Source of the DNA: Oscillospiraceae bacterium
Lineage (GTDB): Bacteria > Bacillota > Clostridia > Oscillospirales > Oscillospiraceae
DNA length: 64,000 nt
Reading direction: 5' to 3'
Assembly (NCBI GenBank): GCA_022846075.1
Contig: AP025582.1
Span: forward strand, 2,790,001-2,854,000
The first letter of the stretch is position 1. Each line of letters begins with the position of its first letter. Below are positions 1 through 64,000 of the stretch, piece by piece. The position numbers were made by a program, and so were the translations under genes. The notes under the pieces were generated by a model. The model was given only the letters and a program-made list of their open reading frames with translations. It ran no database searches and was not told the DNA's origin.

Positions 1-1
1 C

Positions 2-30
2 TTGCCTTTTCCGCAGAAAACCCTTATAAT
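2..30 (+). promoter_or_regulatory. asnA promoter
   Basis: TTGCCT at 2-7 and a perfect TATAAT at 25-30 are separated by 17 bases. The predicted start of transcription lies about 25 bases before the asnA start codon, so there is no room for a leader regulator. Confidence 0.75.
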
Positions 31-62
31 GGGTCTACTTGCGAAAAAAGGAGCCAAAACAT

Positions 63-1076
63 ATGGCCAAGACCGTCATCCCAGAGGGTTACGCCCCCTC
101 CCTGAACCTCTACGACACCCAAAAGGCCATCGGCCTGCTCAACCGCCTCTTCGAGGACACCCTGGCGGGCGCCCTCAACCTCCGCCGGGTCTCCGCCCCC
201 CTCTTCGTGGAGGCCAGCTCCGGCCTGAACGACGACCTCAACGGCGTGGAGCGGCCCGTCTCCTTCGACGTGCCCTTCGCCGCCAAGGACGCCCAGGTGG
301 TCCACTCCCTGGCCAAATGGAAGCGCATGGCCCTCTACCGCTACCACTTTTCCGTGGGGGAGGGGCTCTACACCAACATGAACGCCATCCGCCGGGACGA
401 GGAGCTGGACAATCTCCACTCGGTCTACGTGGACCAGTGGGACTGGGAAAAGGTCATCGCCCCCCGGGACCGCACCGAGGAGTTCCTGCGCCGGACGGTG
501 AAGGATATCGCCCAGGCCATGCGGGAGACCCAGCTCACCCTCCGCTCCGCCTTCCCCGTCCTCACCAAGCTGCCCCTGATGGCCGGGGAGGTCTCCTTCG
601 TCACCGCCCAGGAGTTGGAGGACCTCTGGCCCCAGCTGCCGCCGAAGGAGCGGGAGCGCCGCTACGTGCAGGACCACCCCCTCACCTTCCTCATGGGCAT
701 CGGCGGGGCCCTCAAGTCCGGCAAGCCCCACGACGGCCGTGCCCCCGACTACGACGACTGGAGCCTGAACGGCGACCTTCTGGTGTGGAACGAGGTGCTG
801 GAGGACGCCCTGGAGCTCTCCTCCATGGGCATCCGGGTGGACCCCGACGCCCTGGACCGCCAGCTCACCCTGGCCGGCTGCGACGCCCGGCGGGAGCTGC
901 CCTTCCACAAGCTGCTCCTGGCGGGCAAGCTGCCCCTCACCATCGGCGGGGGTATCGGCCAGTCCCGGCTTTGCATGTACCTGCTGGGCAAGGCCCACAT
1001 CGGGGAGGTCCAGGCCGGTATCTGGGACCCGGACACCACCGACGCCTGCGAATCCGCCGGGGTCATCCTGCTCTGA
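63..1076 (+). CDS. asnA: Aspartate--ammonia ligase
   Basis: Cytosolic enzyme making asparagine from aspartate, ammonia and ATP, the ammonia-dependent (class II aaRS-like fold) type rather than glutamine-dependent AsnB. The 337-residue product has the family length. Recognisable family blocks are the N-terminal stretch QKAIGLLNRLFEDT and the C-terminal GGGIGQSRL (about residues 294-302), which contributes to the ATP site in the aaRS-like fold. The ATG at 63 is chosen because AAAGGAG lies at 47-53, nine bases upstream; an in-frame TTG at 39 has no ribosome site. It is a single gene with its own promoter and a terminator right after the stop. Confidence 0.95.
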   Translation: MAKTVIPEGYAPSLNLYDTQKAIGLLNRLFEDTLAGALNLRRVSAPLFVEASSGLNDDLNGVERPVSFDVPFAAKDAQVVHSLAKWKRMALYRYHFSVGEGLYTNMNAIRRDEELDNLHSVYVDQWDWEKVIAPRDRTEEFLRRTVKDIAQAMRETQLTLRSAFPVLTKLPLMAGEVSFVTAQELEDLWPQLPPKERERRYVQDHPLTFLMGIGGALKSGKPHDGRAPDYDDWSLNGDLLVWNEVLEDALELSSMGIRVDPDALDRQLTLAGCDARRELPFHKLLLAGKLPLTIGGGIGQSRLCMYLLGKAHIGEVQAGIWDPDTTDACESAGVILL

Positions 1077-1089
1077 TCCAACCACAAAA

Positions 1090-1126
1090 AGCCCCCTGTC
1101 CCGATACGGGACAGGGGGCTTTTTTA
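1090..1126. terminator. Bidirectional terminator between asnA and the hydrolase gene
   Basis: A 14-bp perfect stem (AGCCCCCTGTCCCG and its complement) with a 3-base loop is flanked by an A run on the left and a T run on the right. It can stop transcription from both convergent genes, asnA (+) and the hydrolase (-). Confidence 0.85.
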
Positions 1127-2047
1127 TCGCAGTACCTCCGCCATCAGCTCGTTGAAGCGCCCGCTCTCGCTCCACTGGGGGAAATGGCAGGACGCCTCAA
1201 ACCAGAAAAACCGTTTTTCGGTCCGGATGGTCTCATAGTACTCCCACGCCAGGGCCGAGGACACGTGGGCATCGTACCGGCCCTCCACAAAGATCACCGG
1301 CGCGCCATAGGCGCGGACGTCCTCAAAATCGGTCTCCATAAGCTCCGGCCATAGCCGCTGAAGGGACTGAAGCGACCCCTTTTGCCGCCCCATCAGGTCC
1401 TTGAGCCCATATTGGCCCGAAAACAGGAAGGGGGCAACAAGGCTGTTATAGCTCCTCTTCCCGTAGAGGGAGCCCCCCTGCTTCACCACCTGCCCCGTGA
1501 CGAACAGCAGGTCGTCCAGCCAGTGTTCCCCGGTGTAGGCGCAGTCGATGCCCCTCAGCTTTTCCAGCGTCTTGCCCGAGGCTCCGGCGCAGGCGAAGTC
1601 ATAGGCCCTGCGGCAGGATTCCTTCATATGGACCACCTGGCCGCAGCCCACGTAGGCCCGGACCAGCTCCGGGTGCCGTTGGAGGAACCGCAGGCCAAGC
1701 ACGCTCCCCCAGGAGTGCCCCACCAGGTACAGCTTTTCCTGGTGGAACCGCTCCAGCAGATACCGGGTCAGCGCCAGGAGGTCCTCCAGGAACACCTCGA
1801 TGGTCACCCGCTCCCCGCCGCCGAAGGGGTAATAGGACTTCCCCGTCCCCCGCTGTTCCCAGACGGCCACGGTGAAGTCCCGCTCCAGCGCCCGGTTGTA
1901 CTTGCGCACCAGCGGCAGCGCTGCGTCGCCGGGACCGCCGTGGAGGTACAGCAGCAGCGGGGCGTCCCGCCGATCCGCCCGCACCGACACATACTGGGGC
2001 ACGCCCTGGAGGGGGATCATCCCCTCTTCGCAGACCGCCCCGCCCAT
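1124..2047 (-). CDS. Alpha/beta hydrolase, proline iminopeptidase-like
   Basis: Cytosolic serine hydrolase of the prolyl aminopeptidase/alpha-beta hydrolase superfamily. Visible motifs in the 307-residue product: oxyanion-hole HGGPG at 36-40, WEQRGTGKS at 63-71, nucleophile elbow GHSWGS with Ser112, a late Asp in EGRYD, and the catalytic His in SCHFPQ. HGGPG plus the Trp in GHSWG is typical of the S33 peptidase group, but the natural substrate cannot be read from sequence. The ATG at 2047 overlaps the stop codon of the upstream epimerase gene (TGATG), implying translational coupling. An internal ATG at 2020 with GAAGAGGGG directly before it is a weaker alternative. Confidence 0.8.
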   Translation of the reverse strand: MGGAVCEEGMIPLQGVPQYVSVRADRRDAPLLLYLHGGPGDAALPLVRKYNRALERDFTVAVWEQRGTGKSYYPFGGGERVTIEVFLEDLLALTRYLLERFHQEKLYLVGHSWGSVLGLRFLQRHPELVRAYVGCGQVVHMKESCRRAYDFACAGASGKTLEKLRGIDCAYTGEHWLDDLLFVTGQVVKQGGSLYGKRSYNSLVAPFLFSGQYGLKDLMGRQKGSLQSLQRLWPELMETDFEDVRAYGAPVIFVEGRYDAHVSSALAWEYYETIRTEKRFFWFEASCHFPQWSESGRFNELMAEVLR

Positions 2048-2838
2048 CAGAGATTGACCGTGACGGCCTGCCGCCAGCTCTTTCTCTCCCCGTGCTCCAT
2101 AAGCTGGGCGCCGGGTCGGCCCATCAGGTCGTGGCCGGGGCCGGGATAGCCCTGCCAGGGCTCGATGCACACAAAGCCGGGGATGCCGGGCTTGCTCCAG
2201 AGGAGGACGTTGGGATAGCCCGCCGTCTCCACCTCCAGATATTTGCCCGTCCCCTTGTGTTCCAGCCGGGCCCAGGCCCCCACATCGGTATAGCGGATGG
2301 AGTCGTCGTCGAAGATGTGAGAATCCAGCGCCACCACCCGGCCGCTCTCAAAGCGCACCTGGTACTCCTCCACCGCCGTCCCCGGCAGGAAGGGGCACCG
2401 CAGGGCCGGGTGGAACCCAAACTGGACTGGCATGGCCCGGCCCGCCCGGTTCTCCACCGTGCAGGTGGTGACGGCGGAGCTTCCCTCCAGGGTGTGGACC
2501 GTCTCGAACCAGAAGGCCCAGGGCCACATGGCCAGGCTCCCCGGCCACTCCAGCCGGAAGGACAGCCGCTCCGGCGTCCGCTCCACCAGCAGGTGCTCCA
2601 TGTCCCGGACGAAGCCGTGGCGCCTGTCCGCCTCCCGGTACTGGAAGCCCCGGTCCTCATACCAGCCATCCTCGATGGCCCCCACCCAGGGGAAGCAGAC
2701 CGGCGCCCGCCGGGGCCAGATCTCCTCCCTGCCGTCCCACAGCAGGGGCAGTCCCTCCCTGGTGGTCAGGCTGTGCAGCTCCCCGCCGAAGGTGCTGGCG
2801 GTCAGGGTCAGTTCGCTATTTTCAATGGTGTACTCCAT
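2047..2838 (-). CDS. Aldose 1-epimerase family protein (LacX-like)
   Basis: Member of the galactose mutarotase superfamily, which interconverts sugar anomers in the cytosol; closest in style to the LacX subgroup. In 263 residues the subgroup motifs appear in order: HGFVRD (74-79), GFHPA (141-145) and CIEPWQG (224-230), with conserved His and Glu positions expected for acid/base catalysis. It is the first gene of a two-gene operon with the hydrolase behind it, whose start overlaps its stop. The true substrate is unknown; LacX-like proteins may act on sugar phosphates or other hexoses. Confidence 0.85.
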   Translation of the reverse strand: MEYTIENSELTLTASTFGGELHSLTTREGLPLLWDGREEIWPRRAPVCFPWVGAIEDGWYEDRGFQYREADRRHGFVRDMEHLLVERTPERLSFRLEWPGSLAMWPWAFWFETVHTLEGSSAVTTCTVENRAGRAMPVQFGFHPALRCPFLPGTAVEEYQVRFESGRVVALDSHIFDDDSIRYTDVGAWARLEHKGTGKYLEVETAGYPNVLLWSKPGIPGFVCIEPWQGYPGPGHDLMGRPGAQLMEHGERKSWRQAVTVNL

Positions 2839-2964
2839 ATTATTCCGCTTCCTTTATTCACAGGTTGCTCCCATTGTACCAGCTTCCCGCCCCAAACGCA
2901 ACCGCGCACCCATCACCCACCACCGGAATAGGATGGCCCAGCAAGTGATATGGAGGGAACGCCT

Positions 2965-3828
2965 ATGCGGCAACGATTGAATTTCTGGGTCATCGGGGGA
3001 GACCCCCGGCAGATGACCCTGGCCCGGTCCCTGGCCGAGGACGGGCACACGGTACATACTTACGCCTTGGACCGGGGGGGCGAACCGTCCCTGGCCGCCG
3101 ACGGCCTGGCGGGGGCGGCGGTGGCCGACTGCGTGGTCCTCCCCCTCCCCGCCGCCGACGGGGAGAACCTGAACGCCCCCCTCTCCTCCCTGCGCCTGCC
3201 CCTGGCCCAAGTGCTGGACGCCCTGCGCCCCGGCCAGCTCCTCTGCGCCGGGATGGCGGACGCCAGGCTGGTCCAGGCCGCCGAGGCCCGGGGCCTCACG
3301 CTCCGGGACTACTTCGCCCGGGAGGAGCTGGCGGTGGCCAACGCGGTACCCACCTCCGAGGGGGCCATCCAGATCGCCATGGAGGAGCTGCCCATCACCC
3401 TCCACGGCTCCAAGGCCCTGGTGGTGGGCTACGGACGGCTGGGCCACGTGCTGGCCCGGCAGCTTCGCGGGCTGGGGGCCGCCGTCAGCGTGGCCGCCAG
3501 GAACTACACGGACCTTGCCTGGGCCCAGGTATGGAGCTATGGGGTGGAGCGCTCCGACCAGCTCTCCGGCTGGCTGTGCGGCTACGACCTGGTCATCAAC
3601 ACCGTTCCCGCCCCCGTGCTGGGCCGGGCGGAGCTGGCCGATCTGAAGCCCGGGTGTCTGGTCATCGACCTGGCCTCCAAGCCAGGCGGGGTGGACTTCA
3701 CCGCGGCGGCGGAGCTGGGGGTCAAGGTCATCTGGGCCCTGTCCCTCCCGGGCAAGACCGCCCCCGTCACGGCGGGGCTGGCCATCAAGAATACGATCTG
3801 CAATATTTTGACCGAGTTAGGAGTGTGA
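2965..3828 (+). CDS. dpsA: Dipicolinate synthase subunit A
   Basis: One half of the enzyme that makes dipicolinic acid from a dihydrodipicolinate-pathway intermediate in the mother cell during sporulation (SpoVFA of Bacillus). The 287-residue product has an N-terminal DpsA domain and a Rossmann NAD(P) site VVGYGRLG at about residues 153-160. GGAGG at 2952-2956 selects the ATG at 2965 over an in-frame ATG at 2950. It is followed two bases later by dpsB. No clear sigma-E or sigma-K promoter could be pinned down by eye. Its presence is strong evidence that the organism makes spores. Confidence 0.95.
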   Translation: MRQRLNFWVIGGDPRQMTLARSLAEDGHTVHTYALDRGGEPSLAADGLAGAAVADCVVLPLPAADGENLNAPLSSLRLPLAQVLDALRPGQLLCAGMADARLVQAAEARGLTLRDYFAREELAVANAVPTSEGAIQIAMEELPITLHGSKALVVGYGRLGHVLARQLRGLGAAVSVAARNYTDLAWAQVWSYGVERSDQLSGWLCGYDLVINTVPAPVLGRAELADLKPGCLVIDLASKPGGVDFTAAAELGVKVIWALSLPGKTAPVTAGLAIKNTICNILTELGV

Positions 3829-3830
3829 CC

Positions 3831-4421
3831 ATGGAATTGGAATCCTGCCGCGTCGGCTTTGCCTTCTGCGGTTCCTTTTGTACTTATGCCAAAGCCCTGG
3901 ATGCCCTGGAGAAGGTGAAGGCCCGCTTCGGGGACGTGACGCCCATCGTCTCCCAGGCCTCCGCCGCCTGCGACACCCGCTTCGGCAACGCCCATGACTT
4001 CATGCGGGAGATGGAGCGCATCTGCGACAAGCGGGTGGTGGACACCCTGCAGAAAGCCGAGCCCATCGGCCCCAAGCAAACTCTGGACGCTCTCGTGATC
4101 TGCCCCTGCACCGGCAACACCCTGGGCAAGCTGGCCGCCGGCATCGCGGACACCACCGTCACCCTGGCGGCCAAGGCCCACCTGCGCAACGGCCGGCCCC
4201 TCATCATCGCCGTCTCCACCAACGACGGCCTGGCCTCCTCCGCCAAGAGCATCGGGACCCTCCTGGACAAAAAGCACGTCTACTTCGTCCCCTTTCGCCA
4301 GGACGACCCCACGGGCAAGCCCACCTCCCTGGTGGCTGACTTTTCCCTGGTCCCGGACACCGTCGCCGCCGCCCTCCGGGGCGAGCAGCTCCAGCCCCTT
4401 GTGCTGGGGCCCGAAAAATAA
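3831..4421 (+). CDS. dpsB: Dipicolinate synthase subunit B
   Basis: Second subunit of dipicolinate synthase (SpoVFB), a flavoprotein-fold polypeptide that works with DpsA to produce the spore-core chelator dipicolinate. The 196-residue product starts at the ATG at 3831, with AGGAG at 3819-3823 inside the end of dpsA. Family-typical stretches are GFAFCGSFCTY near the N-terminus and CPCTGNTLGKLA near residue 90. It is cotranscribed with dpsA and ends at a long hairpin shared with the convergent DUF4317 gene. Confidence 0.95.
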   Translation: MELESCRVGFAFCGSFCTYAKALDALEKVKARFGDVTPIVSQASAACDTRFGNAHDFMREMERICDKRVVDTLQKAEPIGPKQTLDALVICPCTGNTLGKLAAGIADTTVTLAAKAHLRNGRPLIIAVSTNDGLASSAKSIGTLLDKKHVYFVPFRQDDPTGKPTSLVADFSLVPDTVAAALRGEQLQPLVLGPEK

Positions 4422-4423
4422 AC

Positions 4424-4462
4424 AAGGACGGCGGCGCGGCCCCATGCCGCGCCGCCGTCCTT
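4424..4462. terminator. Long hairpin between dpsB and the DUF4317 gene
   Basis: A perfect 17-bp stem with a 5-base loop (CCCAT) sits between two convergent genes. There is no strong T run, so it may act as a weak bidirectional terminator or as a stabilising 3' end. Confidence 0.6.
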
Positions 4463-4467
4463 CCCTG

Positions 4468-5598
4468 TCAGGAGATATGGATATTCACCCCGTTGACCTC
4501 CACGCCCTCGTCGGCCCGGATGAGGATGTACTTTTTTCCGTCGATGACCCTGGTCTCCACCAGGTCCTCCCGGTCGGGACTGACCCGGATGGTCACGTCC
4601 GGGGTCTTGATCTCGGTCTGGGCGGTGTCTACCAGGTTTTTGGGACTCAGCGCCCTGCCGTCGCCGAACTCGGCGGCGTACCGGGCCTCAAAAGTCTCGG
4701 CCTGGCCCTCGGCCACCCCGCAGGCCGAGAGCATTTTCTTCACCACGTGTTGGTCCACCACCAGGGGCTCCTCGGCCTTGCTCTCCTTGTGGGCCTCGAT
4801 GAGGCCCCGCAGCCGGCCCTGCACCCCCTGGACCACCTCCAGGGAGCAGTCGTCGGACAGGCTGTCCGCCAGGATGGACTGGAAGGTCTCCCGCTGGGTC
4901 TGGGCGGGCATGAGGGGGTCCACGTGGAAAATGGCGTCCACGAAGCCGGGGTGGCTGTCGGCGGTGTCCCGGCTGTAATAGAGAGCCCCATAGAGGTCGG
5001 TGGCGCGGTCGTTGAAGGCCGGGAAGAGGAACCCCAGCTCGGGGGCGGACACCACCCAGTCAATGGGCAGGTGGCCGAAGCGGTTCTCGTTGGCCCGGTA
5101 GCTGAGGGCGGGCTTGGTCATCTTCACCGGGCAGACCGAGCAGAGGATGTAGGAAAAGGTCTCGCTCCCGGCGTCAGCCTGCTGTTCCCCGTCCCCGGAG
5201 CGGAAGGCCACGTCGTAGGCGTCCCGGGCCAGGAGGATGAGGTAGTTCCCCTCCATCTCCACCGCGTCGATGACCTTCTGGAACAGGGCTTGCACCGCCG
5301 CCTCGTCGGTCAGGTTGGATTCCCGCAGGGCCATCAGGAGCCGGTGTTCCGGGCTGTCCACCACCTGCTGGGTGGAAAAGACGATGTCGGCCAGGTTCTT
5401 CCCAATCCCCCCCGAGAGAGTCTTGCGGAGGGTGGACAGGATCATGGCACTGTCGTCCTCGCTCATCAGGCCCAGGGATTGGTCGAACTGGGAGACGATC
5501 TCCCTGTTTTCATTGACGCAGCAGCCCCGGATGTGGGAAATGCTGCTCTTCTCCGGCTTGTACCGGCGGCGGAGCTCCGCCACTTCTTTTTCTGTCAT
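4468..5598 (-). CDS. DUF4317 domain-containing protein
   Basis: Conserved hypothetical protein of the DUF4317 family, common in Clostridia and without a known biochemical role. The 376-residue product begins TEKEVAELRRRYKPEKSSIS and contains the typical GCCVNENREIVSQF segment at about 25-38. No signal peptide or membrane segment is visible, so it is probably cytosolic. It is a single gene with its own minus-strand promoter (TTGAAA/TATAAT) and a G+C-rich hairpin in the 5' leader at 5631-5651. Confidence 0.85.
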   Translation of the reverse strand: MTEKEVAELRRRYKPEKSSISHIRGCCVNENREIVSQFDQSLGLMSEDDSAMILSTLRKTLSGGIGKNLADIVFSTQQVVDSPEHRLLMALRESNLTDEAAVQALFQKVIDAVEMEGNYLILLARDAYDVAFRSGDGEQQADAGSETFSYILCSVCPVKMTKPALSYRANENRFGHLPIDWVVSAPELGFLFPAFNDRATDLYGALYYSRDTADSHPGFVDAIFHVDPLMPAQTQRETFQSILADSLSDDCSLEVVQGVQGRLRGLIEAHKESKAEEPLVVDQHVVKKMLSACGVAEGQAETFEARYAAEFGDGRALSPKNLVDTAQTEIKTPDVTIRVSPDREDLVETRVIDGKKYILIRADEGVEVNGVNIHIS

Positions 5599-5664
5599 GG
5601 TCTATCCGTCCTGTCTTGGAAAAGTGGGACGGCCCGCCGGAAAGGCGGGCCGCCGTGAGATCCC

Positions 5665-5693
5665 ATTATAGCACGGCCGCCGCCGGATTTCAA
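5665..5693 (-). promoter_or_regulatory. Promoter of the DUF4317 gene
   Basis: On the minus strand TTGAAA (5693-5688) and TATAAT (5670-5665) are 17 bases apart. Between it and the start codon lies a GGCCCGCC/GGCGGGCC hairpin at 5631-5651. Confidence 0.7.
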
Positions 5694-5777
5694 AGCAAAC
5701 CCTCCGGCGGATATGCCCGCCCCGGTCAGAATTTAAGACAGGGCATCCCATCCCAAGCATCCGGATTACCACCTGCT

Positions 5778-5821
5778 AAGAGCGGATGGGGAGCGGCCAA
5801 AGCCGCTCCCCATCCGCTCTT
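5778..5821 (-). terminator. Terminator of the sigma/anti-sigma operon
   Basis: A perfect 20-bp stem with a 4-base loop lies 20 bases beyond the stop of the DUF4179 gene. On the minus strand it is followed only by TTAGC, so termination may be partial. Confidence 0.65.
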
Positions 5822-5840
5822 TCCATTCCCCGCCTGCCCC

Positions 5841-7271
5841 TCAGGGCAGGGCCGCCGTCAGGCCGCCGAAGGTGACGGACCGGATCTGGTCCGTGTCGAA
5901 AAAGACCTGCCCGCCATCCTCGTCCTTCGCCTCGAAGGCGATGGCACACTGGCCGTCCTCCCCGCCGTAGCCGCCGTGCCACTCGGTCTCCAGCGCCGTG
6001 CCGTCCTCCAGGGTAAGGACGGGGGTCAGTCCGGCCTCGTAAACCACGTGGGCGGTGTCCATGCTGTCGTCGAAGTAGAAGGTCAGCCCCAGGGCGGACA
6101 GCCGCAGCTGGACGGGGTGGAGAGTCACGCCCTCCACCTCCAGCGTCCCCTCCAGGTCCACGCGGAGAGCGGAGCCTCCATCCGCCCGGAAGGTCAGGGA
6201 GAAGGGCTCCTCCGAGAGCACTCGGTCCACGGCGTAGGTGACCTCCATCTCCAGATAGGGCAGGTCCTCCACCGTCAAAGGGCAGTCCCGCCAGTACCAG
6301 AGCACCGCGCTGCTGCCATCGGAGAGCTTGATGCCCTGGCCCCCCGACAAACGGTACCGCTCCCCGGTGCGCCGGTCGGTGAGGTCCTCCACGCTGACCG
6401 AGGTGCACACCCGGTCCCCCGACCGGACCCGGCCGGAGGAGGACACCGCCACCCGCAGCCCGCCGTCGTCGGTCATCAGCGCCCCCCGGAGGGCGAAGCC
6501 GGGGAACGCCTCCCCCAGCGCCCCGCCCAGAGGCACGTTCAAATTCTGGGCCTCGATGGCGGCGGCCAGGGTCTCCTGGACCTCCTTCTCCCAGTGGTTG
6601 GTCGCAAAGGGCTCCCCCGTCCAGGCCCCCGCCAGGGGGGACAGGTCGGCGGGCTTTTTCTCCCGCAGCTGGTAGAAACCGTCGGGCTCCCGGAGCTGAA
6701 CGGCCACCCCGTCGGCCTCGAAGGTCATGGTCCTGCCCAGCAGGCTTTCCCGGCTGCCGGGGGAGCGGGTCTCAAAGCAGAAATACACCTTCTTGGGGTC
6801 CTGGACGGGGCTGCTGGCGCTGCCGCTGGAGCCCAGGAAGGTCTTTCCGTCCACGGTCAGCGTGGCATGCATGCTGTTGGTCCGCAGGGAGGCCTCCGGG
6901 TCGATGTCCCCCCCGTCCGCCCGGCTGAGGGCCAGCAGGAGCATGGCCCCGTTGTCGTCCACCACCACGTCCTCCAGGGTCAGGGTGTAGTCTCCCGCCG
7001 TCTGGCTCACCCCCACGGTCGTGACGGCGTTCTGGGGCAGCTCCGAGCGGAAAAAGTACCGCCAGGCCCCCGAGATGCCCGCCGCAGCAGCAGCCAGCAG
7101 CAGGACTCCGGCCAGGCAGGCCGCCAGCAGGGCGGCACGGGGCAGCGGGTGGGGTTGGGGGCGGCTCCCCGCCCCTATGGCCTCCTCCACCGCCCCGGCG
7201 ATGTCGTACTCCGGGGTCTCCACCCGGGAGAGGGCGGCAAAGATGCGGGCCTCTTCCTCATTGCGTTTCAT
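5841..7271 (-). CDS. DUF4179 membrane protein, probable anti-sigma factor
   Basis: A 476-residue single-pass membrane protein. A short cytosolic N-terminus (1-45) precedes one membrane helix at about 46-66 (AALLAACLAGVLLLAAAAAG); the remaining 400 residues are beta-rich and predicted outside the cell, with a DUF4179-type domain. It overlaps the upstream ECF sigma gene by 14 bases, the arrangement of a sigma factor with its membrane anti-sigma partner. By family analogy the N-terminal part would hold the sigma factor and the outer part would sense envelope state; the signal cannot be told from sequence. Confidence 0.75.
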   Translation of the reverse strand: MKRNEEEARIFAALSRVETPEYDIAGAVEEAIGAGSRPQPHPLPRAALLAACLAGVLLLAAAAAGISGAWRYFFRSELPQNAVTTVGVSQTAGDYTLTLEDVVVDDNGAMLLLALSRADGGDIDPEASLRTNSMHATLTVDGKTFLGSSGSASSPVQDPKKVYFCFETRSPGSRESLLGRTMTFEADGVAVQLREPDGFYQLREKKPADLSPLAGAWTGEPFATNHWEKEVQETLAAAIEAQNLNVPLGGALGEAFPGFALRGALMTDDGGLRVAVSSSGRVRSGDRVCTSVSVEDLTDRRTGERYRLSGGQGIKLSDGSSAVLWYWRDCPLTVEDLPYLEMEVTYAVDRVLSEEPFSLTFRADGGSALRVDLEGTLEVEGVTLHPVQLRLSALGLTFYFDDSMDTAHVVYEAGLTPVLTLEDGTALETEWHGGYGGEDGQCAIAFEAKDEDGGQVFFDTDQIRSVTFGGLTAALP

Positions 7272-7752
7272 AAGTCCCCTCCTGTTCCGTCAGGGCCCTG
7301 GCCAGCTTGGCCCTGGCCCGCTCATATCGTTTGCGCAGCGTGGCGGCAGGGATGCGGTAGATCTCCTCCAGCTCGCTGTATGGCCGCTCCTCCATCACCC
7401 GGCCGAACACCAGCGCCCGCTCCCGGGCGGTCAGGGTTTGCAGGGCCCGGCGCAGCTCGGGGCCGATGTAGTCCCGGCCCCCGGAGGCGGGAGGGGGCAG
7501 CGGGCGGAGTCTCCGCGCCCGCAGCAGGTCCACGCAGGTGGTGTAGGCCAGCCGGTAGAGCCAGGCGGAGAGGCTCGTCCCCGCCCGGAACCGCTCCCGG
7601 CCCTCCCAGGCCTTCAGGAAGGCGGTCTGCACCGCGTCCTGGGCCTCTTCATAATTGCAGAGGATGTGGTGGCAGTAGCGCAGCAGGGGTTGCCCGTATT
7701 GGGCCACGGCGGCGCTGAATTCCTCCCGGGTGGCGATGCCCTGGGCTTCCAT
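7258..7752 (-). CDS. ECF-type RNA polymerase sigma factor
   Basis: A 164-residue sigma-70 family protein with only regions 2 and 4, as in extracytoplasmic-function sigma factors. Region 2 includes YEEAQDAVQTAFLKAW (about 34-49) for core binding and -10 recognition; region 4 has a helix-turn-helix around SELEEIYRIPAATLRKRYERA (about 124-144). Its end overlaps the DUF4179 gene by 14 bases, so the two are coupled. A TATAAT on the minus strand at 7789-7794 could serve transcription, but no good -35 was found. The regulon is unknown. Confidence 0.9.
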   Translation of the reverse strand: MEAQGIATREEFSAAVAQYGQPLLRYCHHILCNYEEAQDAVQTAFLKAWEGRERFRAGTSLSAWLYRLAYTTCVDLLRARRLRPLPPPASGGRDYIGPELRRALQTLTARERALVFGRVMEERPYSELEEIYRIPAATLRKRYERARAKLARALTEQEGTYETQ

Positions 7753-7849
7753 CCGCTCATCTCCTTTCCTGAAAACCGGTTTTCACATATTATAACGGAC
7801 TTGCCCCCCGTTTTGTGACAGGCCCGGCAAAATTTTTACCCGGGGCCGA

Positions 7850-7878
7850 TAGCCAGGCCCTTCCGCCGGTGCTATAAT
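7850..7878 (+). promoter_or_regulatory. Promoter of the Xaa-Pro peptidase gene
   Basis: A perfect TATAAT at 7873-7878 with TAGCCA (4 of 6 matches) 17 bases upstream at 7850-7855. It lies 36 bases before the start codon. Confidence 0.6.
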
Positions 7879-7913
7879 GGCGGTATCTGCCATATGAGAA
7901 AGGACGTAGCGCC

Positions 7914-8984
7914 ATGGACAACGCCAGACTGCGGCGGGTCACCGCCCGCATGAAAGAGGCGGGGCTGGACCAGATCTTGGTCACCGCCACCACCTCCCTC
8001 TTCTACCTTACCGGCCACTGGGTGGAGCCCCACGAGCGGATGATCGCCCTCCTGCTGGACGCCGGCGGCTCCGCCGTCCTCTTCGGCAACGAGATTTTCG
8101 GCCTCACCTCCCAGCCGGGTCTCCCCTTCGTCGCCCACAAGGACGGCGACGACCCCGTGGCCCAGCTGGCCCAGGCCGTGAAGCCGGGAAAGCTGGGCAT
8201 CGACAAATTCTGGTACAGCAAATTTTTGATTGGCCTCATGATCCACCGCCCCGACGTGGTCCCCGTCCACGGCTCCGACCCGGTGGACGTGACCCGGATG
8301 ACCAAGGACGACCAAGAGCGGGCCGCCATGCGCCACTCCTCCGCCATGAACGACCAGGTGGTCGCCGCCGCCATCGCCGCCCTCCGGCCCGGAGTGCGGG
8401 AAAACGAGCTGGCCGCGTTGGTGAACCGGGAGTTTTTAGCCCGGGGGGCCGACTGCGAGGGCACCCAGCTCGTCTGCTTCGGCCCCAACGGGGCCGACCC
8501 CCACCACAGCGGGGACGCCACGGTGCTGAAGCCCGGCGACAGCGTCATCTTCGACATCTTCACCCCCATCTCCCGGTACTGGTGCGACATGACCCGGACG
8601 GTCTTTTACCAGGAGGTCAGCGACAGACAGCGGCAGGTCTACGAGCTGGTGCGCCGGGCCAACGAGGCCGCCGAGGCCGCCGCCCGCCCCGGCGTGCCCC
8701 TGTCCGAGCTGGACGGCATCGCCCGGAAGGTCATCACCGGCGGGGGGTTCGGCCCCTATTTCACCCACCGGCTGGGCCACGGCTGCGGCATCGACTGCCA
8801 CGAGCCCCCCGACGTGTCCGGGGCCTCCGACGCGGTGTGCGCCCCCGGCATGGTCTTTTCCGTGGAGCCGGGGATCTACCTGCCCGGAGAGTTCGGGGTC
8901 CGCATCGAGGACCTGGTGATGGTCACCGAGGACGGGTGCGAGGTGCTCAATAAGTACCCCAAGGAGCTGCAGGTGGTGGGGTAA
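7914..8984 (+). CDS. Xaa-Pro peptidase, M24 family
   Basis: Cytosolic metallopeptidase that removes or cleaves next to proline in peptides (PepP/PepQ group, pita-bread fold). The 356-residue product has a creatinase-like N-terminal domain (about 1-130) and an M24 catalytic domain. The expected two-metal ligands are visible: Asp in DIFTPISRYWCDMTR (two aspartates, about 213-224), His in HRLGHGCGIDCHEPP (about 285-299), Glu in FSVEPGIY and Glu in VRIEDLVMV. AAAGGA at 7899-7904 supports the ATG at 7914. Whether it is an aminopeptidase or dipeptidase cannot be decided from sequence alone. Confidence 0.9.
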   Translation: MDNARLRRVTARMKEAGLDQILVTATTSLFYLTGHWVEPHERMIALLLDAGGSAVLFGNEIFGLTSQPGLPFVAHKDGDDPVAQLAQAVKPGKLGIDKFWYSKFLIGLMIHRPDVVPVHGSDPVDVTRMTKDDQERAAMRHSSAMNDQVVAAAIAALRPGVRENELAALVNREFLARGADCEGTQLVCFGPNGADPHHSGDATVLKPGDSVIFDIFTPISRYWCDMTRTVFYQEVSDRQRQVYELVRRANEAAEAAARPGVPLSELDGIARKVITGGGFGPYFTHRLGHGCGIDCHEPPDVSGASDAVCAPGMVFSVEPGIYLPGEFGVRIEDLVMVTEDGCEVLNKYPKELQVVG

Positions 8985-9194
8985 AAGCGCGGGTGGGCCT
9001 GTCAACCCGCGGTCCCTCTTGCGCCGCTGACGCTGACATGTGCTGGATGGATGGGTGGGCGCGGGCGGATAATATCCGCCCCTACGAATACGTGGTACCG
9101 CCTATGCCTCGCATTTTCCTTGTAACGAATACACGGCACCGCGCATGACCAGAATTCTCCATGTAGGGGCGGCTATCAGCCGCCCGCCACGCCT
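8985..9194. repeat. Dispersed intergenic repeat, copy 1
   Basis: This stretch matches 29747-29953 in the same order of blocks: a CGGGTG...ACCCG hairpin, CTTGCGCCGCTG, GGATGGGTGGG-like, GGGCGGATAATATCCGCCC, ATACGTGGTACCG, then TGTAGGGGCGGCTATCAGCC and its inverted CGCC end. The two copies differ at scattered positions, so both are diverged members of one family. No ORF with a ribosome site is present. A partial match occurs at 53120-53190. Confidence 0.8.
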
Positions 9195-9222
9195 CATTTT
9201 CGGTTTTTTCCCAGGGGAAGCC

Positions 9223-9256
9223 AAAGCCCCGGCGGTCATTGACCGCCGGGGCTTTT
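9223..9256 (+). terminator. Intrinsic terminator after the repeat
   Basis: A 15-bp stem (AAAGCCCCGGCGGTC with its complement) with a 3-base loop ending in GGGGCTTTT. It closes the transcription unit of the M24 peptidase, 240 bases beyond its stop and after the repeat. Confidence 0.75.
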
Positions 9257-9361
9257 ATGATTAGGTCAATTTTACTATAATTTTGTCATACATTTTGCGC
9301 TACAATCGTCTTACAGACTTAAACCACATTTTGTAATAGACTTAACACAACAAGTCGTATT

Positions 9362-9589
9362 GTGGGTGGTACCGTGAGGCGAAAATTTAAAATTCCTCAG
9401 GTGCCATCCACTACGGTAAAAAGCATCCGTTTTCCCAACGATGTGATGGAACAGGTAGAGACCGCAATCAAGGGGACAGGCTGTACATTCTCCGCCTTTG
9501 TCGTGGAGGCCACACGGGTGGCCCTGGAGGATTTATGCGAAGAAAACAATACTTCCTGCTCGGGTGCGGAGTTTTCCCGGAATCTCTGA
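9362..9589 (+). CDS. Small ribbon-helix-helix-like protein
   Basis: A 75-residue basic-then-acidic protein starting at GTG. Residues about 17-55 (TVKSIRFPNDVMEQVETAIK then FSAFVVEATRVALEDL) resemble a ribbon-helix-helix DNA-binding fold: a short beta strand followed by two helices. A second GTG at 9374 could also be the start. Upstream (9260-9360) is unusually AT-rich for this genome. The next gene starts inside its 3' end, so the two are probably made together, an arrangement seen in antitoxin-toxin pairs, but no toxin family was recognised. Confidence 0.6.
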   Translation: MGGTVRRKFKIPQVPSTTVKSIRFPNDVMEQVETAIKGTGCTFSAFVVEATRVALEDLCEENNTSCSGAEFSRNL

Positions 9590-9903
9590 CCACAAAGATT
9601 TCCGTCGCCGCCGCGGAGTGCGCCGTCTTTCTGGTGGACAAAAAAATCCCGCCCATCATCACTGACCTGCCCCTCTACGGCGTCCCCGTCGAAAATTGGA
9701 TCTTCCCCCCGCAGCGGAGCATCTCACGGGATTACTGGCAGTGGTTCGACCGGGACGAGGCCTACTTTGACAGCCTGCTCCGCCCCGGGGACGAGGTCCA
9801 CGCCTTCGCCTACGTCCGGGACCCCTCCCACCGGGACGTCCTGATGGAACTGGATGAATTTTGCGACGTCAAGGAAGCACGGCTCCGCCTTCATCTTTTT
9901 TGA
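9535..9903 (+). CDS. Unknown protein overlapping the RHH gene
   Basis: A 122-residue protein not matched to a family by eye. It has no signal peptide; the N-terminal part is hydrophobic (CGVFPESLTTKISVAAAECA) and the middle has several aromatic residues (SRDYWQWFDRDEAYF). GGAGG at 9526-9530 lies four bases before the ATG, inside the RHH gene, which supports real translation. It overlaps the RHH gene by 55 bases in another frame. Together they form a two-gene unit of unknown role, possibly a toxin-antitoxin or other small regulatory pair. Confidence 0.55.
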   Translation: MRRKQYFLLGCGVFPESLTTKISVAAAECAVFLVDKKIPPIITDLPLYGVPVENWIFPPQRSISRDYWQWFDRDEAYFDSLLRPGDEVHAFAYVRDPSHRDVLMELDEFCDVKEARLRLHLF

Positions 9904-10007
9904 TGGGGGCGGATAATTTTTTGCCCCGCCGGGCGCGGGAGCGCAGGGGCCGCTGTCCACAGCGGCCCGCCTCCGTTTCCACATCTAGCAACATCGTCAA
10001 AAAATAA

Positions 10008-10055
10008 ACACTATATCTTGTGTTTTTCCTCTTGCGGATTTCCTACAAATGGTGT
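10008..10055 (+). promoter_or_regulatory. Tandem NrdR boxes
   Basis: Box 1 at 10008-10023 reads ACACTATATCTTGTGT, nearly the NrdR consensus. Box 2 at 10040-10055 (TTCCTACAAATGGTGT) is weaker, with 10 of 16 matches. Their starts are 32 bases apart, the three-helical-turn spacing known for paired NrdR sites. Box 2 covers the promoter spacer up to the -10, so binding should block nrdD transcription when dATP is high. Confidence 0.8.
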
Positions 10056-10060
10056 ATACT
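10032..10060 (+). promoter_or_regulatory. nrdDG promoter
   Basis: TTGCGG at 10032-10037 and TATACT at 10055-10060 are 17 bases apart. The -10 touches the second NrdR box. Confidence 0.7.
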
Positions 10061-10103
10061 TTCCCTACTTCACCACAAGATAACACCAGAGAGGGGAACC
10101 AAA

Positions 10104-12284
10104 ATGAAGATCATCAAGAGAAGCGGCACCGAGGTCGCTTTTGACGCCGCCAAGATCGCCGCCGCCATCGCCAAGGCCAACGCCGCCACCACCGGCGCAC
10201 GGGAGCTGACCCCCGGCCAGATCACCGACATGTCCGCCCGTGTGGAGCAGACCGCCGCCCAGATGGGCCGCACCCTGTCCGTGGAGGAGATCCAGGAGTT
10301 GGTGGAGACCGAGCTGATGAAGGAGGGGGCCTATGAGACGGCCAAGCGGTACATCCGCTACCGCTACACCCGCTCCCTGGCCCGGGCCGCCAACACCACC
10401 GACGAGCAGATTTTGACCCTCATCGAGTCCAACAATGAGGAGGTCATGCAGGAGAACTCCAACAAGGACCCCAAGGTCAACGCCGTCCAGCGGGACTACA
10501 TGGCGGGCGAGGTCTCCAAGGACATCTCCCGCCGGGTCCTCCTGCCCCAGGATATCGTGGAGGCCCACGAGGCCGGCATCATCCACTTCCACGACATGGA
10601 CTACTTCGCCCAGCACATGCACAACTGCGACCTGGTGAACCTGGAGGACATGCTGCAGAACGGCACCGTCATCTCGGGCACCATGATCGAGAAGCCCCAC
10701 TCCTTCTCCACCGCCTGCAACATCGCCACCCAGATCATCGCCCAGGTGGCCTCCAACCAGTACGGCGGGCAGTCCATCTCTCTGGCCCACCTGGCCCCCT
10801 TCGTGGACGTGTCCCGCCAGAAGATCCGCCGGGACGTCACCGAGGAGTGCCGCCTTCTGAACAACGGCAATGTGGACGAGGCGGTGGTCTCCCAGATCGT
10901 GGAAAAGCGCCTGCGGGAGGAGATCCGCAAGGGCGTCCAGACCATCCAGTACCAGGTGGTCACCCTCATGACCACCAACGGCCAGGCCCCTTTCATCACC
11001 GTGCTCATGTACCTGGGCGAGGCCCGGAACGAGCAGGAGAAAAAGGATCTCGCGGTCATCATCGAAGAGACCCTCAAGCAGCGCTATGAGGGGGTCAAGA
11101 ACGAGGTGGGCGTTTTCGTCACCCCCGCCTTCCCCAAGCTTATCTACGTCCTGGAGGAGGACAACATCCACGCCGATTCCCCCTACTGGTACCTCACCCA
11201 GCTCTCCGCCAAGTGCACCGCCAAGCGGCTGGTGCCCGACTATATCTCCGAGAAGATCATGCTCCGGGACAAGGTGGATAAAAACGGCGAGGGCCACTGC
11301 TACACCTGCATGGGCTGCCGCTCCTTCCTCACCCCCTACGTGGACCCGGAGACCGGAAAGCCCAAGTATTACGGCCGCTTCAACCAGGGCGTGGTGACCC
11401 TGAATCTGGTGGACGTGGCCCTCTCCTCCGGCGGGGATATGGAGCGGTTCTGGTCCGTCTTTGACGAGCGGCTGGACCTGTGCTACCGGGCCCTCATGTG
11501 CCGCCACAACCGGCTGAAGGGCACCCTCTCCGACGCCGCCCCCATCCTCTGGCAGTACGGCGCCATCGCCCGGCTGAAGAAGGGGGAGCCCATCGACAAG
11601 CTCCTCTACAACGGCTACTCCACCATCTCCCTGGGCTACGCCGGACTCTATGAGTGCGTGAAGTATATGACCGGCAAGTCCCACACCGAGGAGGGGGGCA
11701 CCGACTTCGCCCTGGAGGTCATGCGCTACCTCAACAAGGCCACCGCCGCCTGGAAGGCCCAGGAGCACATGGACTTCTCCCTCTACGGCACCCCCCTGGA
11801 GTCCACCACCTACCGTTTCGCCAAGTGCATCCAGAAGCGGTTCGGGGTGATCCCCGGGGTAACCGACAAGGCGTATATTACCAACAGCTATCACGTCCAC
11901 GTCACCGAGCCCATCGACGCCTTCGACAAGCTGGCCTTTGAGGCCCAGTTCCAGACCCTCTCCCCCGGCGGGGCCATCAGCTACGTGGAGGTTCCCAATA
12001 TGCAGGACAACCTCCCCGCCGTCCTCTCCGTCATCCAGTTCATCTACGACCACATCATGTATGCCGAGCTGAACACCAAGTCCGACTACTGCCAGGTCTG
12101 CGGCTTCGACGGGGAGATCCAGATCGTGGAGGACGACGGCAAGCTGGTCTGGGAGTGCCCCCACTGCCACAACCGGGACCAGGACAAGATGAACGTGGCC
12201 CGGCGCACCTGCGGCTATATCGGCACCCAGTTCTGGAACCAGGGAAGGACGCAAGAGATCAAGGAGCGGGTGCTCCATCTATAA
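10104..12284 (+). CDS. nrdD: Anaerobic ribonucleoside-triphosphate reductase
   Basis: Class III ribonucleotide reductase, reducing NTPs to dNTPs with a glycyl radical in strict anaerobes. The 726-residue product carries an N-terminal ATP-cone (about 1-90) for allosteric control, the catalytic barrel, a four-cysteine zinc site near the C-terminus (CQVCGFDGE at about 663 and CPHCHN at about 685), and the glycyl radical motif RRTCGYIG at about 700-707. The ATG at 10104 follows GAGAGGGG at 10089-10096. Its last 17 codons are duplicated with silent changes at 12360-12410, and these last codons use rarer codons (GGA, AGG, ACG, CAA, CTA) than the rest of the gene. NrdG follows. Confidence 0.97.
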   Translation: MKIIKRSGTEVAFDAAKIAAAIAKANAATTGARELTPGQITDMSARVEQTAAQMGRTLSVEEIQELVETELMKEGAYETAKRYIRYRYTRSLARAANTTDEQILTLIESNNEEVMQENSNKDPKVNAVQRDYMAGEVSKDISRRVLLPQDIVEAHEAGIIHFHDMDYFAQHMHNCDLVNLEDMLQNGTVISGTMIEKPHSFSTACNIATQIIAQVASNQYGGQSISLAHLAPFVDVSRQKIRRDVTEECRLLNNGNVDEAVVSQIVEKRLREEIRKGVQTIQYQVVTLMTTNGQAPFITVLMYLGEARNEQEKKDLAVIIEETLKQRYEGVKNEVGVFVTPAFPKLIYVLEEDNIHADSPYWYLTQLSAKCTAKRLVPDYISEKIMLRDKVDKNGEGHCYTCMGCRSFLTPYVDPETGKPKYYGRFNQGVVTLNLVDVALSSGGDMERFWSVFDERLDLCYRALMCRHNRLKGTLSDAAPILWQYGAIARLKKGEPIDKLLYNGYSTISLGYAGLYECVKYMTGKSHTEEGGTDFALEVMRYLNKATAAWKAQEHMDFSLYGTPLESTTYRFAKCIQKRFGVIPGVTDKAYITNSYHVHVTEPIDAFDKLAFEAQFQTLSPGGAISYVEVPNMQDNLPAVLSVIQFIYDHIMYAELNTKSDYCQVCGFDGEIQIVEDDGKLVWECPHCHNRDQDKMNVARRTCGYIGTQFWNQGRTQEIKERVLHL

Positions 12285-12359
12285 AAAATCATTTTTCCCG
12301 CCGCTCTGCCGTTCCGTTAACTCACGCTAAGCTCGCTTCGCTCGCCAAGCGTGAGTAAA
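12285..12359 (+). repeat. Short palindromic insert between two nrdD tails
   Basis: A 75-base stretch separates the real nrdD stop from the second copy of its tail. It begins with a short AAAAAT/ATTTTT palindrome and ends with a stem (CTCACGCT with AGCGTGAG, 12321-12356) around GCTCGCTTCGCTCGC. It carries no ORF. It may be the scar of a mobile element that brought its own nrdD 3' end. Confidence 0.6.
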
Positions 12360-12410
12360 TGGAACCAGGGCCGGACCCAGGAGATCAAGGAGCGGGTCCT
12401 GCATCTGTAA
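12360..12410 (+). pseudogene. Duplicated orphan 3' end of nrdD
   Basis: In this 51-base segment the reading frame gives WNQGRTQEIKERVLHL and a stop, identical in protein to codons 711-726 plus stop of nrdD (12234-12284). The DNA differs at seven positions, all silent. This copy uses the GC-rich codons normal for this genome (GGC, CGG, ACC, CAG, GTC, CTG), so it looks like the ancestral tail, displaced by the recoded tail now attached to nrdD. It has no start codon or ribosome site and is not expressed as a protein. Confidence 0.85.
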
Positions 12411-12432
12411 AGGGCCTCCCGCCTCTGCCCAC

Positions 12433-12606
12433 GTTCCCCTCATCCGCCCCAGTTTGCGAACTGGGGCACCTTTCCCCCAGGGGAAGGCCTCCTCCTGCGG
12501 AAGGCTTTCCTGGGGGTTTAGTGGCCCTTAGCGGTAGCTTAGGGCCACTTAATGCAAGCGAAGTCGTTGAAGCTGGCTGGCCAAAGGCCAGACTGATGAG
12601 GGGAAC
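12433..12606. repeat. MITE-like palindromic element, copy 1
   Basis: GTTCCCCTCATC at 12433-12444 and its exact complement GATGAGGGGAAC at 12595-12606 bound a 174-base element rich in internal hairpins (e.g. GCCCCAGTTTGCGAACTGGGGC, AGTGGCCCTTAGC/GCTTAGGGCCACT). The same ends recur at 56634-56745 and 53218-53349. No transposase is present, so it would be a non-autonomous element or a large structured repeat. Confidence 0.75.
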
Positions 12607-12637
12607 CCCCCTACACCCTTTTTTGTGAGGTCATTGC

Positions 12638-13162
12638 ATGAATTACGGCAACATCAAGCGCCGGGACATCGCCGACGGCATCGGCGTCCGGGTGACCCTC
12701 TTCGTCTCGGGCTGCACCCACCACTGCAAGAACTGCTTCCAGGCCGAGACCTGGGACTTCGCCTTCGGCCAGCCCTTCACCGAGGACACCCAGCGCCAGC
12801 TTTTGGAGGATTTGTCCCCCAGCTTCATTGACGGGCTCACCCTCCTGGGCGGAGAGCCCTTTGAGCCGGACAACCAGCGCGCCCTGACCCCCTTCCTCCA
12901 CCGGGTGCGGGAGGCCTGCCCCCACAAGACCATCTGGGCCTACTCCGGCTACACCCTGGAGGAGCTCATCGGCCAGGTCCCCTCCCGCTGCCGCTGTGAG
13001 GTCACCGACGAGATGCTCTCTCTGGTGGACGTGCTGGTGGATGGAAAATTTGTGGAGGAGCTCAAGGACATCACCCTCCGCTTCCGGGGCTCGTCCAACC
13101 AGCGGCTCATCGACCTGAACGCCACCCGGAGGGCCGGGACCATCGTCCTCTGGGAGGGATAA
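12638..13162 (+). CDS. nrdG: Anaerobic ribonucleotide reductase activating protein
   Basis: Radical-SAM activase that uses S-adenosylmethionine and a 4Fe-4S cluster to put the glycyl radical on NrdD. The 174-residue product has the cluster motif CTHHCKNC (Cys26, Cys30, Cys33), the family pattern CxxxCxxC, and GGEPF for SAM binding at about 71-75. GTGAGG at 12625-12630 precedes the ATG. It lies 353 bases after nrdD, separated by the duplicated nrdD tail and a palindromic repeat, an unusual gap for this normally tight pair. A strong terminator follows its stop. Confidence 0.95.
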   Translation: MNYGNIKRRDIADGIGVRVTLFVSGCTHHCKNCFQAETWDFAFGQPFTEDTQRQLLEDLSPSFIDGLTLLGGEPFEPDNQRALTPFLHRVREACPHKTIWAYSGYTLEELIGQVPSRCRCEVTDEMLSLVDVLVDGKFVEELKDITLRFRGSSNQRLIDLNATRRAGTIVLWEG

Positions 13163-13207
13163 AACCAACGCGCGGGCGGAATTCATCCGCCCGCGCGTTG
13201 GTTTTAT
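13159..13207. terminator. Bidirectional terminator nrdG / PfpI gene
   Basis: A perfect 22-bp stem beginning ATAAAACCAACGCGCGGGCG with a 5-base loop. It ends GGTTTTAT, and the complementary strand also ends in T-rich sequence, so it can serve both convergent genes. Confidence 0.85.
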
Positions 13208-13227
13208 CTGACCGCAAATGCCTGGCT

Positions 13228-13875
13228 CTATTTGACGCGGCTCTCCATATCGGGCGGCAAGGTTTGCATGAGGGCGAAGAAATGTTCCGGCTTCCCGGTG
13301 CTGAAATACTCATACCAAGCCTCCAGGGTGTCGGACCGAAAAACGCCTAAGCGGCCGATTATCTGCTTTGCCCACAGCAAAGCACCGGCGGAGCCAGCGG
13401 TAATCAGGTTGTGATCCGCCACAGAAAGTTGATCCACATAAAAGCTCCGCCCCCTATAACCGGGGGCCGCCATTTCAAGAAATCCCGGCCCGTTGCTGGT
13501 ATGGGAACGCCGGTCCAACAGCCCCGCTCCGGCAAGCGCGGCGGTGGCCCCGCAGATGGCGCACACCGTGGCGCCCACGGAGAGAAGCTGAGCCGCTTTT
13601 TCGATGATCGCGCCATGCTTCGGGTCATTCCACTCGGCCGCCCCCGGCAGCAGCAGCACGCTTGTCTCGCTCACGAGCATCTCTTCGATCAGGCAGTCGG
13701 GCGTGACCGTCAGCCCGCCCATGGTGCGGACCGGCTCCTTTGAGCGGCTCACTGTTTTGAGGGTCACCCGCTGGGCGTCCTTTTTGAAAAACCGGCCGGA
13801 ATTCAATTCCGCGGTGACATACCCCAGCTCCCAGTCGGCCAACGTGTCCAGAATGTAAACATAGATGGTAAGCAT
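13228..13875 (-). CDS. DJ-1/PfpI family protein
   Basis: A 215-residue cytosolic protein of the DJ-1/PfpI (class I glutamine amidotransferase-like) superfamily. The nucleophile elbow is CAICGATAAL with the candidate catalytic Cys108; the region LLLPGAAEW (75-82) is the preceding strand and loop. Family members include chaperone/deglycase-like, isonitrile hydratase-like and regulatory proteins; which applies here is unknown. It is divergent from a WYL-domain regulator that very likely controls it. Codon use is less GC-rich than neighbours, suggesting this pair was gained by transfer. Confidence 0.85.
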   Translation of the reverse strand: MLTIYVYILDTLADWELGYVTAELNSGRFFKKDAQRVTLKTVSRSKEPVRTMGGLTVTPDCLIEEMLVSETSVLLLPGAAEWNDPKHGAIIEKAAQLLSVGATVCAICGATAALAGAGLLDRRSHTSNGPGFLEMAAPGYRGRSFYVDQLSVADHNLITAGSAGALLWAKQIIGRLGVFRSDTLEAWYEYFSTGKPEHFFALMQTLPPDMESRVK

Positions 13876-13935
13876 ACAGTTCCTCCATTTTTATTCTTTG
13901 ATTGATTTACCTGCGGTTTCATTGTACGATATCAT

Positions 13936-13946
13936 TGTTGACAACA
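13936..13946. promoter_or_regulatory. Palindrome and -35 region between PfpI and WYL genes
   Basis: TGTTGACAACA is a perfect 11-base palindrome and contains a TTGACA hexamer (13938-13943). Its place in the divergent intergenic region makes it a candidate operator of the WYL regulator. No matching strong -10 was found at 17 bases. Confidence 0.35.
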
Positions 13947-13982
13947 GCATGGCCACAATTCAATTTGAAAGGCGGTTGTCAA

Positions 13983-14915
13983 ATGAAAATCGACAGGCTC
14001 GTCAGCATCATTATGCTCCTTCTCAATCAGGGACGGATCGGCGCGGGGGAGCTGGCGGAACGGTTTGAGGTCTCGCCCCGCACGATCTACCGTGACATAG
14101 ACGCCATCAATATGGCGGGGATCCCTGTCCGCTCCACAACCGGCGTGGGCGGCGGCTTTGAGATCATGCCGGAATATAAGCTGGATAAAAAGGTGTTTTC
14201 CGCCGCTGACCTTTCCGCTCTCCTGATGGGGCTTTCCAGCCTTTCCAACATCGTGCGGGGGGATGAGCTGGTACACGCCCTCGCCAAAATCAAGAGCTTT
14301 ATCCCCGCCGACCGGGCGAAGGACATCGAATTGCGGGCGGATCAAATACGGATTGATCTAAGTCCGTGGATGGGCAGCCCGGTGATACCCTCCTGTTTGG
14401 AAACGATCCAGGCGGCCTTGCAGGAAAACAGGCTGCTGACCTTTGACTATATCGCCCATCACGGAAACAAGACCGCGCGAACCGTCGAGCCCTATCAGCT
14501 GGTATGGAAAAGCAGTCATTGGTATTTTCAAGGCTACTGCCATCAAAGGAATGATTACCGCTTATTCAGGCTCTCCCGTATCTCAAACCTGCGGCTGCGG
14601 GAGGAGACCTTCGCGCCCCGTGGGTATCAAAAACCGATTTTGGACTTTGCGGAGACTTGGGAGGCGATACAAATAAAAATCAAGCTCCGAATCCATAAAT
14701 CCGTGATGGACCGTGTGCTTGATTTTTGCGCCTATGAGAATTTTTCGCCGGACGGGGACGAGCATTACATCGTCAGCTTCCCCTTCCTGGAGAACGACTA
14801 CTACTACGACATTCTTATGGGCTTTGGGCCCCGATGCGAATGTCTGGAGCCGGCGCCCGTCCGCGCGGAAATGAGACGCAGAATACATGATATGGCCGCC
14901 CAATACAAAAACTAG
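13983..14915 (+). CDS. HTH and WYL-domain transcriptional regulator (YafY type)
   Basis: A 310-residue DNA-binding regulator. Residues about 1-60 form a winged HTH of the HTH_11 type (RLVSIIMLLLNQGRIGAGEL, then SPRTIYRDIDAIN). A WYL domain follows at about 140-210 with the typical FDYIAHHGNKT, VEPYQLVWKSSHWYFQGYC and YRLFRLSRI segments, then a WCX-like C-terminal part. WYL domains bind ligands, often nucleic acid or nucleotides. The ATG at 13983 follows AAAGGCGG. It is divergent from the PfpI gene, its likely target. Lower GC than surrounding genes. Confidence 0.9.
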   Translation: MKIDRLVSIIMLLLNQGRIGAGELAERFEVSPRTIYRDIDAINMAGIPVRSTTGVGGGFEIMPEYKLDKKVFSAADLSALLMGLSSLSNIVRGDELVHALAKIKSFIPADRAKDIELRADQIRIDLSPWMGSPVIPSCLETIQAALQENRLLTFDYIAHHGNKTARTVEPYQLVWKSSHWYFQGYCHQRNDYRLFRLSRISNLRLREETFAPRGYQKPILDFAETWEAIQIKIKLRIHKSVMDRVLDFCAYENFSPDGDEHYIVSFPFLENDYYYDILMGFGPRCECLEPAPVRAEMRRRIHDMAAQYKN

Positions 14916-15006
14916 GACCAAATCACCCGCATCTAACCAGCGTTTCCCACGCGATTCCGGTTTCCCGGCGGTTTTTCTCCCAGGCGGAGACTTTTCCCTC
15001 TTTCTT

Positions 15007-15035
15007 TTGACATTTCCGCCGCAAACGGGTACAAT
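15007..15035 (+). promoter_or_regulatory. Promoter of the TIGR04255 gene
   Basis: TTGACA at 15007-15012 and TACAAT at 15030-15035 with 17 bases between, one mismatch from consensus. The ATG at 15070 lies about 35 bases downstream. Confidence 0.8.
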
Positions 15036-15069
15036 AGGCGTGTATCACTTATGGAAGGAGCCAAACACG

Positions 15070-15849
15070 ATGTTGTTTTCCGATAACGCCCGCTTTTCCT
15101 ATGCCAACCCCCAGCTGATCGAGACCATCTGCCAGCTGCGTTTCCCCACCATCCTGTCCATTGGCAGCACCGAGCCCGCCCAGTTCCAGGAGGCCATCCG
15201 GGCCGATTTTCCCAAGTACGTGGCCCGGCAGGAGCAGCAGCCCCCCCGGGTGGTGAACAACAAGCTGGAGCAGCAGCCCCCCATCACCAACTATAACTTC
15301 ATCTCCACCGACGGGCTGTGGAAGATCAACCTGACCAGCACCTTCATCGCCCTGTCCACCCTCCGGTACACCCGCTGGGAGGAGTTCGCCCAGAAGCTGG
15401 ACAAGACCCTGGCCCTTTTCATCCAGATCTACCAGCCCGCCTTTTTCGAGCGCATCGGCCTGCGCTACGTCAACGCCTTCTCCCGCAAGCGGCTGGGCCT
15501 GGAGGGGGAGCTGTGGGACGACCTCATCAACGCCCCCTTCATCGGCGTTCTCTCGGAGCCCGACATTGAGGAGGGCGCCGTCACCAAGAACGCCCTGGAC
15601 GTGGAGATGACCCTGGGGGAGAACCGCCGCATGAAGCTCCACGCCGGGCCCGGCCTCCTCAACGGGGGCAAGCAGGACCCCGAGCCCAAGTTCATCCTGG
15701 ACGGCGATTTCTCCGTGATGGACAAGCAGATCCCCGCCGACCGCATCGCCGAGGACCTGAACGGCCTCCACGACTATGCTGTGCGGCTGTTCAACTCCGC
15801 CGTCACCCAGGAGCTTCGGGACGCCATGGGCCCCACGCCCCTGGACTGA
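15070..15849 (+). CDS. TIGR04255 family protein
   Basis: A 259-residue cytosolic protein of the TIGR04255 family, sporadic in bacteria and without an assigned function. The characteristic N-terminus (YANPQLIETICQLRF) and the conserved FIALSTLRYTRWEEF and FERIGLRYVNAF segments are present. AAGGAG at 15055-15060 is nine bases before the ATG. It is a single gene with a near-consensus promoter and its own terminator, so it is expected to be well expressed. Members of this family are sometimes found in defence or mobile regions, but nothing of that kind flanks it here. Confidence 0.75.
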   Translation: MLFSDNARFSYANPQLIETICQLRFPTILSIGSTEPAQFQEAIRADFPKYVARQEQQPPRVVNNKLEQQPPITNYNFISTDGLWKINLTSTFIALSTLRYTRWEEFAQKLDKTLALFIQIYQPAFFERIGLRYVNAFSRKRLGLEGELWDDLINAPFIGVLSEPDIEEGAVTKNALDVEMTLGENRRMKLHAGPGLLNGGKQDPEPKFILDGDFSVMDKQIPADRIAEDLNGLHDYAVRLFNSAVTQELRDAMGPTPLD

Positions 15850-15872
15850 CCGGACTCCTTTCCCCATCAAAC

Positions 15873-15909
15873 AAAAAGCGCGCTGAGAAATATCTCAGTG
15901 CGCTTTTTT
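15873..15909 (+). terminator. Terminator of the TIGR04255 gene
   Basis: AAAAAGCGCGCTGAGA pairs with TCTCAGTGCGCTTTTT (one G-T pair) around AATA, followed by a T run. A second small hairpin (TATAGCTTGCC/GGCAAGCTATA) follows at 15910-15934. Confidence 0.85.
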
Positions 15910-16005
15910 TATAGCTTGCCTGCGGCAAGCTATAAAAAACGGCACGCGGCCGTCCCGGCGGCGGCCTAAAATCCCAGGCATGGCCCCAGAGGGGCCATAT
16001 GCCGT

Positions 16006-16032
16006 AAAAAATAGCTCAAAGAGCTATTTTTT
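16006..16032 (-). terminator. Terminator of the DEAD-box helicase gene
   Basis: AAAAAATAGCTC and GAGCTATTTTTT form a 12-bp stem with a 3-base loop. It overlaps the TAA stop codon of the helicase gene on the minus strand, and the stem itself supplies the U run. Confidence 0.75.
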
Positions 16033-17785
16033 ATCCCTCGAAATCGGGTATCTTTTTCTTCCGCCGGGCCGGTCCGCCCCGCTGGGCCAACTGGCGTTTT
16101 TCGATCCGCTCCGCCGCGAAGCGGGCGGCCTTGGAGCCCGGGCGGGCCGGGCGGCTCTTGGCCCGCTCCGTGCCCGCCAGCCGGACGGTGTGGGTGGGCC
16201 GTCCGCAGATCTTGCACCCCAGCATGGACTCCACCACGTCCCCCGCCCGCTCGGCGGGGACCGCCACCACGGAGTAGTCGGGCAGGATGTGGATCTTCCC
16301 CACCTCCCTGCCCGAGAGGCCGGACCGCTCGGTGATGGCCCCCACCAGGTGCTTGGTCTCCACCCCGTTGGCCGAGCCGATGTCCACCACCACCTCGGTG
16401 TAGGCCGTGGGGACCCCCTTGGCCCCCGTCCGGTCCGCCTCCCGGCGGCTCTGCCGGTTTACCTGGCTGTGGATGTCCGCGGGGAGGTCCCGCTGGGGAA
16501 AGCAGAGGCTCAGGGCGGCGGCGGCCACCTGCCGGGGAGAAAAGCCTCGGGCCTCCAGCGCCTCCACCATGCCCTCGCAGCTCTGGTCGGGGCCGGCCTC
16601 CAGCAGGGCCGCCATGGCCTCCACGTTCCCCTGCTCCTCCAGGGCCCGGATCTCCTCCCGGGTGGGCAGCTGGTCCTGGCGGATCTCCGCCTTCACCGCC
16701 CGGGCCAGATCCCGCACCGCGTACATCTGCCGCTTTCCGGAAAAAAGGGTGATGGCGCTGCCCGACTTCCCTGCCCGGGCCGTCCGGCCGATACGGTGGA
16801 CATAGTACTCGGTGCTCATAGGAATATCATAGTTGATGACGTAATCCACGTCGTTGACGTCGATGCCCCGGGCGGCCACGTCGGTGGCGATGAGGATGGC
16901 CACCCGGCCCCGCTTGAACTCGTTCATCACCCGGGTGCGCTGGACCTGCTTCAGATCCCCGTGGATGCTCTCGGCGGAGAAGCCCCGGCCGTTCAAATAC
17001 TCCCCCAGCTCATCCACCATGTGCTTGGTGTTGCAGAAGATCAGCGCCCGCCGGGGCCGGTGGAACCGCAGCAGCAGGTCCAGCGCCTCTTTCTTCTGGC
17101 TGATGGGGGTCTCCACGCAGCTTTGGTCGATGCGCTCGATGGTGACCTGGCTCTTGTCGATCTCCACCATCTGGGGGTCCTTTTGGAAGGTCTTGGCCAG
17201 CTCCAGGATGGCGGGGGGCATGGTGGCGGAGAACAGGACGGTCTGCCGCTCCTGGGGTGTCTCCCCCAGGATGGTCTCGATGTCCTCCTTAAAGCCCATG
17301 TTGAGCATCTCGTCGGCCTCGTCCAGAATGACCATCCTCAGGTTTTTCAGCTTGATAGTCTTGCGGCGCATATGGTCCATCACCCGCCCCGGGGTGCCCA
17401 CCACCACGTTGCACCTCCGCAGCTGGATGAACTGCCGCTCCATGTTGGCCCCGCCGTAGACCTCCGCCAGCCGGATGCCCGGCAGGAACCGGGCCAGCTT
17501 CCGCAGCTCCTCCCCCGCCTGCTGAGCCAGCTCCCGGGTGGGGCAGAGGATCAACGCCTGGATGGTGGGCTTCTCCTCGGCGGTGTCGATGGCCTCCAGG
17601 GCGGGGATGCCGAAGGCGGCCGTCTTGCCCGTGCCCGTCTGGGACTTGGCGATGACGTCCGCCCCGGCCCGGATCAGGGGGATCACCTGGGCCTGGATGG
17701 GGGTGGCGGCGTCAAAGCCCATGGCCTCCACGGCCTTTTCAATGCGGGGATCGAGCTCGAGCTGGGAAAACTGCGTTTGTGTCAT
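16031..17785 (-). CDS. DEAD-box RNA helicase with DbpA-type RNA-binding domain
   Basis: ATP-dependent RNA helicase of the CsdA/DbpA type, expected to act in ribosome assembly and RNA turnover, often at low temperature. In 584 residues: motif Q and Walker A SQTGTGKT (48-55), PTRELA (82-87), GTPGR (130-134), DEAD (155-158), SAT (186-188), then the second RecA domain with HRIGRTARAG, a DbpA-like RNA-binding domain at about 430-510, and a basic tail (ERAKSRPARPGSKAARFAAE, ending RRKKKIPDFEG). CKICGRP near 520 is a short Cys pair. GAGGG precedes the ATG. Transcription must pass a terminator in the leader (17821-17849). Confidence 0.95.
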   Translation of the reverse strand: MTQTQFSQLELDPRIEKAVEAMGFDAATPIQAQVIPLIRAGADVIAKSQTGTGKTAAFGIPALEAIDTAEEKPTIQALILCPTRELAQQAGEELRKLARFLPGIRLAEVYGGANMERQFIQLRRCNVVVGTPGRVMDHMRRKTIKLKNLRMVILDEADEMLNMGFKEDIETILGETPQERQTVLFSATMPPAILELAKTFQKDPQMVEIDKSQVTIERIDQSCVETPISQKKEALDLLLRFHRPRRALIFCNTKHMVDELGEYLNGRGFSAESIHGDLKQVQRTRVMNEFKRGRVAILIATDVAARGIDVNDVDYVINYDIPMSTEYYVHRIGRTARAGKSGSAITLFSGKRQMYAVRDLARAVKAEIRQDQLPTREEIRALEEQGNVEAMAALLEAGPDQSCEGMVEALEARGFSPRQVAAAALSLCFPQRDLPADIHSQVNRQSRREADRTGAKGVPTAYTEVVVDIGSANGVETKHLVGAITERSGLSGREVGKIHILPDYSVVAVPAERAGDVVESMLGCKICGRPTHTVRLAGTERAKSRPARPGSKAARFAAERIEKRQLAQRGGPARRKKKIPDFEG

Positions 17786-17820
17786 CTGGTACCCTCAATT
17801 CTTTCCAAGTTTCGTTCCAA

Positions 17821-17849
17821 AAGAAAAAACGAGGATAAACTCCTCGTTT
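17821..17849 (-). terminator. Leader terminator (attenuator) of the helicase gene
   Basis: On the minus strand AAACGAGGA pairs with TCCTCGTTT around a 5-base loop and is followed by a T-rich run (TTTCTT). It lies 35 bases before the helicase start codon and about 30 bases after the predicted transcription start, so it would end transcription early unless overridden. A 6-codon ORF ends four bases before the stem. Confidence 0.75.
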
Positions 17850-17852
17850 CAG

Positions 17853-17873
17853 TCAAAACCGATATGCCGTCAT
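17853..17873 (-). CDS. Candidate 6-codon leader ORF of the helicase gene
   Basis: The leader RNA contains ATG ACG GCA TAT CGG TTT TGA, encoding MTAYRF. The start lies about seven bases from the predicted transcription start, so it would be almost leaderless, and no ribosome site is clear. The stop codon is four bases from the terminator stem. A ribosome there would cover the stem, which could couple translation to read-through. It may also be chance. Confidence 0.3.
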   Translation of the reverse strand: MTAYRF

Positions 17874-17885
17874 TTATTCTCAAAC

Positions 17886-17915
17886 AGTATAGCACCTCCT
17901 GCCGCGTTCTGTCAA
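17886..17915 (-). promoter_or_regulatory. Promoter of the DEAD-box helicase gene
   Basis: TTGACA (17915-17910) and TATACT (17891-17886) on the minus strand are 18 bases apart, giving a leader of about 95 bases before the helicase ATG. Confidence 0.75.
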
Positions 17916-17996
17916 ACCCTTCTTTCCGGGGCTCCGGCGTTCCAGTCGCGGATATCCGTTGAATAAGAATTCTGCCGCGTATACCGGCGCCCCTGT

Positions 17997-18024
17997 TGCG
18001 GTCAGGGCAATAGTTTGATAAAAT
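17997..18024 (+). promoter_or_regulatory. Promoter of the small membrane protein gene
   Basis: TTGCGG at 17997-18002 and TAAAAT at 18019-18024, with 16 bases between. Confidence 0.5.
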
Positions 18025-18055
18025 GAGATCAAGAAATATGAGCGGAGGTGCGCCT

Positions 18056-18496
18056 ATGGGCAAAGCAATGTGTCTCATCGGGGGAGGAATATTGCCGCTG
18101 TTCCTCGGATTCCTGCTGAATTGGTTGATGCTGGCTTTTCCGGTTTCAGGTTTCATCACTTTGCTGCTGGCCCTTTTATTCTTGCTTATGTGGGGATACC
18201 TTTCCTTCCAATTATCAGCTTCCGCCAAGAGCCCGGTTTTGCAGGCGTTTCTGATGTGCGCTTTTGGCCTTCTCATGCTGGCGCTTGTTTTATACCAGGA
18301 ATTGGTCATGGGGAGATATTGGGGCGGCCTGGCCGGATTCGGCCCTCAAATGTTTTTCCTTCCGTGGATTTCACTTGCGTCCCTGGTGGTACGTCCCTTT
18401 ATGAGCGTTGTCAGAATGTGGCCGATCTATATTGTCATTTGGATCGGCCTGTTTATCACCAGCTGCATCGGATGCAAAAAGAAACAAGCAAAATAA
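18056..18496 (+). CDS. Small multi-pass membrane protein of unknown function
   Basis: A 146-residue very hydrophobic protein with about four membrane segments: roughly 5-30, 34-55, 65-85 and 120-140, ending in a short tail CIGCKKKQAK. GGAGG at 18044-18048 selects the ATG at 18056 rather than the in-frame ATG at 18023. Its base composition is lower in GC than neighbours. No family was recognised. It stands alone between its own promoter and a strong terminator. Confidence 0.65.
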   Translation: MGKAMCLIGGGILPLFLGFLLNWLMLAFPVSGFITLLLALLFLLMWGYLSFQLSASAKSPVLQAFLMCAFGLLMLALVLYQELVMGRYWGGLAGFGPQMFFLPWISLASLVVRPFMSVVRMWPIYIVIWIGLFITSCIGCKKKQAK

Positions 18497-18509
18497 CGTC
18501 CAGTCCATT

Positions 18510-18546
18510 GGGCAGCCGCCGGTTTCAAGGCGGCTGCCCTTTTTTC
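18510..18546 (+). terminator. Terminator of the small membrane protein gene
   Basis: GGGCAGCCGCC and GGCGGCTGCCC make an 11-bp stem with an 8-base loop, followed by seven T residues. Confidence 0.9.
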
Positions 18547-18620
18547 TATTTTCTAAAAAAGAGCGCGGAAAGGCCTCTCATCAGCACATTACTATATATA
18601 GACGACCTCTGCTGATGGGC

Positions 18621-18649
18621 TTGACAAAAGTCCGAATCCGTACTATACT
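18621..18649 (+). promoter_or_regulatory. marR-MATE promoter
   Basis: TTGACA at 18621-18626 and TATACT at 18644-18649 are 17 bases apart. The nearby TACTATACTA is a short repeat that could overlap the MarR operator. Confidence 0.8.
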
Positions 18650-18699
18650 ATCCCTTCGCCGCAAGTACGAAATCAGACTAAATAACAGGAGGGCCTCCG

Positions 18700-19164
18700 A
18701 TGGAACATCAGGCACAGTACAGCGACCTGCTCCAGCTCAGCAAGGAGCTGGACCACATCTACCATGAGGTCTCCCTCAAAATGGGGCTGTCGGACAGCGG
18801 CTTTTCCCTCCTGTACGCCCTGTGCGAGCGGGGGGTGCCCACCGCCCCCTCCGAACTCTATGCCGAGTGGTCCCTCTCCAAGCAGACGGGCCACTCCGCC
18901 CTGCTGGCCCTGGAGAAACGAGGGCTGGTGGCCCTCTCCCCCGACCCCAGGGACGGCCGGGGCAAGCTGGCGGCCCTGACCCCCGCCGGGGCGGTTTACG
19001 TCAAACAGACCATCCGGCCCCTTATGGCGGCGGAGCGGTCGTCCTTCGCCCGCCTGACGGGGGAGGAGCAGAACCAGCTGGTGGCTCTGACGGAAAAATC
19101 CGTGATACTATTGAAGGAGGAACTCTCGGGCCTGCTCTCCGGGCCCGCTGGAACACAGTTATGA
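18700..19164 (+). CDS. MarR family transcriptional regulator
   Basis: A 154-residue winged-helix repressor. The recognition region is near TAPSELYAEWSLSKQTGHSALLALEKRGLV (about 47-76) followed by the wing DPRDGRGK (82-89). AGGAGG at 18687-18692 precedes the ATG. The gene overlaps the MATE transporter start (ATGA), the classic MepR/MepA layout, so it probably represses its own operon and is released by the transporter's substrate. The ligand is unknown. Confidence 0.9.
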   Translation: MEHQAQYSDLLQLSKELDHIYHEVSLKMGLSDSGFSLLYALCERGVPTAPSELYAEWSLSKQTGHSALLALEKRGLVALSPDPRDGRGKLAALTPAGAVYVKQTIRPLMAAERSSFARLTGEEQNQLVALTEKSVILLKEELSGLLSGPAGTQL

Positions 19165-20492
19165 CCATCCAATTATCCGATCACTTCAGCTTTCACAAGC
19201 TCTTTCGCTTCACCCTGCCCTCCATCGTCATGATGATCGTCACCTCCATCTACTCGGTGGTGGACGGCCTCTTCGTCTCCAATCTGGTGGGGGACAACGC
19301 CCTGGCGGCGGTGAACATCATCTTCCCCCTCACCATGATCGTGGGGGCCTTCGGCTTCATGCTGGGCACCGGCGGCAGCGCCGAGGTGGCCCGGGCCATG
19401 GGCATGGGGGAGCCGGACAAGGCCCGGCAGTACTTCACCACCCTGATCCTCACCGTGGTGGCGGGAGGCGCCCTCCTCTCCGCTTTATGCATCCTCTTCA
19501 TCCGCCCCCTCTCCATCCTGCTGGGGGCCAGCCAGGTGCTTCTGGCCGACTGCGTCTCCTACGGCACCATCATGCTGGCGGGCAGCGTGCCCTTCATGCT
19601 CCAGACCAGCTTCCAGAGCTTCCTGGTGGCGGCGGAGCGGCCCAAGATGGGCCTGACCCTCTCCCTGGCGGCGGGGGTAACCAACATGGTCCTGGACTAC
19701 CTCTTCATCTACGTGCTGGGCTGGGGGGTGGCGGGGGCCGCCTTGGCCACCGTGTGCGGCTATCTGGTGGGAGGGGTCATCCCCCTGGTGTACTTCCTCC
19801 TGCCCAACAAGAGCCCCCTGCGGCTGGTAAAGACCCGCCTCTACCCCCGGATGCTGCTGAAGAGCTGCGCCAACGGCTCCTCGGAGGTGATGACCAACGT
19901 CTCCTCCTCCCTGGTGACCGTCCTCTACAACCACCAGCTCATGGCTCTGGTGGGGGAGGCCGGTGTGGCGGCCCTCTCCGTGATGATGTATATCAACTTC
20001 GTCTTTTCCGCCGCCTTCATCGGCTTTTCCATGGGGGCCGCCCCCATCTTCAGCTACCAGTACGGCGCGGGCAACGAGGGGGAGCTGAAAAGCCTCTTCC
20101 GCAAATGCCTCACCGTGATCGGCGTCCTTTCCCTGGCCATGGCCCTCTCCGCCCAGCTCTTCGTGGGGCCCCTGGCGGGGGTCTTCGTGGGCTACAACCC
20201 GGCGCTGAAAGAGCTGACCATCGGCGGCTTCCGCATTTTCGCCCTGTGCTTCCTCTTCTCCGGGCTCAATATTTTCGGCTCCTCCTTCTTCACCGCCCTG
20301 GGAGACGGCGCGGCCTCCGCCGCCATCGCCTTCCTGCGGACCCTGGTCTTTCAGTGCGGCGCCATCCTGCTCCTCCCCGTTTTCTTCGGCCTCACCGGGG
20401 TCTGGGCCGCCACCGCCGCGGCCGAGACCATGGCGGCGGGGATCACCATTTTGTTCCTCCACCTGCGCAAAAAACGCTACCGCTATCTGTGA
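19161..20492 (+). CDS. MATE family efflux transporter
   Basis: A 443-residue multidrug and toxin extrusion carrier with about 12 membrane helices, exporting cationic compounds using a Na+ or H+ gradient. The MATE start is typical (FRFTLPSIVMMIVTSIYSVV, then GLFVSNLVGDNALAAVN), with a repeated half in which GFRIFALCFLFSGLNIF and GDG are seen. The ATG at 19161 overlaps the MarR stop codon by four bases, so the pair is coupled. It resembles the MepA subgroup. Confidence 0.9.
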   Translation: MTIQLSDHFSFHKLFRFTLPSIVMMIVTSIYSVVDGLFVSNLVGDNALAAVNIIFPLTMIVGAFGFMLGTGGSAEVARAMGMGEPDKARQYFTTLILTVVAGGALLSALCILFIRPLSILLGASQVLLADCVSYGTIMLAGSVPFMLQTSFQSFLVAAERPKMGLTLSLAAGVTNMVLDYLFIYVLGWGVAGAALATVCGYLVGGVIPLVYFLLPNKSPLRLVKTRLYPRMLLKSCANGSSEVMTNVSSSLVTVLYNHQLMALVGEAGVAALSVMMYINFVFSAAFIGFSMGAAPIFSYQYGAGNEGELKSLFRKCLTVIGVLSLAMALSAQLFVGPLAGVFVGYNPALKELTIGGFRIFALCFLFSGLNIFGSSFFTALGDGAASAAIAFLRTLVFQCGAILLLPVFFGLTGVWAATAAAETMAAGITILFLHLRKKRYRYL

Positions 20493-20580
20493 CCGGCGGC
20501 GGGCCTTGGGAAGTTTTTCTTTTCTTCCGGGCCGCTTGGGGGTATAATACGGTTAATATTTTGTTTGGGAGGATTTCTCC

Positions 20581-22023
20581 ATGAAAGAGCACCTCAACTA
20601 TACCATGCTGTGCGATTTCTATGAGCTGACCATGGGCAACGGCTACTTCGAGACCGGCCTGGCCGATCAGATCTGCTACTTCGACGTTTTCTTCCGCAAC
20701 GTCCCCGACGAGGGGGGCTTCGCCATCGCCGCCGGATTGGAGCAGGTCATCGACTACGTGGAAAATCTGGCCTTCGACGACGAGGACATCCAATACCTCC
20801 GGGGCAAAAACTGCTTCAGCGAGGCCTTTCTCACCTACCTGAAGGATTTCCGCTTCACCGGCGACATCTGGGCCGTGCCCGAGGGGACCCCCATCTTCCC
20901 CAGGGAGCCCATCCTCACCGTCCGGGCCCCCGCCATCCAGGCCCAGTTCATCGAGACCTTTCTGCTCCTGACCCTCAACCACCAATCCCTGATCGCCACC
21001 AAGACCAACCGCATCGTCCGGGCCGCCCAGGGCCGCCCGGTCAGCGAGTTCGGCTCCCGCCGGGCCCAGGGGCCGGACGCCGCCCTCCTGGGGGCCCGGG
21101 CCTCCTACATCGCGGGCTGCTCCGGCACCGCCTGCACCCTGGCCGACGAGCTCTACGGCTCCCCCGCCGGGGGCACCATGGCCCACTCCTGGGTCCAGAT
21201 GTTCCCCGACGAGCTCACCGCCTTCCGCACTTACTGCCAGCTCTATCCCCACAACGCCACCCTGCTGGTGGACACCTACAACGTCCTGGGCTCCGGCGTG
21301 CCCAACGCCATCAAAGCCTTCAAAGAAGTGCTCCTCCCCCAGGGCATCACCTCCTGCGGCATCCGGCTGGACTCCGGGGACCTGGCCTACCTGTCCCGGA
21401 AGGCCAGGAAGATGCTGGACGACGCCGGGCTCACCGGCTGCAGGATCTTCGCCTCCAACGCCCTGGACGAGTACATCATCCGGGACCTCTTCCTCCAGGG
21501 GGCCCAGATCGACGCCTTCGGCGTGGGGGAACGGCTCATCACCTCCCGCTCGGAGCCCGTCTTTGGCGGGGTGTACAAGCTGGCCGCCGTGGAGGACAAG
21601 GCCGGGAACATCATCCCCAAGATCAAGATCTCCGAAAACCCCGCCAAAATCACCACCCCCCACTTCAAAAAGGTCTACCGCCTCTTCGACAACGAGGGGG
21701 GCAAGGCCTTCGCCGACCTGGTCACCCTCCACGACGAGACGGTGGACGACACAAAGCCCCTGGAGCTCTTCGACCCCGACGCCACCTGGAAGCGAAAGAC
21801 CTTCACCAACTTCACCGCCCAGGAGCTGCTGGTGCCCATCTTCCAGGGGGGAAAGCTGGTCTATCCCCGCCCCTCCATCCAGGAGATCCGGGCCTACTGC
21901 GCCCGGCAGATCGAGCTGCAGTGGGACGAGGTCAAGCGCTTTGAAAACCCCCACAACTACTACGTGGACCTGTCCCAGAAGCTCTGGGACATCAAGCAGG
22001 AGCTGCTGGAAGAGCAGGGTTGA
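20581..22023 (+). CDS. pncB: Nicotinate phosphoribosyltransferase
   Basis: Makes nicotinate mononucleotide from nicotinate, PRPP and ATP, the entry step of the Preiss-Handler NAD salvage route. The 480-residue product shows the family motifs: TMLCDFYELTMGNGY at 8-22, FRNVPDEGGFA, the active-site EFGSRRAQGPDAA block (about 156-168), MAHSW, and the phosphate-binding IRLDSGDL (about 261-268). GGAGG at 20569-20573 precedes the ATG; TATAAT at 20543-20548 is a probable -10 with a weak -35. It is a single gene ended by a strong terminator. Confidence 0.95.
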   Translation: MKEHLNYTMLCDFYELTMGNGYFETGLADQICYFDVFFRNVPDEGGFAIAAGLEQVIDYVENLAFDDEDIQYLRGKNCFSEAFLTYLKDFRFTGDIWAVPEGTPIFPREPILTVRAPAIQAQFIETFLLLTLNHQSLIATKTNRIVRAAQGRPVSEFGSRRAQGPDAALLGARASYIAGCSGTACTLADELYGSPAGGTMAHSWVQMFPDELTAFRTYCQLYPHNATLLVDTYNVLGSGVPNAIKAFKEVLLPQGITSCGIRLDSGDLAYLSRKARKMLDDAGLTGCRIFASNALDEYIIRDLFLQGAQIDAFGVGERLITSRSEPVFGGVYKLAAVEDKAGNIIPKIKISENPAKITTPHFKKVYRLFDNEGGKAFADLVTLHDETVDDTKPLELFDPDATWKRKTFTNFTAQELLVPIFQGGKLVYPRPSIQEIRAYCARQIELQWDEVKRFENPHNYYVDLSQKLWDIKQELLEEQG

Positions 22024-22046
22024 GCCGGCGGCGGAAAAAGGCAATC

Positions 22047-22086
22047 AAAAGAGCGGGCCGTCCCTTCGGGACGGCCCGCTCTTTTT
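22047..22086 (+). terminator. Terminator of pncB
   Basis: An 18-bp perfect stem starting AAAAGAGCGGGCCGTCCC with a 3-base loop and T run. The A-rich left side could also serve the convergent minus-strand gene. Confidence 0.9.
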
Positions 22087-22130
22087 GTCTGTCTTTCTCC
22101 CGCACCCGGGAGTTGAAGCGGGGCCTGTTT

Positions 22131-23165
22131 TTAAAAGGTGATGCCCCAGCTCTCCACCTTCAAATCGTGGAGGGAAGCCAGGTCGGAGGCGGCCACAGAG
22201 GTGACGCCCTCCCTGGCGGTGACGGTTCGGGTCAGCTCGGTGACCATATCCCCCTCCACCACGGCGGTGTCCCCGCCGATGGTCAGGGTGTACAGGCTCC
22301 TGCCGTCCTTCTCCACCTCGACCTGGTCGGGGCGCTCGGCGCTCCAGGTCACCTCACAGCCCAAGGCCTCGGCCAGGCTGCGGACGGGCAGCATCAGCTC
22401 CTCGTCCTCCACGTAGGGGACCGCGGGCAGCTCCAGCTTTTCGCCGTTGACCGCCACGTCGTCCACACCGTTCAGGCTCAGCCAGCCGGCGTAGTCATAG
22501 GGGAACACCATCACCTTGGAAGGGGTGGTCTGGGCGGGCATGCTCATGGCCACCATGCTGTACCAGGCCAGGACCTTGGCGCCGGGCTTGATGCTGTCCA
22601 GCCCCACCGCGTCCTTGGTCTGGTAGGAGAACAGCTCGGTGTCCTCGCTCATGTGGAGCACGATGCTTCCGTTGGTAAGGGCGGAGACCGTGCCGTCCTC
22701 TTTCCTGCTCACCCGCTGGACCTCCAGGTAGGTGGGCACGTGGAAATCCTGGGGGATATTGCACACGATGACCATGGCGGAGGTCTGGGGCGGCAGGCTC
22801 CGGGTCATGGCGGGAGAGGCCCAGGCGTAGATCGTGTCGCTCTCCTTCACATCCTCCAGGCTCCGGCTCTCCCCGGTGACGGCGTCCACAACGGCGGTCT
22901 TTTCGGAGACGTGGAGGACCACATCCCCTTTTTCGTCGCCCCGGGCCAGCAGCAGGCCGTTTTCCAGCACAGAGGTGACGGTGCCGTACAGCTCCACGGG
23001 ATCAAGCGTCCGCTGCTGGGGCAGCTGGAAGCCGGGGGCCCCGCCGCCGATGGCCATATCCTGCTCCCCGCCCTCCGCCAGGGGCGCCCCGGGGTCCGCC
23101 GCCAGGGCGGGCACGGCCAGCAGGACGGCGGCCAGGGCGCCGCAGGCAAAACGTTTCATATTCAT
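22131..23165 (-). CDS. Secreted protein with copper amine oxidase N-terminal-like (stalk) domain
   Basis: A 344-residue exported protein with a Sec signal peptide (KRFACGALAAVLLAVPALA, cleavage after about residue 22). The body has two OB-like or beta-rich repeats (VELYGTVTSVLENGLLL; VQRVSRKEDGTVSALTNGSI) and a C-terminal copper amine oxidase N-terminal-type domain with PYVEDEELMLPVRSLAEALG at about 257-276. In Clostridia such domains occur in wall or spore-coat proteins and do not imply oxidase activity. AGGAG nine bases upstream favours the ATG at 23165 over the preceding in-frame TTG. Confidence 0.8.
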   Translation of the reverse strand: MNMKRFACGALAAVLLAVPALAADPGAPLAEGGEQDMAIGGGAPGFQLPQQRTLDPVELYGTVTSVLENGLLLARGDEKGDVVLHVSEKTAVVDAVTGESRSLEDVKESDTIYAWASPAMTRSLPPQTSAMVIVCNIPQDFHVPTYLEVQRVSRKEDGTVSALTNGSIVLHMSEDTELFSYQTKDAVGLDSIKPGAKVLAWYSMVAMSMPAQTTPSKVMVFPYDYAGWLSLNGVDDVAVNGEKLELPAVPYVEDEELMLPVRSLAEALGCEVTWSAERPDQVEVEKDGRSLYTLTIGGDTAVVEGDMVTELTRTVTAREGVTSVAASDLASLHDLKVESWGITF

Positions 23166-23255
23166 ATCAAACAACTCCTTTGATCTCTGCCCGGATACGG
23201 GCCTTTTGACCGGTTAGACGGCGCGGCCGGGAAGAAGTTCCCTCCCCCGCGCCCT

Positions 23256-24011
23256 TTATTCCTCGGGCAGCGGCCGCCGCCGGTGCTCCAGGGGCCCCCA
23301 CTCGGGGAGGGGCAGGCGCTGCATGGCGCCGAACACCCGGTCCTTGAGCCCCGGGTATTTGTGCTCCAGCTCCGCCACCAGCCCCTTCACCTCCTGGCGC
23401 TTGGTATAGCCGTCGGCGGGACAGGGGTTGTGGACCACGGGCAGGCCGCTGCGCTTCGCCGCCCCCCGGACCATCCCCTCCCCGCAGTAGAGGAGGGGCC
23501 GGATCTGGGTGATGCCGGTGCGGGTCAGCTCGGTGACCGGCTGGAAGCAGGACAGCCGCCCCTCGTAAAAGAGGGAGAGGAAGAAGGTCTCCACCGCGTC
23601 ATCGAAGTGGTGGCCCAGGGCGATCTTGTGGATGCCCTTTTCCACCAGGGCGTTGTGGAGGGCCCCCCGGCGCATCTTGGCGCACATGGAGCAGGGGTTC
23701 TTCTCCCGGCGCAGGTCAAAGATGATGTGGCTCACCTCGCTGGGGATGAGGGTGAAGGGCACACCGATGGACGCGCAGTAATCGGCCACCGGGCCGAAGT
23801 CCATCCCCTCCCCGCCGTCCACCGCCCCCATGTCCAGGGTGACGGCCTCCACAGTAAAGGGCTTGGGGTAGAACTTGGACAGCCTGGCCAGGGCGGTCAG
23901 GGTCACCAGGGAGTCTTTCCCCCCGGAGACCCCCACCGCCACGGTGTCCCCGGCCCGGATCATGTCGTAATCCTCCACGCACCGCCGGACCAAAGAGAGT
24001 ATTTTCTCCAT
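23256..24011 (-). CDS. TtcA-like PP-loop ATPase (tRNA 2-thiolation type)
   Basis: A 251-residue adenylating enzyme of the TtcA/TtuA family, which activates a tRNA base for sulfur insertion. It has the PP-loop SGGKDS (29-34), a CxxC pair at Cys107 and Cys110 (CSMCAKMRR) and a third Cys197 in NPCPADGYTK. These fit the Cys set that holds a 4Fe-4S cluster in TtcA-like enzymes. The signature LGHHFDDAVETFF lies at 132-144. Start at the ATG at 24011; an upstream in-frame start would read through promoter-like sequence. Whether the target is C32 or another base is unknown. Confidence 0.85.
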   Translation of the reverse strand: MEKILSLVRRCVEDYDMIRAGDTVAVGVSGGKDSLVTLTALARLSKFYPKPFTVEAVTLDMGAVDGGEGMDFGPVADYCASIGVPFTLIPSEVSHIIFDLRREKNPCSMCAKMRRGALHNALVEKGIHKIALGHHFDDAVETFFLSLFYEGRLSCFQPVTELTRTGITQIRPLLYCGEGMVRGAAKRSGLPVVHNPCPADGYTKRQEVKGLVAELEHKYPGLKDRVFGAMQRLPLPEWGPLEHRRRPLPEE

Positions 24012-24123
24012 AAAACGCCTCCGAAAAATCGAAAATCGAAATCGAGAATAAGCGAGATCAAGCGAGGAAAAAGCCGTATACAAGAGCTTTCAACTTTCTA
24101 AATTAAAAAATCCAAAAAAGCCG

Positions 24124-24152
24124 TTGACACCCGGCAACCTCCGTATTATAAT
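24124..24152 (+). promoter_or_regulatory. rplM-rpsI promoter
   Basis: Perfect TTGACA at 24124-24129 and perfect TATAAT at 24147-24152 with 17 bases between, fitting a strongly expressed ribosomal protein operon. Confidence 0.9.
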
Positions 24153-24158
24153 ACAAAA

Positions 24159-24223
24159 CGCTCCAACCGTCCAGGTTTGGGGCACTTTCTTCGTGAAAAG
24201 GCTCGTTTTGAGCAGTTAGAATT
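24159..24223 (+). ncRNA. Probable L13 ribosomal protein leader
   Basis: The 5' leader before rplM can fold into three small hairpins: CCAACC/GGTTTGG, CACTTT/GTGAAAAG and GCTC/GAGC. The position and size match the L13 leader of Firmicutes, where L13 binds its own mRNA. The assignment rests on context; a covariance search was not possible. Confidence 0.5.
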
Positions 24224-24235
24224 GGAGGTTTCACC

Positions 24236-24667
24236 ATGTCCACTTTTATGGCAAACAAGGGCAACATCGTCCGCAAGTGGTATATCCTCGATGCGGCCGG
24301 CAAGCCCCTGGGCAAGACCGCTGTCATCGCCGCTGACCTGCTGCGGGGCAAGCGCAAGCCCGAGTACACTCCCCACGCCGACTGCGGCGACTTCGTCATC
24401 ATCCTCAACGCCGAGAAGGCCGTCCTCACCGGCAAAAAGCCCGAGCAGAAGTTCTACCGTCACCACACCGGCTGGGTCGGCGGCCTGAAGGAGATCAATT
24501 ACCGCCTGCTGATGCAGAAGGATCCCGAGCTGGCCATGAAGCTGGCCGTGCGCGGCATGATGCCCCGCAACACCGTCACCAAGGACTCCCTCTCCCGGCT
24601 GCACATCAGCCGCGGCGGCGAGCACAAGTACGCCGCCCAGAAGCCCGAGCCCTGGACGATGGACTAA
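24236..24667 (+). CDS. rplM: 50S ribosomal protein L13
   Basis: Early-assembly protein of the large ribosomal subunit, 143 residues, the usual length. Family-typical segments are KWYILDAAGKPLGKTA, CGDFVIILNAEKAVLTGKK, KFYRHHTGW and the AVRGMMPRNT stretch. GGAGG at 24224-24228 precedes the ATG. It is the first gene of the conserved rplM-rpsI operon and is probably controlled by L13 binding to the leader. Confidence 0.98.
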   Translation: MSTFMANKGNIVRKWYILDAAGKPLGKTAVIAADLLRGKRKPEYTPHADCGDFVIILNAEKAVLTGKKPEQKFYRHHTGWVGGLKEINYRLLMQKDPELAMKLAVRGMMPRNTVTKDSLSRLHISRGGEHKYAAQKPEPWTMD

Positions 24668-24686
24668 GTAGGAGGTAACTAGAATT

Positions 24687-25091
24687 ATGTATAAGAGCAA
24701 GAAGCCTTATCTGTACGGCACCGGCCGTCGGAAGTCCTCCGTGGCCCGGGTGCACCTGTTCCCCAACGGCACCGGCGCCATCACCATCAACGGCCGTGAC
24801 ATCGACGAGTATTTCGGCCTGGACACCCTGAAGCTCATTGTCCGCCAGCCCCTGGTCACCACCGACCTGGTGGGCAAGGTGGACATCGAGACCACCGTCA
24901 CCGGCGGCGGCGTCACCGGCCAGGCCGGCGCCATCCGTCACGGCATCGCCCGCGCCCTGCTGGAGGTCAACCCCGAGTACCGCGCCGCCCTCAAGGCCGC
25001 CGGCTTCCTCACCCGTGACCCTCGTATGAAGGAGCGCAAGAAATACGGCCTCAAGGCCGCCCGTCGGGCTCCCCAGTTCAGCAAGCGCTGA
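24687..25091 (+). CDS. rpsI: 30S ribosomal protein S9
   Basis: Small-subunit protein whose C-terminal tail reaches the P-site tRNA. The 134-residue product has [13 protein letters not shown] near the N-terminus and ends in the canonical RRAPQFSKR tail, with Arg as the last residue contacting tRNA. AGGAGG lies 12 bases upstream of the ATG. Cotranscribed with rplM, 19 bases after it. Confidence 0.98.
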
Positions 25092-25107
25092 TTTTCCCCA
25101 TCCATAC

Positions 25108-25140
25108 GAAGTACCGCCTTTCGGGGCGGTACTTCTTTTT
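25108..25140 (+). terminator. Terminator of rplM-rpsI
   Basis: GAAGTACCGCC pairs with GGCGGTACTTC around a 6-base loop, followed by six T residues. Confidence 0.9.
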
Positions 25141-25287
25141 TGCGCCGCCCCTGCGGGAGCCTTTTGTCCAATGCCCATGGCCCCCTCCTATCTGCCGGGT
25201 GTCAAGCGCAAACGCCGTCAAAAATCAGAAAAAGCCCCTCCGCCCCGGGCACTTTTTCTCCAAATTGCCCAAATGTCCAATTTTTCA

Positions 25288-25316
25288 TTGACAGCCGAAC
25301 CCCGGGGTGCTAGTAT
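25288..25316 (+). promoter_or_regulatory. Promoter of the met leader and metNIQ
   Basis: A perfect TTGACA at 25288-25293 and TAGTAT (4 of 6) at 25311-25316 are 17 bases apart. Transcription would start near 25323, about 45 bases before the leader ATG and about 235 bases before metN. Confidence 0.65.
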
Positions 25317-25368
25317 AAATCCCAACAAGAAAACCCGGGTCACGGGGTAGGAATCGAGGCGGGCTGGC

Positions 25369-25467
25369 ATGGCGTACTGTTATGGAATGATGATGCGGAT
25401 GATGGACATGGCTATGATGCCGATGCCCACGATGCCTTGCGCCTCCGCACCCGGAAGCATTCGATAA
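25369..25467 (+). CDS. Methionine-rich leader peptide of metNIQ
   Basis: A 32-codon ORF starting at ATG 25369 and ending at TAA 25465-25467. Eleven codons are ATG: positions 1, 7, 8, 9, 11, 12, 14, 16, 17, 19 and 22, so 10 of the 16 codons from 7 to 22 are Met. The first six residues are MAYCYG; the tail after codon 22 has no Met. GAGG at 25356-25359 is nine bases upstream. It lies between a promoter and a perfect intrinsic terminator just before the methionine transporter genes. This is the layout of amino-acid attenuator leader peptides (trp, his, leu), here apparently reading Met-tRNA supply. The peptide itself probably has no other role. Confidence 0.85.
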   Translation: MAYCYGMMMRMMDMAMMPMPTMPCASAPGSIR

Positions 25468-25499
25468 CGGTCGGCCGTCTCAGGCTGTATTGGGAATCG

Positions 25500-25545
25500 A
25501 AGAGTGGGAAGCGGCGACGCTTCCCACTCTTTTTGTTTTGTTTTG
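25500..25545 (+). terminator. Attenuator terminator before metN
   Basis: AAGAGTGGGAAGCG (25500-25513) pairs perfectly with CGCTTCCCACTCTT (25518-25531) around a GCGA tetraloop, followed by a T-rich tract (TTTGTTTTGTTTT). It ends 13 bases before the metN start, so it must be overcome for metNIQ to be transcribed from the upstream promoter. Confidence 0.9.
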
Positions 25546-25557
25546 AGGAAATGAGGG

Positions 25558-26586
25558 ATGACCATGATCAAGCTGGTTCACGTCAGCAAGACCTTTGGCG
25601 ACGGCGAAACCGGGGTCCACGCCGTGCGGGACGTTTCTCTGGAGATCGCCCCGGGAGAGATCTTCGGCATCATCGGCTACTCCGGCGCGGGCAAGTCCAC
25701 CCTGGTGCGGTGCATCAACCTGCTGGAGCGGCCCACCGGCGGCACCGTGACGGTGGACGGCCAGGAGCTGACACGAATGCCGGAGCGGGACCTGCGGGCG
25801 GTACGGAAGAAGATCGGCATGATCTTCCAGCATTTCAACCTGATGCCCTCCCGTACCGTGGCCCAGAACGTGGCCTTCCCCCTCAAGGGGGTGGACAAGG
25901 CGGAGACCGACCGCAAGGTAAAGGAGCTTTTGGAGCTGGTGGGCCTGCCCGACAAGGCGGACGCCTATCCCTCCCAGCTCTCCGGCGGCCAGAAGCAGCG
26001 GGTGGCCATTGCCCGGGCATTGGCCAGCGGCCCCAAGGTCCTCCTGTGCGACGAGGCCACCTCCGCTCTGGACCCGCAGACCACCCGCTCCATTCTCCGC
26101 CTGATCCAGGACATCAACCAAAAGACGGGCATCACCGTGGTCATCATCACCCACGAGATGGCGGTGGTCAAGGACATCTGCCGGCGGGTGGCCGTCATGG
26201 ACGGCGGCCGCGTGGTGGAGGAGGGGGACGTGTTCTCCATCTTCTCCTCCCCCAGAGAGGCCGTGACTCGCTCCTTTATCTCCACCACCTCCAATCTGAG
26301 CAAGGTGGAGGAGCTGATGGAGGCCGGCTCCCCCATCGTGGACCTCTCCCCCGGCCAGCTTTTGGTGCGGATGACCTACATCCAGAAAAGCGCGTCTGAG
26401 GCCATCATCTCCGACCTCTCCCGCCGGTTCGGGGTGGACATCAACATCATTTACAGCAACCTGGAGGTCATCGAGGACGCCCCCCTGGGCGGGCTGGTGG
26501 CCGTCCTGGGCGGCGACCGGGCCCAGGAGGCACTGGAATATTGGACGTCAAAAAATGTACGGGCGGAGGTGCTGAAACGTGGCTGA
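25558..26586 (+). CDS. metN: Methionine ABC transporter, ATP-binding protein
   Basis: ATPase of the MetNIQ importer, at the inner face of the membrane. The 342-residue product has Walker A GYSGAGKST (40-48), Q-loop FQHFN, signature LSGGQ (141-145), Walker B VLLCDEATSALDP (161-173), and a C-terminal NIL domain (about 265-340), which in E. coli MetN binds methionine and blocks transport. GAGGAA precedes the ATG at 25558; an ATG two codons later is also possible. It overlaps metI by eight bases. Expression probably depends on the Met-rich leader and terminator upstream. Confidence 0.95.
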   Translation: MTMIKLVHVSKTFGDGETGVHAVRDVSLEIAPGEIFGIIGYSGAGKSTLVRCINLLERPTGGTVTVDGQELTRMPERDLRAVRKKIGMIFQHFNLMPSRTVAQNVAFPLKGVDKAETDRKVKELLELVGLPDKADAYPSQLSGGQKQRVAIARALASGPKVLLCDEATSALDPQTTRSILRLIQDINQKTGITVVIITHEMAVVKDICRRVAVMDGGRVVEEGDVFSIFSSPREAVTRSFISTTSNLSKVEELMEAGSPIVDLSPGQLLVRMTYIQKSASEAIISDLSRRFGVDINIIYSNLEVIEDAPLGGLVAVLGGDRAQEALEYWTSKNVRAEVLKRG

Positions 26587-27259
26587 GCTTTTATATTCCA
26601 TCATCCCCAACGTAGTGGACCGGTCCGACCAGCTCTGGCAGGCCTTTGTCCAGACCATCCAGATGGTGGGCATCTCCGGCGCCATCTCTCTTCTCTTCGG
26701 CATCCCTCTCGGCGTTCTTCTCTTCACCACCAGGACCGGCGGCATCCTGCAAAACCGCCCTCTCCACTTTCTTTTGAGCAAATTCTGTGACGTGTTCCGC
26801 TCCATCCCCTTCATTCTCCTGGCCATCCTGCTGCTGGGCCTTTCCCGGCTCATCATGCACACCGCCATCGGGGTCCGGGGGGCCATCATTCCCCTCCTCT
26901 TCGGCACCGTCCCCTACCTGGCCCGCCAGGTGGAGGGGGCCCTGGCCGAGGTGCCGGACGGCCTCATCGAGGCGGCCCAGTCCATGGGCTGCTCCCCTTG
27001 GGAGATCGTCACCCGGGTCTATTTGAAGGAGGGCATCCCCGGCATCGCCCGAGGCGTCACCATCACCCTCATCTCCCTCATCAACTTCACCGCCATCGCG
27101 GGCACCATCGGGGCCGGCGGCCTGGGCAATTTCGCCCTCATGTACGGCCACAGCAAGAACCTGCCCGACATCACCGTGGTGGTCATCCTCATCATCATCG
27201 TGCTGGTGAGCCTGGTCCAGGCCGCCGGCAACTACGTCGTCAACCGCTCCACCCACTGA
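26579..27259 (+). CDS. metI: Methionine ABC transporter, permease
   Basis: Membrane subunit of MetNIQ with five predicted helices, 226 residues. The EAA loop that docks on MetN is seen as LIEAAQSMGCSPWEIV at about 129-144. It starts at GTG 26579, eight bases before the metN stop, with GGAGG at 26565-26569. Right after its stop codon sits a small hairpin repeat (27260-27310), before metQ. Confidence 0.95.
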   Translation: MAELLYSIIPNVVDRSDQLWQAFVQTIQMVGISGAISLLFGIPLGVLLFTTRTGGILQNRPLHFLLSKFCDVFRSIPFILLAILLLGLSRLIMHTAIGVRGAIIPLLFGTVPYLARQVEGALAEVPDGLIEAAQSMGCSPWEIVTRVYLKEGIPGIARGVTITLISLINFTAIAGTIGAGGLGNFALMYGHSKNLPDITVVVILIIIVLVSLVQAAGNYVVNRSTH

Positions 27260-27310
27260 CCTACTTTCTTTTGGAAAAGAAAGTCAGCAAAGAAAACTTT
27301 CATAAAAGGG
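27260..27310 (+). repeat. Post-stop hairpin repeat, copy 1
   Basis: Directly after the metI stop: CTTTCTTTT-GG-AAAAGAAAG hairpin, then TCAGCAAAGAAAACTTTCATA. The same layout follows the stop codons of the PNP gene (31121) and the acyltransferase gene (55115). Each copy lies inside an operon, between two same-strand genes, so it may be an mRNA processing or stability element rather than a terminator. Confidence 0.7.
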
Positions 27311-27326
27311 CTACACCCCGCACCCT

Positions 27327-27355
27327 TGTAGGGGCGGACAGCATCCGCCCGCACC
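27327..27355. repeat. Fragment of the GGGGCGG intergenic repeat
   Basis: TTGTAGGGGCGGACAGCATC followed by CGCCCGCACCC matches the inverted-repeat core of the family at 8985-9194 and 29747-29953. Confidence 0.5.
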
Positions 27356-27404
27356 CCTCGACATCCCACCCATTCAAAAGGATTTATATTAGGAGGAAAC
27401 AGAC

Positions 27405-28286
27405 ATGAACACCAAGAAGATTTTGTCCCTGGGGCTCTCCGCCGCCCTCACCCTCTCCCTGGCCGCCTGCGGCGGCGGGAACACCACCGAGAGCAAGACC
27501 CCCGAGTCCGCCGCCCCCAGCGCCGCCGCGGAATCCGCCGCCCCCGCCGCTGACCTCACCATCGTCAAGGTGGGCGTGGTGGGCGCCAACAACGAGCAGT
27601 GGGACACCGTCAACGAGCTGCTGGCCAAGGACAACATCAAGTGCGAGATGGTGGAGTTCTCCGAGTACAAGCTCCCCAACGAGGCCCTGAACGCCGGGGA
27701 GATCGACCTGAACGCCTTCCAGCACAAGGCCTATCTCAACAAGGAGATCGCCGACCTGGGCTATGACCTCTCCGTCCTGGGCGACACCATCATCGCCCCC
27801 CTTTCCCTCTACTCCGACAAGATCACCTCCGTGGAGGAGATCAAGGAAAACGACAAGATCGCCGTCCCCAGCGACCCCACCAACGAGGGCCGCTGCTTCA
27901 AGATCCTGGAGACCGCCGGGCTCATCGAGGTGGATCCTGAGGCGGGCTACACCCCTGAGCTCAAGGACATCACTGCCAACCCCCTGAACCTGGAATTCGT
28001 GGAGGTGGAGGCCGCCAACACCGCCAGCCTCCTGCCCGACGTCACCGCCGCCTTCATCAACGGCGCCCACGCCGTGGACAACGGTCTGAACGTGAAGGAC
28101 GCCATCTACACCGAGCAGGTCCAGCCCGGCAGCGACAACCCCTACATCAACATCATCGCCGTCCGCACCGCCGATCTGGAGAACGAGACCTACCAGAAGG
28201 TCCTGGCCGCCTACCAGTCCGCCGAGACCGCCGCCGCCATCGAGGAGATCTTCCAGGGCACCTACCTGCCCGCGTTCGAGTATTGA
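27405..28286 (+). CDS. metQ: Methionine-binding lipoprotein
   Basis: Substrate-binding protein of MetNIQ (NlpA family), anchored outside the cell by lipid on Cys22 after the lipobox LAAC. In 293 residues a low-complexity Ser/Ala/Pro linker (about 24-47) leads to the two-lobed binding domain with VGANNEQWDTVNELL, NAFQHKAYLN and the C-terminal TYLPAFEY. AGGAGG at 27391-27396 precedes the ATG. It ends the metNIQ unit, with a terminator behind it. Confidence 0.95.
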   Translation: MNTKKILSLGLSAALTLSLAACGGGNTTESKTPESAAPSAAAESAAPAADLTIVKVGVVGANNEQWDTVNELLAKDNIKCEMVEFSEYKLPNEALNAGEIDLNAFQHKAYLNKEIADLGYDLSVLGDTIIAPLSLYSDKITSVEEIKENDKIAVPSDPTNEGRCFKILETAGLIEVDPEAGYTPELKDITANPLNLEFVEVEAANTASLLPDVTAAFINGAHAVDNGLNVKDAIYTEQVQPGSDNPYINIIAVRTADLENETYQKVLAAYQSAETAAAIEEIFQGTYLPAFEY

Positions 28287-28293
28287 GAAACCC

Positions 28294-28324
28294 AGGGGCG
28301 GGCCGAACCGGCCCGCCCCTTTTC
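28294..28324 (+). terminator. Terminator of metNIQ
   Basis: AGGGGCGGGCC pairs with GGCCCGCCCCT around GAACC, followed by four T residues. Confidence 0.8.
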
Positions 28325-28382
28325 TACTGACTGTATAAGCGGATAGCATCTGCTCCCACCATTGATAAAGGAGGTCATTCTT

Positions 28383-29570
28383 ATGGGATTTTGGGAAGAG
28401 GCCCAGGCCCTATCCCCTTACCTCTCCGCCCTGCGGGAGGAGTTCCACCGCCACCCGGAGGTAAGCCGCCAGGAGTTCTGGACGGCGGAGCGCATCGAAG
28501 CCGAACTGGACGCCATCGGTATCACCAACCACCGCCGGGTGGATGAAACCGGCGTCTACGCCGTCTTCCGCGGGGAGCAGCCCGGAGACCGGGTCATCAC
28601 CCTGCGGGCGGACATCGACGCCCTGGCCATCCAGGACGAGAAGCGGGAGGTCCCCTACTGCTCCCAAGTGCCGGGCCGGATGCACGCCTGCGGCCATGAC
28701 GCCCACACCGCCGGGCTGCTGGGGGGCGCCAAGCTCCTCTTCGCCCACAAGGCTGAGTTCGGCGGCGAGGTCCGCCTCTTCTTCCAGCAGGCCGAGGAGA
28801 TCGGCTATGGCGGCCGGGTCTTCGTCAAGGAGGGCCTGCTCGCCGGCTCCGGCCGGGTCTTCGGGGTGCATATGGCCTCCGACCTGGCGGTGGGCACCGT
28901 GGGGGTGAAGCCGGGGCCCAACAACGCCTCGGTGGACCACTTCACCATCACCGTCACTGGCAAGGCCGCCCACGTCTCCACCCCCCACCTGGGAGTGGAT
29001 GCCCTCTACATCGCCAGCCAGATCGTGGTAGCCCTCCAAGCCCTGGTGACCCGCCGCACCTCCCCGGTGGAGCCCCTTCTCATCGGGGTGGGGATGCTCC
29101 ACTCGGGCACCGCCTACAACATCGTGGCGGAGGAGGCGGTGCTGGAGGGCACCATCCGGGCCTGCTCGGTGGAGACCCGGGCCCAGGCCAAGGCGGAGCT
29201 GGACGCCCTGTGCAAAGAGACCGCCAAGCTCTACGGCGGCACGGCGGAGGTTGTCTGGGAGGACTTCGCCTCCCCCCTCATCAACGACCCCGGCGCCTGC
29301 CGGGAGGCGGGGGCGGTGGTCTCCGACCTCTTGGGCCCCCAGGCCCTGGTCACCGACCGCCCCCTCTCCCTGGGGGGGGACGACTTCGCCGAGTTCCTTC
29401 TCACCGTCCCCGGGTGTTATGCCTACGTGGGCAGCGCCAGCCCGGACAAGCCGGATACCCAGCGGGCCCACCACAACAACCGCTTCGATATCGACGAGGG
29501 GGCGCTGGTTATCACGGCGGCGCTCCACGCAGAATACGCCGCCCGGTACCTCTCCGGGAAAATCGGATAA
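28383..29570 (+). CDS. M20 family amidohydrolase
   Basis: A 395-residue cytosolic metal-dependent hydrolase of the peptidase M20D group (hippurate hydrolase, N-acetyl-amino-acid deacetylase type). Metal-site motifs: HACGHDAHTAG (about 100-110), QQAEE (about 137-141), GVHMASD, and a late LGGDDFAEFL. AAAGGAGG at 28366-28373 precedes the ATG. Coming directly after metQ, it could free methionine or another amino acid from an N-acylated form taken up nearby, but the substrate is not shown by sequence. Confidence 0.85.
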   Translation: MGFWEEAQALSPYLSALREEFHRHPEVSRQEFWTAERIEAELDAIGITNHRRVDETGVYAVFRGEQPGDRVITLRADIDALAIQDEKREVPYCSQVPGRMHACGHDAHTAGLLGGAKLLFAHKAEFGGEVRLFFQQAEEIGYGGRVFVKEGLLAGSGRVFGVHMASDLAVGTVGVKPGPNNASVDHFTITVTGKAAHVSTPHLGVDALYIASQIVVALQALVTRRTSPVEPLLIGVGMLHSGTAYNIVAEEAVLEGTIRACSVETRAQAKAELDALCKETAKLYGGTAEVVWEDFASPLINDPGACREAGAVVSDLLGPQALVTDRPLSLGGDDFAEFLLTVPGCYAYVGSASPDKPDTQRAHHNNRFDIDEGALVITAALHAEYAARYLSGKIG

Positions 29571-29746
29571 CGTACCATATTCCGTTTTATATTACCTGCT
29601 TGCACGTCAAACGTGCGCTATTCTGGGGGATGTTTCTTTTCCCGAGGAAAAGAAACATCCCCCAGACCCCCAAAGAAAAGTCTTGGTGCTGACCTGAACA
29701 CAGCCTCCCCTTTTAGTAGAAGGTCTAGTGCCCGTTGATAGGGGTA

Positions 29747-29953
29747 AAAGCACGGGTGCGTCTGTGCGACCCGTGGCCCCCCTTGCGCCGCTGCCGCTGA
29801 CATATTCTTGAATGATGGGTGGGTTCGGGCGGATACTATCCGCCCCTACGGATACGTGGTACCTTACATGTCCAGGCTTTCCATGTAATGGACATGTAGT
29901 ACCGCTCATGATTTCGATTTTCCATGTAGGGGCGGCTATCAGCCGCCCGCCCC
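29747..29953. repeat. Dispersed intergenic repeat, copy 2
   Basis: Second full copy of the family at 8985-9194, nested in the composite repeat. It contains GGGCGGATACTATCCGCCC, ATACGTGGTACC, and the end TGTAGGGGCGGCTATCAGCC with its inverted CGCC end. Confidence 0.8.
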
Positions 29954-29972
29954 TCGTCCCCCGCAAAAACCG

Positions 29973-30008
29973 AACCCCGCGGCCGCCACAAAGTGCGGCC
30001 GCGGGGTT
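29973..30008 (+). terminator. Terminator-like hairpin inside composite repeat A
   Basis: AACCCCGCGGCCGC pairs with GCGGCCGCGGGGTT over an 8-base loop, followed by TTCTC. The matching hairpin in copy B is at about 53363-53399. It may stop read-through from the M20 gene. Confidence 0.55.
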
Positions 30009-30215
30009 TTCTCAGCTATGCCAGAACAGCCCGGGGAGGTTTCCAAAGCGAGGGGGACCGCAGTCCCCCTCCTTTGGCCGTTGAGAGAGGGGGTCCAGGG
30101 GGAGAGAGAGTCGGAACTCTCTCCCCTTGGTGCTTTTCTGGGGGGTCTGGGGGGAGGTCTTTTCCAGAAAAGACCTCCCCCCAGGTTTCCCGCCCCACCA
30201 AGGCGGCCAAACACA

Positions 30216-30244
30216 TTGCATTTTCTGATCAAACGGTGTAAAAT
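30216..30244 (+). promoter_or_regulatory. Promoter of the PNP-MTA deaminase operon
   Basis: TTGCAT at 30216-30221 and TAAAAT at 30239-30244 are 17 bases apart. A second possible promoter, TTGACT (30248-30253) with TATACC at 30272-30277, follows with 18-base spacing. Confidence 0.6.
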
Positions 30245-30295
30245 ACCTTGACTGACCACAAACTACTTTTTTATACCAGAAAGGAAGGATTCCTC

Positions 30296-31120
30296 ATGAG
30301 CTATCCCTTTGCCGATTACAAAGAGAGCGCCGACTATATCCGTTCCCAGATCGGTACCTTTACCCCCGACGTGGCCATGGTCCTGGGCTCCGGCCTGGGC
30401 TTCCTGGGCGACATCGTAGAAAACCCCATCGTGATCTCCTACCACGACATCCCCCACTTCAAGGTCTCCACCGCCCCCGGCCACAAGGGACAGCTGGTCC
30501 TGGGCACCCTGGCGGGCCAGAAGGTGGCCGTGATGCAGGGCCGGATGCACCACTACGAGGGCTACTCCTACGAGGACGTATCCTACGCCGTCCGGGTCCT
30601 GCGGCTGCTGGGCTGCTCCACCCTGGTGGTCACCAACGCCGCCGGGTGCGTCAACACCGCCTGGCACGCCGGTGAGGTGATGCTCATCACCGACCAGATC
30701 AAGTTCTTCATGGAGTCCCCCCTCCGGGGCGAGAACCTCCCCGAGTTCGGCACCCGCTTCCCCGACATGTCCAAGATGTACACCCCCGCCCTCCAGGACA
30801 TCGCCCGGGCCAGCGCCAAGGAGCTGGGCCTCACCCTGCGGGAGGGCGTCTACTGCTACTTCCCCGGCCCCCAGTTCGAGACCCCCGCCGAGGTCCGGGC
30901 CGTCCGGGTCCTGGGGGGCGACGCCTGCGGCATGTCCACCGCCCCGGAGGCCACCGCCGCCGTCCACGCCGGGATGAAGCTGCTGGGCTTCACCCTCCTG
31001 ACCAACATGGCCGCCGGCATCCTGGACCAGCCCCTCTCCGGCGAGGAGGTCAACGAGGCCGCCGAGGCCGCCAAGGACACCTTCTCCAAGCTGGTCCTCT
31101 CCTGCCTGGAAAAGATGTAA
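30296..31120 (+). CDS. Purine-nucleoside phosphorylase (PNP/MTAP superfamily)
   Basis: A 274-residue cytosolic phosphorylase splitting purine nucleosides to base plus (deoxy)ribose-1-phosphate; trimeric type II PNP style. Motifs: VLGSGLGFLGD (29-39) for phosphate, HKGQLVLG, GRMHHYEGYS, VVTNAAG, and MSTAPEATAAVHAG. The ATG at 30296 follows AAAGGAAGG. It is followed by a small unknown gene and an MTA/SAH deaminase, so it may process the inosine-type nucleosides that the deaminase makes. Specificity for guanosine/inosine versus methylthio forms is not certain. Confidence 0.92.
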   Translation: MSYPFADYKESADYIRSQIGTFTPDVAMVLGSGLGFLGDIVENPIVISYHDIPHFKVSTAPGHKGQLVLGTLAGQKVAVMQGRMHHYEGYSYEDVSYAVRVLRLLGCSTLVVTNAAGCVNTAWHAGEVMLITDQIKFFMESPLRGENLPEFGTRFPDMSKMYTPALQDIARASAKELGLTLREGVYCYFPGPQFETPAEVRAVRVLGGDACGMSTAPEATAAVHAGMKLLGFTLLTNMAAGILDQPLSGEEVNEAAEAAKDTFSKLVLSCLEKM

Positions 31121-31167
31121 CTTCCTTTTCCTCGAAAGAAAAAGGAAGCAAAAAGAGCTTTCATAAC
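31121..31167 (+). repeat. Post-stop hairpin repeat, copy 2
   Basis: Immediately after the PNP stop: CTTCCTTTTTC-type stem (CTTCCTTTTCCTC/GAAAGAAAAAGGAAG) then CAAAAAGAGCTTTCATAA. It matches the copies after metI and the acyltransferase gene. Confidence 0.7.
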
Positions 31168-31226
31168 CCCTTTGTCCGGCAGGTCTCCGGTCCTCCCGCC
31201 CCTCCTCGGAAAGGAAGGCAGAAACG

Positions 31227-31475
31227 ATGATCACCATCTTCAACCGGGCCGAGGTGGCCCTCACCCGGGACCCCCGGCGTCAGGCGGACATCCACTCCGC
31301 CCTGGCCGGGGCGGGGATCGACTACGTCCTCAAGACCGCCGACCCCTATGGGCACGCCTATGACCGGGCCAGGGTCGGCACCTTCGGCATGATGGGAGAC
31401 CACCTGTGCGAGTACCGGTTTTATGTCAACCGCAAGGACTTGGAACTGGCCCGCCATATCCTGGCCGCGCTGTAA
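31227..31475 (+). CDS. Small DUF2007-like protein
   Basis: An 82-residue protein with the layout of DUF2007-type putative signal-transducing proteins: a beta strand (ITIFNRAEVALT), a helix over about 18-30 (QADIHSALAGAGIDYVL), and a final strand-helix (YRFYVNRKDLELARHIL). AAGGAAGGC lies upstream of the ATG at 31227. It lies between the PNP and deaminase genes and should be cotranscribed. Family assignment is tentative and no function is known. Confidence 0.65.
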   Translation: MITIFNRAEVALTRDPRRQADIHSALAGAGIDYVLKTADPYGHAYDRARVGTFGMMGDHLCEYRFYVNRKDLELARHILAAL

Positions 31476-31495
31476 CGGCTGAAAGGAAGAACGCA

Positions 31496-32794
31496 ATGGC
31501 AATCTTATTCAAAAACGTCACCGCCGTCCTGATGGACGACGCCCACACCGTGCTGGACCACGCCTTCGTGGCGGTGGACGGCGGAAAGATTTCCTCCGTG
31601 GGCGCCGCCCGGCCGGAGGGGGCCTTCGACCGGGAAATCGACGGCCGGGGCGGCATCCTCATGCCCGGTCTCGTGAACGCCCACACTCACGTCCCCATGA
31701 CCGCCATGCGGGGCTACGGCGACGGCAACAACCTCCAGGACTGGCTCAACGACTTCATCTTCCCCGTGGAGGCCAAGTGGGACGACCGGGCCGTGAAGGC
31801 CTGCGCCCAGCTGGGGCTCATGGAGATGATTGCCTCGGGCACCACCTGCATCGCCGACATGTATATGCGCACCGGCGTCATCGCCCAGGCGGTGGCCGAC
31901 GCGGGACTCTCCGCCAATCTCTGCTGCGGCGGGGTCTTTTTCGGGGAGACGTTCTCCCCCGACGCCTGCGGCGACTGCAAAAACCAGGAGGAGCTCTTCC
32001 GGGCGTGGCACGGCTATGACAACGGCCGCATCCGGGTGGACGCCTCCATCCACGGCGAGTACACCTCCCAGCCCGGCCTGTGGGAGTGGACGGCGGACTT
32101 CGCCAAGGCCCACGGCCTGGGGATGCACGTGCACATCTCCGAGACAAAGCGGGAGCACGCCGAGTGCAAGGCCCGCTGGGGGACCTCCCCCATCCGGACC
32201 TTGGACAAGTACGGCGTGTGGGACGTGCGCGCCATTGCCGCCCACTGCGTGTGGACCGAGTCCGAGGACTGGGCCCTCATGTCCGAAAAGGGGGTCAGCG
32301 CCATCCACAACCCGGTGTCCAACCTGAAGCTGGGCTCCGGCGTGGCCCCAGTGCCCGCCCTGATGAAGGCGGGGGTCAACGTGGCCCTAGGCACCGACGG
32401 GGTGTCCTCCAACAACTCCACCGATTTGTTCGGCGACATGAAGATCGCCGCCATCCTCCAAAACGGCGTCCACTGCGACCCCCTGGCCCTGAACGCCTGG
32501 GACGCGGTGGAGATGGCCACCGTCCACGGGGCCAGGGCCCTGGGCCGGGACACCGGGCGCATCGCCGCCGGCTGCGACGCCGACCTCATCCTCCTGGACC
32601 CGGACGCGCCCAACCTCATCCCCTGCCATGACGCGGCCAACAATCTGGCCTACGCCGCCCACGGCGCTGACGTGAAGCTGAATATGTGCCGGGGCAAGGT
32701 CATATATGAAGACGGGGCCTTCCTCACCATCGACGCCGACCAGGTGCGCCGGGAGGTGCTGGACTACGCCGTTCCCACCCTGTTCGGGAAGTAA
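31496..32794 (+). CDS. mtaD: 5-methylthioadenosine/S-adenosylhomocysteine deaminase
   Basis: Amidohydrolase-superfamily enzyme of 432 residues that deaminates MTA and SAH to the inosine forms, clearing by-products of SAM use. Metal ligands are visible: His63 and His65 in NAHTHVP, a His in MHVHISETKREH, a His in AAHCVW, and Asp in LGTDGVSSNNS. AAAGGAAG at 31482-31489 selects the ATG at 31496. With PNP and metNIQ nearby it suggests a methionine/adenosyl salvage neighbourhood. Some relatives act on other adenosine derivatives, so exact substrate is inferred. Confidence 0.88.
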   Translation: MAILFKNVTAVLMDDAHTVLDHAFVAVDGGKISSVGAARPEGAFDREIDGRGGILMPGLVNAHTHVPMTAMRGYGDGNNLQDWLNDFIFPVEAKWDDRAVKACAQLGLMEMIASGTTCIADMYMRTGVIAQAVADAGLSANLCCGGVFFGETFSPDACGDCKNQEELFRAWHGYDNGRIRVDASIHGEYTSQPGLWEWTADFAKAHGLGMHVHISETKREHAECKARWGTSPIRTLDKYGVWDVRAIAAHCVWTESEDWALMSEKGVSAIHNPVSNLKLGSGVAPVPALMKAGVNVALGTDGVSSNNSTDLFGDMKIAAILQNGVHCDPLALNAWDAVEMATVHGARALGRDTGRIAAGCDADLILLDPDAPNLIPCHDAANNLAYAAHGADVKLNMCRGKVIYEDGAFLTIDADQVRREVLDYAVPTLFGK

Positions 32795-32842
32795 AATCAG
32801 GCCCGGAAAGACTTGGGAAATCAGGAAAACCCCGGAAAGGCT

Positions 32843-34489
32843 GTGGCAAACTTGTCAGAATCCCAGAAAAAAAGCACCTTCTTCGGCGGCGCGGCCATTT
32901 TGGCGGCCAGCGCCATCGCCGTGAAGATCATCGGCGCCATCTACCGCATCCCCCTGGGCAACATCCTCCCCGACGAGGTGATGGGGGACTACAACAGCGC
33001 CTACAACATCTATAACTTCTTCCTCACCATCTCCACCGCCGGCCTGCCGGTGGCGCTGTCCAAGACCATCTCGGAGGCCAATGCCCTGGGCCGGAAAAAT
33101 CAGGTCGACAAGACCTTCCGGGTGGCCTTCCTCACCTTTCTCACCATGGGCCTCATCAGCTTTTTCTGCATGACGGTGCTGGCCGCGCCCATGGCGGAGA
33201 TCGTCATTTCCAATCCCAAGGCGGTCTACTGCGTGATGGCCCTGGCCCCCTCGGTGCTGTGCGTGTGCGTCATGTCGGCCTTCCGGGGCTACTTCCAGGG
33301 CCACTTCGACATGCGGCCCACCGGCATCTCCCAGGTCATCGAGGCCGGGTTCAAGCTGGTGGTGGGCCTGGCCCTGGCCGTCCTGTTCATGAAGACCCTA
33401 GGGGAGAATTTCGGCTCCGTGGGCGCCATCATCGGCGTCTCCTGCGGCAGCGTGGTGGCCTTGGTGTATATCCTCCTCCTTTTCTTCCGTTCCCAGCGGG
33501 GACGGAAGGCCCGGGGGACCGACCGCCCCGACGCCTCGGGCCGCATCCTCTCCAACCTTCTGAAGCTGGCCGTCCCCATCACCCTGGGTTCGGCCGCCAC
33601 GTCCCTGGTGACCCTCATCGACACCAAGCTGGTCATGAGTCAGCTCACCGATATCTTCCACAAGGTGGACGGCCTGGTCCTGAACGCCGACGGCACCGGC
33701 GCCGCCCTGGATGCCGCCCGGGGACTCTACGGCATCTACTCCAAGACCATGTCCATCTACAACCTGCCCTTCTCCATGATGGTGCCCCTGACGGCCTGCA
33801 TCATCCCCGCCGTCTCCGCCGCCCTGGCCAGACGGGACCGGCGGGAGGCCCAGAAGGTCAGCGAGTCCGCCCTCCGGGTGGGCCTGCTCCTGGCCCTGCC
33901 CATGGGCATGGGCCTCTTCGCCCTGGGCGGGCCCATCATGGGCCTGCTGTTCCCCGCCATCGACGTGTCCATCGCCGGGCCGCTCCTCTCCGTGTTGGGG
34001 CTGGCCTCCATCTTTGTGGCCCTCCAGCTCTTGTGCAACTCCATCCTCCAGGCCAACGGCATGGTGAACCTGCCCATCCTGGCGGTGATCATCGGCGGGG
34101 TAGTGAAGATCCTGGTGAACTACACCCTGGTGGGCAACCCGGACATCCGCATCAACGGCGCCCCGGTGGGCACCCTGTGCTGTTTCATCGTCATCTCCGC
34201 CCTGGAGATCTTCATGATCCGCCGGGCCATCCCCTCCCCCCCCAGCTTCCTGCGTGCCTTCGTCAAGCCCTTTATCCCCTCCGCCGTCATGGCTTTGGCG
34301 GCCTGGGGGAGCTACGGCCTGCTCACCAATTTCCTCCATCTTGGCAACTCCCTGGCCACTCTGGGGGCCATCTTTGTGGGCGTAGTGGTATACCTGGTTC
34401 TGGTGCTGGTCCTGCGCGTCATCTCCAAAGATGACCTGGCCCTCATGCCCAAAGGGGATAAAATCGCGAAAATCCTCCATATCCAGTGA
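32843..34489 (+). CDS. SpoVB-like polysaccharide flippase (MOP superfamily)
   Basis: A 548-residue membrane protein with about 14 helices, of the SpoVB/MurJ-like MOP flippase group that moves lipid-linked cell-wall or spore-cortex precursors. Typical stretch: GGAAILAASAIAVKIIGAIYRIPLG near the N-terminus, and DYNSAYNIYNFFLTISTAGLPVALSK. The start is uncertain: GTG 32843 (with AAAGG close by), TTG 32813 or TTG 32852. Upstream of mazG and rqcP, it stands where yabM sits in Bacillus, so it is likely the YabM equivalent. Confidence 0.88.
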   Translation: MANLSESQKKSTFFGGAAILAASAIAVKIIGAIYRIPLGNILPDEVMGDYNSAYNIYNFFLTISTAGLPVALSKTISEANALGRKNQVDKTFRVAFLTFLTMGLISFFCMTVLAAPMAEIVISNPKAVYCVMALAPSVLCVCVMSAFRGYFQGHFDMRPTGISQVIEAGFKLVVGLALAVLFMKTLGENFGSVGAIIGVSCGSVVALVYILLLFFRSQRGRKARGTDRPDASGRILSNLLKLAVPITLGSAATSLVTLIDTKLVMSQLTDIFHKVDGLVLNADGTGAALDAARGLYGIYSKTMSIYNLPFSMMVPLTACIIPAVSAALARRDRREAQKVSESALRVGLLLALPMGMGLFALGGPIMGLLFPAIDVSIAGPLLSVLGLASIFVALQLLCNSILQANGMVNLPILAVIIGGVVKILVNYTLVGNPDIRINGAPVGTLCCFIVISALEIFMIRRAIPSPPSFLRAFVKPFIPSAVMALAAWGSYGLLTNFLHLGNSLATLGAIFVGVVVYLVLVLVLRVISKDDLALMPKGDKIAKILHIQ

Positions 34490-34526
34490 TTAATTTGCGA
34501 AAAGACCTTGCAGTAAGGGGTAAAAT

Positions 34527-35315
34527 ATGATAGATTTTGTTAGGAAAGAATCTTACGGCCTCAAGGACTTGGAAGAAATCGTCTCCCTCCTCCGCGCGCC
34601 GGGGGGCTGCCCCTGGGACGGGGAGCAGACCCACGAGTCTCTCCGCAGGGGTCTGCTGGAGGAGAGCTATGAGGTTGTGGAGGCCATCGACGAGGCCAGT
34701 CCCGAGCATCTGAAAGAGGAGCTGGGGGACGTCCTGCTCCAGGTGGTCTTTCACGCGGACATCGAAAAGGACGCGGGCCGCTTTACCCTGGACGACGTGG
34801 CCGACGGCATCTGCAAGAAGCTCATTTTCCGCCACCCCCACGTCTTTGGCGACACCGCCGTCACCGGCTCCGACGAGGTGCTGGTGAACTGGGAAGAGCT
34901 CAAGCGGGAGGAGAAGGGGCAGCAGACCTATACCGACACCCTCACCGCCGTGGCCCGTTCTCTGCCCGCCCTGTGGCGGGCGGAGAAGGTGCAGAAAAAG
35001 GCGAAAAAGGCCGGCTTTGACTGGCCCGACGCCTCCGGCGCGGTGGACAAGCTGTCCGAGGAGCTGGAGGAGCTGAAAGAGGCCATGGCCCAGGGCACCA
35101 ACATCGAAGAGGAGCTGGGGGACCTGCTCTTCGCCGCCGTCAACGTCTCCCGTTTTGTGAAGGCCGATCCCGAGGAGGCCCTCACCGCCGCCACCGACAA
35201 ATTCATTTCCCGCTTCCGCAAGGTGGAGGCTTTTGCCGCCCAGGAGGGCAGGGATATGGCCCAGATGGGCCTTTCTGAGCTGGACCAGCTCTGGGAGAGA
35301 GCGAAACGGACTTAA
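34527..35315 (+). CDS. mazG: Nucleoside triphosphate pyrophosphohydrolase MazG
   Basis: House-cleaning NTP pyrophosphatase that hydrolyses abnormal or surplus (d)NTPs to monophosphates; YabN homologue. The 262-residue product has two MazG domains, each with the EExxE...ExxD metal motif: [12 protein letters not shown] with [15 protein letters not shown] (about 48-85), and [12 protein letters not shown] with [13 protein letters not shown] (about 176-210). TAAGGGG lies six bases before the ATG. It is shorter than the Bacillus YabN, lacking its N-terminal methylase-like domain. Confidence 0.95.
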
Positions 35316-35377
35316 CGGCTTTACGCCTTAAGTATATTTGGCGGTCCGCCGCCGAGAAAAAACAGGAGGAAACGAAC

Positions 35378-35653
35378 ATGAATAAAGCTGAACTCATCAA
35401 CGCCGCCGCCGAGAAGGCCGGCCTGTCCAAGAAGGATACCGAGGCCGCTGTCAATGCCGCCATTGAGGCCATTGCCGACTGCCTGGCTTCCGGCGACAAG
35501 GTGCAGCTGGTCGGCTTTGGCGCCTTCGAGGTGAAGTGCCGCGCCGCCCGCATCGGCCGTAACCCCAAGACCAAGGAGACCATCAACATTCCCGCCTCCA
35601 AGGTGCCCGTCTTCAAGCCCGGCAAGGCTCTGAAGGACGCCGTGGCGAAATAA
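35378..35653 (+). CDS. hup: HU family DNA-binding protein
   Basis: A 91-residue histone-like protein that bends and compacts DNA as a dimer. It has the HU start [20 protein letters not shown], the GFGAFEVK turn, the arm [19 protein letters not shown] and the C-terminal [13 protein letters not shown] precedes the ATG. It sits between mazG and rqcP, as in the corresponding cluster of many Clostridia. A strong terminator follows. Confidence 0.97.
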
Positions 35654-35669
35654 GTTCGCTTGCATATCG

Positions 35670-35703
35670 AACCGGCCCCGGGGTGACCCGGGGCCGGTTT
35701 TTT
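35670..35703 (+). terminator. Terminator of the HU gene
   Basis: AACCGGCCCCGGG pairs with CCCGGGGCCGGTT over a GTGA loop, followed by a T run. Confidence 0.9.
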
Positions 35704-35825
35704 AATATTCCCGAAAGAGCCGGGGGATGAAGTGGTTTTTCTACGTCTTTTACTCTGCCCACACCTTTTTGCTTTTCTACTTGGCGAATTTTGTGGTACA
35801 ATAACGGTAAAAATGAGGTGATTCT

Positions 35826-36068
35826 ATGCGCTTGGACAAATGGCTGAAAAATTCCCGGCTCATCAAGCGGCGCACCGTGGCCAACGAGGCCTGCGACGCC
35901 GGCCGGGTCACCGCCAACGGCCGCCCGGTGAAGGCCTCCTACGAGGTCAAGCCCGGCGACCTGCTGGAGCTGAAGTTCGGGGAGCGGACCGTGAAGGTGA
36001 AGGTCCTCTCCACCCCCGAGATCGTGGGGAAGGCGGACGCGGTGGCCCTCTACGAGGAAGTGCGGTAA
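35826..36068 (+). CDS. rqcP: S4-domain RNA-binding protein RqcP
   Basis: An 80-residue S4-domain protein (YabO). In Bacillus, RqcP works with RqcH on split 50S subunits to add alanine tails to stalled nascent chains. The S4 fold is seen from residue 1 (MRLDKWLKNSRLIKRRTVANEACDAGRVTANG would fill it; key residues are Arg2, Asp4, Lys5, Arg15, Arg16 and Gly26). It starts with TGAGGTG upstream. TACAAT at 35797-35802 is a possible -10. In Bacillus yabP follows directly; here yabP is 26 kb away. Confidence 0.92.
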   Translation: MRLDKWLKNSRLIKRRTVANEACDAGRVTANGRPVKASYEVKPGDLLELKFGERTVKVKVLSTPEIVGKADAVALYEEVR

Positions 36069-36105
36069 AAAAAGCCTGTGTGATTTCATCACACAGGCTT
36101 TTTTT
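36067..36105 (+). terminator. Terminator of rqcP
   Basis: AAAAAAAGCCTGTGTGAT pairs with ATCACACAGGCTTTTTTT over TTC. It overlaps the rqcP stop and is symmetric enough to serve the convergent gene too. Confidence 0.9.
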
Positions 36106-36124
36106 ATGGATCGATCCGGCCCCG

Positions 36125-36622
36125 TTACCCCTCTTGTCCCTTTCCGGTCAGCTCAAGGGCCTCTTTCCCGGTCATGTGGTCCACCCGCATTTCCAGCACG
36201 CAGAGGGCTCCCCACTCCCGGTCGATGACCGCTTTGCGGTGGGCGTCGGTATCCTCCGGAGCGTATTTGACGGCCAGCTTTTCCACGGCCGCCCGCTTTT
36301 CCGGCCCCTCCTCCATCACCCTCAGCTGTCCGAACACAATGACGCTTCTGAAATAGGTGGTGTATTCCGCCGGGACGATCTGGTCCTGGTCCACGACGCA
36401 GAAGGAGGCCTTCGGGTTTCTTTGTAGGGCGTCCAGCTTGTGGCCGCTTTTGGCGCAGTGAAAATAGAGCTTCTTCCCATCATACACGTAGCTGATGGGC
36501 ACGGCATAGGGGTAATCCTCATCCCCCGACAGGGCCAGCACGCCGGACAGGCCCCGGTCCAGGACGGCGGCGGCCTCCTCCCGGGATAGGGCCTGGTTTT
36601 TTCTGCGCATTCCCCGAAACAT
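36125..36622 (-). CDS. Pyridoxamine 5'-phosphate oxidase-fold protein (NimA-like)
   Basis: A 165-residue split-barrel flavin-binding protein of the group that includes NimA nitroimidazole-resistance proteins. The N-terminus MRRKNQALSREEAAAVLDRG is typical, followed by YPYAVPISYVYDGKKLYFHCAKSGHK-type strands (about 37-62), where His61 occupies the position of the NimA active-site His. Most such chromosomal proteins have unknown substrates; drug resistance is not implied. It lies just downstream of htpG on the same strand with a 21-base gap, so it may be cotranscribed from the CIRCE-controlled promoter. Confidence 0.8.
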   Translation of the reverse strand: MFRGMRRKNQALSREEAAAVLDRGLSGVLALSGDEDYPYAVPISYVYDGKKLYFHCAKSGHKLDALQRNPKASFCVVDQDQIVPAEYTTYFRSVIVFGQLRVMEEGPEKRAAVEKLAVKYAPEDTDAHRKAVIDREWGALCVLEMRVDHMTGKEALELTGKGQEG

Positions 36623-36643
36623 AAAGCACCCTTTTCCTTTCTT

Positions 36644-38557
36644 TTACACCATCAGCGAACAGACCAGCTCGGTGTACTTCCCCGTATCCTCCACCGGCAG
36701 CCCGGCGATGATAAGGGCCTGGTCGTAGAGCAGCTCGGCGTACTTCTTCGCCTTCTCCGGATCCTGCCCCACGGCCTGGGCCAGAGCCCCGTACACGGGG
36801 GAGTCGGCGTTGAGCTCCAGCACCCGCTGGGCCTTGATGGCGCCCTCTCCCGCCTCCATGCGCTGGAAGTACTTCTCCATTTCCAGGGACACCCCGCCCT
36901 CCGCGGTCATGCACACGGGGGCGGATTTCAGCGCCTTGGAAAGGCGCACGTCAAAGACCTTGTCCCCCAAGGCCTCCTTTACGAAGTCCAGCACCGGCTT
37001 GTTGGCCTCGGCCTTCTTCTCGTTTTCCGCCTTCTCCTCCTCGCTCTCGGGGAGGGCGTCGGCGGCCCCGGCGTCCTTGAAGGGCTTCTCGCCGTATGCG
37101 CCAAGGGTCTGGGCCACGAACTCGTCCACCTCGTCGGTGAAATAGAGGATCTCATACCCCCGGTCCAGCACCCGCTCGCCCTGGGGCAGGCCCTTGGCCA
37201 TGTCCAGGCTCTCGGCGGAGAGATAGAAGATGGACTGCTGGTCCTCCTTCATCCGCTCCTGGTACCCGGCCAGGGCGGTCAGCTCCTCCCCGGCGGAGGA
37301 GGGGAAGAGCAGCAGGTCTTGAAGCAGGTCCTTGTGGGCGCCGTAATCGCTGACAGCCCCGTACTTGAGCTGCCGGGAAAAGGCCTTCCAGAACTTGAGG
37401 TAGGTCTCCTTCTCCTCCTTCTGGAGTTTCATCAGCTCCGCCTTCACCTTCTTCTCCACGGTGCTGGCGATGATGCGCAGGGCCCGGGTGTGCTGCAGGG
37501 TCTCCCGGGAGATGTTCAGCGGCAGGTCGGGGGAGTCCACGATGCCCTTGACAAAGCTGAAATAGTCGGGCACCACGTCGGGGCACTTGTCCATGATGAG
37601 CACCCCGGAGGAGTAGAGCTGAAGCCCCTTCTCATAGTCCTTGCTGTAATAGTCGAAGGGGGCGTGGGCAGGGATGAAGAGGAGGGCCTTGTACTCCATC
37701 TGGCCCTCGGCGGCGATGTGGATCACCGCCAGGGGGTCCTCCCAGTCCCCGAACTTCTCCTTGTAGAACTGGTTGTACTCCTCCCGCGTCACCTGGCTCT
37801 TGGGCCGCTGCCACAGGGGCACCATGGAGTTGAGGGTCTCCACCTCGGTGTAGCTCTCGTACTCAGGCTTGTAGTCCTCCGGCGCGTCGGCGGGCTTCTC
37901 CTTCTGGCGGGACTTGGTCATCTCCATGCGGATGGGGGTGTGGACATAGTCGGAATACTTCTTCACAAGGCCCTGGAGGCGGTACTGCTCCAAGTACTGG
38001 CCGTAGTCCTCCTCCTCGGTGTCCGCCTTGATGTGGAGGATCACCTCGCTGCCCACGTCCGCCTTCTCGCAGGGCTCCACGGTGTAGCCGTCGGCGCCGT
38101 TGGACTTCCACTCCCAGGCCTCGTCGGAGCCGTAGGCCCTGGAGCGCACCGTCACCGCGTCGGCCACCATAAAGGCGGAGTAAAAGCCCACTCCGAACTG
38201 GCCGATGATATCCACCCCCTCGGCGGCCTCCCCCTTGTCCATCTCCTGCTTGAACTGGAAGGAGCCGCTGCGGGCGATGGTGCCCAGGTTTTTCTCCAGC
38301 TCCTCCTTGGTCATGCCGATGCCGTTGTCGGTGATGGTGAGGGTGCGGCTGTCCCTGTCGGGGGTGATCACGATCTGGAAATCCGACCGGTTCAGCCCCA
38401 CCTTGTCGTCGGTGAGGGCCTTGTAGGCCAGCTTGTCCACCGCGTCGCTGGCGTTGGAGATGAGCTCCCGGAGGAAGATCTCCTTGTGGGTGTAGATGGA
38501 GTTGATCATCAGATCGAGCAGCCGCTTGGATTCCGCCTTGAATTGCTTCTTCGCCAT
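36644..38557 (-). CDS. htpG: Molecular chaperone HtpG (Hsp90)
   Basis: ATP-dependent cytosolic chaperone, 637 residues. The GHKL ATPase domain is clear: ELISNASDAVDKL (Glu and Asn that bind Mg-ATP, about 30-42), DNGIGMT, and GQFGVGFYSAFMVAD for the lid. The middle domain includes LPLNISRETLQ, and the C-terminal dimerisation part is present. Directly upstream lie a sigma-A-type promoter and a perfect CIRCE element, so HrcA should repress it. In B. subtilis htpG is not under CIRCE, making this wiring different. Confidence 0.97.
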   Translation of the reverse strand: MAKKQFKAESKRLLDLMINSIYTHKEIFLRELISNASDAVDKLAYKALTDDKVGLNRSDFQIVITPDRDSRTLTITDNGIGMTKEELEKNLGTIARSGSFQFKQEMDKGEAAEGVDIIGQFGVGFYSAFMVADAVTVRSRAYGSDEAWEWKSNGADGYTVEPCEKADVGSEVILHIKADTEEEDYGQYLEQYRLQGLVKKYSDYVHTPIRMEMTKSRQKEKPADAPEDYKPEYESYTEVETLNSMVPLWQRPKSQVTREEYNQFYKEKFGDWEDPLAVIHIAAEGQMEYKALLFIPAHAPFDYYSKDYEKGLQLYSSGVLIMDKCPDVVPDYFSFVKGIVDSPDLPLNISRETLQHTRALRIIASTVEKKVKAELMKLQKEEKETYLKFWKAFSRQLKYGAVSDYGAHKDLLQDLLLFPSSAGEELTALAGYQERMKEDQQSIFYLSAESLDMAKGLPQGERVLDRGYEILYFTDEVDEFVAQTLGAYGEKPFKDAGAADALPESEEEKAENEKKAEANKPVLDFVKEALGDKVFDVRLSKALKSAPVCMTAEGGVSLEMEKYFQRMEAGEGAIKAQRVLELNADSPVYGALAQAVGQDPEKAKKYAELLYDQALIIAGLPVEDTGKYTELVCSLMV

Positions 38558-38601
38558 GGATGATTCCTCCTATATGAAAGTAAATTTGTAAAAACATAGC
38601 G

Positions 38602-38628
38602 TTAGCACTCTTTTCTTCAGAGTGCTAA
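38602..38628. promoter_or_regulatory. CIRCE operator (HrcA binding site)
   Basis: TTAGCACTC at 38602-38610, nine bases, then GAGTGCTAA at 38620-38628: a perfect match to the CIRCE consensus, with two more paired bases (GC) on each side. It covers the predicted htpG transcription start. Confidence 0.97.
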
Positions 38629-38632
38629 CGCT

Positions 38633-38661
38633 AGTTTAGTCCTTCGTGTCATAAATTTCAA
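38633..38661 (-). promoter_or_regulatory. htpG promoter
   Basis: On the minus strand TTGAAA (38661-38656) and TAAACT (38638-38633), 17 bases apart. The start of transcription falls inside CIRCE. Confidence 0.8.
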
Positions 38662-38686
38662 GGGGGTTCCCAAAAAGTTTACAATT

Positions 38687-40582
38687 TTACGTTCCTTTGT
38701 ACAAAGCGTCGTCCAGGGGGCAGACATATTCCAGCGTCCGCTCAGGGGTGTAGCGGTAGACCTCAAACCGCAGGGTGCCGTCGGGAGCGGCGAAGCCGGC
38801 CCAAATGCAGTCGTGGTGCTCATCCTGAAGATTGCCTATGTTCCCCATATACTCGGAGGCCCGACAGCCCAAGGCCTCGTTCACGTCCAGGTACACCAGC
38901 TCCCCGCCCTTGAGGTCGTATATGCCGATGCCTCTCGCCTTCCCCTGGAGGTAGACCACGATTTCCGGATCGCCCCCGCCGTCCAGGTCGTGTTCCTCCG
39001 TCATGGCGGGCACCTCCAGCTTGATTTGGGGCATCCCTGATTCGTCCGGGGCGGTGTAGCGAATGAGGGTGTTCCCCGGCGCGTTGCTGACCTCCTCCCG
39101 GGTCCAGCTCCCAATCATCTCCCCGCTCCGATGGACGTCCGCCGCCAGGGCCTTCACGGTGTCGTACTGGTCCAGGCCGCCGTCCAGGTCCAGCCACTCC
39201 CAGCTTTTGAAACCCAGGGCCCGGTCCCCCGCCGTCACCAGCAGGTTGGCCCAGAGGGCCCCGTGGATGCGCAGCTCACTGTCCACGTAGGCCCCGCCGG
39301 CGATGAGATGGGGCGCCCGCTCCGGCGGGTCCGCGGTAAAGACCGCCCCCACCTCGTAGACCTTGGCGTCCAGCTCGGGTCGGGCCTGAACCTCCCGGAA
39401 GCCGGTGAGGGCCCAGGAGACGGTGACGCCCTCCTCGTCGGGGAACATCTCGTCCAGGTTGGGGAACATCTGGTCCAGATAGGCCTCCACCCCCTCCCGA
39501 TAGGCGGCGTAGGCGGTTTCGTCAATCTCCCCGGCGGGGGCGTCGTGCTGGGTGCGGATACGGCGGTAGAGGGCCTCGTCCTCCACCCACACCCGGCCGC
39601 TGGGCAGGTGGTTCCCGCCGAAAATCTCCACGATGTTTTCCTCCAGGCCGGTGAAGAGGTGGATGGCGTCGTCCCCGGACCAGGCGCTCTGGTCCTTCTC
39701 TCCCAGGTAAAAGTCCAGAGTCCACACCACGTCGCTGTCCGAGCCGTTCATCGTCAGCCCGTCGTGGTCCAGGGGATGCTCCAGGGCGGAGCGCACGAGG
39801 CCCGCCAGCTCCTCTTCCGTGGGGGCGTTCTCCTCCGCCCCCGTCCAGGAGATGTGGCCGATGTCCTCCGCCTTCAGCCCCGTCAAAAGCTGGGCCAGGG
39901 TCTCCCCCTCTTCCATGGTGAAGGACTGGATGAGATATCGTCCCTCCTCCGCCCGGAGGGTGAGCACAGACCGGCTCCCGTCCTCCCTGGGCCGGGTCCA
40001 CAGCCGGGCCCCGTTTTCGTCCCACACCCCGCCCACGCAGGAGAAGGTGCCGGGGCCGAAGTCGCTGGTGAAGGTGTAATAGGCGCCGTAGTCCTCCAGA
40101 TAGAACACCCCGTCGGTGTTCGTCAGCTCCGCCGCGGTGATGCCGGCATAGCGCCGCAGGGTATCATCCACCGAGGAGCGAAGGATGCGGTGGGTGGGGA
40201 CGGGCAGGTCGGTGACCCGGACCTCCTCCGTCCCCAGGTCCTCCCTCCACGGGAACCCCGGCAGGGCCGCCAGGGCGGCGAACTCCTGGGCGTCGGCCTC
40301 CCCCAGGGTGCCGTCACCGGGAAAGTAGCGCAGGAATTCCTGAAAATTCAAGTCCTCCGGGCGGTCGTACCAGCTGGTAAAGAAGCCGCTCACCGCCGTA
40401 GCGTAGGTCCCGTCCTCCCGCTCCTCCAGGGGGGAGAAAGCCTCGTTGACCCGGTCGATCTCCTCCTGGGTCAGGGGCGTGCCTCCGCGATTGGTGGGCG
40501 GGGCGGTCTCCTTCGCCGGGGCGGCCTTGCACCCGGCCAGCAGGGCTAGGGCGCAGGTCAGCGCAAGCAGTCTTTTTTTCAT
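38687..40582 (-). CDS. Large lipoprotein of unknown function
   Basis: A 631-residue exported lipoprotein: a short signal sequence (KKRLLALTCALALLAGC) with lipobox LAGC, so Cys18 would be lipidated. The rest is acidic and without recognised domains; one stretch, EEHDLDGGGDPEIVVYLQ (about 530), resembles an FG-GAP/EF-hand-like calcium-binding loop found in secreted proteins. AGAGGAG precedes the start; a second ATG one codon upstream (40585) is equally possible. It is transcribed toward htpG, but htpG has its own promoter. Confidence 0.7.
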   Translation of the reverse strand: MKKRLLALTCALALLAGCKAAPAKETAPPTNRGGTPLTQEEIDRVNEAFSPLEEREDGTYATAVSGFFTSWYDRPEDLNFQEFLRYFPGDGTLGEADAQEFAALAALPGFPWREDLGTEEVRVTDLPVPTHRILRSSVDDTLRRYAGITAAELTNTDGVFYLEDYGAYYTFTSDFGPGTFSCVGGVWDENGARLWTRPREDGSRSVLTLRAEEGRYLIQSFTMEEGETLAQLLTGLKAEDIGHISWTGAEENAPTEEELAGLVRSALEHPLDHDGLTMNGSDSDVVWTLDFYLGEKDQSAWSGDDAIHLFTGLEENIVEIFGGNHLPSGRVWVEDEALYRRIRTQHDAPAGEIDETAYAAYREGVEAYLDQMFPNLDEMFPDEEGVTVSWALTGFREVQARPELDAKVYEVGAVFTADPPERAPHLIAGGAYVDSELRIHGALWANLLVTAGDRALGFKSWEWLDLDGGLDQYDTVKALAADVHRSGEMIGSWTREEVSNAPGNTLIRYTAPDESGMPQIKLEVPAMTEEHDLDGGGDPEIVVYLQGKARGIGIYDLKGGELVYLDVNEALGCRASEYMGNIGNLQDEHHDCIWAGFAAPDGTLRFEVYRYTPERTLEYVCPLDDALYKGT

Positions 40583-40671
40583 CATTCATCCACTCCTCTG
40601 CCCACAGTGTAACAGAATTTTCCGTTCCAGTCCTTGCGGGGAGTTTACGATTCGGTGACGAGTGGTAACGA

Positions 40672-40700
40672 TTGCGCTTTCGGGCAAAATCTCTTATAAT
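40672..40700 (+). promoter_or_regulatory. Promoter of ymdB and following genes
   Basis: TTGCGC at 40672-40677 and perfect TATAAT at 40695-40700, 17 bases apart, about 27 bases before the ATG. Confidence 0.75.
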
Positions 40701-40726
40701 GTACCTGATAGAATGGAGGAAAAAGA

Positions 40727-41506
40727 ATGCTGTTACATCTTCTGGCCGTGGGCGACGTGGTGGGCGATCCCGGCCTTGACTGCCTGGCCCGGCACCTGCG
40801 CACCCTGAAAAAGCTGAAGGCCGTGGATTTCACCGTAGTCAACGGGGAAAACGCCTCCGGCGTGGGCATCACCCCCCGGCAGGCCCAGGACATCTTCGAC
40901 GCGGGGGCTGACGTCATCACCCTGGGCAACCACACCTGGAACCGGCTCCAGATCGCCGACTTTCTGGAGGAAAACCGGTATATTCTCCGCCCCGCCAACT
41001 ACACCAACCGTGTCCCCGGCCGGGGCTTCGGTGTTTTTGACGGCCCCAGAGGCCTGCGGATCGGGGTGCTGAACCTCATCGGCCGGTGTGAAATGGACTC
41101 CAACTTCGACAACCCCTTCACCGTGGCCGACGCCGCCCTGAAGGCCATGGACACTGACCTTGTGGTGGTGGACTTCCACGCCGAGGCCACCAGCGAGAAG
41201 GGGGCCATGGGCTACTACCTGGACGGCCGGGTCCAGGCGGTTTGGGGCACCCACACCCACGTGCCCACCGCCGACACCCAGATCCTTCCCCAGGGGACGG
41301 GCTTTGTCACCGACCTGGGCATGACCGGCCCCGCCCGCTCCGTGCTGGGCATCCGCCCGGATCAGGCCGTCAACCGCTTCCTGGGCGGCCTTCCCGTCCG
41401 GTACGAGGCCGCGGGCGGCGCCTGCAAGCTGGAGAGCGTCCTCTTCACCATCGACACCGACCAGAAACGCTGCGTGTCGGCGGAGCGGGTGGACATCCAG
41501 GAGTGA
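40727..41506 (+). CDS. ymdB: YmdB-family metallophosphoesterase (TIGR00282)
   Basis: A 259-residue two-metal phosphoesterase that in Bacillus hydrolyses 2',3'-cyclic nucleotides and affects biofilm and spore decisions. Metal-site motifs: GDVVGDPG at 9-16, NGENASGVG (about 39-47), GNHTWNR (about 67-73), VDFHAEATSEK (about 148-158), and GTHTHVPTADTQ (about 171-182). The product has family length. GGAGG upstream of the ATG. It may lead an operon with the SbcD/SbcC-like pair 46 bases behind. Confidence 0.93.
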   Translation: MLLHLLAVGDVVGDPGLDCLARHLRTLKKLKAVDFTVVNGENASGVGITPRQAQDIFDAGADVITLGNHTWNRLQIADFLEENRYILRPANYTNRVPGRGFGVFDGPRGLRIGVLNLIGRCEMDSNFDNPFTVADAALKAMDTDLVVVDFHAEATSEKGAMGYYLDGRVQAVWGTHTHVPTADTQILPQGTGFVTDLGMTGPARSVLGIRPDQAVNRFLGGLPVRYEAAGGACKLESVLFTIDTDQKRCVSAERVDIQE

Positions 41507-41552
41507 TCCACCCACGCCGGGGCGCCGCCCCACCCCCAGAAAGGAGACCTTC

Positions 41553-42635
41553 ATGCTTCATATCCTCCATGCCGCCGACCTCCACCTGGACGCCCCCTTC
41601 GCCGCCCTGACGGCGGAACAGGCCCGCCAGAGGCGGGCGGAACAGCGGCTTTTATTGGACGCTCTGGCCGACACCGCCATTGAGCGGGGGGCCGATCTGG
41701 TACTGCTCTCCGGCGACCTGCTGGACTCGGGCCAGACCTACCGGGAGACCGCCCTGGCCCTGGCTTCCGCCCTGGGCCGCATCCCCGCGCCGGTGCTCAT
41801 CGCCCCCGGCAATCACGATTTCTATACCCCCTCCTCCCTCTACGCCGCCGCCTTTTGGCCCAAAAACGTCCTCATCTTCCGTGAAAGCCGCCTCCAGTCG
41901 GTGGACCTGCCCGCCTGCACCGTCTACGGCGCCGCCTTCACCGCCCCCTTCCGGGACGACTCCCCCCTGGCGGACTTCCACGCCCCCCAGGGGGACAAGC
42001 CCGCCGTCATGGTCCTCCACGGCGACGTGGAGGGCACAGGCCGCTACTGCCCCATCCGCCGGGAGGATATCGCCGCCAGCGGCCTTACTTATCTGGCCCT
42101 GGGCCACATCCACGCCTGCTCCGGCCTGCAAAAGGAGGGGGCCGTCTCCTGGGCCTACCCCGGGTGTCCCGAGGGCCGGGGCTTCGACGAGCTGGGGGAC
42201 AAGGGGGCGCTGTGGGTCACCATCGACGGCGGCGCGGTCACGGCGGATTTCCTCCCCCTGGCCCGCCGCCGGTATGAAATTATTGAGTGCGACCTGACGG
42301 GGAAGGACCCCGCCCAGGCGGTGGCCGACGCCCTCGCCCCCGGCAGCCGGGAGGACATCTGCCGCCTCTTCCTCACCGGGGAGGCCCACGGCGTGGACCT
42401 CCCCGCCCTCACCGCCGCCGCCCAAGGCCTTCGCTGGGCCGTGACGGTGCGGGACCACACTCGGGTGCCCCAGGACCTCTGGGGCCGGGAGGGAGAGGAC
42501 AGCCTCACCGGCCTCTTCCTCCGGGACATGCGCCGCCGCATCGAGGACGCCCAGGAGGAAACGGAGCGGGCCACCCTGGAAAAAGCCGTCCGCTTCGGCC
42601 TGGCGGCACTGGAAAACGGGGAGGATACGCCGTGA
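41553..42635 (+). CDS. SbcD-like DNA repair metallophosphoesterase (YhaO type)
   Basis: A 360-residue calcineurin-like phosphoesterase, the nuclease half of an SbcCD/Rad50-Mre11-like complex. Motifs: HAADLHLDAPF (6-16), SGDLLDSG (about 53-60), APGNHDFY, VLHGDV and ALGHIHACSG (His ligands). AAAGGAG precedes the ATG. The stop overlaps the GTG start of the ATPase gene by four bases, so the two are coupled. It matches the YhaO/YhaN pairing of Firmicutes better than classic SbcD. Confidence 0.88.
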   Translation: MLHILHAADLHLDAPFAALTAEQARQRRAEQRLLLDALADTAIERGADLVLLSGDLLDSGQTYRETALALASALGRIPAPVLIAPGNHDFYTPSSLYAAAFWPKNVLIFRESRLQSVDLPACTVYGAAFTAPFRDDSPLADFHAPQGDKPAVMVLHGDVEGTGRYCPIRREDIAASGLTYLALGHIHACSGLQKEGAVSWAYPGCPEGRGFDELGDKGALWVTIDGGAVTADFLPLARRRYEIIECDLTGKDPAQAVADALAPGSREDICRLFLTGEAHGVDLPALTAAAQGLRWAVTVRDHTRVPQDLWGREGEDSLTGLFLRDMRRRIEDAQEETERATLEKAVRFGLAALENGEDTP

Positions 42636-44857
42636 AGCTGAAAAAACTGACCGCCACCTTCGGTAAGCTGGAAAAGGCCGTATTGACGCCGGGAGAGGGC
42701 TTCACCCTGGTGGAGGCCCCCAACGAGGGGGGCAAATCCACCTGGGCCGCCTTCCTGCGGGCCATGTTCTACGGCTTTCCCCCCCGGGACCGGGACAAGG
42801 CGGGCTATATCGCCGAGAAAAACCGCTACCAGCCCTGGTCCGGCGCGGCCATGGAGGGCACCATTGAGCTGACCTATCAGGGCCGAGACCTGACCCTCCG
42901 GCGGGGCCCCAAGGGGGCCGCCCCCTGGGGGGCCTTCTCCGCCGTGTGGACCGCCACCCAGGAGCCTGTGGGCTTCCTGACGGCGGAGAACTGCGGGGAG
43001 GTCCTGCTGGGGGTCTCCCGGGAGGTCTTTGAGCGCACCGCCTTTCTGGGCCAGGGGAACGCCGCCCTGGACGCCAGTCCCGATCTGGAAAAGCGGGTGG
43101 CGGCTCTCGCCACCTCCGGGGAGGAGGACGTCTCCTTTTCCCAGGTGGAGCGCCGCTTGAAGGACTGGCTCAACCGCCGCCGCTCCAACAGCCGCAACGG
43201 TCTTATCCCCAAGCTGGAGGAGGAGCTGGACGGGCTGGAGGCCCGGCAGGCCCAGCAGGAGGGCCTGCTCCGCCGGGCCCAGGCCGCCCGGCAGGAGAAG
43301 GAGGCTCTTGAGGCCCAAAAGGCCGGGCTGGAGGCCCAGCTCCAGGCCCACTCCGCCGCCCGGCAGGCCCAGCAGAGCCAGCGCCGGGCCCAGGCCCAGG
43401 CCGACGTGGAGACGGCCCGGGCCCAGCTGGAGACCGCCCAGGCCGCCGCGGGTGCCCTCCCCCCCGCCGAAGAGCTGCGCCAGGCCCAGGGGGAGCTGAG
43501 CTACGCCAACACCCTGGCCGCCAACCTGCGGCTGGCGGAAAAGGCCATCCTCCCCACCCGCCAGGCGGCGGAGGAGGCCGAGGGGGCGGCCCAGGCCGAC
43601 CCTTGCTTCGGCGGCATGGACGCCGCCCAGGCCGCCGCCAAAGCCCAGGCCGACCACGACGAGGCGGCGCGGCTCTTGAAAAAAGGGGCCGGCCCGCTGA
43701 CCCTGCTGGGTGCACCGGCAGGGGCCGTTCTGGGAACCGTGCTGGCCCGGGGCATGAACGGGGTCTCTTTCTCCCTGCCCATCCTGATTTTAGGGGCGCT
43801 CATCGGCTGGGCCCTGGTGGCCCTGCCCCTGTTCCTGCTCCAGAAAGGCAAAGCGAAGCGGGCCGGGGCCATTCTGGCCCGCTATGACGCCCAGAGCCCG
43901 GAGGAGATCATACAGCGGGCCGCCGCCTACGGGGAAAAGGCCGCCGCCGCCCTGGAGGCCCGGCGGAACGCCCAGGCCGCGGAGGCGGAACGGGACAAGC
44001 TCTCCGCCCAAAAGCTGGAGCTGACGGGCCGGCTCCTCTGCCTGGTCCACCCCTTCGCCCCCGAGGTCACCGACCTCTTCGGGGTGTCCGCCGCCCTCTC
44101 CCGCGCCCTCCAGCAGGGGGAGGCCCTCCGGCTGGCCCAGGCCAGACTGGAGGCCGCCCGGCAGGTCCTCTCCGCTCTGCCAGAGCCGGAGGAGGCCGGC
44201 CCCGCCGCCCCCGCCGTCCTCCCCCAGGGGGACCCCGGCGAACTGGCCGCCCGCCTCTCCGCCGTGAGCGGAGAGCTGGCCCGGGCCAGCGACGACGCCG
44301 CCCGCCTGGCGGGGGAGCTGCGCTCCCTGGGCGACCCGGCGGAGCTGGAGGCCCGCAGAAGCGCCCTTCTGGAGGAGCTGGAGCTGCGCCGTGGGGAGTA
44401 TGACGCCATCAGCGCCGCCCTGGAAAGCCTGACGGCGGCGGACAGCCTGCTGCGGGAGCGGTTCTCCCCCGCCGTCAACCAGCGCGCCGGGGCCTATCTG
44501 GCCGCCCTTACCGGCGGGAAATACGACACCGCCGCCCTCACCCGGCAGTTCCAAGCCCTGGCCCGGGAGGCGGGCCAGACCGCCCCCAGGCCCGACCTGG
44601 TCCTCTCCGGCGGCACCGCCCAGCAGCTCTACCTGGCGGTGCGGCTGGCCATGTGCGACCTGGTGCTGCCCCAGGAGAACGCCTGCCCCATCCTCTTGGA
44701 CGACGCTCTGGACGCCTTCGACGACGCCCGGGCCAAGCTGGCGCTGGAGTGCCTTTTGGACGTGGCGGCACGGCGGCAGGTAGTGCTGTTTACCTGCCAT
44801 GGGCGGGAAAAAGCCATGCTGGCGGGGACGGGGGCGGCTATTCTCCCCGCGCCATAG
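42632..44857 (+). CDS. SbcC-like AAA ATPase with mid-protein membrane hairpin (YhaN type)
   Basis: A 741-residue SMC/Rad50-like ATPase. N-terminal Walker A APNEGGKST (about 29-37), long Ala/Gln/Arg/Glu-rich coiled coils (about 185-340 and 410-620), and C-terminal signature VLSGGTAQQLYLAVRLA and Walker B PILLDDALDAFDD (about 653-702). In the middle, where Rad50 has a zinc hook, there are two hydrophobic helices (about 354-373 and 380-400), suggesting membrane attachment. It starts at GTG 42632, overlapping the SbcD-like gene. Likely partner of that nuclease in DNA end processing. Confidence 0.85.
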   Translation: MKLKKLTATFGKLEKAVLTPGEGFTLVEAPNEGGKSTWAAFLRAMFYGFPPRDRDKAGYIAEKNRYQPWSGAAMEGTIELTYQGRDLTLRRGPKGAAPWGAFSAVWTATQEPVGFLTAENCGEVLLGVSREVFERTAFLGQGNAALDASPDLEKRVAALATSGEEDVSFSQVERRLKDWLNRRRSNSRNGLIPKLEEELDGLEARQAQQEGLLRRAQAARQEKEALEAQKAGLEAQLQAHSAARQAQQSQRRAQAQADVETARAQLETAQAAAGALPPAEELRQAQGELSYANTLAANLRLAEKAILPTRQAAEEAEGAAQADPCFGGMDAAQAAAKAQADHDEAARLLKKGAGPLTLLGAPAGAVLGTVLARGMNGVSFSLPILILGALIGWALVALPLFLLQKGKAKRAGAILARYDAQSPEEIIQRAAAYGEKAAAALEARRNAQAAEAERDKLSAQKLELTGRLLCLVHPFAPEVTDLFGVSAALSRALQQGEALRLAQARLEAARQVLSALPEPEEAGPAAPAVLPQGDPGELAARLSAVSGELARASDDAARLAGELRSLGDPAELEARRSALLEELELRRGEYDAISAALESLTAADSLLRERFSPAVNQRAGAYLAALTGGKYDTAALTRQFQALAREAGQTAPRPDLVLSGGTAQQLYLAVRLAMCDLVLPQENACPILLDDALDAFDDARAKLALECLLDVAARRQVVLFTCHGREKAMLAGTGAAILPAP

Positions 44858-44897
44858 TGCCTGCCGCACCAACAAATCTGAAAAGGGAGTGCTTTTT

Positions 44898-45404
44898 GTG
44901 TCTCGCCGCCGATGGATTCCCCTTTGGATTGCCGGGGGGCTTCTTTTGTCCCTGCTTTTTCTGGCCTTCCACACCCTGCAGCTCTATCAAATGGCAGGCC
45001 ACTCCATGGACCCCACCATTCCCGCAAATTCCGTTTTCCTCACCCGGCCCATTTTCCGCACGCCCGCCCAGGGCGACATCGTGGTTCTGCGAGACCCCGC
45101 CTTTATGGATGAGCCTATGGTCAAGCGGGTCATTGCCACCGGCGGCCAGCATGTGACGGTAGACCTCACTGCCAACACCGTCACCATAGACGGCCGCATC
45201 CTGGATGAACCTTACCTCCTGGAACCTATGGCAGACATCGGTTCTCCATTCATGACCGCACTGGATGTGACGGTGCCGGAAGGCTCCATCTACGTCATGG
45301 GTGACAACCGCAACCACTCCTCGGACAGCCGGGACGAGCGGTTGGGGCCTGTAAGCGAGGATTGCATCCTGGGAAAGGTTCTGCTCTCTACTCTCCCATC
45401 TTAG
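44898..45404 (+). CDS. Type I signal peptidase (first of two)
   Basis: Membrane protease that cleaves Sec/Tat signal peptides, 168 residues. One N-terminal helix (about 7-27), then catalytic Ser in GHSMDPT (about 36), catalytic Lys in VKRVIATGG (about 77), and box E GDNRNHSSDSRDERLGPV. GTG 44898 is chosen because AAGGGAG lies eight bases before it; a GTG at 44889 is too close. It lies 40 bases after the ATPase gene. Confidence 0.9.
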   Translation: MSRRRWIPLWIAGGLLLSLLFLAFHTLQLYQMAGHSMDPTIPANSVFLTRPIFRTPAQGDIVVLRDPAFMDEPMVKRVIATGGQHVTVDLTANTVTIDGRILDEPYLLEPMADIGSPFMTALDVTVPEGSIYVMGDNRNHSSDSRDERLGPVSEDCILGKVLLSTLPS

Positions 45405-45426
45405 AAAGCCGATGCCGCTCCTTAGG

Positions 45427-45455
45427 TTGCAATCTTCTCGAATTTAGGCTATAAT
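45427..45455 (+). promoter_or_regulatory. Promoter of the second signal peptidase gene
   Basis: TTGCAA at 45427-45432 and perfect TATAAT at 45450-45455, 17 bases apart. Confidence 0.75.
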
Positions 45456-45484
45456 AACCCCACTTTAATTTTGGAGCTGATACC

Positions 45485-46072
45485 GTGTTCAAAAAGCCGC
45501 CCGCACCCGCCTCCGACGAGCCGGAGGAGAAGGGTTCCTTCAAGCTGGACCTCTATTTCTGGACCCAGGCCCTTGTAATGGCCCTGGTCTTTCTCATCCT
45601 GACCTTCACCCTGGTGGGGCGGGTCATTTCCGTGGACGGCCACTCTATGGTGCCCACCCTCCACGACCGGGATCTCCTGCTTCTCCAGTCCATCGGCTAC
45701 ACCCCCCGGCAGGGGGACGTGGTGGTTCTGCGGAAGGAGGGCTTTATCGAGAGCGACGCCCCCATCGTCAAGCGGGTCATCGCCGTGGGCGGACAGCACG
45801 TAACAGTAGACTACACCGCCGGCACCGTCACCGTGGATGGGCATACCCTGGACGAGCCCTATATCAACGAGCGGATGGTGGTCCCGCCCGATCCCCTTAT
45901 GACCGTCCTGGATGTAACGGTGCCCGAGGGCTCCATCTATGTCATGGGGGACAATCGCAACCACTCCTCGGACAGCCGTCACCAGCGGCTTGGCACCGTG
46001 GACGAGCGTTACGTGCTGGGACGCGCCCTGTGCGTCATGCTTCCCTTCCGGGATTTCGGCGCCATCGAGTAA
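45485..46072 (+). CDS. Type I signal peptidase (second of two)
   Basis: A 195-residue signal peptidase I close to the preceding gene in sequence: GHSMVPT with catalytic Ser, VKRVIAVGG with catalytic Lys, and GDNRNHSSDSRHQRLGTV. A longer Lys/Glu-rich cytosolic N-terminus (1-20) precedes the membrane helix at about 30-50. It starts at GTG 45485. Tandem copies point to a local duplication; this one has its own promoter, so the two may be used under different conditions. Confidence 0.92.
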   Translation: MFKKPPAPASDEPEEKGSFKLDLYFWTQALVMALVFLILTFTLVGRVISVDGHSMVPTLHDRDLLLLQSIGYTPRQGDVVVLRKEGFIESDAPIVKRVIAVGGQHVTVDYTAGTVTVDGHTLDEPYINERMVVPPDPLMTVLDVTVPEGSIYVMGDNRNHSSDSRHQRLGTVDERYVLGRALCVMLPFRDFGAIE

Positions 46073-46097
46073 GGCTCCCGCTATAAAAACGGCATAA

Positions 46098-46129
46098 AAA
46101 AGCCCGGCAGCGTTCGCTGCCGGGCTTTT
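46098..46129 (+). terminator. Terminator of the signal peptidase genes
   Basis: AAAAGCCCGGCAGCG pairs with CGCTGCCGGGCTTTT; the A run before and T run after let it work in both directions. Confidence 0.9.
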
Positions 46130-46141
46130 CTTCTATTCTTA

Positions 46142-46555
46142 TCAGAAATACTTCCGCACGCCCTCGGAGGCCAGCTCCGCGTCCGCGCTGATGGTGACGG
46201 TGAACTTGATGTTGTTCTTCTCGCCGAAGTCGTTGAGCCAGTCCAGGAAATGCTCCACGGAGGCGTCCTCCGCCTCGGTGGGGACGATCTTGGTCAGGCT
46301 GTCGATGAACACGTGGGTGATATCGTAGTTCCCGGCGTGGAGGCCGCTGATGAAGCCCCGGAGCACGTCGAAGTTGGTCATGTCATACTGGCTGGCTTCC
46401 ACCAGACGGATCTTGTAGTGGATATCATAGGTCAGCTTGGGGCCCCGCTCGATGCAGACCACGTTGCCGTTCTCACTCTTCACGGCGGAATTAATGAGCT
46501 CGATCATCTGCTTGGTCTTGCCGGTGCCCTTGACCCCCATGATCACTCTCACCAT
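46142..46555 (-). CDS. Small P-loop NTPase of unknown role
   Basis: A 137-residue protein with a Walker A GVKGTGKTKQ at about 7-16 and a candidate Walker B strand ITHVFIDSLTK (about 81-91). It looks like a minimal RecA/ATPase-type core with nothing attached. AAGGAG eight bases before the ATG at 46555 selects this start over an upstream in-frame GTG at 46564. It is between the signal peptidases and pgi, with no clear functional partner. Confidence 0.75.
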   Translation of the reverse strand: MVRVIMGVKGTGKTKQMIELINSAVKSENGNVVCIERGPKLTYDIHYKIRLVEASQYDMTNFDVLRGFISGLHAGNYDITHVFIDSLTKIVPTEAEDASVEHFLDWLNDFGEKNNIKFTVTISADAELASEGVRKYF

Positions 46556-46677
46556 AATAATCACTCCTTACTTTGTCCACCGGAAAAGGTTCTCCGGTCT
46601 ATGGCATTATGGTACCATTTTTCCGGGGAGATTGCAACCGTTTTGTGCAGGTCTCTAAAAATTTGAGAGGGCCGTTC

Positions 46678-48012
46678 TCAGCTGTCCAGCCGCTTCTCCA
46701 GCGCCGCCTTTTGCGCCTCGTAGCCGGGCTTGCCCAGGAGGGCGTACATGTTGTTCTTATAGGCCTCCACCCCAGGCTGGTCGAAGGGGTTGACCTCCAG
46801 CAGATAGCCCGACAGGCCGCAGGCGAACTCGAAGAAGTAGATGAGTCCGCCCAGGCTCCGCTCGTCCCGGCCGGGGGCGGTGAGGAGGATGTTGGGCACG
46901 CCGCCGTCCACATGGGCCAGGATGGTCCCCCGCATGGCCTGCTCGGCCACGAAGCCCAGGGACCGGCCGGAGAGGAAGTTGAGCCCGTCCACGTTCTCCG
47001 GGTCGTCGGGGATGGTGATTTTGCTCCTGGCGGCGTCGAAGCGGACCACGGTCTCCATCATCAGCCGCTCCCCCTGCTGGATGTACTGGCCCATGGAGTG
47101 GAGGTCGGCGGTGAACTCCACGCTGGCGGGGAAGAGGCCCTTGCCCTGCTTGCCCTCGCTCTCGCCGAAGAGCTGCTTCCACCACTCGCCGAAGAAGCGG
47201 AAGGAGGGCTCGTACCCGGCCAGAATCTCGATGCGTTTGCCCGCGTCGTAGAGGGCGTGGCGGGCGGCGGCATACTGCCAGGCGGGGTTGTCCATGCCGG
47301 GCTTGGCCAGCAGCTCCATCTCCTCCCGGGCGCCGGACATCAGCGCGTCGATGTCGATGCCGGCGGCGGCGATGGGCAGCAGGCCCACGGCGGTGAGGAC
47401 GGAGTACCGGCCCCCCACGGCGTCGGGGACCACGAAGGTCTCGTACCCCTCCTTGTCGGCCAGGCCCTTCAGGGCCCCCCGCTTGGCGTCGGTGGTGGCG
47501 TAGATGCGGCCCTTGGCCCCCTCCTTGCCGTACTTCTCCTCCAGCAGGGCCTTGAAGATGCGGAAGGCCACGGCAGGCTCGGTGGTGGTGCCCGACTTGG
47601 AGATGACGTTGACGGAGAAATCCACGTCCTTCACCAGCTCGATGACCTCGTTCATGGCGTCGGCGGACAGGCCGTTGCCGGCGAAGTAGACGGCGGGGCC
47701 GTCCTTGTGGGTGAGGTTATAGTTGTTGGAGGTCAACGTCTCGATGACCGCCCGGGCGCCCAGGTAGGACCCGCCGATGCCGATGACCACCAGAGCCTTG
47801 GAGTCGGAGCGGATCTTGGCCGCCGCCTTCTGGATGCGGGCAAACTCCTCCCTGTCATAGTCTGCGGGCAGGCGGACCCAGCCGGTGTATTCCCCACCGG
47901 CGCCGGTGCCGCCCAGCACATAGTCATGGGCCTTCTTGAGGCCGGGCTCCTGGCCGGTGCGCCAGCCGCCGGGAAGGAACTGGGCAACATTGGAGAGATC
48001 AAGATTGAGCAT
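46678..48012 (-). CDS. pgi: Glucose-6-phosphate isomerase
   Basis: Glycolytic enzyme interconverting glucose 6-phosphate and fructose 6-phosphate; 444 residues, the usual Firmicutes length. Motifs: [16 protein letters not shown] (about 75-90), [16 protein letters not shown] (about 136-151) for phosphate and the sugar ring, and the C-terminal [19 protein letters not shown] with the catalytic Lys. AGGAGG upstream of the start. It is a single gene, divergent from the glutaredoxin-like gene. Confidence 0.97.
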
Positions 48013-48116
48013 AGCGGTTACCTCCTATGTATAAGCTTGTCCTGATAAATTCCAGTATACACCATCGGCGAAAATTTTCATAGCCGTTTTTGGCGGATTT
48101 TAGCCTGTCCCACACT

Positions 48117-48145
48117 TTACGGATTCCGGGCAAGTGTGATATGAT
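48117..48145 (+). promoter_or_regulatory. Promoter of the glutaredoxin-like gene
   Basis: TTACGG at 48117-48122 and TATGAT at 48140-48145, 17 bases apart. Confidence 0.55.
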
Positions 48146-48172
48146 GGGTCAAAAAAAAGGAGGCCGCTCTTT

Positions 48173-48424
48173 ATGAAATTACAGCTCTACGGCTCTCACC
48201 TGTGCAAGGACACCATCTACGCCATCACCGTTCTCACGGGCCGGGGGGTGGATTACGACTTCGTGGACATCAGCGGCGGCATGCCGAATTTGAAGGCCTT
48301 CCTCCGCATCCGGGACGGGCACCCCGAACTGTTCGACGCCGTCCGGGCGGCGGACGAGGTGGGCATTCCCTGCTTCGTCCGGCCCGATGACAGCGTCACG
48401 CTGAAGCTGGAGGACGTGCTGTAA
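48173..48424 (+). CDS. Glutaredoxin-like protein
   Basis: An 83-residue thioredoxin-fold protein resembling glutaredoxin-related proteins of Clostridia. The strand LQLYGSHLCKDTIYA places a single Cys11 where a CPxC pair is usual, so it is a one-cysteine form; VGIPCFVRPD supplies the cis-Pro loop (Pro65) preceded by Ile64. AAGGAGG precedes the ATG. It may act in thiol exchange or Fe-S handling; no partner gene is adjacent. Confidence 0.8.
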   Translation: MKLQLYGSHLCKDTIYAITVLTGRGVDYDFVDISGGMPNLKAFLRIRDGHPELFDAVRAADEVGIPCFVRPDDSVTLKLEDVL

Positions 48425-48600
48425 GAGGAAGCAACGGGCACGGTTCCACACAGCCCTCTCAGTCCGGCGAAGCCGGACACAAGGTGAAGTGGGCCAAAGG
48501 GTCAAGAGCGGGCACCCTGGGGTGGCTTCGGAAGGGAAACCTTTAGCAATAGGCTTCCCCTGGGGGAAGGCTTAAGGCGGCGGATAGCCGCCCCTACGGG
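48425..48600. repeat. Degenerate repeat fragments
   Basis: This gap holds decayed pieces of the window's repeat families: GGCTTCCCCTGGGGGAAGGC at 48550-48569 (MITE arm core) and GGCGGATAGCCGCCCCTACG at 48573-48592 (GGGGCGG family), plus a short TCCGGCGAAGCCGGA hairpin. No gene is apparent before 48649. Confidence 0.5.
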
Positions 48601-48648
48601 GTGAGACGGAATATGATATGGTTTTCCCATATGAGGTGGTATTGGGAC

Positions 48649-48723
48649 ATGCGAAACGCCAGCAGCTTGTATCTTTCCCTTCTTGCTTTGGACGAGGCAA
48701 ATAGAGATTTCAAAGCGGAATAA
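48649..48723 (+). CDS. Possible 24-codon small ORF
   Basis: ATG at 48649 after GAGGTGG gives a 24-residue product, starting MRNASSLYLSLLALDEANRD, then a stop. It lies just before an AT-richer unknown gene and shares its low GC. It may be a tiny gene, a leader ORF or the remnant of a longer one. Confidence 0.25.
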   Translation: MRNASSLYLSLLALDEANRDFKAE

Positions 48724-48769
48724 GACAGCGAAACGATTCCCCTGTCTATGTGCGAAGGAGGCCCGCATC

Positions 48770-49195
48770 TTGAAAGACAATATCGTTATGGAGAAAATTT
48801 GGCAAGAAAGCGACCTGCTGGAACTGCGCATTATCTGCGGCTCCGAATATATTACCGCAAACCAAACATGCTACATCCAGTCCTCGGCGCTAGAAACAAT
48901 ATGCGGACAAATTGCGGAATATGTGGAGAATCCACATCAAAGCCGCAGTGTGGAATTCGGGGATAAGCACGGCAATCATACGCCCGCATTTTCAATGGAC
49001 ATTTCGGAAATCAGTGCGTCTGGACACGTAAAAATTGAGGTCGATATGGAAATAGAGGATAATGACACGCGAAAGCACAGATGCCTCTTTTACGTAAAAA
49101 GTGAGTTGGGCATGCTTGAGAGATTTGGAAAACGGCTCAAAAAGTTGATCCATGGGGATATTGGGAGTCAAGTAATCTTAAATAAGGTCGGCTAG
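48770..49195 (+). CDS. Unknown protein of foreign composition
   Basis: A 141-residue protein not recognised by family. AAGGAGG at 48755-48761 is eight bases before a TTG start; an internal ATG at 48788 is the alternative. It looks soluble and alternating beta/alpha (ELRIICGSEYITANQTCYIQ; GHVKIEVDMEIED). It is clearly lower in GC with many A/T-ending codons, unlike its neighbours, and sits next to decayed repeats, so it was probably acquired by transfer. It could be an immunity-type or phage-derived protein, but nothing shows it. Confidence 0.6.
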   Translation: MKDNIVMEKIWQESDLLELRIICGSEYITANQTCYIQSSALETICGQIAEYVENPHQSRSVEFGDKHGNHTPAFSMDISEISASGHVKIEVDMEIEDNDTRKHRCLFYVKSELGMLERFGKRLKKLIHGDIGSQVILNKVG

Positions 49196-49273
49196 CGGGC
49201 TAGGCGACCCTTCATTTTGTAAAGACAAGGGGGCGGTTCTCCCACTCGTCTCCCCCTGCCAATCCACAGTGTT

Positions 49274-49309
49274 AAAGACGCGGCGGGCCGAATGGCCCGC
49301 CGCGTCTTT
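49274..49309. terminator. Terminator of the DUF711 operon
   Basis: AAAGACGCGGCGGGCC pairs with GGCCCGCCGCGTCTTT over GAAT, a 16-bp stem. T runs exist on both sides; it can serve the minus-strand DUF711 operon and the plus-strand gene before it. Confidence 0.8.
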
Positions 49310-49316
49310 TTCCTCT

Positions 49317-50681
49317 TTAATTTTTCAAGCTCTGCATGGGGGCCGGGATGCGGCCGCCCCGCCGCACAAAGGCGGCGCTGGACTCCGGGTGGACCGGCAT
49401 CACCGGGGCCGAGCCGAACAGGCCGCCGAACTCCACCGAATCCCCCACGCCCTTGCCGGGGGCGGGGATGAGGCGCACGGCGGTGGTCTTGGAGTTGACC
49501 ATGCCGATGGCCGCCTCGTCGGCGATGATGGCGGAGAGGGTCTCGGCGCTGGTGTCCCCGGGGACGGCGATCATGTCCAGGCCCACGGAGCAAACGCAGG
49601 TCATGGCCTCCAGCTTCTCCAGGGTCAGCACCCCGGAGGCGGCCGCGGCGATCATGCCCTCGTCCTCAGACACCGGGATGAAGGCCCCGGACAGCCCCCC
49701 CACGTGGGAGGAGGCCATGACACCCCCCTTTTTCACCGCGTCGTTCAAAAGGGCCAGGGCGGCGGTGGTGCCGTGGGTGCCGCAGACGGCCAGGCCCATC
49801 TCCTCCAGGATGCGGGCCACCGAGTCCCCCACGGCGGGGGTGGGGGCCAGGGACAGATCCACGATGCCGAAGGGCACCTCCAGCCGGCGGGAGGCCTCCT
49901 GGGCCACCAGCTGGCCCATTCGGGTGATGCGGAAGGCGGTTTTCTTGATGGTCTCGGCCACCTCGTCGAAGGGCCTGCCCTTCACGCTCTGGAGGGCGTG
50001 GTACACCACCCCGGGGCCGGAGACCCCCACGTTGATGACGCAGTCCCCCTCCCCCACGCCGTGGAAGGCCCCTGCCATGAAGGGATTGTCCTCCACTGCG
50101 TTGCAGAAGATGACCAGCTTGGAGCAGCCCGCCCCGCCGCTGGCGGCGGTCCGCTCCGCCAGCTCCTTGACCACGATGCCCAGCTTGGCCACGGCGTCCA
50201 TGTTGATGCCCGCCTTGGTGGAGCCCACGTTCACAGAGGAGCAGACCCGCTCGGTGACCGACATGGCCTCCGGGATGGAGGAGATGAGGGTCTCGTCGGC
50301 GGGGGTGGCCCCCTTGTGGACCAGGGCGGAGAAACCGCCGATGAAGTCCACCCCCACGGTCTTGGCCGCCTGGTCCATGGCCTGGGCGAAGGGGACGTAG
50401 TTGCCGGCCACACTGGCGGCGGCCACCAGGGAGATGGGGGTCACCGACAGCCGCTTGTTGACGATGGGGATGCCGAACTCCTTCTCGATGGCCTCCCCCG
50501 TGGGCACAAGCCGTTCCGCCCGGCGGCAGAGCTTGTCGTAGATCTTCCGGCAGGCGGCTTTGGGGTCGGGGTCGGCGCAGTCCAGCAGGGACACCCCCAT
50601 GGTGATGGTGCGGATGTCCAAGTGCTGCTGGTCGATCATCTGGATGGTATCTAAAATCTCACTGGTATTGAACATAGCCAT
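49317..50681 (-). CDS. PFL family protein (DUF711/UPF0210)
   Basis: A 454-residue conserved cytosolic protein of the DUF711 (UPF0210) family, structurally related to the pyruvate-formate-lyase barrel but without a glycyl radical motif. The start [20 protein letters not shown] and segments [16 protein letters not shown] and [15 protein letters not shown] are typical. It follows an ACT-domain gene by 11 bases, a pairing widely conserved in Firmicutes and archaea, suggesting that the ACT protein regulates it. Its reaction is unknown. Confidence 0.92.
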
Positions 50682-50692
50682 TTCTCAACACC

Positions 50693-50962
50693 TCAAATCC
50701 GATGCATGGCGTTGAAAATATCTTCCCGCTGGGCGTGGATCACCAGACCTTGGGCCTTGCCCTCTTCCTCCAGCAGGGTGACCAGCTCGGCAAAGGGGAC
50801 CTTGGCGCCGGCGGCGTCCACCAGCATGATCATGGTGAAGTACTCCTGCAGGATGGTCTGGCTGATGTCCAGCACGTTGACCCCCTGGCCGCTCAGCAGG
50901 GCGCAGACCCGGGCGATGATGCCCACCTGGTCCTTGCCGATGACGGTAACGATAGCTCTCAT
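50693..50962 (-). CDS. ACT-domain protein (UPF0237)
   Basis: An 89-residue single ACT-domain protein: MRAIVTVIGKDQVGIIARVC, then a second strand-helix near VLDISQTILQEYFTMIMLVD. ACT domains bind amino acids to regulate enzymes. GGAGG eight bases upstream selects the ATG at 50962 rather than one two codons earlier. It is the partner of the DUF711 protein behind it. Confidence 0.92.
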   Translation of the reverse strand: MRAIVTVIGKDQVGIIARVCALLSGQGVNVLDISQTILQEYFTMIMLVDAAGAKVPFAELVTLLEEEGKAQGLVIHAQREDIFNAMHRI

Positions 50963-50996
50963 TCTCATTTCCTCCCTATGATGTTCCTTTGATTGC

Positions 50997-51575
50997 TTAT
51001 TGCAGCTCATCCAGCGTCAGTGTAAAGCCGGGCAGAAATTCCTCCATAAAATACCGAAGGGCGGGCAGGTCGATGTCCTCCAGGGCGGCCCGGGTCTGGT
51101 CGGCGGCCTGGTTGAACTCGGCGTTCCCCGCCTTCTGCTCCTCCAGGCACTTCAGATGGGCCGAGAGCTTGTCGGCGGCCTTCACCACCCGCAGAAGCTC
51201 CGGCTCCAGCTCCTCCCGGACGTAGGGGTCGAAGGCGGGCCGCAGCTCCTCCGGCAGCAGGGACAGGAGCTTGTCGGCGGCCACCGTCTCCACCGCCTTG
51301 TAGGCGTCCCGGATGGCTGGGTTGTCATATTTCACCGGCGTGGGCAGGTCTCCGGTCAGGATCTCCGGCGCGTCGTGGTAGAGGGCGGCGATGGCCGCCT
51401 GGCCAGGGTCCACCCGGGAGCCGAACTTCTCCTTCCCGATCACCGCCAGGGCGTGGGCCAGCACCGCCACCATGTGGGAGTGCTCCTGGATGTTCTCCGT
51501 GTGGGTGTTGCGCATGAGCCCCCAGCGGTCGATGTACCGCATCCGGGCGATCAGGGCGAAAAAGTTATAGGGCAT
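50997..51575 (-). CDS. HD-domain phosphohydrolase (YfbR-like 5'-nucleotidase)
   Basis: A 192-residue HD-domain protein like YfbR, a deoxyribonucleoside 5'-monophosphate phosphatase. Metal-binding residues: His in EHSHMVA (about 31-37) and HD in LYHDAPEILTGDLPTPVKY (about 65-83), where the GDLPTP signature is typical for the family. AAGGAGAG precedes the ATG at 51575. It is divergent from mtaB with a mirror-image pair of promoters, and lies upstream of the ACT/DUF711 pair. Confidence 0.9.
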   Translation of the reverse strand: MPYNFFALIARMRYIDRWGLMRNTHTENIQEHSHMVAVLAHALAVIGKEKFGSRVDPGQAAIAALYHDAPEILTGDLPTPVKYDNPAIRDAYKAVETVAADKLLSLLPEELRPAFDPYVREELEPELLRVVKAADKLSAHLKCLEEQKAGNAEFNQAADQTRAALEDIDLPALRYFMEEFLPGFTLTLDELQ

Positions 51576-51592
51576 GGGGTCTCTCCTTCTTC

Positions 51593-51621
51593 TGTACAAC
51601 GGGGATTTTATCCTGTATAAT
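51593..51621 (+). promoter_or_regulatory. mtaB promoter
   Basis: TGTACA at 51593-51598 and perfect TATAAT at 51616-51621 with 17 bases between. Confidence 0.65.
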
Positions 51622-51630
51622 GAATACCTG

Positions 51631-51659
51631 ATTATACACCATAACAAGACAGTTGTACA
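51631..51659 (-). promoter_or_regulatory. YfbR-like gene promoter, mirror of the mtaB promoter
   Basis: On the minus strand TGTACA (51659-51654) and TATAAT (51636-51631), 17 bases apart. The two promoters are face to face with nine bases between their -10 boxes, so their transcripts diverge from overlapping ground. Confidence 0.65.
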
Positions 51660-51673
51660 AGAGGACGATTTCC

Positions 51674-52969
51674 ATGAAAGTAGCCATCTACACCCTGGGC
51701 TGTAAGGTCAATCAGTACGAGACCCAGGCCATCGAGACCGAGCTGCGCCGCCGGGGCCACTCCCTCGCCCCCTTCGAGGGGCCCGCCGACGCCTACATCA
51801 TCAACACCTGCACCGTCACCGCCGTCAGCGACCACAAGTCCCGGCAGGCCATCCGCCGGTGCCGCAAGTGGAACCCCGCCGCCGTGGTGGGGGTGTGCGG
51901 CTGTTACGCCCAGACCGACCCCCAGGCTGTCTCCCAGCTGGGGGTGGACCTCATCGCCGGAACGGCGGGCCGCATGGGCTTCCTGGGCGACCTGGAGCGG
52001 CTGGCGGAAGAGCGGGAGCCCCGGCCCATGGTCACCGTTGGAAACATTATGTCAACTAGAGAGTTTGAAGAGCTCCCCGCCGGGGGGCTGGAGGGCCGGA
52101 CCCGGGCCATGCTGAAGGTGGAGGACGGCTGCGTCAATTTCTGCTCCTACTGCATCATCCCTTACGCCCGGGGGCCGGTGCGCTCCCTCCCCCTGGACCA
52201 CGCCGCCGCTGAGGCCAAGCGCCTGGCGGATTTGGGCTACAAGGAATTGGTGGTCACCGGCATCGAGATCTCCTCCTGGGGACAGGATTTGAAGGACGGC
52301 ACGGGGCCCATCGACCTCATCGAGGCGGTCTGCGCCGCCGCCCCCGGCTGCCGGGTCCGGCTGGGGAGCCTGGAGCCCAGGACGGTCACCGAGGACTTCT
52401 GCCGCCGGGCATCTGGTTTACATAACCTTTGTCCCCACTTTCATCTCTCCATGCAGTCGGGCTGTGACGCCACCCTGAAGCGGATGAATCGCAAATACGA
52501 CACCGCCCGGTATCTGGAGAGCGTGGAGCTGCTCCGCCGGTGGTTTGAGCGCCCCGGCCTCACCACCGACCTGATCGTGGGCTTCCCCGGGGAGGCCGAG
52601 GAGGAGTTTGCCGCCACCCTGGACTTTCTCCGCCAATGCGCCTTTACCTCCATGCACGTCTTCCCCTACTCCATCCGCCCCGGCACCCCTGCCGCCGAGA
52701 TGGAGGGCCAGGTGCCCAAGGCGGTCAAGGAGGAGCGGGCCCGCAGGGCCGCCGCCCTGGCAGAGGAGATGCGGGAAGCCTACCTTCAGAGCTTTGTGGG
52801 GGAGACTCTTCCCGTACTTTTTGAGGAAGAGAAAAACGGGCTGTGGCGGGGGCACGCACCTAACTATGTGGAAGTGCGGGCGAGTGCCGGGCAGGATTTA
52901 CATAATGTTGAGGCCAATGTCCATATTATGTATGTGGATGGGGAAATGCTTGTCGGAGAGTTGACATAA
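51674..52969 (+). CDS. mtaB: tRNA t6A37 methylthiotransferase
   Basis: Radical-SAM enzyme converting t6A to ms2t6A at position 37 of ANN-decoding tRNAs; 431 residues. UPF0004 domain with cluster cysteines in TLGCKVNQYE, INTCTV and CGCYAQ; radical-SAM cluster CVNFCSYC at about 153-160; C-terminal TRAM domain ending in YVDGEMLVGEL. GAGGACG precedes the ATG at 51674. Note that tRNAs reading Met codons carry A37 modification of this type in some bacteria, but a link to the Met leader is speculation. Confidence 0.93.
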   Translation: MKVAIYTLGCKVNQYETQAIETELRRRGHSLAPFEGPADAYIINTCTVTAVSDHKSRQAIRRCRKWNPAAVVGVCGCYAQTDPQAVSQLGVDLIAGTAGRMGFLGDLERLAEEREPRPMVTVGNIMSTREFEELPAGGLEGRTRAMLKVEDGCVNFCSYCIIPYARGPVRSLPLDHAAAEAKRLADLGYKELVVTGIEISSWGQDLKDGTGPIDLIEAVCAAAPGCRVRLGSLEPRTVTEDFCRRASGLHNLCPHFHLSMQSGCDATLKRMNRKYDTARYLESVELLRRWFERPGLTTDLIVGFPGEAEEEFAATLDFLRQCAFTSMHVFPYSIRPGTPAAEMEGQVPKAVKEERARRAAALAEEMREAYLQSFVGETLPVLFEEEKNGLWRGHAPNYVEVRASAGQDLHNVEANVHIMYVDGEMLVGELT

Positions 52970-52980
52970 AATAATTTCTG

Positions 52981-53583
52981 GCTGCACGTCGGGACGTGCG
53001 GCCTTCTGGGGGACATTTCTTTTCCCGAGGAAAAGAAACGCCGCCCCAGGCCCCCAAAGAAAAGTCTTTGGTGCTGACCTGCTCGCAGATTCCCTTTTCA
53101 GTAGGAGGTCTACTGCCCGTTGATAGGGGTATAAGCACGGGTGCGTCTGTGCGACCCGTGGTCCCTCTTGCGCCGCTCGGCCGCTGACGTGTGCTTGACA
53201 GAAGGTTGGTCTTTCGCCTTCCCCTTGGGGGAAGGTGGCAGCCCGAAGGGCTGACGGATGAGGGGAACTTCGGAAAACACGAAAGGCCCTACTAAAGAGA
53301 TAAGTTCCCCTCATCAGTCTGCTTCGCAGACAGCTTCCCCCAGGGGAAGCCTAAGACCTGCCGAACCCCGGGGCCGCTACGAAGTGCGGCCCCGGGGTTT
53401 TCTCACCCTCTTGCGAACAGCCTGGGGAGGTTTCCAAAGGAGGGGCATCCGCAGGTGCCCCTCCTTTGGTCGTTGAGAGGGGGCCCCGGGGGAGAGAGTC
53501 GAAACTCTCCCCCAGGTGCTTTCTTGGGGGGTGTGGGGGCTATTCTTTCCAGAAAGAATAGCCCCCCACGTTTCCCTCCGTCT
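52981..53583. repeat. Composite intergenic repeat, copy B
   Basis: Same ordered blocks as 29600-30200, diverged. Here the variable slot after CACGGGTGCG/CGACCCGTGG holds two outward-facing arms of the palindromic MITE family (53218-53349) in place of the GGGGCGG repeat. It ends with AACAGCCTGGGGAGGTTTCC, a GGGGCATC-type hairpin, and AAACTCTCCCCC/ATAGCCCCCCACG blocks. No real gene is inside; this explains the 700-base gap after mtaB. Confidence 0.8.
53218..53349. repeat. MITE-like arms in inside-out order
   Basis: 53218-53268 is the reverse complement of the left arm of the 56634-56745 element and ends in GATGAGGGGAAC; after 35 bases, 53304-53349 starts with GTTCCCCTCATC and is the reverse complement of the right arm. 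The outer ends of the element thus face each other across a short spacer, as at the junction of two adjacent copies. Confidence 0.65.
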
Positions 53584-53672
53584 TGAAAGGCGGGGGAAAA
53601 CGCAAACTCTTGTCATCCCGCCTAAATCGTGATAAAATACATCAGAATTTCAAAGGAAAAGGAGCTATCTCC

Positions 53673-54047
53673 ATGTTTTCTTTCAACCACTTTAATTTTA
53701 ACGTCCTGGACCTGGAAAAGTCCCTGGCCTTTTACCGGGACGCCCTGGGCCTCTATGCCGTCCGGGAGAAGAGCGGCGAGAACGACCTGGGCCCCTTCAA
53801 GCTGGTGTATCTGACCGATGGGGCCAGCGACTTCACCCTGGAGCTGACCTGGCTGTCCGGCCGCACCGAGCCCTACGACCTGGGCGAGGGAGAGTTCCAC
53901 CTGGCCTTCACCGTCTCGGACATGGCCGCCGCCCACGCCAGGCACGAGGCCATGGGCTGCATCTGCTTTGAGAACAAGGCCATGGGCATCTACTTCATCG
54001 AGGACCCGGACGGCTACTGGATCGAGATCATCCCGGAAAAGAAGTAA
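53673..54047 (+). CDS. VOC-family (glyoxalase-fold) protein
   Basis: A 124-residue metal-binding protein of the vicinal-oxygen-chelate superfamily, in style close to lactoylglutathione lyase-like proteins. Two beta-alpha-beta repeats: FNFNVLDLEKSLAFYRDALG (7-26) and FHLAFTVSDMAAAHARHEAM, ending YFIEDPDGYWIEIIPEK with the typical metal Glu. AAAAGGAG precedes the ATG. The stop overlaps the next gene's start (TAATG), so it is cotranscribed with the acyltransferase. Substrate unknown. Confidence 0.85.
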   Translation: MFSFNHFNFNVLDLEKSLAFYRDALGLYAVREKSGENDLGPFKLVYLTDGASDFTLELTWLSGRTEPYDLGEGEFHLAFTVSDMAAAHARHEAMGCICFENKAMGIYFIEDPDGYWIEIIPEKK

Positions 54048-55114
54048 TGGCCCAGAAAATCGACGGACGTCTGGCCTACGCAGACCTGCTCCGGGCCTTC
54101 ACCACCCTGGCGGTGGTGGTCCTCCACCTGGCGGGGAGCCAGATGGGAGCGGTGGCGGTAAGCTCCTCGGCCTGGGGCGTGTTTAATCTCTACGATGGAC
54201 TGGTACGCTGGTGTGTACCGGTTTTTGTCATGCTCTCAGGGATGTTCCTGCTGGACCCCAAGCGGGGGCTGCCCCTGTCCAAGCTTCTCTTTCACAACGC
54301 CCTGCGCATCCTGGTCTGCCTGCTGTTCTGGGGAATGGTGTACGCCCTGGCGGAGTTCTGGGCTGCGGGGGACCTATCCATCCGCGCCCTCTGCGTGGCC
54401 GCCGCCTCCGTCCTGACGGGGAACACCCACTACCACCTGTGGTTCCTCTACATGATTTTGGGGCTCTATCTGGTCACCCCCGTTCTCCGGGCCTTTGTCC
54501 GGGGGGCTTCCCGGGGGGATTTCCACTGGTTCTTCCTGCTGGCCTTCCTCTTCGCCTCCCTCCTGCCCACCGCCTTCCGGCTCTGGCCCAACGCCACCCA
54601 CATCGTCAAGATCTGGTATGACCGGCTGGCCGTCCAGACGGTGCTGGGCTATGTGGGCTTCTATGTGGCGGGGTATTATTTGAAGGAATACACCCTGGGC
54701 CGCCTGGCCGAGGCGGTCATCTACGTCCTGGGCGTCCTGGGGGCCGTGGCCACCGTGTGGGGCACCCGAGTCCTCTCCCTCCGGGCCGGCGGGCTGGACG
54801 ACACCCTGTACGGCTACTTCTCCCCCAACGTGGTCTGCTTCGCCGTGGCGGTGGTGGTCCTCTTCCGCTACGTGCTGGGCATCAGCGACGAGCGCTCCCG
54901 CCGGCAGCGCTTGGGGGGCGTGGCCCGGATCGCCTTCGGGGTCTATCTGGTCCACGACCTGTTTTTGATGCTCCTGCGTCACTTCGGCGTCACCACCCTC
55001 TCTTTCGCCCCGGTGGCCTCGGTGCCGGTGCTGGCGGCGGGGGTCTTTCTCTGCTCCCTGGCCGTGGCCTGGCTCATCTCCAAGATCCCCTTTGTGGGCC
55101 GCTGGCTGACGTGA
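54047..55114 (+). CDS. Acyltransferase 3 family membrane protein
   Basis: A 355-residue integral membrane O-acyltransferase with about ten helices. The N-terminal motif region LAYADLLRAFTTLAVVVLHL includes the conserved Arg (15) and His (27) of the family. Such proteins acetylate wall or extracellular sugars. It overlaps the VOC gene by one base and lies upstream of MBOAT and DHHW genes, so a shared role in surface polymer modification is likely. Confidence 0.85.
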   Translation: MAQKIDGRLAYADLLRAFTTLAVVVLHLAGSQMGAVAVSSSAWGVFNLYDGLVRWCVPVFVMLSGMFLLDPKRGLPLSKLLFHNALRILVCLLFWGMVYALAEFWAAGDLSIRALCVAAASVLTGNTHYHLWFLYMILGLYLVTPVLRAFVRGASRGDFHWFFLLAFLFASLLPTAFRLWPNATHIVKIWYDRLAVQTVLGYVGFYVAGYYLKEYTLGRLAEAVIYVLGVLGAVATVWGTRVLSLRAGGLDDTLYGYFSPNVVCFAVAVVVLFRYVLGISDERSRRQRLGGVARIAFGVYLVHDLFLMLLRHFGVTTLSFAPVASVPVLAAGVFLCSLAVAWLISKIPFVGRWLT

Positions 55115-55162
55115 CCTGCTTTCTCCTGAAAGAGAAAGCAGGCAAAGAGAACTTTCATAGAC
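55115..55162 (+). repeat. Post-stop hairpin repeat, copy 3
   Basis: Directly after the acyltransferase stop: CTGCTTTCTC-CTGA-AAGAGAAAGCAG hairpin, then GCAAAGAGAACTTTCATA. The third copy of the element after metI and the PNP gene. Confidence 0.7.
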
Positions 55163-55188
55163 TGCCACTTTAAAAAGGGGGTGCGCCC

Positions 55189-56613
55189 GTGCTTTTTTCC
55201 AGCTCCGTTTTTCTCTTCGCCTTTTTCCCCACCGTACTGGTGGGATACTATGTCCTCTTCCGGGGGATGCGCCGGGCGCAGAACCTATTTCTGCTGGCGG
55301 CCTCCCTCTTCTTTTACGCCTGGGGAAAGCCCGCCTTCCTGCTGGTGATGCTTTTTTCCATCGGCATGAATTACGGCTTCGGCCGGTGGGTCCACGCCTG
55401 GAAGCGCCAGTGCCGTTATCTCACCACCCCCGTGGCCGTGGCGGTGGGGTGCAATCTGGCCCTCCTCTTTGTCTTTAAATACCTGATGTTCACAGTGGAG
55501 ACCCTGAACGCCCTGGGCCTTGGGCTTCTGGTCCCCGTTATCGAGCTGCCCATCGGCATCTCCTTCTTTACCTTCCAGGCCCTCAGCTACGTGCTGGACG
55601 TGGCCTCCGGGAAAACGGAGGTCCAGCGGTCTCCCCTGAACCTGGGCCTCTACATCTCCTTCTTCCCCCAGCTCATCGCCGGGCCCATCGTGAAATACTC
55701 CACCGTGGCCCGTCAGATCGAGGGCCGCAGGGAGACCTGGGCGGACTTCTCCGCCGGGTGTTCCCGCTTTCTCGTGGGCCTGGGCAAAAAGGTACTCATC
55801 GCCAACCAGATGGCGGTGGTGGCCGACCGGGTCTTTGCCATGGATCCCGCCGCCCTGGCCACCCCCCTGGCCTGGATCGGCTCCCTCTGCTACACCTTCC
55901 AGATCTACTACGACTTCTCCGGCTATTCCGATATGGCCATCGGCCTTGGGAAGATGTTTGGCTTCCACTTCCTGGAGAACTTCGACCACCCCTACGCCGC
56001 CCGCTCCATCTCAGAGTTCTGGCGGCGGTGGCACATCTCCCTGTCCACCTGGTTCCGGGACTATGTGTACATCCCCCTGGGGGGCAACCGGGTGGAAAAG
56101 GGGAAGCACATCCGCAACCTCTTCGTGGTGTGGCTCCTCACCGGAATCTGGCACGGGGCCAACTGGACCTTCCTCCTGTGGGGGCTCCTCTACTTCTGTC
56201 TGCTCTACCTGGAAAAGTTCCACCGTCTGGGGGCGGGCTGGCCCTCCCTCCTGCGCCGGGGGTATACCCTGCTGGCGGTGAATTTCCTCTGGATGCTCTT
56301 CCGCTCCGACACCCTGGCCTATGCCGGGCAGTTTTTCCTGGTCATGCTGGGGCTGGGCGGGACCGGGGGCTGGAACGGCACCTGTTCCCTCTACCTCCAG
56401 GAAAACGCCGTCATTCTGGCCTTCGCCCTCCTCTTTTCCGTCCCCTTCGCCCGGCGGCTGCGGGAGGGTCTGGAGACCTGGAAGCCCTGCGGGAAGGACC
56501 CCTCCCTCCTGTGGGACCTGCTGTACGCCCTGGGCCTGACCGCCCTGGGCCTGCTGTCCGTGGCCAGCCTGGTGAAGGGTACCTACAACCCCTTCATCTA
56601 CTTCCGCTTCTAA
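55189..56613 (+). CDS. MBOAT family O-acyltransferase (AlgI/DltB-like)
   Basis: A 474-residue multi-pass membrane O-acyltransferase. The family core is clear: FDHPYAARSISEFWRRWHIS (about 264-283) followed by LSTWFRDYVYIPLGGNR and GIWHGANWTFLLWGLLY, which holds the catalytic His (about 322). It starts at GTG 55189 with AAAAAGGGGG upstream. Together with the DHHW protein it resembles AlgI/AlgJ-X or PatA/PatB pairs that pass acetyl groups through the membrane to polysaccharide or peptidoglycan. Confidence 0.92.
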   Translation: MLFSSSVFLFAFFPTVLVGYYVLFRGMRRAQNLFLLAASLFFYAWGKPAFLLVMLFSIGMNYGFGRWVHAWKRQCRYLTTPVAVAVGCNLALLFVFKYLMFTVETLNALGLGLLVPVIELPIGISFFTFQALSYVLDVASGKTEVQRSPLNLGLYISFFPQLIAGPIVKYSTVARQIEGRRETWADFSAGCSRFLVGLGKKVLIANQMAVVADRVFAMDPAALATPLAWIGSLCYTFQIYYDFSGYSDMAIGLGKMFGFHFLENFDHPYAARSISEFWRRWHISLSTWFRDYVYIPLGGNRVEKGKHIRNLFVVWLLTGIWHGANWTFLLWGLLYFCLLYLEKFHRLGAGWPSLLRRGYTLLAVNFLWMLFRSDTLAYAGQFFLVMLGLGGTGGWNGTCSLYLQENAVILAFALLFSVPFARRLREGLETWKPCGKDPSLLWDLLYALGLTALGLLSVASLVKGTYNPFIYFRF

Positions 56614-56633
56614 GGACTTTTCCCATTTCCACA

Positions 56634-56745
56634 GTTCCCCTCATCCGTCAGCCCTTCGGGCTGCCACCTTCCCCCAGGGGGAAGGCTTTGGACCTTTGGC
56701 TTCCCCTGGGGGAAGCTGTCTGCAAAGCAGACTGATGAGGGGAAC
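56634..56745. repeat. MITE-like palindromic element, copy 2
   Basis: GTTCCCCTCATC at the left and GATGAGGGGAAC at the right bound a 112-base element. Inside are CAGCCCTTCGGGCTG, CTTCCCCCAGGGGGAAG, TTCCCCTGGGGGAA and GTCTGCAAAGCAGAC hairpins. A decayed left arm and another hairpin (GAGCTGTCC/GACAGCTC) follow at 56780-56855. It fills the gap between the MBOAT and DHHW genes. Confidence 0.8.
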
Positions 56746-56899
56746 TTACCCCTTTAGCAAGGCCTTTCCCCTTTCCACAGTTCCCCCCATCCATCAGCCC
56801 GACCGGCTGCCGCCTTCTCCCCGCAGGGCATGAGCTGTCCATAAACAGACAGCTCCAACCCCGAGAAAAAGGCTACTTTCCATCAAAGGAGGTGTCCCC

Positions 56900-58279
56900 A
56901 TGTCCGCCCGCCGAAATACCCTTACCGCTGTCCTCTTTCTCGCCGGTCTCTTCACGGCAGTGTTCTTTCTCTGCCTGGGGATCCTCCCCCAGGCCCGCGG
57001 CTTCCTGGAAGCCGCGAAGCCGGGGCGCCTGAGCGCCCCGGAGTTCTCTAAAACGGAGCTGGCCCTGCCGGCTGCCCCGGCTCTGGCCCGCCCCCTGACC
57101 GTCCGGCCGGTGAAGAACCATCTGCCCACCCCCCTGCCCGATGTGGGGGAGGCGGTGGACCGATTCATCGACGGGGCGGAGCCCGCCATCAACGACCTGC
57201 TGGACCGGGAGCACGGGTTCATCCAGCTCTACGGCGGGGCCCAGCGGCTCATGCTCCGGCGGGTGGTGGAGGACCCGGAGCCCAAATATACCGTGGTCAA
57301 GCTCACCGATCAGGTCCTCACCTTCGCCAACCTGGAGGCCCAGCAGGAGGACATGACCCGGCGCGCCGACGAAATGGCCGCCTTCGCCCGCCGGGCGGCC
57401 CGGGAATACCGCACGCCCCTCCTCTATATCCAGGCCCCCTCCAAGCTGGATATGGCCCCCCTTCCCGAGGGCATCCCGGACTACTCCGACGCAGAGGCCG
57501 ACCAATTCCTGGCCGGCCTGGAGGCGGCGGGGGTGGACACCCTGGACCTGCGCCCCGTTTTCCGCTCCGCCGCGGAGAAGGACCCGGAGGCCCTGGGCCA
57601 GCTCTTCTTTCATACCGACCACCACTGGACCCCGGAGGGGGCCTTCCTGGGCTATCAGGCCATCTGTGAGGCCCTCCGCTCGGACTACGGCTTCCAGATC
57701 GACGACGCCCTCACCGATCCCGCCAGCTTTGAGCGGTTCACCTTCGCCGGTCAATTCCTGGGCAGCCAGGGCAAGCGGGTGGGCACCCTCTACGCCGGGA
57801 CCGACGACGTGGAGATCTGGTCCCCCAAATTCGACACCGACTTCACCTACACCGTCCCCCTGAGCGGGATCGAGCGAAAGGGCCCCTTCGCCGTGAGCCT
57901 CCTCTTCCCCGAACGGCTGGCCGAGACCGGGCTCTACGATACCAACCCCTATACCATCTACGCCGGGGACGACTATCTCCTCTCCCGGGCGCTGAACCAC
58001 ACCGATCCCGACGCCCCCCGGGTCCTGATCCTCCGGGACTCCTTCGGCTGTGCCCTCACCCCCTTCCTGGCCCTCACCACCGGGGAGCTGATGGCGGTGG
58101 ATCCCCGGAACTTCAACGGGGACCAGGACGACATGATGGACTATATCGACTGGCTGGAGCCCGACCTCATCATCGTGATGAACACCACCAGCTCCCTGCG
58201 GGTGAACGAGCTGTATCCCTATCTCCCATCCGCCCGGGCCGCCGCCCTGGAGGCCAAAGCCGAGGAGGACAAGTCATGA
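56900..58279 (+). CDS. DHHW-motif protein (AlgX/AlgJ-like)
   Basis: A 459-residue protein with one N-terminal membrane anchor (about 8-30) and an extracellular SGNH-like domain. The DHHW motif in FHTDHHWTPEGA (about 236-247) supplies the Asp/His of an esterase/acetyltransferase-type triad; RDSFGCALTPF (about 382-392) carries the candidate nucleophile Ser. AAAGGAGG precedes the ATG. It is the expected outer partner of MBOAT, transferring acetyl groups to a secreted or wall polymer. Its stop overlaps the MFS gene by four bases. Confidence 0.88.
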   Translation: MSARRNTLTAVLFLAGLFTAVFFLCLGILPQARGFLEAAKPGRLSAPEFSKTELALPAAPALARPLTVRPVKNHLPTPLPDVGEAVDRFIDGAEPAINDLLDREHGFIQLYGGAQRLMLRRVVEDPEPKYTVVKLTDQVLTFANLEAQQEDMTRRADEMAAFARRAAREYRTPLLYIQAPSKLDMAPLPEGIPDYSDAEADQFLAGLEAAGVDTLDLRPVFRSAAEKDPEALGQLFFHTDHHWTPEGAFLGYQAICEALRSDYGFQIDDALTDPASFERFTFAGQFLGSQGKRVGTLYAGTDDVEIWSPKFDTDFTYTVPLSGIERKGPFAVSLLFPERLAETGLYDTNPYTIYAGDDYLLSRALNHTDPDAPRVLILRDSFGCALTPFLALTTGELMAVDPRNFNGDQDDMMDYIDWLEPDLIIVMNTTSSLRVNELYPYLPSARAAALEAKAEEDKS

Positions 58280-59484
58280 CCGTGGACGCCAAACGGCTGG
58301 ACCTGCAGTACATCGCCCTCCAGGCGGGTTTCTGGGCCATGTCCGCCGCCATCTGCGCCTATCAGGCCAGTCTGCTGCAAACCCGGGGCTTCACCAACAG
58401 TCAGATCGGCGTTCTCATTGCCGTGCGGTGCCTGGCGGGCATCTTCTTCCAGCCCCTCCTGGGGGGCTGGGCCGACCGCCACCCCCAGGTGCCCCTGAAA
58501 CGGATCGTCAACCTCTCCCTGGCTTTCTCCCTGGCCGTGAGCCTCTTTTTCACCGCCCTGCCGGGGATGGGCTTTGCCCCCACGGCCCTGGTCTTTGTCA
58601 TCCTGGGGGGCTTCGAGATCTCCGCCTACCCCCTCATGGACGCCATGGCGGTGCAGTTTATCCGGGCTGGGGTCCCCATCCGGTACAGCCTGGGCCGGGG
58701 GGTGGGCTCCCTGGCCTACGCCGTGGCCTGTGTCTTTCTGGGCTTTCAGGCCGGACGCTTCGGGGTGGAATCCACCCTCCTCACCCACGCCGTTTTGATG
58801 GTGGTGGAGATGGCTCTGGTGGAAGTCTTCCCCGCCTGTCCCGTCCCCCCCGCCCCGGCGGGAGCGGGGGCAATCCATCCCCACTCCACCCGGGAAATCC
58901 TCACTTCCAATCCCCGGTTCTCCCTGATGCTCCTGGCCATCCTCCTGGGTCTCACCGGCGTGCTGCCCCTCTCGAACTTCCTCATCAACGTCCTCCAGGC
59001 CAGGGGGGGCGGGGAGGAGCAGCTGGGCCTGGCCCTCTTCCTCATGGCCTCCGCCGAGCTGCCCGGCTCCATCGTCTTTGCCAAGCTCCGGCGCCGGGGT
59101 GTGGGCAGCGACCGGTTGCTCCTTTTAAGCCTCGTGTTTAGCGCCCTCAAGGGCCTGGCCCTTCTGCTGGCCCCCTCGGTGGGCTTCATCCTTCTGGCCC
59201 AGCCCCTCCAAATGCTGGGCTACGGCATGTTCACCCCCGCCTCGGTCTACTTCGTCAGCGAGTCGGTGCCCGAAGCGGACCAGGTGAAAGGCCAGACCCT
59301 CATGATGGTGGCCTCCAACGGCCTGGGGGGCGTGCTGGGCAGCCTCCTGGCGGGCCGGACCCTGGACCTGGGCCAGGCCGCCGGGGCCGGGGCCTCCTGG
59401 ATGCTTCTGGCCTGCGTCCTGTGTGGGACGGCCGGCACCCTTCTGGCCCTGCTGGCCATCCGCGGGGGCAGAAAAGCACCTTGA
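58276..59484 (+). CDS. Major facilitator superfamily transporter
   Basis: A 402-residue carrier with 12 predicted helices, of the MFS_1-like (nucleoside:H+ symporter/sugar-like) group. The A-like loop after helix 2 reads GGWADRHPQVPLKR (about 61-74). The ATG at 58276 overlaps the DHHW stop. Its coupling to the O-acyl cluster suggests that it moves a related solute, but the cargo is unknown. A strong terminator follows. Confidence 0.85.
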   Translation: MTVDAKRLDLQYIALQAGFWAMSAAICAYQASLLQTRGFTNSQIGVLIAVRCLAGIFFQPLLGGWADRHPQVPLKRIVNLSLAFSLAVSLFFTALPGMGFAPTALVFVILGGFEISAYPLMDAMAVQFIRAGVPIRYSLGRGVGSLAYAVACVFLGFQAGRFGVESTLLTHAVLMVVEMALVEVFPACPVPPAPAGAGAIHPHSTREILTSNPRFSLMLLAILLGLTGVLPLSNFLINVLQARGGGEEQLGLALFLMASAELPGSIVFAKLRRRGVGSDRLLLLSLVFSALKGLALLLAPSVGFILLAQPLQMLGYGMFTPASVYFVSESVPEADQVKGQTLMMVASNGLGGVLGSLLAGRTLDLGQAAGAGASWMLLACVLCGTAGTLLALLAIRGGRKAP

Positions 59485-59512
59485 ATCCTTTTTCCGATTT
59501 GTCATACAATTT

Positions 59513-59550
59513 GCGGCAAAACCACTACTTTTGGTGGTTTTGCCGCTTTT
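59513..59550 (+). terminator. Terminator of the O-acyl/MFS operon
   Basis: GCGGCAAAACCAC pairs with GTGGTTTTGCCGC over an 8-base loop, followed by four T residues. Its tail overlaps the pyk -35 region. Confidence 0.85.
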
Positions 59551-59575
59551 CATTTTTGATCGGATATAGTATGAT
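59547..59575 (+). promoter_or_regulatory. pyk promoter
   Basis: TTTTCA (4 of 6) at 59547-59552 and TATGAT at 59570-59575, 17 bases apart. It directly follows, and slightly overlaps, the upstream terminator. Confidence 0.6.
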
Positions 59576-59639
59576 AGGCCCGTATGTTGTGAAAAATAAA
59601 ACAATCTGAACCAGAAATACCCGACGGAGGTAAAAGAGA

Positions 59640-61073
59640 ATGAATATGAGAAAAACAAAGATCATCTGCACTCTGGGCCCTGCCGTGGACAGTGACGACA
59701 TGCTGCGCAAGCTGATCCTCTCCGGCATGAACTGCGCCCGTTTCAACTTTTCCCATGGTACCCACGAAAGCCAGCTGGCCACCCTGACCCGCCTGAAGCG
59801 GGTGCGGGACGAGCTGGGCATCCCCGTGGCCGCCCTGATGGACACCAAGGGCCCCGAGATCCGCATCAAGACCTTTAAGGACGGCCCCATCTCTCTGGCC
59901 GAGGGGGACAGCTTCACCCTGACCACCCGGGAGGTGGAAGGGGACGGCAAGCAGGTCTCCGTCACCTACGCCAATCTCCATAATGAAGTGGACAAGGGCA
60001 CCCGCATCCTCATCGACGACGGCCTGGTGGAGTTGCTGGTGGACGACATCAAGGGCCAGGACATCCACTGCACCGTCCAAAGCGGCGGCGGGCTGTCCAA
60101 CAACAAGTCCATCAACATCCCCGACACCTCCATCCAGCTCCCCGCCCTCACCGACAAGGACCGGGAGGACCTGAAGTTCGCCGCCGAGAACGATTTCGAC
60201 ATCGTGGCCGCCTCCTTCATCCGCAAGGCCAGCGACATCATCGACATCCGGGAGGAGCTGGCCAAGTGGGGCGGCGAGGATATGCGCGTCATGGCCAAGA
60301 TCGAGAACCGGGAGGGCGTGGACAACTTCGACGAGATCCTGGAGGTAGCCGACGCCATCATGGTGGCCCGGGGCGACCTGGGCGTGGAGATCCCCGCCCA
60401 CGAGGTGCCCGTCATCCAGAAGGAGATGATCGGCAAGTGCATCGCCGCCGGCAAGGCCGTCATCACCGCCACCCAAATGCTGGACTCCATGATCCGCAAC
60501 CCCCGGCCCACCCGGGCCGAGGTCAGCGACGTGGCCAACGCCGTGTTCGACGGCACCTCCTGCGTCATGCTCTCCGGCGAGACCGCCTCCGGCAAGTACC
60601 CCATTGAGGCTCTGGAGACCATGGTGGACACCGTGGTGGCCGCCGAGGGGGCCACCAACTACTGGGGCCGGTTCCTCCGGAAGTACGACTTCCTGTCCGA
60701 CCTGCCCCACTCCATCAACCAGGCCATCAGCCACACCTGCTGCATGACCGCCATGGACCTGGACGCCACCGCCATCCTGGCCGCCACCACCTCCGGCCAC
60801 ACCGCCCGGGCCATTTCCCGCTTCAAGCCCGCCTGCCCCATCATCGCCCTGACCACCACCGAGAAGGTGCGCCGTCAGCTGGCCATCACCTGGGGCGTGC
60901 ACCCCTTCCTCTATGGCTCCGTGGACTCCACCGACCGGCTGTTCGCCCTGTGTGTGGAGAGCGCCAGGAAAGAGGGCGTCATCAAGGCGGGGGACACCGT
61001 GGTCATCACCGCCGGCGTGCCCATGAACGAGCGGGGAACCACCAACCTCATCAAGGCCCAGGTCGTGGGCTGA
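59640..61073 (+). CDS. pyk: Pyruvate kinase
   Basis: Final glycolytic step, PEP + ADP to pyruvate + ATP; 477 residues with the short form lacking the extra C-terminal PEP-utiliser-like domain found in Bacillus. Motifs: KIICTLGPA at the start, MNCARFNFSHGTHE, MDTKGPEIR (about 62-70), and the active-site signature MVMAKIEN...MVARGDLGVE at about 220-260. GGAGG upstream of the ATG at 59640. It is a single gene with its own promoter and terminator. Confidence 0.97.
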   Translation: MNMRKTKIICTLGPAVDSDDMLRKLILSGMNCARFNFSHGTHESQLATLTRLKRVRDELGIPVAALMDTKGPEIRIKTFKDGPISLAEGDSFTLTTREVEGDGKQVSVTYANLHNEVDKGTRILIDDGLVELLVDDIKGQDIHCTVQSGGGLSNNKSINIPDTSIQLPALTDKDREDLKFAAENDFDIVAASFIRKASDIIDIREELAKWGGEDMRVMAKIENREGVDNFDEILEVADAIMVARGDLGVEIPAHEVPVIQKEMIGKCIAAGKAVITATQMLDSMIRNPRPTRAEVSDVANAVFDGTSCVMLSGETASGKYPIEALETMVDTVVAAEGATNYWGRFLRKYDFLSDLPHSINQAISHTCCMTAMDLDATAILAATTSGHTARAISRFKPACPIIALTTTEKVRRQLAITWGVHPFLYGSVDSTDRLFALCVESARKEGVIKAGDTVVITAGVPMNERGTTNLIKAQVVG

Positions 61074-61087
61074 GCCTTTCTTCGATC

Positions 61088-61126
61088 AAAACAGCGCCGT
61101 GGAAATCGTTCCACGGCGCTGTTTTT
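61088..61126 (+). terminator. pyk terminator
   Basis: AAAACAGCGCCGTGGAA pairs with TTCCACGGCGCTGTTTT over ATCG. Confidence 0.9.
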
Positions 61127-61153
61127 CTGCGGGAACAAACGGGATCAACAGAT

Positions 61154-61187
61154 AAAAAAACCCCGGCGGAGCGATCCGCCGGGGGCT
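61154..61187 (-). terminator. Terminator of the yabP-yabR operon
   Basis: CCCCGGCGGA/TCCGCCGGGG stem with a GCGA loop; on the minus strand it is followed by seven T residues. Confidence 0.85.
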
Positions 61188-61196
61188 TTTATGATC

Positions 61197-61640
61197 TTAT
61201 TTCCGTCCGCCTCTGCGGCTGCCCTTGCGCTCGCTCATCTTCATCTCGGACAGCTTGCTGTCCGAGGCGGTCATGAACTGCTTGAGCTTATCCTCAAAGG
61301 TGGCGGGCTCGGCCGGCTTGCGCTGGCCGGTAAAGCCCATGGGCCGACCGCCGCCGGGACGGCCGCCACCCTGGCGGGGGGGACCGCCCGCCGGACGCGG
61401 GGGAGGATCCTGTGCCTTTTTGATGGAGAGGTTGATGCGGCCACTGTCGTCGATGCCGATGACCTTGACCTTGACCTCCTGCCCTTCCTGTAAGTAGTCC
61501 TTCACATCGTTCACGTAGGTGTACGCGATCTCAGAGATATGGACCAGACCGGACTTTCCCTCGGGCAGAGAGACGAACGCGCCGAACTTTGTGATGCCAG
61601 TGACCTTGCCCTCTACAACAGAACCTACACCAAACTCCAT
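61197..61640 (-). CDS. yabR: S1 RNA-binding domain protein (YabR/GSP13-like)
   Basis: A 147-residue cytosolic RNA-binding protein. One S1 domain occupies about 1-75 (VGSVVEGKVTGITKFGAFVS, VHISEIA, VKVKVIGIDDSGRINLSIK), followed by a Gly/Pro/Arg-rich linker (80-108) and a short helix and basic end. In Bacillus yabR follows divIC, as here, 69 bases behind it. General stress/ribosome-associated role by analogy. Confidence 0.92.
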   Translation of the reverse strand: MEFGVGSVVEGKVTGITKFGAFVSLPEGKSGLVHISEIAYTYVNDVKDYLQEGQEVKVKVIGIDDSGRINLSIKKAQDPPPRPAGGPPRQGGGRPGGGRPMGFTGQRKPAEPATFEDKLKQFMTASDSKLSEMKMSERKGSRRGGRK

Positions 61641-61709
61641 ACTGACAGATATATCCTCCTTTAAATTTTGGGACAGCGCTCAGGGCTTCTCGACGAACCG
61701 GGCAAACCC

Positions 61710-61985
61710 TCAATCGGTGAAAATGATGACCTTTTCGCCCGGCGCCGCCAGCCCCAGCTTATCCCGGGCGATGTCTGCCTGCCGCGCGGGATCGTCGCTG
61801 TTGTCCGCGGCGTCCTTCAGATCGGCGTTGACCTGGGTCTGCTCCGCCACCTGGGCCTCCAGCCGCGCCTTCTCGCTCTGGGCCGCCGTGATCTGCACCC
61901 GCATCCTCAGAAGGCACACCGACGCCGCGATGAGCAGGGCCAGCACGACGATCTTTGTGAGGAATCCCGCCTTTTTGACTTTCAT
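61710..61985 (-). CDS. divIC: Septum formation initiator (DivIC/FtsB-like)
   Basis: A 91-residue cell-division protein: short basic cytosolic end (MKVKKAGFL), one membrane helix at about 10-27 (TKIVVLALLIAASVCLLR), then a coiled coil (AQSEKARLEAQVAEQTQVNA) outside. It helps to assemble the divisome with FtsL and DivIB. The ATG at 61985 lies behind GGGAGGCGCAGG. Its whole N-terminal three quarters overlap the extended yabQ frame. Confidence 0.88.
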   Translation of the reverse strand: MKVKKAGFLTKIVVLALLIAASVCLLRMRVQITAAQSEKARLEAQVAEQTQVNADLKDAADNSDDPARQADIARDKLGLAAPGEKVIIFTD

Positions 61986-62478
61986 GACCGCCTGCGCCTC
62001 CCTTGCCGGGGCCTCTCTGCCGGGCCATCCGGTCCATTTCACCTATGGTAGCCCTTATTTTATACCATTTCCAGCGATAATGGAAGGCCTTTTTCGCTTT
62101 TGACCAAAATTTTTTGCCCAAATCTCCCGCTAATTTCAAGGGAAGAAGGCACATTTTCCCCAAAAAGGACAAAAGATCCGCAAGGCGATAACCCAGGCGG
62201 AGAAAAAACCGGCTGAGGAGGAGGAAGTAGCCCGCCGCCCCGGCCAGGACTCCCATCACCAGGTAGATCCGCACCTCCCCATCCCCCGCCGCCACGGCGT
62301 AGACGAAGAGGGCGGCGGTCACCGTCAGCCAGAACACCAGGTCCAGGACGGCCCCCAGCGCCTTCCAGGGAAGGCGGACCCGGAGGACCCGGAACAGGTC
62401 GTACAGCAGCCCCACCCCCGCCCCCAGGGCCAGGGCCCCCAGAAAGGTTAGGGCCTGGCCGGTGACAGAGACCTCCAT
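61759..62478 (-). CDS. yabQ: Spore cortex protein YabQ, with abnormal 3' extension
   Basis: Membrane protein needed for spore cortex formation in Bacillus. The N-terminal 160 residues are normal YabQ: helices at about 8-28, 38-62 and 68-90, then SRFFLRLGYRLADLLSFLGK and KKAFHYRWKWYK. After that the frame runs on 75 codons into divIC with a low-complexity tail (GGPGGGADPGQRRS). The frame in which yabQ would stop at TGA 61984-61982, overlapping the divIC ATG, is one base off. So either a one-base indel has lost the proper end, or the overlap is real. The 239-residue length is longer than usual. Confidence 0.8.
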   Translation of the reverse strand: MEVSVTGQALTFLGALALGAGVGLLYDLFRVLRVRLPWKALGAVLDLVFWLTVTAALFVYAVAAGDGEVRIYLVMGVLAGAAGYFLLLSRFFLRLGYRLADLLSFLGKMCLLPLKLAGDLGKKFWSKAKKAFHYRWKWYKIRATIGEMDRMARQRGPGKGGAGGHESQKGGIPHKDRRAGPAHRGVGVPSEDAGADHGGPEREGAAGGPGGGADPGQRRSEGRRGQQRRSRAAGRHRPG

Positions 62479-62479
62479 G

Positions 62480-62761
62480 TCAGCGCAGCAGCCGGGAGAA
62501 GAAGCCGCCCTTTTCCCGGCGGTCGTCCTCATAGGTCAGGGATTCCACGCTCCCCTCCACCTTCAGGTCTCCCCCGTCCAGGCTCAGTTTTTCGATGTGC
62601 AGCTCCTCCCCCCGGACCACCAGGGTGCCCTGGGCGGTGTTCATGACGATGGTGTTCTCGTCAAAGCTCTCCACATCTTCCACTCCGGACACCGTCAGGC
62701 GCCCCCGGTCTTCCAGGATCAAATGGTGGGCCGCCTCCGGCCGCAGCTCCTCATAGGGCAT
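62480..62761 (-). CDS. yabP: Sporulation protein YabP
   Basis: A 93-residue protein of the YabP/YqfC family, needed for spore cortex assembly in Bacillus and made under sigma-E. Typical run: LILEDRGRLTVSGVEDVESF (15-34), then ENTIVMNTAQGTLVVRGEEL and LSLDGGDLKVEGSVESLTYE. It lies one base upstream of yabQ, so they are coupled. No sigma-E promoter was identified with confidence. It is the first gene of the yabP-yabQ-divIC-yabR unit, separated from rqcP (yabO) by 26 kb. Confidence 0.92.
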   Translation of the reverse strand: MPYEELRPEAAHHLILEDRGRLTVSGVEDVESFDENTIVMNTAQGTLVVRGEELHIEKLSLDGGDLKVEGSVESLTYEDDRREKGGFFSRLLR

Positions 62762-62816
62762 GGTACCCCCGCCTTTCCACGATCAGATACCACACTATAT
62801 GGGACAGGGCGTTGGG

Positions 62817-63356
62817 TTATGCCCGTTTCACCGCCCGGCAGAGGGCGGGGGCCACCGCCGCCGCCGCGACGATCTTCAGCCCGTCGCCGGGGAGGTAGAC
62901 CAGCATCCCCGTCCGCACCACCGTCCACACCGGCACCCCCTTGCCCAGATAGACGTTGAGGATGAGCCCCATATAGGGCAGCCCCACCAGGTAGAGGACC
63001 GCCAGCCCCGCCAGGCAGGCGGGCACCACCCGGCGCCTCTCCCCCCGCTCCCCCGCCAGCGCGCCGATGACGGCGGCGGCGGGGATCAGCCCCAGGAGAA
63101 AGCCGAAGCTGGGCTGGAGCAGGTAGCCCACCCCGCCCCCCTGGGTGAAGATGGGCAGGCCCACCAGCCCCAGGGCCACATAGACCCCCTGGGAGACCGC
63201 CCCCCACTTGGCTCCCAGGGTCACCCCCGCCAGGGCGGTAAATAGAAACTGAAGGGTGAGGGACAAGGCCCCCAGGGGGATACGGAGAAAGGCCCCCACC
63301 GCCGTCAGGGCGGCAAACAGGGCCGCCAGGGCCAAGGAGCGGGTCTGATTCCTCAT
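62817..63356 (-). CDS. bioY: Biotin transporter BioY (ECF S component)
   Basis: A 179-residue membrane protein with six helices that binds biotin, alone or with an ECF energising module. Family markers: FLRIPLGALSLTLQFLFTALAG (about 23-44) and GLVGLPIFTQGGGVGYLLQPSFGFLLG (about 63-89). The ribosome site AAGAGG lies inside the adjacent BirA operator. It is divergent from birA. No biotin synthesis genes are seen in the window, in line with uptake dependence. Confidence 0.95.
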   Translation of the reverse strand: MRNQTRSLALAALFAALTAVGAFLRIPLGALSLTLQFLFTALAGVTLGAKWGAVSQGVYVALGLVGLPIFTQGGGVGYLLQPSFGFLLGLIPAAAVIGALAGERGERRRVVPACLAGLAVLYLVGLPYMGLILNVYLGKGVPVWTVVRTGMLVYLPGDGLKIVAAAAVAPALCRAVKRA

Positions 63357-63357
63357 A

Positions 63358-63388
63358 TTGTAAACCTCTTTTTTATTTTAGTTTACAA
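63358..63388. promoter_or_regulatory. BirA operator 1 (bioY side)
   Basis: TTGTAAAC, 15 bases, GTTTACAA: a perfect inverted repeat matching the Firmicutes BirA box. It starts two bases from the bioY start codon and includes its ribosome site, so BirA binding would block bioY. Confidence 0.95.
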
Positions 63389-63390
63389 GC

Positions 63391-63419
63391 AGGATAGCAT
63401 ATTCCAGCGCCATTGTAAA
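63391..63419 (-). promoter_or_regulatory. bioY promoter
   Basis: On the minus strand TTTACA (63419-63414) and TATCCT (63396-63391), 17 bases apart. The -35 lies inside operator 2 and the start falls at the edge of operator 1. Confidence 0.55.
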
Positions 63420-63443
63420 CTGTTTTTTGCTTTCTGTTGACAA
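63413..63443. promoter_or_regulatory. BirA operator 2 (birA side)
   Basis: TTGTAAAC, 15 bases, GTTGACAA: one mismatch from a perfect repeat. The right half contains the birA -35, so BirA would repress its own gene. Confidence 0.9.
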
Positions 63444-63466
63444 GTTTACCCCTTTGGCGGTAGACT
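63437..63466 (+). promoter_or_regulatory. birA promoter
   Basis: TTGACA at 63437-63442 and TAGACT at 63461-63466, 18 bases apart, overlapping operator 2. Confidence 0.65.
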
Positions 63467-63493
63467 GGACCTACGAAAAAGGAGGTCCTGACC

Positions 63494-64000
63494 ATGCTGA
63501 AAGACGAGACCCTGGGCCTGCTGCGGCAGGCCCAGGCCCCCCTGTCCGGGGAGGCCATAAGCCGCGCCCTGGGAGTGAGCCGGGCGGCGGTGTGGAAGGC
63601 GGTCACCGCCCTGCGCTCCGAGGGCTACACCATCGACGCCCTCCCCGGCAGGGGCTACCGCCTCTCCGCCTCCCCCGACCTCCTCTCCCCCGGAGAGCTG
63701 GTCCGCCCCGGACGGCGGGTGGGCGGGCAGGTGGTCTATCTGGACCGGGTGGACTCCACCAACGACGAGTGCCGGCGCCGGGCGGCCACCGGGGCCCCCG
63801 ACGGGCTGGTGGTCATCGCCGGGGAGCAGACCGGGGGCAAGGGCCGCCGGGGGCGAAGCTTTCAGTCCTTGCCCGGAAAGGGGCTCTACCTCTCCCTCCT
63901 CCTCCGGCCCGACGTGCCCTTGGAGGAGGTGAGCCAGCTCACCGCCTGGACGGCGGTGGCGGTCTGCCGGGCCGTGGAGGGGCTCACCGGCCTCTCCTGC
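63494..64000 (+). CDS. birA: Bifunctional biotin ligase/biotin operon repressor (partial)
   Basis: First 169 codons of BirA; the gene runs off the right edge. Residues 1-60 form the winged HTH (PLSGEAISRALGVSRAAVWK, then SEGYTIDALPGRGYRLS), and the ligase domain begins with YLDRVDSTNDECRR and the biotin/ATP loop GEQTGGKGRRGRSF (about 115-128). GGAGG precedes the ATG at 63494. It attaches biotin to carboxylases and, with biotinyl-AMP bound, represses both divergent genes through the two boxes at 63358-63443. Confidence 0.95.
   Translation, partial: MLKDETLGLLRQAQAPLSGEAISRALGVSRAAVWKAVTALRSEGYTIDALPGRGYRLSASPDLLSPGELVRPGRRVGGQVVYLDRVDSTNDECRRRAATGAPDGLVVIAGEQTGGKGRRGRSFQSLPGKGLYLSLLLRPDVPLEEVSQLTAWTAVAVCRAVEGLTGLSC

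Follow-up and report, generated by a model that had tools for sequence, protein, structure and literature searches.

Attenuators of the classic type are textbook cases for Trp, His, Leu, Thr, Phe and Ile/Val. Those of E. coli (trpL, hisL, leuL and thrL) resemble the metN leader described here in having a leader ORF rich in codons for the relevant amino acid, mutually exclusive pairings (predicted ones in the case of metN) and an intrinsic terminator before the operon; they differ from it in that the codon here is Met, the operon encodes a transporter and, in most of the genus to which the analyzed genome belongs, segment 1 of the alternative pairings is the leader's own ribosome site. Ribosome-mediated attenuation in a Firmicute has been tested by mutation at the rli60/ilv leader of Listeria monocytogenes, which, in the accessible part of that report, differs from the metN leader in carrying codons for branched-chain amino acids and preceding biosynthesis genes (PMC5864092). 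In bacilli, again Firmicutes, hisS paralogues are preceded by His leader peptides where this gene family otherwise has a T-box; as far as the available text of the study goes, they differ from the metN leader in concerning histidine and a synthetase gene (PMC2965389).

The control of methionine genes is usually ascribed to riboswitches, T-boxes and regulatory proteins, according to the available portions of two studies (PMC3766115, PMC7270179), and Seliverstov et al. (2005), in the accessible text, found no RNA element to be conserved upstream of the methionine operons of Actinobacteria (PMC1262725). T-boxes, putatively for Met, and SAM-I riboswitches are the RNA devices found before relatives of metN, and neither scores in the metN leader. 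The initial annotation of our locus knew of no characterized Met leader-peptide attenuator for metNIQ. Our literature search, which covered few subscription papers, returned a single, weak precedent: a leader peptide, "metL", was proposed earlier before metNIQ of Streptomyces lividans (PMC8079986). In the part of that report available to us, metL is unlike the metN leader, with few Met codons, several Cys and Thr codons and a leaderless start, and its authors state that a typical Rho-independent terminator is absent; this proposal qualifies the annotation's statement.

We analyzed a stretch of 64,000 nt from an Oscillospiraceae bacterium, hereafter the window, and propose that its metNIQ operon is very probably under the control of a methionine-specific, ribosome-mediated transcription attenuator. 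The novelty lies in the Met specificity, attenuation itself being already known.

Anatomy of the metN leader

The leader and the operon comprise the following features, all on the + strand.

25288–25316, +: sigma-70-type promoter, TTGACA-17-TAGTAT, read from the sequence; TTGACA is aligned in 15/15 genus leaders
25356–25363, +: segment 1, the leader ribosome site GAGGCGGG, a partial complement of segment 2
25369–25467, +: leader peptide ORF of 32 codons with 11 Met
25387–25434, +: Met codon cluster, codons 7–22 with 10 ATG, the putative stall zone
25438–25448, +: segment 2, common to the 1:2 and 2:3 pairings
25445–25514, +: predicted antiterminator fold (2:3), not stabler than shuffles (z -0.13)
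25499–25532, +: intrinsic terminator (3:4), 15 bp, -27.3 kcal/mol, with a T-rich tail
25558–26586, +: metN; best family ABC_MetN at 390 bits, under the curated cut-off of 499.7; an alternative start at 25564 is possible
26579–27259, +: metI; best family MetI, under its curated cut-off
27405–28286, +: metQ; best family MetQ, under its curated cut-off

In the promoter, TTGACA (25288–25293) is separated by a spacer of 17 nt from TAGTAT (25311–25316), which is preceded by TG. The leader ORF runs from the ATG at 25369 to the TAA at 25465–25467 and encodes the peptide MAYCYGMMMRMMDMAMMPMPTMPCASAPGSIR, in which codons 7, 8, 9, 11, 12, 14, 16, 17, 19 and 22 (10/16) specify Met. When both strands of the 64-kb window were searched for short ORFs (8–70 codons) with at least four non-initial Met in 12 codons, four were obtained; the metN leader ORF, with eight Met in 12 codons, is the sole one of them to have a terminator within 150 nt past its stop. 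That terminator consists of 15 pairs, including a terminal G-U, around a loop of 4 nt, and none of 200 shuffles was equally stable. The promoter, the 32-codon ORF with its recounted ATG codons and the clustering of ATG beyond chance are as the initial annotation had described them, and the terminator that it placed before metN is likewise present, counted here as 15 bp at 25499–25532.

The annotation's failure to recognize an S-box or a T-box in this leader was borne out by Rfam covariance models. The T-box model (RF00230) gave no match in 24801–25800 at E-values up to 10, nor window-wide at the gathering threshold; the SAM riboswitch model (RF00162) gave none in the metN leader or the window; and no Rfam family matched the leader in scans of the leader region and the window. 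S-box or T-box control of the metN leader was rejected, neither model scoring. Elsewhere in the same genome there are 13 T-box matches, five of them over the cut-off, and a single SAM riboswitch match, before metK; both devices are thus available to this bacterium and unused at the metN leader.

Genome-wide, the pattern ATGATGNNNATGNNNATGATG has two matches, one being the metN leader and the other, at 986449, lying opposite a 739-aa ORF. There are also 139 ATGATGATG sites in the genome; among the 30 that were examined, the loose Met-leader detector fired in six loci representing four distinct ORFs, whose terminators range from -9.8 to -14.2. Where an ATG run is already present, this detector is not immune to false positives. 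A second metN candidate, at G000:C1:83469, was rejected as a GlnQ-like paralogue.

Downstream of the leader the operon order is metN-metI-metQ. The start of metN may be the ATG at 25564 rather than that at 25558: locus L002 is without the first ATG, and GAGGG (25553–25557) sits 6 nt off 25564. For a start at 25558, GAGG at 25545–25548 would be suitable as well. An amidohydrolase-family gene lies 3' of metQ at 28362–29567 of the window, and a relative of it is also found 3' of metQ in L054 and L064.

Conservation in the genus and spread beyond it

metN was found in 15/16 genus genomes, the sixteenth being 67% complete, and a Met-rich leader with a terminator lies upstream of it in 15/15 of the genomes that hold it (L001 is the window's own locus). 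By eye, the genus leaders are hardly alignable 5' of the promoter and between the terminator and metN. Within the conserved core, the third positions of one Gly and one Ala codon vary and the ATGs are constant. The C-terminus can change freely, as in L011, where a one-base deletion shifts the leader stop; the L014 peptide begins differently and keeps the Met cluster. Codon 22 is Met in L001 and L002 only. The core also keeps Asp, Ala and Pro codons, which is more than a pure codon counter requires. In the comparison that the initial annotation had suggested, an ATG-rich ORF and a terminator persist upstream of metN in relatives, much of the remaining sequence being variable. Together, the anatomy and the conservation of the metN leader strongly suggest attenuation.

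In the wider family, metN (E <= 1e-95) was present in 32/200 genomes, 27 of them outside the genus. These 27 loci comprise 10 with a Met leader ORF and terminator (L024–L029 and L031–L034; L027 is weak), 10 with an Rfam T-box (L030, L035–L039, L042, L044, L047 and L048; 6/10 score under gathering) and seven with neither. In L026 and L029, three consecutive Met stand near the leader end. For several of the seven, the end of a metQ-like frame was seen by eye directly upstream, and a leader could lie farther upstream.

Searches of the order and the class found metN in 47/297 and 48/292 genomes, respectively, with Met leaders at L142–L145, L147–L150, L152, L153, L171, L207, L219 and L232; L164 has a leader with three Met in 12 codons, and L151 and L154 are repeats of family genomes. 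Among 80 named loci, those of Christensenella sp. UBA5394, an uncultured Peptostreptococcaceae, Lacrimispora celerecrescens and Chryseobacterium sp. BGARF1, the last a case from Bacteroidota, have a leader and terminator, and 75/80 gave no Met-leader match. When the phylum was searched using the MetN of Lacrimispora as query, 23/398 genomes were positive, and the 23 upstream regions gave one leader with terminator, L298. No Met leader was present in the upstream bases examined at L146, L172, L063 and L064, whose MetN is roughly 55–65% identical. In L118, which is one of the 80 named loci and comes from Slackia piriformis (Actinomycetota), a Met-rich ORF (...MTNMMMHMLKPG...) precedes metN, and an intrinsic terminator was not detected there.

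To count leaders, we used 195 upstream regions, that is, the 199 placed metN loci minus two duplicates (L151, L154) and two with little upstream sequence (L141, L190). In 41/195 of them, a short ORF having at least four Met in 12 codons lies ahead of a terminator; five dinucleotide shuffles gave 0, 0, 0, 0 and 1 of 195. Part of the set is enriched: we included 10 family loci for having leaders, and they contribute 8/41 hits, the 17 other non-genus loci of the family search were not added from it, and the genus accounts for 15 of the 41. The count is 33/185 without the 10 chosen loci and 18/170 when the genus is also left out. With the same criterion of four in 12, other residues gave lower counts (Met 41, Gly 26, Ala 22 and Arg 21 of 195), the shuffle comparison covering Met only. 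Adding L056 and L164 to the 41 yields the 43-leader set used below. L054, L056 and L164 are under the detector threshold and were called leaders by eye, L054 being the weakest.

Across families, the Met codons and the terminator are constant (an intrinsic terminator was found in 25/25 leaders of the first set), and other residues and stems change, with non-Met residues diverging as widely as in MTICGFVMMMAMFMCGMMMMPRF... and MKRFVTTMMMR. In a MetN tree built with FastTree from 128 rows, of which 41 have leaders (L055, L149 and L153 were omitted, their extracted protein being shorter than 200 residues), the leader label needs 12 changes, against 35.0 when shuffled, and at least nine are forced by starred branches. 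Certain relatives of metN instead have T-boxes or SAM riboswitches (the latter in L174 and L175). Of the 43 leaders, 24, the window's among them, were scanned with Rfam at an E-value threshold, nine (L002–L010) at gathering and 10 (L011–L015, L106, L108, L123, L164 and L232) in neither way. The non-leader loci without an individual Rfam scan are L157 (whose genome is that of L042), L177, L179–L199, L220–L235 and the named loci except L113.

This distribution raises the tentative and, in our judgment, rather unlikely picture of Met-codon attenuators as a widespread and repeatedly invented control of methionine import that is interchangeable with T-boxes and SAM riboswitches, reaches Bacteroidota and possibly acts as a band-pass switch. 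The Met attenuator as such, which is well supported and recurrent in Clostridia, would fill a gap in the list of amino-acid attenuators, the Met leader would be a marker for Met-tRNA sensing in these bacteria, and an operon that can have any of three RNA devices upstream would allow a natural comparison of them.

Alternative pairings and fold tests

Segment 2 reads GCGCGCCUCC in most of the genus and UGCGCCUCCGC at 25438–25448 in the window. The genus 1:2 helix, between segment 2 and the ribosome site, is paired in 94.0% of cells, with no double changes; the window row forms 7/9 pairs. The energy of the 1:2 duplex is at p <= 0.01 against shuffles in 12/15 genus leaders, the exceptions being L001 (the window), L002 and L015. 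The genus 2:3 helix, between segment 2 and the 5' arm of the terminator, is paired in 92.6% of cells, and sliding the partner by 1–3 columns lowers this to 25–57%. Covariation in the 2:3 helix is weak, two pairs having double changes, which 173/500 shuffles matched. Against shuffles, the 2:3 duplex energy has a median p of 0.07 in the genus and of 0.28 in the other 28 leaders, combined p values being set aside because the rows are related. Outside the genus, the terminator arm pairs with another segment, GUUUCCC in L032–L034 and a GAUGACC stretch in L147, L148 and L150.

In the window, the predicted 2:3 pairs are 25445–25448/25511–25514, 25450–25453/25505–25508 and 25460–25465/25496–25501. In the duplex-energy test the segment was cut short here, codon 22 being Met, and the 2:3 duplex has a p of 0.41. 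The alternative folds for terminator and antiterminator envisaged in the initial annotation exist as pairings, but the antiterminator stretch of the window (25435–25517) is only as stable as its shuffles. An antiterminator formed by the window's own sequence is modestly supported by this modeling.

We also folded each transcript as far as the loop of the terminator, placing the edge of the ribosome 12 nt beyond the A-site codon. In 33/43 leaders, the 5' arm of the terminator was sequestered more at the Met codons than at the stop (by >0.15); three showed the reverse (L053, L056 and L123, the first two being leaders of the L026/L029 type) and seven lay within 0.15. The observed means at stall and stop were 0.79 and 0.46 in the genus and 0.66 and 0.32 in the other leaders. 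Shuffled segments gave a mean stall-minus-stop difference of 0.17, and 11/43 leaders beat their own 40 shuffles at <=0.05, so that the support from folding is moderate. The window gave 0.65 at stall vs 0.15 at stop, with a shuffle fraction of 0.03; its arm sequestration at stall alone was matched by 16/100 shuffles. Among E. coli K-12 yardsticks, trpL (0.62/0.00), leuL (0.60/0.01) and thrL (0.73/0.00) share this signature, whereas hisL shows no stall/stop difference; since hisL is a true attenuator, the test can miss true attenuators.

Proposed switch and competing explanations

In the switch that we propose, RNA polymerase would start at the 25288–25316 promoter and a ribosome would enter the leader ORF. 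If charged elongator Met-tRNA, presumably the quantity sensed, were plentiful, the ribosome would reach the stop codon and cover segment 2, allowing the terminator at 25499–25532 to form (OFF). If charged Met-tRNA were short, the ribosome would stall at codons 7–19 and leave segment 2 free; a ribosome at codon 22, judging from its spacing, would mask part of this segment. Free segment 2 would then pair with the 5' arm of the terminator (2:3), and polymerase would proceed into metNIQ (ON). With no translation, segment 2 may instead pair with the leader ribosome site (1:2), a pairing that is clear in most of the genus and weaker in the window. A band-pass, part of the rather unlikely picture outlined above, is conceivable because the leader itself starts with Met and because, in most of the genus, the ribosome site can pair with segment 2; such a switch would be ON when elongator Met-tRNA is short and OFF again when initiation fails. 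From the parts, their conservation and the pairings possible in silico, we infer the translation of the leader, the stalling, the antitermination and the response to methionine. The reading as a trp-type attenuator rests on codon identity being kept while neighboring codons are replaced, on the terminator with its possible alternative pairings and on an operon for the matching amino acid.

The conservation of certain non-Met residues in the genus (YG, D, A, P and T) would also be expected of a TnaC-like nascent peptide that, being Met-rich, senses free methionine or SAM in the exit tunnel and stalls the ribosome. Arrest peptides require defined residues, whereas across families Met is the shared residue, its order, spacing and neighbors differ, and leaders can be as short as the 11-residue example given above; we consider such a sensor very improbable. 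A second rival is an unrecognized Met or SAM aptamer that would overlap the ORF and use the ATGs as part of an RNA fold. Nucleotide conservation in the genus core is strong, and the fold of the 238-nt leader surpasses those of its shuffles (z -3.71), the terminator contributing to this value; yet no Rfam family matches the leader, and by eye the leaders of separate families are unalike outside the Met codons and terminator. The cluster ATGs, moreover, share the frame of the ORF (304 do and 1 does not in the 43 leaders, given that an ORF had to be found for the count), and ribosome sites are commoner than in shuffles, a match of at least five letters preceding 26/43 leaders (shuffles, mean 3.1 and maximum 11/43) and a looser four-letter match, itself weak evidence, preceding 42/43 (shuffles, mean 22.0 and maximum 28). 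An aptamer therefore seems to us a slim prospect.

Met-rich peptides can bind copper, and the leader ORF might encode a small protein with another job, such as metal binding, that is uncoupled from a fixed terminator. Against this, distant lineages repeatedly show a Met-rich ORF immediately followed by a terminator and metN, the non-Met sequence changes from family to family and the C-terminus varies freely, as the indel-shifted stop of L011 illustrates; this explanation appears to us extremely improbable, and the methionine-specific attenuator is the reading that we retain.

Some further leader types were encountered. L207, L219 and L164, which belong to another MetN clade, have a second type of leader with mixed Met and Cys codons (e.g., MLALRMSMCMMCGFARFSAIQP) and strong terminators. 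Before metN in L128 (Chryseobacterium sp. FP211-J200), we saw by eye a leader-like ORF with Cys, MLKFCFVCCSNIFQ, and after it a hairpin and a T-run; this ORF is possibly a Cys version of the leader, the relative L113 having Met codons at that place. Inspection by eye also revealed CAUG-based local palindromes in the Met clusters of L149 (e.g., GCGGCAUGAUGAUGAUGCCGC) and other leaders, which could serve as pause hairpins.
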